From NCBI GenBank assembly GCA_919901875.1, contig CAKKQG010000455.1, forward strand, positions 1 to 13,284: a stretch of DNA of 13,284 nucleotides. The letters run 5' to 3'. The notes beneath the pieces were generated by a model. The model was not told the DNA's origin and did no database searches. It worked only from the letters and a program-made list of their open reading frames with translations. This DNA comes from Anaerolineales bacterium. Lineage in GTDB: Bacteria; Chloroflexota; Anaerolineae; Anaerolineales; VGOW01. Shown piece after piece: positions 1-13,284 of the stretch. How positions within the stretch are numbered: position 1 is the stretch's first letter; each line of letters starts with the position of its first letter. Both the position numbers and the translations under genes were made by a program.

Positions 1-2
1 TG

Positions 3-950
3 ATCGAACTCGACGCGCGCAAGTTCGGCATCCGCGAAGTGAAGATCGAAACGCCGCCGATGAAAGAGTTGCTGTTGAAGTATGGCTATCATCTCACCTC
101 GCTCTTCACCATCGTCATCTTCATGATGTTTGGTTTCACCGCCATTCTCTCCGTATTCTGGGCGAGCGTGGTGGCGTTTGCCTTAAGTTTTGTGCGGACG
201 GAGACTCGACTCACGCCGTCGAAATTATTCCGCGCGTTAGAGACGGGCGCAAAGCAAATTCTCTCGGTGGCGATCACCTGCGCCGGTGCCGGCATTATCA
301 TCGGCGTGTTCACGCTGACCGGATTCGGCCTCAAACTTTCGGGCATCATCGTTGACCTGGCAGGATCGAATCTGTTTTTGGGCTTAGTGTTCACGGCGCT
401 TGCCGTATGGGTTTTGGGATTGGCGCTGCCCATCACGGCCTCGTATATCATCGCCGCAGTCATGGCGGCTCCGGCATTAATTAAATTAGGCGTGCCGGAT
501 TTTGCGGCGCACATGTTCATCTTCTATTACGCGCTTCTCTCCGAAGTGTCACCACCGGTTGGGCTGTCGCCATTCGCGGCGGCGGCGATCACCGGCGGCA
601 ACCCTTACAAGACGATGATGATGGCTTGGAAGTACACCTTGCCGGCATTCATCGTGCCGTTCATGTTCACCCTTGCGCCCGAAGGCAGAGGCTTGCTGCT
701 GCAAGGTGATTGGATCAATATCCTCTTCGCCACGATCACGGCAATGGCAGGCATCACGGCGTTGACGACGGGCGTCGGCGGGTGGTTATTACGAAAGACA
801 GGTTGGGTCGAACGAATCGTGTTAGTGATCGCCGGATTGATGTTAACTTATCCCGCGACGAACTTGGATGTGATCGGTTTGTTGATGTTTGCGGTTGTGC
901 TGACGTATCAGTATGTGTTGAATCGAAGAGAGACATCTGCGATGGCATAA
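3..950 (+). CDS. TRAP transporter fused permease (DctQM/4TM-12TM type), C-terminal part
   Basis: This is the last 315 or so residues of an integral membrane permease. The frame is open to the left edge of the window, so the real start lies upstream and the GTG at 39 is only an internal codon. At least seven hydrophobic segments are visible. The stretch LLSEVSPPVGLSPFAAAAI (window residues about 180-198) matches the conserved E-x-x-PPVG-x-x-x-x-A-A loop of the large TRAP subunit. It is followed by a GNPYKTMMMAWKYTLPAFIVPF-like block typical of the fused 4TM-12TM permeases that pair with TAXI solute-binding proteins. TRAP systems import organic acids or related solutes using a sodium gradient, with an extracytoplasmic binding protein. 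The substrate cannot be read here because the binding-protein gene is outside the window. The gene ends in TAA. The family call is strong; the TAXI subtype is inferred from the fused-permease features. Confidence 0.9.
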   Translation: MELDARKFGIREVKIETPPMKELLLKYGYHLTSLFTIVIFMMFGFTAILSVFWASVVAFALSFVRTETRLTPSKLFRALETGAKQILSVAITCAGAGIIIGVFTLTGFGLKLSGIIVDLAGSNLFLGLVFTALAVWVLGLALPITASYIIAAVMAAPALIKLGVPDFAAHMFIFYYALLSEVSPPVGLSPFAAAAITGGNPYKTMMMAWKYTLPAFIVPFMFTLAPEGRGLLLQGDWINILFATITAMAGITALTTGVGGWLLRKTGWVERIVLVIAGLMLTYPATNLDVIGLLMFAVVLTYQYVLNRRETSAMA

Positions 951-989
951 ACGAAAGCGCTTTGCCTGCGCGTTATTGGGAATTACTAT

Positions 990-1017
990 TTGACATGGCG
1001 AGTATGTTGCATATAAT
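990..1017 (+). promoter_or_regulatory. Consensus sigma70-type promoter
   Basis: TTGACA at 990-995 and TATAAT at 1012-1017 are both exact consensus hexamers, separated by 16 bases. The predicted start, 7 bases after the -10 box, is G1024. That is the first base of the 5' strand of a folded RNA (see 1024-1092). It is the best promoter in the window and lies in the gap between the TRAP permease and the DUF3800 remnant. Confidence 0.8.
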
Positions 1018-1023
1018 CAAAGT

Positions 1024-1092
1024 GCGTCTGGGATGAGTCGCTAAGCGTCTCTTCTTGGGGCTTTCAGCCCTAAACCCAGTCGCGTTTTTTTT
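1024..1092 (+). ncRNA. Putative structured small RNA or leader (three-way junction plus U8 tract)
   Basis: The RNA expected from the promoter at 990-1017 folds by hand into a compact three-way junction. P1 pairs 1024-1032 with 1075-1083 (GCG-U-CUGGG with CCCAG-U-CGC, one U-U mismatch). P2 pairs 1035-1041 with 1045-1051 (GAG-U-CGC, loop UAA, GCG-U-CUC, again one U-U mismatch). P3 pairs 1055-1062 with 1066-1073 (core GGGCU/AGCCC, loop UUC). The joining strands are very short: AU, UUC and A. P1 closes directly before eight Ts at 1085-1092, so the 3' end looks like an intrinsic terminator. This gives a free RNA of about 69 nt, or a leader whose readthrough feeds the DUF3800 gene 20 nt further on. 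I do not recognise the family. The pairing is direct sequence evidence; expression and function are inferred. Confidence 0.55.
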
Positions 1093-1112
1093 AACGAGGC
1101 GAAAGACTCACG

Positions 1113-2015
1113 ATGCATCTCTGCTACATTGACGAATCAGGAACACCCGATATTCCTGGTAACACGTCTCACTTTATCCTTGCCGGTATTTCGATTCCGA
1201 TCTGGCATTGAAAAAGTTGCGATACAGAAATCGAAATCATCAAAAAGAAATACGCTTTGGATAATTCGGAAATCCATGTCGCTTGGATGCAAAGACCTTA
1301 CTTTGAACAATCTCGCATTCCAAATTTTGAGGCGTTGGACTACAAACAACGTCGAATGCAAGTAGAGAGCTTACGTCACGTCGAACTGTTGAGGCTGCAG
1401 CGAACAAAAAACCCAAAATTATACAAACAGACTCGCAAGAATTATCGTGAGACCGCCAGCTATATTCATTTGGGTTACAACGAACGACAAACGTTAGTCA
1501 AAGAACTCGCGCGATGTGTTTCAAAATGGGGATTCGCCAGGCTCTTCGCTGAGTGCATTGATAAAGTTCATTTTGTTTCGGCACGGACGATGCGCTCAAT
1601 TGATGAGCAAGCCTTTGAGCAAGTGATCTCACGGTTTGAGCAATACTTACAAAACACCAGCCGCAATACTCCTTCCCCGTCTTATGGTTTACTGATCCAC
1701 GACAACAATGAAACGGTTGCCAAAAAGCATACTGCTCTGATGAAAAACTTTCATCAACAGGGAACTTTCTGGACAACGATAAAAAGCATCATTGAGACTC
1801 CCTTGTTTGTAGACAGCCAACTGACGAGCATGGTGCAGATCGCTGATTTATGCGGTTATGCGTTACGTCGTTATCTCGAAAATGGGGAGGACGAACTTTT
1901 TGATTTGCTGTTTGAGCGCGCAGATCGCAAAGATGGCGTGGTTGTTGGTGTGCGACATTTTACGAAACCGAGCGGCTGTACCTGCAAAATATGTAATGCA
2001 CATAAACGATCTTAG
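1113..2015 (+). pseudogene. DUF3800 family protein, interrupted by an in-frame TGA
   Basis: The frame starting at ATG 1113 gives MHLCYIDESGTPDIPGN, the hallmark N-terminus of DUF3800 proteins, an RNase H-like fold of unknown role often found in mobile or defence contexts. It runs to IPIWH and hits TGA at 1209-1211 (codon 33). The same frame then continues without shift for 267 more codons to the stop at 2013-2015. Family members typically have Trp here (IWHW), so one TGG-to-TGA change explains the break. Later conserved features are intact: SEIHVAWM, IHD (Asp about 197), FVDSQ (Asp about 234), QIADLCGYALRRY (Asp about 245) and a C-terminal CTCKIC cysteine cluster. A TTG at 1257 could restart translation but would lose the YIDES motif with its acidic residues. 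A GAGG lies 13 nt before ATG 1113. The break is a genuine mutation or a base error. The family call is strong; loss of function is likely but not certain. Confidence 0.82.
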
Positions 2016-2038
2016 CTGCGTAAGGCGATTTATTAAAC

Positions 2039-2074
2039 AAGAACCCCGCTTTCTTCAAAGAAAGCGGGGTTCTT
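2039..2074. terminator. Bidirectional intrinsic terminator between convergent genes
   Basis: A perfect 17-base inverted repeat, AAGAACCCCGCTTTCTT and its complement, is separated by only CA, so in practice it is a stem of about 14-15 bp with a small loop. It is followed on the plus strand by TTATTTAACT and later a T6 run, and on the minus strand by TGTTTAATAAA. It sits 24 bases after the DUF3800 stop and could stop transcription from both sides. Confidence 0.85.
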
Positions 2075-2099
2075 ATTTAACTCGGTGTTTTTTGATTTT

Positions 2100-2129
2100 G
2101 TAGAGACGTTGCAATGCAACGTCTTCTAC
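2100..2129. repeat. Palindromic REP-like element or second terminator hairpin
   Basis: GTAGA-GACGTTGCA, a single A, then TGCAACGTC-T-TCTAC forms a 14-bp stem with one bulged base. It lies 7 bases beyond the stop of the minus-strand LPETG gene, so it may be that gene's terminator hairpin. Its GACGTTGCA/TGCAACGTC core also resembles short dispersed palindromes I recall from cyanobacterial and Chloroflexota genomes. That resemblance is from memory and no second copy is present in this window. Confidence 0.55.
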
Positions 2130-2136
2130 GAAAACA

Positions 2137-2898
2137 TCATGCGCTTCGTGTTCGCAACTGCCGCGCGATGATCACCAAGCCGATCAGCAAGACTGCGGCA
2201 ATGATCATCGTCGGGATGCCGACATCTTCGGCAAAGCCCGTTTCGGGCAAGCCGGTTGGGGTCGGCGTACGGGTCTGGGTCAAGTCAACCGCACCACCGC
2301 CAATGCCGGATGCCGATGTGCCAGTACCGGGCGCTAAAGTGGGTCGCGTGCCGGTTGGAGTCGCCGTGCTAAGACTCACAATGCGAGTCGGGGTGCGAGT
2401 ATCCACACCGCCACCGCCGATGCCCGGAGTGCCTGCCGTGCCTGTCGCCAAAGCCGCGCCGCCGATTCGTGTGGGCGTGCGGCTAGGAGTCGGACTCGGT
2501 CCGGGTGTGATCGTCGCTGGCGCAAGCGTTGGCAATCCAGTAACGCCTAACACCGGAGTGTTGGTCGCAACAAGAGGAAGCAGTGGCGGCAGGGTTGGCG
2601 TTTCTGTTGGCACGGAGGTCGCCGTCGGCGGGTTCGCCGTGTTCTGAGCATCAATCGCCACTTGGGCATTCGTCGCCGCAATCGCCGCCACTTGAGTCTG
2701 GCGCGCAGTAGATTGAGTAGGCGCGAAGACCAACAAGTAGCCTACAACCGCCACCACGCCGCACAAGAACAGCGCGCCCAAGCCAATCGCCACAAAGATA
2801 AACGTCCGGTTGGACGAACCTTCGGAAGCAGTCGCCTCTTCTTCTTCATCTAGAACTTCTTCGTCGTCAGTGAATTCTTCTTCAGTAGGATCAGTCAT
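2137..2898 (-). CDS. Thr/Pro-rich membrane-anchored protein with C-terminal LPETG sorting motif
   Basis: This is a 253-residue protein of unknown function. The start is set at ATG 2898 because a good ribosome site (GAGGAG, 9 nt spacing) precedes it; an upstream in-frame ATG at 2961 has none. Residues 1-31 are strongly acidic (runs of E and D). A hydrophobic segment follows (about 34-60, FIFVAIGLGALFLCGVV...). Then comes a long low-complexity Thr/Pro/Gly/Ala linker of about 150 residues with repeats of the type GIGGGxVD-x-TxTPT. At the C-terminus is LPETG (217-221), then a hydrophobic helix and a basic tail RQLRTRSA. This is the classic three-part cell-wall sorting signal used by sortases, which cleave between T and G and join the protein to an envelope component. 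No sortase gene is in the window. The N-terminal segment looks like an uncleaved anchor, which is unusual for a sortase substrate. Likely a surface stalk or spacer; sortase processing is inferred. Confidence 0.75.
   Translation of the reverse strand: MTDPTEEEFTDDEEVLDEEEEATASEGSSNRTFIFVAIGLGALFLCGVVAVVGYLLVFAPTQSTARQTQVAAIAATNAQVAIDAQNTANPPTATSVPTETPTLPPLLPLVATNTPVLGVTGLPTLAPATITPGPSPTPSRTPTRIGGAALATGTAGTPGIGGGGVDTRTPTRIVSLSTATPTGTRPTLAPGTGTSASGIGGGAVDLTQTRTPTPTGLPETGFAEDVGIPTMIIAAVLLIGLVIIARQLRTRSA
2236..2250 (-). other. LPETG sortase-recognition motif codons
   Basis: The codons for L-P-E-T-G lie here, 32 residues before the end of the 253-residue protein. They are followed by a hydrophobic stretch (about residues 227-245) and a short Arg-containing tail, as expected for a cell-wall sorting signal. 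Confidence 0.7.
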
Positions 2899-2932
2899 AG
2901 CGTGTTTCTCCTCACAATAATTAAGCGCGTAT

Positions 2933-2961
2933 TCTATATCGTATTTAAAATCGCGCCACAA
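2933..2961 (-). promoter_or_regulatory. Candidate promoter of the LPETG-protein gene
   Basis: Read on the minus strand: TTGTGG (2961-2956), a 17-base spacer, then TATAGA (2938-2933). The match is moderate (3/6 and 4/6). It lies about 35 bases before the ATG at 2898 and downstream of the palindromic terminator-like block, as expected if this gene is its own unit. Confidence 0.4.
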
Positions 2962-2970
2962 GCGCAGACC

Positions 2971-3023
2971 AGACCCGAAGGGTTTGTATCAGACCCTAAG
3001 GGTTTATAAAACCCTTAGGGTCT
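2971..3023. terminator. Palindromic repeat block, likely terminator of the minus-strand cluster
   Basis: Three related 15-base units occur here. AGACCCGAAGGGTTT is at 2971-2985, AGACCCTAAGGGTTT is at 2991-3005, and an exact inverted copy of the latter is at 3009-3023. The last two form a perfect 15-bp stem with loop ATA. The block lies 13 bases beyond the stop of the gene at 3037-4095. There is no long U-tract, so it could act as a weak terminator or as an mRNA 3'-end stabiliser. Each unit is itself nearly palindromic (ACCCTAAGGGT). Confidence 0.6.
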
Positions 3024-3036
3024 TGTCGGTCCGCAA

Positions 3037-4095
3037 TCACTCTAACACTTCTAAATTTTCCAGTGGCACAAAAATCGTCCCACCCTCTGCTTCGAGATAC
3101 GCGCCCATCCCTTGAATGCCACTAAGAAATGTATACGGACGATCTGGGATGGAACGGATCACACCAACGACTCCGGGATATGGAACGCGCAACACGCGCA
3201 CTTTGCGACCCACATCCAACTTTTGACCTTCGGACGGTTGCGGCGGCGGCGTGTAGGGCGTTGGCAATGGAATAATTAATTCCGGGCGATGCCCAGACCA
3301 ACGATCTGCCGCGCGCGCGTCAAGAAATGCCTCGCGTCCGTTCTGACTTACCAGCAAAGTCCACAGTGGTTCAGCCATCGGGCGTTTGCCAAATCCTTCG
3401 GTCACAACTATCGGATAGGACATGGCGCGCGCGGCAGGGATCGAGGCCGAAGGGATGCCGCCGACGACCAGACCTTTCACCTGCGCCTTCTGCGCCGCCC
3501 TCAGCACGGCGTCATCCGCCAGCCCGCCAATGAGGATCGAGCCAGAGCAACTTGCATCCAATAAAGATAGATCGATCAGCCCGCCGCGATCATCGGAGAT
3601 CATTTTCAATAAACCAAATTCCTCTTTGCCCGATCCCCACACACCCTGCACCAGTGACGCCGTCGCTTCAATCGTAACGCCTAATTCCGGAATCACACTG
3701 ACCACTTGCCCGCCGAATCCAGCGCGCAATTCAAAGGTGTGACCGATAGACTCAAACAACAATCGCCCGCCCTCGACCGTCACCACTTTACCGCGCGCGG
3801 GCGCCGTCACTTTGTTGCTGCCAAACATACCGGCCTTCAACGCCAACACTTTGCCTTTTTCCACTTCGGTGTTGGGTTTCACTTTGATATATTGATTCAC
3901 CTCTTCCGGCTTCACGCCAAAACGGCGCGGCAGATCGTAGATGAAGTGTTTGCCCGTCGCCGTTGTTTTGGCGACAACTGACGTGGCTTCCACACGCACT
4001 CCTTCATCCACGACGACGTAGCCCGCAGTGGGCAACATGCGCTCGCGGCGGACGGTGGCTAAGGGAAGTGCGTGAGTTGTTCCGGGAATTATCAT
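3037..4095 (-). CDS. Uncharacterised protein with barrel-sandwich (biotinyl/lipoyl-like) and C-terminal KOW-like domains
   Basis: This is a 352-residue, apparently soluble protein with no signal peptide or membrane helix. Residues about 67-125 (V-x-x-x-T-E-V-E-K-G-K-V-L-A then TAPARGKVVTVEGG) have the spacing of a barrel-sandwich hybrid fold as in biotinyl/lipoyl carriers and RnfC/NqrA-type proteins. There is no biotinylation MKM or lipoylation DK signature, so no modification is predicted. The middle (about 165-265) is alpha/beta with a Gly-rich stretch (GSILIGGLADDAV, VKGLVVGGIPSASIPAA). Residues about 294-352 (VGRKVRVLRVPYPGVVGVI ... PLENLEVLE) look like a KOW/SH3-type barrel. It starts 87 bases after the MutL-family gene stop, and the two are probably functional partners. 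No recognisable Shine-Dalgarno lies close to ATG 4095, but a promoter-like sequence is just upstream. The exact role is unknown; the domain calls are by pattern only. Confidence 0.65.
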   Translation of the reverse strand: MIIPGTTHALPLATVRRERMLPTAGYVVVDEGVRVEATSVVAKTTATGKHFIYDLPRRFGVKPEEVNQYIKVKPNTEVEKGKVLALKAGMFGSNKVTAPARGKVVTVEGGRLLFESIGHTFELRAGFGGQVVSVIPELGVTIEATASLVQGVWGSGKEEFGLLKMISDDRGGLIDLSLLDASCSGSILIGGLADDAVLRAAQKAQVKGLVVGGIPSASIPAARAMSYPIVVTEGFGKRPMAEPLWTLLVSQNGREAFLDARAADRWSGHRPELIIPLPTPYTPPPQPSEGQKLDVGRKVRVLRVPYPGVVGVIRSIPDRPYTFLSGIQGMGAYLEAEGGTIFVPLENLEVLE

Positions 4096-4115
4096 TGCAA
4101 GAATTGTTCCAACTT

Positions 4116-4133
4116 CAAATTACAAACTTCAAA
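4116..4133 (-). repeat. Intergenic repeat copy 1 (TTTGAAGTTTGTAATTTG)
   Basis: On the minus strand this 18-base sequence matches the copy at 5975-5992 at 17 of 18 positions. It sits in an AT-rich, low-complexity spacer between the MutL-family gene and its downstream partner. The rest of the spacer holds runs of CTTCAAA and CCACCCAA-like units. Confidence 0.6.
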
Positions 4134-4147
4134 CTTCAAAATTTCAA
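4119..4147 (-). promoter_or_regulatory. Candidate promoter within the intergenic repeat
   Basis: Minus strand: TTGAAA (4147-4142), a 17-base spacer, then TGTAAT (4124-4119). Each box matches consensus at 5 of 6 positions. The predicted start is about 17 bases before ATG 4095. The -10 box is part of the repeat shared with 5975-5992. Confidence 0.45.
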
Positions 4148-4182
4148 ACCACCCAACCACCTAACCACCCAACTTCCAACTT

Positions 4183-5934
4183 CTAGCTCTCATATTCTCC
4201 CAACACCGTACACCACTTCTTCACCGCTTCGTATCGCTTGGCGGGTTGTTTGGGGAAGACGATGGGGCGGCCTCGGGCGTCAATAATCAGGCCGACGGCG
4301 CCACCTTTGACAGTGATCGTTTTAGAAGTCCCCGCGCCGAATCCGGCATCGAATCCGCTGTAGGGTTGAATGTTGACTTTCGCTTCTTGATCGGCGGGCA
4401 GAGGGATCACTTGCAGCGTGCCGAATTGAATCTTGAGATCAGTTTTCTCGCCATTCTTGGGTTCTACTTTAATCCGCGCGACTTCTTGAGCGGCTCGCGC
4501 CTCGCCGACGAGTGAGATAGCTGTGCCGAGATTCATAAAGCTGCCCGACTCCATTATTTGCACGGTCGCCGTTGGGTTGAGGGCAGAGACAACGCCCAAC
4601 GCGGGCGCGAGGGTGTACGTATCCAAAATAAAATTTGTCACGCCGCAGGGTTGAAGCCCATCGAGGACGATCAACGCCGCTTGCCCCGGTTTGGGCGCGC
4701 GAGTTAGCACCGCGCCATCAATGAGTATGTTGTCGAAGTAAGGCGTGAGGCTGGGTCCACTGCCTTTGACGCTGGCGGGATAGATTGGCAAAGCAGAGGC
4801 GAGGGTGATCTGCAAACATTCGCGGGCTAAAGCGTGTTCAAGATAGAGATCATCTAACTCTTGCGGCACGGAGGCTGGCGCGAGTGATTTGTTGTAAATG
4901 TAATCGCGCATGGTGTTGGGCGAAACTTCACGCGGCAGCCATCGCGTCAGACGATCCAGAGTCGTGTAGTGAAGGACGTTGACCGCGTTGTGTCCCACGC
5001 CAATATCGGGGCGCGTCATCAAGGACAGTCTGCCGCGAAACGAAGCGGCAAGTGACGTCGCCGAGGATCCAATATCAATGCCGAGCGCGCCGTTGTCGGA
5101 CTTGTGAAGTCGATTCAAATAATTAACGACGAAGCCTTGCGCTTGCGCCGTCGGCAGCACGCTTCCGCCCCAACGGGCGATCTCCGAATACCCGGCGATG
5201 CGCCCGATGCGAACATGTTCGTAGATGGTGCTGAGTTGGCGGCGCGCCGGATCAATGTTTTCTCGATCTAATTCGGGGCGCATGTTTTCCGCTTCGGTCA
5301 CTTCACATAATCCTTCAAACCGTTTTTTTACATCGGCACGAATATCACGATTGCCGCTATAGAGAACTTCGGGGCGTTTGTTTTGCGGCATGAGGCGGAT
5401 CGCCATGATCGCCGTATCTACTAAACGCAGCACCGCGCTCTTCGATCCGTGCTCGGTGCCACCGGCGATGATAAGGATGTCGGGCTTGGCGGCGAGGAAC
5501 GAATCGATCTGCTGTTCTTCGCGGCGGCGATCACCCAAACTGAGAACCTCGACGACCTTTAAATAATTCGATCCGGCAACTTTTTGCGCGGTGGCGACCG
5601 AGACGTTGGGCATAAGACCCACAATCGCCACACGCAGCGCTTCCCCGGCGCTGGAGGTTGCCACCAGAGAGTCGGCGCCACTTCCGTCGGCTTGGCTGGG
5701 GATGATGAAGTGTTCGGACTCATCGAGGAATCTGCGTCCGGTCACTTCACTCAATTGATCCAATGCTTGGCGCACGCCTTCGCCCATATCGTTAAAGGGA
5801 AGTTCGATGGTGGTGCGCGCTTGACCGGAAGCGACGAAACGAAATTCGCCACCGGCAATATCCAACAAAGCAACGCGGGTGTAGATGTTGCCAATGTCAA
5901 CAGCGAGAAGGGAGTCTGTGGGGGCGGTAGGCAT
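4183..5934 (-). CDS. MutL-family (glutamate mutase L-like) ASKHA ATPase
   Basis: This 583-residue soluble protein belongs to the GlmL/MutL group of the actin-Hsp70-sugar kinase fold. It is unrelated to the mismatch-repair MutL. The first phosphate-binding motif is LLAVDIGNIYTRVALLD (residues 9-25). A second half begins with GALGIDIGSSATSLAASF (282-299). DILIIAGGTEHGSKSAVLRLV (152-172), a SGSFMNLG-type loop and the C-terminal GGAVGLIIDARGRP are also typical. In Clostridium the homologue lies between the two glutamate mutase subunit genes and is thought to help keep the B12 enzyme active. No mutase gene is present here, so this member probably serves something else, such as its 352-residue neighbour or the upstream membrane cluster. 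ATG 5934 is chosen because DIGN follows at the usual distance; no Shine-Dalgarno precedes it. It is longer than GlmL itself (about 460 residues from memory). The family call is strong; the function is unknown. Confidence 0.85.
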   Translation of the reverse strand: MPTAPTDSLLAVDIGNIYTRVALLDIAGGEFRFVASGQARTTIELPFNDMGEGVRQALDQLSEVTGRRFLDESEHFIIPSQADGSGADSLVATSSAGEALRVAIVGLMPNVSVATAQKVAGSNYLKVVEVLSLGDRRREEQQIDSFLAAKPDILIIAGGTEHGSKSAVLRLVDTAIMAIRLMPQNKRPEVLYSGNRDIRADVKKRFEGLCEVTEAENMRPELDRENIDPARRQLSTIYEHVRIGRIAGYSEIARWGGSVLPTAQAQGFVVNYLNRLHKSDNGALGIDIGSSATSLAASFRGRLSLMTRPDIGVGHNAVNVLHYTTLDRLTRWLPREVSPNTMRDYIYNKSLAPASVPQELDDLYLEHALARECLQITLASALPIYPASVKGSGPSLTPYFDNILIDGAVLTRAPKPGQAALIVLDGLQPCGVTNFILDTYTLAPALGVVSALNPTATVQIMESGSFMNLGTAISLVGEARAAQEVARIKVEPKNGEKTDLKIQFGTLQVIPLPADQEAKVNIQPYSGFDAGFGAGTSKTITVKGGAVGLIIDARGRPIVFPKQPAKRYEAVKKWCTVLGEYES

Positions 5935-5974
5935 TTAAGAAATGAACAATGAAAGAATGAATAATGACAAATGA

Positions 5975-5992
5975 CAAATTGCAAACTTCAAA
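5975..5992 (-). repeat. Intergenic repeat copy 2 (TTTGAAGTTTGCAATTTG)
   Basis: This differs at one base from the copy at 4116-4133. It is followed on the minus strand by a low-complexity run of TCATTTGTCATTATTCATT-type sequence up to the MutL-family start. Both copies stand immediately upstream of a minus-strand gene. Confidence 0.6.
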
Positions 5993-6006
5993 ACAAACAG
6001 GGTCAA
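5978..6006 (-). promoter_or_regulatory. Weak candidate promoter of the MutL-family gene
   Basis: Minus strand: TTGACC (6006-6001, overlapping the end of the PIN gene), a 17-base spacer, then TGCAAT (5983-5978). The boxes match at 5 and 4 of 6 positions. The start would be about 37 bases before ATG 5934. It may be only internal to the longer operon. Confidence 0.3.
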
Positions 6007-6443
6007 TCCTGGTTCTGCTGTTCACGCAGTATTTGCAAAAAAGGAATGGCTTTCAGGATTTTTATGCCGAGATATTCCCCGCCGAGTGAATCAAAGTGCG
6101 GGTCGTAGGTGATAATGTAATCGGCTTTGCCAATCGTGGCGCAAGCAAGCACAACATCGTCATCCGGGTCTGCCAAGACTCGCACGATGGATTCCGAAGG
6201 CACTTCGACCCACTCGGCTAATTGCTTTAACACGGCTATTTGTTGGGCGGCGACAAGCGGCGGGGCAGCCCGTTCGATCAGTTTCTCGGTGATCTCATCA
6301 CTCAGAGCTTCGCAAATGAGCAGAACAAACTCTTCGCGCTCCCAACGGGCTAATAATTCTTTAGTCGGGCTGTTGCTGTTTTTGCTAAGTGCCGCCGACA
6401 AAAATACGTTGGTATCGAACACTGCCCGAAGTCGTTTAGTCAT
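6003..6443 (-). CDS. PIN-domain toxin (VapC-like, COG1569 type)
   Basis: This is a 146-residue putative RNase toxin. The ATG at 6443 is preferred over the in-frame TTG at 6461 because it has AGGGAG 9 nt upstream and puts the first acidic residue at the usual place (RAVFDTNVFLSA, Asp10). Other PIN acidic positions are visible: Glu50 in SDEITEKL, Asp94-96 in ADPDDDVVLACA, and Asp114 in ADYIITYDPHFDSL. They are expected to bind metal ions at the nuclease site. The reading frame overlaps the upstream antitoxin gene by 8 bases (ATGACTAA), the usual arrangement for a toxin-antitoxin operon. VapC-type toxins cut specific RNAs; the target of this subgroup cannot be told from sequence. All key residues are present, so it is probably active. 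Confidence 0.85.
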   Translation of the reverse strand: MTKRLRAVFDTNVFLSAALSKNSNSPTKELLARWEREEFVLLICEALSDEITEKLIERAAPPLVAAQQIAVLKQLAEWVEVPSESIVRVLADPDDDVVLACATIGKADYIITYDPHFDSLGGEYLGIKILKAIPFLQILREQQNQD

Positions 6444-6723
6444 GCTCCCATTCTCCCTCAATAGCCGTGCCTCGCGCTATGGCGTTGGCGCGAATGATTT
6501 CCAAGTTATCATTGAAGCGTTTAAATAATTCGGCGCGGGACAGTCCCTCAAATTGTTGAGTGAGACGTGCCGCTTCCGCTTTGATTTCTGCCAACGAAGG
6601 TCGAGGGTGATCGCGTTTAAGTAAGCCGACAAATTCCACCACGGCAACTAAATCTCGGTCAGGCAAGAGAATGACTTCCCGAATCGCTTCACGCAACAAT
6701 TCAGTTGAATTAGTTGTATTCAT
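6436..6723 (-). CDS. Antitoxin partner of the PIN toxin
   Basis: This is a 95-residue protein encoded just before the PIN toxin, with an 8-base overlap. The N-terminal half (LREAIREVILLPDRDLVAVVEFVGLLKR, about 10-38) follows the 'LP-x-x-x-L-x-x-V-x-x-F-V-x-x-L' pattern of small antitoxins. The C-terminal half is helical and charged and ends GEWEHD, suitable for wrapping the toxin. The start at ATG 6723 has AAAGGA 8-9 nt upstream. No clear ribbon-helix-helix or AbrB signature is visible, so DNA binding and autoregulation are uncertain. The assignment rests mainly on position and size. Confidence 0.7.
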   Translation of the reverse strand: MNTTNSTELLREAIREVILLPDRDLVAVVEFVGLLKRDHPRPSLAEIKAEAARLTQQFEGLSRAELFKRFNDNLEIIRANAIARGTAIEGEWEHD

Positions 6724-6776
6724 ATATCTGTTCCTTTCAAAAAGAGTTCTTCCACCGTTTCTCCAACATCCAACCT

Positions 6777-7493
6777 CTAAAACCCAAGTCGGCTTAGCAC
6801 GTTGGGAAAATCAACAACAAAGTAATATAAGAACAACACGCGCTCGGTAAAGATGGCAAGAGTCGCCGCCAACGCTCCGGCGTATAACGCGGCGAGGGCA
6901 ATGGTAATAAACGTTTGCCCGCCCCACGCCAGTGGTTTGAGGAAGAGCGGGCGATCCGAGCGACCACCGGGCATCGTCTGCGCGCTGTAAAAGAAATACA
7001 TCAGAGTCAGGATCGTGCCGAGGATGATCAAACCGGCGTTGATCACATTTAAAACGAGAGTCAAGCCATCACCACGCAGAGGATTGATCCACGTCGCCTG
7101 CACTTGCGGAAAGAGCGTGCCGCTGATCGCGCCGCCGACAGCCACTGCCGCGCCCACGCCCACCACAAATGCCATGGCGATGTTGCCAAAATGCGCCACA
7201 CCCGAACCAAGTTTAAGCGTGAGCATCAGTCCTAATACAATTGGCACAACGGCGCGCACCAACGGCAGAGGATCGTTCATCACATTCGATGCGGCATTAA
7301 CTGTGCCAAATACTAAACGAGGCACGATCAACGTTTGGATCAAAACGACTGCGGTGTACCCGGCTGCCGCCCCAATAAAAAGATGGATGGCGATTCGATA
7401 CAGCGGGTTGTCGCCCACTAAATAGCTGAACACCATCAGCGTCAACAAGAACGCCGTGATGCCGCCCAGAGCGTCTAACACTTCGGGTTTCAT
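6777..7493 (-). CDS. Uncharacterised multi-pass membrane protein (about 7 TM)
   Basis: This 238-residue, very hydrophobic protein has segments at about 8-26, 33-57, 78-95, 98-126, 144-168 and two in 189-226. The longest loops are short and Gly- or Asn-rich (FGTVNAASNVMNDPL; SAQTMPGGRSDRPLF). I recognise no catalytic or transport motif. Its ATG overlaps the TGA of the 1023-residue gene (ATGA at 7493-7490), so the two are translationally coupled. It is the last gene of the membrane cluster. Its place beside a second hydrophobic protein (10563-11213) suggests both belong to one membrane complex. Not a known family to me. Confidence 0.75.
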   Translation of the reverse strand: MKPEVLDALGGITAFLLTLMVFSYLVGDNPLYRIAIHLFIGAAAGYTAVVLIQTLIVPRLVFGTVNAASNVMNDPLPLVRAVVPIVLGLMLTLKLGSGVAHFGNIAMAFVVGVGAAVAVGGAISGTLFPQVQATWINPLRGDGLTLVLNVINAGLIILGTILTLMYFFYSAQTMPGGRSDRPLFLKPLAWGGQTFITIALAALYAGALAATLAIFTERVLFLYYFVVDFPNVLSRLGF

Positions 7494-10400
7494 TTCTTCT
7501 TCTTCACAACTTTCTTCTTCCCAACTTTTGCCGCCGCTTTCTTTGTCGCGGGCGCTTTACCATTTGAGCGCACCGTTTTCTTGAACAGCGGCTTATCCGT
7601 CGCTGCCACTTTGGGGCGAGGCGCGGTGACGATTGCCTTCGCCGCTTCTTCCTGTTCGCGGCGGCGGATGACGAACAACATCACCACACTGGCTAACGCG
7701 CCAATCACCAAGATCGCCGCGATCCCATTCGAACCTAAGGCGTAACCTTGCCACAAATCGTTAACACGAGCATTGTTCGCCTCCGGCAAGTAGTTCGGCC
7801 ACCCTTGCGAAAAGTCGCTCATGCTCAATTTGCGATTCACTGTCCGGCTATAAACAATGGCATCCGGCAATCGGGTAAGAACGCCGATCACCTGCTTGTT
7901 AGAATAATAAGGAGTGATCAATGGCGCAGCAGACGCGCTGCTGATCGCCGCGATCTTTGCCTTCGTCGGCGTGCCGACCTGTTCGATCCATCCTTGCGCC
8001 GTCTCTGCCGATGAAGCCGCCACCACAATCAACCCAAAATCGCCCACGCCGCTCTTCAAATCACTCAACAATGTTTGATCCGTCCACAGACTTTTACCCT
8101 GAACGAAATCGTTGGTCACAGTCTCTTGCGGGTTCAAAGCAAAATTTTGCAAACCAATAACGCCGCCGGGGATATAACCCAGATGAATATATTTCTTGCC
8201 ATAATCCTCGGCGAACCTTGTGTCTTTAACACCGCGCTCGATCTCCACTTCGCGCACCACTTGAGTCAAAATTTCCTGCGCCATCACCGCGCCCATCGGC
8301 GACGAACTGACCATCGCCACGCGCACATTGCGTTTGACAAGATGGAACACCACCGCTTTCACTGCCGGGTTTAACTCGTTGCTATATCCCACGTCATAAT
8401 CCAACGCAACCAAGACGATCTGCTTCGACGACACTTGCTTGTCAACATATGTGTAAAAATCCAAGCCCGCCTTCGAAAATGACTCTGGCGGCTTCACAAT
8501 GTTGAAACTTGCCAGCGACGGCAGAATCACCAACGCCATCATGACTACCGCGATCAACAACCGGTCTACCGCGTACGTAAACTGCTCTTTCTTGCTCACG
8601 CGCGGCACGACCACTTCCGTCTCTTCTTGAATAATCCGCGCGAAGATCTCAGCGCGCTTCGCCTGAGCCTCGGTGACCATCAAACGCTCCACCGATTCAC
8701 CCGGCTTGCCGGCCATCGTCATCACCGTTTCGGCGAGCAGCGTGCCGCGCATACCTGCCAACGGACCCGCGCGCTCCTCGTGATCCATCCCCATGTCCGC
8801 TTGCGGCGCATGTTCATCCACCGGTTTCATTGACTTCAACCAACCCGGCAAGTTTGCGCTCGAGAGGTCTTTGACAATGGGCGAAGGGACCGTTGGAAGC
8901 GGTGAGAGATCGGTGAAGGCAGGAAGAAGCGCCGCCCCCGAATCGGCAGTCGTCGAAGATGCCGCCGGAAAAGAATCTAACCCGGTTGGACGCAACGCAT
9001 CCAACCAACTCGGTAAGCCCTCAAGCAAATTGTGATCTTCCGGTCCTAGCGTAAGCGCCGGTGAACTCGGCGTCGAAGACCCAGTAGGTTGAGCCGCGAT
9101 CCCACTCAACCAATCAGGTTCACCGTCACTACCAATATCACTTTTAAACGGCGATGCCTTCGGTTCCGCCTCGGGCGAGCTAAGCCAATCCGTCACACCT
9201 TTTACTGCCACGTTGCTAGAAATTTTTGGCGGAGCGCCACTCATCCAATCCAACGAATCTGCCGACTCGGAAGGCGTTGACGGTGGGGGCGCGGTGGGTG
9301 AGTTGAGTGACGACATCCAATCCAGCGAGTCCGTCGAGGGCGACGCTGCTGGCGCAGTATTCAACCAATCACTCATACCATCTGTAGAAGCGGCTGGTGA
9401 CTCGGACGAGAGCGACGACAACCACTCTAATTCATTCGTTGAAGACGCAGGTGATGGCGTGGATGCGACAGGTGCTAACGGAGGGGCTTGACTCGGGGCA
9501 GAAGACGATAACCAATCGGGTAACGACTCAGGTGTCGCCGACTCTGCGGCGGGAGCGGATGAGGTTGACATCCACTCCGGCTTGTTGAGCAAGATGTCAT
9601 CTTGCTCTACTGTTTGAGCTGTGGGAGCAGAGGGCGTTGACATCCAATCAGGCAGCGCGGAGTCTTTGGGCGCGCCGGGTTGAGAGGCGGCGAGCCAATC
9701 GAGTGAGTCATCCGGTGGTGTTGTCGGCGCTGTTGTTGGGAGGGATGACTCGGTCAACCAATCAGGCAATGCCGAGTCAGTCAATGGCGTTAAGGCAGAG
9801 GGATCACTCGGCGATCCTTTAATCCAATCAGGTATTTCCGAATCAGACTCGCTCGATGGCGCAAGCCACGAGGGCAAGGTGGAGGTAGAGGGCGGAGGCG
9901 TTGGAGGTTCAGGTGTTGTGAGCGGAGGAAGAGGTCCTGTACGCGCACGGTGCAACAAACCCGTAGTTATCTTGGGGGCTTCCTCAACTGGTGGTTGAGG
10001 CGTTTCTACTTCGGCGCGAACCTGCGACAACCAATCACTCACTGCGCCGTCCGACTCACTCGCCGCCGGAACAGAAAGATCAACGTTGTCACTCGCGCCC
10101 AAACGGGAGAGCCATTGATCGGTTTTACCTGTATGACCCACAGGCTCTGCATCAGAGGGCGGCAGAGTCGTGGGCGATTCATCTTGCGCGTTGAGTCGCG
10201 CCAGCCAATCACCCGCGTCTTCCGTTTGTGATTCTTTTTCAGTTGAAGGCGATCCATCCTGCGCGTTGAGTCGGGCTAACCAATCGCTCGCATCTTCTGC
10301 GGAAGAGGAGGTTGATGTTGATTCGGCGGGCGATGGCGTGGAGGCGGCATCCCCTTGTAAGCGGCGCAGCCAATCGTCGTCATCTGCCGCTGGAGAGGTT

Positions 10401-10561
10401 GGCACAGTTTTTTCTGCGGCGACAGGTTTATTCCAATCGGGCAGATCCAACATGCTGGTCGGAGGCAGGGTGAGCGGTTTAATGCGCGCGCCACAAAACT
10501 GACACTCGTCGCGCGTATCCGGATTCATTTTGCTGCACATCGAACAACGAATCTCTGCCAC
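7490..10561 (-). CDS. Large zinc-ribbon, Trp-motif repeat membrane protein
   Basis: This is a 1023-residue protein of unknown function. The GTG start at 10561 has GGAG 6 nt upstream and follows the preceding gene's stop by one base. Residues 6-23 form a zinc ribbon (C6-x2-C9...C20-x2-C23). Residues 40-580 are a disordered Ser/Pro/Thr/Ala-rich linker holding 21 Trp motifs, at 43, 64, 93, 119, 150, 177, 232, 246, 268, 289, 306, 330, 350, 380, 399, 415, 439, 459, 484, 519 and 574. The typical form is [DSE]-W-[LM]-[SA]: early ones read DWLARL, later ones LPDWLSS or LDWMSS. A helical segment (about 600-650) leads to a membrane helix (662-687). An extracytoplasmic alpha/beta region follows (688-941, e.g. 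QIVLVALDYDVGYSNEL, VRVAMVSSS), then a second helix (942-966) and a Lys-rich tail (TKKAAAKVGKKKVVKKKK). The topology implies that the zinc ribbon, Trp linker and tail are cytoplasmic. It looks like a scaffold that gathers partners; this is inferred. Confidence 0.8.
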   Translation of the reverse strand: MAEIRCSMCSKMNPDTRDECQFCGARIKPLTLPPTSMLDLPDWNKPVAAEKTVPTSPAADDDDWLRRLQGDAASTPSPAESTSTSSSAEDASDWLARLNAQDGSPSTEKESQTEDAGDWLARLNAQDESPTTLPPSDAEPVGHTGKTDQWLSRLGASDNVDLSVPAASESDGAVSDWLSQVRAEVETPQPPVEEAPKITTGLLHRARTGPLPPLTTPEPPTPPPSTSTLPSWLAPSSESDSEIPDWIKGSPSDPSALTPLTDSALPDWLTESSLPTTAPTTPPDDSLDWLAASQPGAPKDSALPDWMSTPSAPTAQTVEQDDILLNKPEWMSTSSAPAAESATPESLPDWLSSSAPSQAPPLAPVASTPSPASSTNELEWLSSLSSESPAASTDGMSDWLNTAPAASPSTDSLDWMSSLNSPTAPPPSTPSESADSLDWMSGAPPKISSNVAVKGVTDWLSSPEAEPKASPFKSDIGSDGEPDWLSGIAAQPTGSSTPSSPALTLGPEDHNLLEGLPSWLDALRPTGLDSFPAASSTTADSGAALLPAFTDLSPLPTVPSPIVKDLSSANLPGWLKSMKPVDEHAPQADMGMDHEERAGPLAGMRGTLLAETVMTMAGKPGESVERLMVTEAQAKRAEIFARIIQEETEVVVPRVSKKEQFTYAVDRLLIAVVMMALVILPSLASFNIVKPPESFSKAGLDFYTYVDKQVSSKQIVLVALDYDVGYSNELNPAVKAVVFHLVKRNVRVAMVSSSPMGAVMAQEILTQVVREVEIERGVKDTRFAEDYGKKYIHLGYIPGGVIGLQNFALNPQETVTNDFVQGKSLWTDQTLLSDLKSGVGDFGLIVVAASSAETAQGWIEQVGTPTKAKIAAISSASAAPLITPYYSNKQVIGVLTRLPDAIVYSRTVNRKLSMSDFSQGWPNYLPEANNARVNDLWQGYALGSNGIAAILVIGALASVVMLFVIRRREQEEAAKAIVTAPRPKVAATDKPLFKKTVRSNGKAPATKKAAAKVGKKKVVKKKK
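8840..10435 (-). repeat. Coding repeat region: 21 Trp short linear motifs
   Basis: This is the part of the 1023-residue gene encoding Trp43 to Trp574. Spacing between successive Trp residues ranges from 14 to 55 residues, most often 15-30. Two units are near-identical tandem copies (DWLARLNAQDGSP and DWLARLNAQDESP, residues 93-130), which points to duplication. Every Trp in this half of the protein falls in such a motif. Confidence 0.8.
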
Positions 10562-10562
10562 G

Positions 10563-11213
10563 TTATTCTCCGTACGGGCGATCCACGCCGATGATCACGC
10601 GCACACCGGTGGTGATGGCGCCGAGAGCAATGCCAAGCAAAATTCCGCGCGCGCCAGCCAGAGCCGGCACTTGCACAATCCATTCACGGACATCGCCGAG
10701 AATCGGCGCGAGAGGCGCCAGACCTAAAATGAGGACGAGTGAGACGAGGATAAACAATGCCGCCGAGAGGTTGCGTCGTTTGCGAATGAGTCGCGCGCCG
10801 GCCATGATCAGCACGATCCCCAGAACGGCGGTCAGTGATGTTTCAATGGGAGTTTGAATGTAGAGGAACATAAAGCGTGCCATGTCGCGCATGGTTTGCG
10901 CGGCGTTGAATTGCGCGCCTGCCTGCCGCGTGGAGTCGAGCAACGGCGGGAACAACCCCATGCCAAGCGCGAAGATGAAACCCAACAACAGGACGATGCT
11001 GTAAACCCAGCCGCGTTTAAAGCTGGCAAACTTTTCGATATGCACAAAGATTAAATTAAGGATGCCGAGCAGTAAAGCAATCGCGCTGAGAGTCGCCGCC
11101 CAATCTACCAACAATGATTTGACGATCTCCAACGGACCCAACGGCACGAAGTAAGCGATGAGCGTGACCGCGCCGACAGAAATAGCAATGAGCATCGGCA
11201 AACGCATTTTCAT
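10563..11213 (-). CDS. Uncharacterised multi-pass membrane protein (about 6 TM)
   Basis: This 216-residue hydrophobic protein has membrane segments at about 7-25, 38-58, 69-89, 115-137, 147-170 and 186-208. Short basic loops (HIEKFASFKRGW; RLIRKRRNLS) suggest orientation by the positive-inside rule. The longest soluble stretch is LDSTRQAGAQFNAAQTMRD (about 92-110). No catalytic motif is recognised. Its ATG overlaps the stop of the DUF6754-like gene (ATGA at 11213-11210), and its TAA is followed by one base and then the GTG of the 1023-residue gene. This tight coupling suggests fixed stoichiometry in a complex. Confidence 0.75.
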   Translation of the reverse strand: MKMRLPMLIAISVGAVTLIAYFVPLGPLEIVKSLLVDWAATLSAIALLLGILNLIFVHIEKFASFKRGWVYSIVLLLGFIFALGMGLFPPLLDSTRQAGAQFNAAQTMRDMARFMFLYIQTPIETSLTAVLGIVLIMAGARLIRKRRNLSAALFILVSLVLILGLAPLAPILGDVREWIVQVPALAGARGILLGIALGAITTGVRVIIGVDRPYGE

Positions 11214-11980
11214 GGAATCACTACCACTCCGATGAGTTTGAGCGCGACGCCGCCGAGTATCGCCACGATGACTAACAGGCGCAGAACATCTTGCGCTTGC
11301 AAACTTGCTTTATGAAACGGTTTGCCCCCGACAAGATACGCGCCACTGGCATACACATCTTCGCCGATCAACACATTGTCCGCTGAGACGTAAGCGGCGG
11401 CTTGCGCTTGCACATCGTCCGTGCCGATAATCAACTGCGCGTCCTCTTGACGCGAACCGGCGTCCGCCATCAATGCCACTTCATTTCCAAATGTGCCAAT
11501 GAGCAAACTGGCGGTGACGTTTTCATCGCTGAAGGTGGACATGACTCCTGCCGCATATGAAAGAGGAGTCGCGCCCGCCATGCGCCCGCCAAGATGATCG
11601 TAACGATCCATTGCATTAAGTTGAGTGTAAGCGCGGCGCAATGCGTCTTGGGCTAAGAAGGCGGATGATCCATCGCCGGTGGTGATGACGGGAGGCAGAT
11701 CGGAAAGGGTTGCCGACTCGGCAATAATATCTAACACGGTGAGACCGGCGAGGGCGGCGGTTGTTTTTTGTGTGCCAATTGCCCCGCTGCCCAACGAGAC
11801 GTGAATCCGTTTTCCGTTTTCAACCGCTTCGCCGATTCGCTGCGGCAGGTCTTTATACGCGCCCACGTCACGCAGCACAGGCGGGTTGCCCGTTTGCTTT
11901 GCCCAAAACCAAAAGAGGAAGATCAGCATCACAGCGAAGGCGGCAACACCGAAGCCGATGAGTCCAAGATAATCGTTCAT
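11210..11980 (-). CDS. DUF6754-like membrane protein
   Basis: This 256-residue protein has one N-terminal membrane helix (about 3-27), a soluble domain, and a C-terminal hydrophobic helix (about 234-255). The soluble part contains blocks I associate with DUF6754: GEAVENGKRIHVSLGSGAIGT, TAALAGLTVLDIIAE, PVITTGDGSSAFLAQDALRRAY, LIGTFGNEVALMADAG, QLIIGTDDVQAQAAAYVSADNVLIGEDVYASGAYL. The Gly-rich loops and the repeated 'IGxxGxE' / 'IGEDVYA' style suggest a compact alpha/beta fold, perhaps one that assembles into a ring or layer. No enzyme function is known for the family. The gene starts at ATG 11980, overlapping the stop of the small gene upstream (ATGA at 11980-11977), and overlaps the next gene in the same way. 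The family name is given from memory and should be treated as probable. Confidence 0.7.
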   Translation of the reverse strand: MNDYLGLIGFGVAAFAVMLIFLFWFWAKQTGNPPVLRDVGAYKDLPQRIGEAVENGKRIHVSLGSGAIGTQKTTAALAGLTVLDIIAESATLSDLPPVITTGDGSSAFLAQDALRRAYTQLNAMDRYDHLGGRMAGATPLSYAAGVMSTFSDENVTASLLIGTFGNEVALMADAGSRQEDAQLIIGTDDVQAQAAAYVSADNVLIGEDVYASGAYLVGGKPFHKASLQAQDVLRLLVIVAILGGVALKLIGVVVIP

Positions 11981-12201
11981 GAGTCGGTGTTCTCATCACC
12001 TTGAAGATAATCGGTGAGTCGAGTTAAAGAAGCGAGGGATGAATCGTCGGCAAACGCGCCGAGAGAGGGGCGGGCAACGTACAAAAGTTGCGCGGCGATG
12101 ATCGCCAGTGGCGAGCCGGGTCGGAACAATTCATCCACAAGATCACCGACACCAAGCGCGTTTAAATGATCGCGCCAGCGATTCACAGAAAATTCGTTCA
12201 T
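11977..12201 (-). CDS. Small uncharacterised protein, first gene of the membrane cluster
   Basis: This 74-residue soluble protein (MNEFSVNRWRDHLNALGVGDL...) is rich in Leu and Ala and predicted helical. ATG 12201 is chosen because an extended -10 promoter (12210-12237) would start transcription at or within a base or two of this codon, making a leaderless message. In-frame starts further upstream (ATG 12225, TTG 12237) lie inside that promoter. Its TGA overlaps the ATG of the DUF6754-like gene. The function is unknown; its size and position suggest an accessory or assembly factor of the cluster. Confidence 0.65.
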   Translation of the reverse strand: MNEFSVNRWRDHLNALGVGDLVDELFRPGSPLAIIAAQLLYVARPSLGAFADDSSLASLTRLTDYLQGDENTDS

Positions 12202-12209
12202 CAAAAATG

Positions 12210-12237
12210 AGTATAGCACAAGCATTTTATTAGGCAA
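12210..12237 (-). promoter_or_regulatory. Promoter of the membrane cluster (leaderless start)
   Basis: Minus strand: TTGCCT (12237-12232), a 16-base spacer ending TGC, then TATACT (12215-12210). The TG one base before the -10 box makes it an extended -10. The ATG at 12201 begins 9 bases after the last base of the -10 box, so the transcript should begin at or almost at the start codon. No Shine-Dalgarno is needed or seen. Confidence 0.65.
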
Positions 12238-12273
12238 CTGATATAAAATAGCGAGGTAACGTGATGCGTGAGA

Positions 12274-12333
12274 CGTATTGCGTAGTGCGTATTGCGTAAG
12301 GCGCGAGAGACGGAATACGAAATACGCAATACG
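12274..12333. repeat. Direct and inverted repeats of CGTATTGCGTA
   Basis: CGTATTGCGTA occurs at 12274-12284 and 12288-12298, with 3 bases between. Its exact inverse TACGCAATACG is at 12323-12333, with a partial copy (AATACGAAATACG) overlapping it. The inverse can pair with either direct copy, giving 11-bp stems with alternative loops. The block lies between the divergent membrane cluster and the lipid kinase gene and may be a decayed intergenic repeat element. The rest of the gap (12238-12273 and 12334-12356) shows an AT-rich TATAAAATA but no convincing -35. Confidence 0.65.
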
Positions 12334-12367
12334 AATGACTCGACTATTCGATTAATGAGGAGACCCC

Positions 12368-13282
12368 ATGTCAAAAATTAAACTCATCTTCAACCCCTAT
12401 TCTGATCGCGGACGCTCTGGACAGAAGGCTTCGGATTTGCGCGCGATTGTTGAGGAGCATGGCGGCGCGGATTGGGTCGGCACAGAACACCCAACACACG
12501 CCACCGATCTGGCGGCGAAAGCCGGGTTAGAAGGTTATGACACTGTTGTGGCGATGGGTGGCGATGGCACGGTGCATGAGGTGATCAATGGACTGATGCG
12601 CGTCGCGCCGAATCATCGTCCTAAACTTGCTATCGTGCCGATTGGGTCGGGCAACGATTTTGCTTACGCCAGTGGAGTCAACATGGATCCGATTCAAGCG
12701 ATGATGCGGGTTTTTAAAGGCACGGCGCGACCTATAGATGTTGGCTCGATCCGCGACAACAACAACCGCCTCGAATACTGGAACAACACGGTGGGCATTG
12801 GACTCGACGGCAAGATCAACATTATGAGTCGCAAGATCACCGGACTCTACGGTTTCATTTTGTATTTCACAGCCACACTACGCACGGTGCTGCAAGATTA
12901 CGAATCGTCGCACATGAAAATTTGGATTGACGATCAGCCGGTGGACGAACACGACGTGTTGATGTTCACCTTTGGCAACGGTCCGCGCGAAGGCGGCGGA
13001 TTCTTGACCACGCCCGCCTCAAAAATTGACGACGGCATCTTCGATTACGTCTCAATCAAACACATCAGCCGCATCAGTATCTTGCAATTGATTCCCAAAG
13101 TGATGAACGGTACGCACGTCACCGACAAACGAGTGACCATCGGCACATTTAAAAAGATTCGGCTCGAAGCCGATCGCGCGCTCCCCATTCACACCGACGG
13201 CGAACTGTGGTCGCCTTACGAAGTGAACACGCGCACGGTGGAAGCGGAGATGATGGCGGGGGCGGTGCAGTTGATTACGTAG
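12368..13282 (+). CDS. Diacylglycerol/lipid kinase family protein (DagK/YegS type)
   Basis: This is a complete 304-residue soluble lipid kinase that transfers phosphate from a nucleotide to a lipid such as diacylglycerol, at the inner face of the membrane. The N-terminal NAD-kinase-like domain has IFNPYSDRGRSG (7-18), VAMGGDGTVHEVINGL (61-76, with the nucleotide-binding GGDGT at 64-68) and IVPIGSGNDFAYASG (89-103). The C-terminal beta-domain ends with IHTDGELW (274-281), whose Asp277 and Glu279 are in the usual catalytic/metal-binding place. The length fits the family (about 290-310). AGGAG lies 5 bases before ATG 12368. The TAG stop is at 13280-13282, two bases before the window end. It is divergent from the membrane cluster, so a shared role is not implied. 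The exact lipid cannot be told from sequence. Confidence 0.92.
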   Translation: MSKIKLIFNPYSDRGRSGQKASDLRAIVEEHGGADWVGTEHPTHATDLAAKAGLEGYDTVVAMGGDGTVHEVINGLMRVAPNHRPKLAIVPIGSGNDFAYASGVNMDPIQAMMRVFKGTARPIDVGSIRDNNNRLEYWNNTVGIGLDGKINIMSRKITGLYGFILYFTATLRTVLQDYESSHMKIWIDDQPVDEHDVLMFTFGNGPREGGGFLTTPASKIDDGIFDYVSIKHISRISILQLIPKVMNGTHVTDKRVTIGTFKKIRLEADRALPIHTDGELWSPYEVNTRTVEAEMMAGAVQLIT

Positions 13283-13284
13283 TA

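Follow-up and report, generated by a model that had tools for sequence, protein, structure and literature searches.

Why should a small structured RNA, furnished with a promoter and a terminator of its own, stand directly in front of a DUF3800 gene in a member of the Anaerolineales, and what might it do there? The window, by which we mean the whole 13,284-nt stretch of DNA analyzed, comes from a draft genome (G000) of 2.63 Mb that is 64% complete. In it, a DctM transporter gene lies 5′ of a unit made up of promoter, RNA, and DUF3800 gene. The original prediction read the RNA either as a stand-alone transcript of about 69 nt or as a conditional terminator of the DUF3800 gene. Elsewhere in the window, on the minus strand (6003–6723), two overlapping small genes resemble, on visual inspection, a PIN-domain toxin and its antitoxin.

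The promoter is of the sigma-70 type, lies on the plus strand at 990–1017, and matches the consensus exactly (12/12), as had been claimed for it: TTGACA at 990–995, a 16-nt spacer, and TATAAT at 1012–1017. No other site in the window scored above 9/12 in the promoter scan. Promoter-like sites were not in excess in the window (6 observed vs. 8.7 expected), so the promoter by itself is no evidence for a functional unit. Among 58 related loci, 45 carried a sigma-70-like site of at least 9/12, compared with 7.7% of composition-shuffled upstream stretches. In these 45 loci the second hexamer ended 3 to 12 nt 5′ of the RNA (at 6 nt in 24 of them), and the distance from the −10 box to the RNA was 6 or 7 nt in 35. 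In an uncontrolled count, three of the four Bacteroidota copies carry TAnnTTTG 4 to 6 nt 5′ of the RNA in place of the sigma-70-like site; we take this motif to be the Bacteroidota promoter box.

At the other end of the RNA, a U8 tract (1085–1092, plus strand) was read from the sequence as an intrinsic terminator, with stem P1 forming the base of its hairpin. The tract had been described as following P1; it is present, but G1084 intervenes between the two. At least five T residues occurred within 8 nt 3′ of the RNA in 55 of 58 loci, and the Leptospira copies have no U tract. A further probable terminator, also read from the sequence and absent from the output of the scan that scored the promoter, is a 15-bp perfect inverted repeat with a 6-nt loop that lies 3′ of the DUF3800 gene (2039–2074, plus strand).

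The RNA between these signals (1024–1083, plus strand) is predicted to fold into a three-way junction. P1 pairs 1024–1032 with 1075–1083 around a U-U at 1027/1080, P2 (1035–1051) pairs 1035–1041 with 1045–1051 around a U-U at 1038/1048, and P3 (1055–1073) pairs 1055–1062 with 1066–1073. The three stems, the single U-U mismatch in each of P1 and P2, and the predicted start at G1024, the first paired base, were all as originally proposed. The stretch 1024–1092 folds at −30.8 kcal/mol (z = −5.3), with none of 200 shuffles equally stable and a single dominant fold (MFE frequency 0.50, centroid identical to the MFE structure). The RNA scored 81.6 bits against model R1, of which it is itself a member. 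A second R1 match in the window (5594–5651, minus strand, 19.8 bits) is at chance level.

The fold was tested on an alignment of 60 related RNAs, 59 of them distinct. Under the nested three-way junction, 12 of the 22 listed pairs had changes on both sides, amounting to 63 cells vs. a shuffle mean of 12.6, and none of 500 shuffles matched any of five measures. The signal disappeared when the pairing partners were slid against each other. RNAalifold, unaided, recovered the same fold, with both-side changes in 13 of its 21 pairs. The arrangement thus exceeds chance, as the original prediction held, and the condition that would have refuted that prediction, homologues with no compensatory changes in the stems, did not occur. 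The sequences of P1 and P2 are nearly invariant, whereas that of P3 varies while its helix is kept (5 of 6 P3 pairs changed on both sides). Counted as pairs, the U-U positions failed the covariation test (non-standard in 57/59 and 59/59 cells), and these unpaired positions are U-U in the majority of rows.

P1 and P2 have a GCGUCU/AGUCGC module in common. Of the 60 rows, 49 have the same GCGUCU strand in the two stems, 52 the same AGUCGC strand, and 44 agree in both strands. The two modules are altered in the same way in L169 and in L194, but the most frequent variant, GCGCCU, is found in seven rows in P2 with no matching change in P1. The common module would also permit a tandem two-hairpin fold, which we set aside as less well supported, as it has 7 pairs with both-side changes vs. 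12 for the nested fold. Its columns 7–12 and 29–59 never pair, whereas 7–59 and 8–58 of the nested fold covary; positions common to both folds do not discriminate between them.

No Rfam 15 family reached its gathering score anywhere in the window. At E values up to 10, the only families to appear in region 940–1130 were suhB, at 21.6 bits, and c4-2, at 13.4 bits, each with a cut-off of 41, and both the suhB/mmgR and the c4-2 identities were set aside as sub-threshold. Nine loci of the window's RNA class likewise had no Rfam 15 match. The original statement that no known class could be recognized therefore holds against Rfam 15, though DUF3800-associated RNA motifs are already known as a kind. 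Weinberg et al. reportedly described such motifs, DUF3800-I to -XI, in 2017; like the window RNA, these are structured RNAs of unknown function adjoining DUF3800, and the window RNA, found beside DUF3800 in many genomes, has the features of such a motif. RF02969 is DUF3800-I according to the available text of one source (PMC11701678), and that of another mentions DUF3800 together with putative ncRNAs (PMC10910872). DUF3800-IX (RF02968) also adjoins a DUF3800 gene and forms a three-way junction in which P1 closes two hairpins before a U-rich 3′ end, but it differs in sequence, has an uninterrupted 11-bp P1, and lacks the U-U modules. The window RNA misses its gathering score and does not match it even at E 10.

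Two DUF3800-IX RNAs occur in the window's own genome, at two other DUF3800 genes (minus strand of contigs 421 and 356, L011:2099–2182 and L012:2110–2177). Both lie on the opposite strand, directly 3′ of and convergent with distant DUF3800 relatives, and by this placement they are again separate RNA genes. Searches near three DUF3800 genes of G001 and near DUF3800 genes of E. coli and Klebsiella plasmids found no Rfam RNA, and these genes lend no support to a general association of DUF3800 with such RNAs. A stretch before DUF3800 in a small E. coli or Klebsiella plasmid (L200:2397–2500), with a like stretch in L201, is structured (z = −4.2) and has a strong hairpin and T5 just 5′ of the ATG, with no Rfam match; it may represent a further class of DUF3800 RNA. 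In plasmids of Neisseria, Pasteurella, and others, short matches are confined to the GGGGCTTTCAGCCC part; two of the 32 (L008 and L009) were inspected and dropped. Those two (L008:3001–3040, Pasteurella; L009:3001–3040, Neisseria) contain a GGGGCTTTCAGCCCT hairpin with a T-rich tail, equal to P3 of the window, near replication genes, and are probably ordinary terminators. The window RNA is thus a new class relative to Rfam 15, and it may equal a 2017 motif outside Rfam. We found no published account of the class or of its opposite-strand, solitary, and phage copies in the literature covered, which does not include the 2017 motif paper, and both the class and these copies seem to be novel.

By DNA search, the RNA was recovered from two genomes of the same genus, G004, with the complete layout, and G001, where only the 3′ end of DUF3800 is left beside it. 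The search also found a Leptospira weilii plasmid with the RNA 16 nt 5′ of an annotated DUF3800 gene. Protein searches with the G004 and Leptospira DUF3800 sequences identified 60 loci in genomes and 6 in viral contigs. The RNA adjoins DUF3800 at 56 of the 60, 54 by consensus match and two by model R1 (L172 at 33.1 bits, L186 at 26.9 bits), and at all six viral loci by consensus match. A recognizable full RNA was absent from four genome loci, L183 (3′ half only), L185, L190, and L193, in three of which DUF3800 is fragmentary. The start codon lies 11 to 53 nt 3′ of the RNA. Whole-genome searches with the model covered 32 genomes, of which 31 hold a single copy and one gave no match, and the 71 upstream stretches inspected held one RNA unit per locus and no tandem repeats.

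In a scan of 400 Chloroflexota genomes, 21 matched at E 0.01. Seven matches of at least 37 bits were taken as real; the remaining 14 (24 to 30 bits) were treated as chance, DUF3800 not being present in those loci. DUF3800 is full length beside three of the seven (G244, G032, and G222). In the others it is broken by a stop (the window), reduced to N-terminal residues (G061) or C-terminal residues (G001), or not present (G188). At the G061 locus (L207), DUF3800 ends after about 36 residues in unrelated sequence, and the RNA (58.3 bits), a promoter-like site, and the U tract persist. A scan of 392 genomes from the phylum of a Planctomycetota genome gave three matches at 1e-5, each with DUF3800 adjoining the RNA.

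In the protein tree, the rows that carry titles span 13 phylum-level groups and are intermixed (18 changes vs. a minimum of 12, in a tree with only 6 of 36 branches firm), and horizontal transfer across phyla is likely on this evidence. RNA and protein distances correlate (Mantel r = 0.73 over 38 loci, 0 of 5,000 permutations; r = 0.47 over 35 loci after long branches were dropped), which indicates that RNA and DUF3800 travel together. No recurrent third gene appeared among 112 flanking proteins (from 140 picked at 58 loci), the commonest Pfam family matching three of them, and by the same sample the loci do not lie mainly among defense genes.

The DUF3800 gene of the window (1113–2015, plus strand) has an in-frame TGA at codon 33 (1209–1211). 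Its protein reaches the Pfam cut-off for PF12686, which matches the two pieces separately and also across the frame. Since TGA terminates 6 of 11 checked frames in the window, the one in DUF3800 is read as a real stop. The gene is disrupted at 20 of 62 loci, a count to which assembly errors and contig edges (L177 and L189) may have contributed, with a frame called full when open for at least 285 residues. The RNA could be aligned at 15 of the 20 disrupted loci vs. 38 of 39 open ones. Its survival beside a broken gene would also be expected without selection, because a stretch of 60 bp presents a smaller target than one of 900 bp.

With 3,064 protein clusters at E 0.001, the family of the protein is large, and residues D7, E8, D196, and D244 are invariant in all 39 sequences chosen. 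By the fold of its structural model, which is common to RNase HII/RNase H2, the protein is a putative RNase H-type nuclease resembling RNase HII. Comparison with ten RNase HII proteins gave no sequence-profile link (hhalign probability 0.5%), and a Foldseek search with the model gave no match at E ≤ 0.001 (best 4.5e-3). Matches of the protein in PADLOC were weak, and there were none among named phages.

Several copies of the RNA stand apart from DUF3800. At L172 (Planctomycetota) it is encoded on the strand opposite to DUF3800 and directed away from that gene, with TTGACG and TAACGT boxes 5′ and a U7 tract 3′. The scores of the two strands there are near each other (33.1 bits on the minus strand vs. 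30.3 bits on the other) because the RNA resembles its own complement, and it is the U tract that decides the strand. In G188, a genome 96% complete, the RNA scores 79.4 bits, is preceded by TTGACA and TAATAT boxes, and ends in a T-rich tail; a search of this genome for DUF3800 found none. Together with the phage contigs described below, these cases uphold the proposal of a stand-alone transcript of about 69 nt; judging from sequence context, the RNA is a gene in its own right.

Scans of IMG/VR gave 15 records with full-length RNA. Nine have an open DUF3800 (L194, the near-identical L195–L199, L235, and the apparent copies L264/L267), L236 and L237 have the RNA and only the first ~30 DUF3800 residues, and four have no DUF3800 in the contig (L075, L082, L110, and L250, with the printed flanks of L082 and L110 looking identical). 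In L099, a 38-nt RNA (5772–5809, minus strand, no DUF3800) keeps P1 and P2 and is missing P3; at 36.2 bits it was retained as doubtful. Neighboring genes are those of phages: a DnaB-like helicase and a UvsX-like recombinase in L075, an endolysin in L082, a portal protein in L250, portal and terminase in L099, a terminase in L236, and helicases in L237. The L082 RNA has a TTGACG-N18-TATTAT site and a U6 tail, and the L250 RNA has no clear promoter or U tract. These contigs may be incomplete or decaying prophages, so that the absence of DUF3800 holds for the contig and not necessarily for the phage. L236 and L237 look like phage capture of a host locus.

Viral pattern matches below 50 bits were dropped as probable chance (L238, L263/L265/L268, L270, L053, L260, L272, L225, L229, L233, and L223). 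Of the first pattern's viral matches, only L053, L075, L082, L099, and L110 were scored with the model. The window, L250, and L099 RNAs had no match in the named-phage collection.

We consider it somewhat better than an even bet that these elements form a self-contained, horizontally mobile two-part module, in which a small RNA gene (1024–1092) restrains the DUF3800 nuclease and the solitary phage copies act as decoys. The promoter-like site would place the start of the transcript on the first P1 pair or beside it, and the U tract 3′ of P1 would end the RNA, with few transcripts reading through into DUF3800. Since DUF3800 begins 11 to 53 nt downstream, which mostly leaves no room for a promoter of its own, most transcripts should be the RNA and few should include DUF3800. 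With most transcripts stopping at the U tract, the RNA should outnumber DUF3800 mRNA. The protein may bind the RNA through the conserved P1 and P2 modules with their U-U mismatches. Excess RNA would hold the nuclease inactive, like the RNA antitoxins of type III toxin-antitoxin and AbiF pairs, and a phage RNA with no intact DUF3800 would be an antitoxin decoy protecting the phage. An abundant RNA paired across phyla with a scarce and often broken nuclease fits an RNA antitoxin. Weighing against this reading are the single-unit RNA, loci placed mostly outside defense-gene neighborhoods, weak PADLOC matches, survival of the RNA beside broken genes that selection need not explain, phage contigs that may be fragments or decaying, no profile link to RNase HII, and no match of the three RNA queries among named phages. 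We put at a little under even the further idea that unrelated phages took the RNA alone (once without P3) as a decoy and that other DUF3800 RNA motifs are antitoxins of other DUF3800 clades.

The layout of ToxIN is promoter, RNA, terminator, and nuclease gene. The window unit has the same order, its RNA gene lying directly 5′ of the putative toxin gene with a terminator between them. Type III antitoxins are repeats, whereas the window RNA is a single unit with no tandem repetition; RCd22 has two motifs. The protein folds of these comparison systems are the ToxN fold and the HEPN fold, unlike the RNase H-type fold predicted for DUF3800. According to the available text of PMC3475682, phage PhiTE carries a pseudo-ToxI that serves as a ToxIN decoy, an escape phage having gained host ToxI by recombination; such antitoxin mimics are comparable to the phage RNA copies found here. 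The available text of PMC12373285 has RCd22 neutralizing toxic AbiF in cis and in trans, the same logic with another protein family. One combined literature search turned up no related type III family.

The RNA might instead be a cis-acting leader, either an attenuator or a site of autoregulation, through which the DUF3800 protein or a ligand alters termination and so controls the DUF3800 gene. In 55 of 58 loci a terminator does stand directly 5′ of the gene, with the start codon close behind, and readthrough seems to be the route of DUF3800 expression. Such a leader would always be a same-strand 5′ UTR of the gene it regulates, but the L172 RNA lies on the opposite strand, G188 has no DUF3800 and keeps the RNA along with its promoter-like site and its U tract, and phage copies lack the gene too. 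In addition, the Leptospira copies have no U tract, and the window RNA has one dominant fold in which no competing antiterminator was seen. Because the RNA occurs on the opposite strand and without DUF3800, the original suggestion of a conditional terminator is less likely as the main role, although readthrough probably sets the DUF3800 level; we regard the leader explanation overall as unlikely. Far less probable still is a hairpin terminator that arose by chance, or a small RNA that stands in front of DUF3800 with no connection to it. Promoter-like sites are not enriched in the window, terminators 5′ of genes are common, and there is the weak suhB/mmgR resemblance, but chance is contradicted by the adjacency to DUF3800, the conserved promoter and U tract, and sequence, covariation, and position conserved across at least 13 phylum-level groups.

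The RNA could also be a working part of an RNA-protein effector, as activator, scaffold, or sensor, with phage copies competing for the protein, much as crRNA-like decoys compete for an effector protein. The one-to-one pairing, the predicted RNase H-type fold, and the solitary phage copies fit this equally, and an activating RNA would also account for most observations. DUF3800 proteins adjoin some CRISPR effectors, according to the available text of two papers (PMC10910872, PMC12669027). An RNA-guided nuclease would have a variable guide segment, but here the conserved 60 nt pass directly into the U tract (55 of 58 loci) and leave no variable guide within the transcript, and the RNA excess over protein implied by the layout fits an inhibitor better. 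On balance an effector part seems rather unlikely, and restraint of the nuclease by the RNA is the reading we retain.

DUF3800 proteins are widespread and nuclease-like, with no established function, and some others are likewise tied to structured RNAs; the available text of the literature that mentions DUF3800 assigned these RNAs no function. The present pair is compact and highly conserved and could be cloned as a single ~1.1 kb piece from an intact relative, so that the question of what DUF3800 RNAs do becomes directly testable by co-expression, with the solitary phage RNAs predicting the direction in which the RNA acts. The layout across phyla and the gene-less phage RNAs hint at an RNA-controlled toxin or defense pair. 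If this is true, the remaining DUF3800 RNA motifs, which have lacked an assigned function since 2017, would by extension serve as the cognate antitoxins of other DUF3800 clades.
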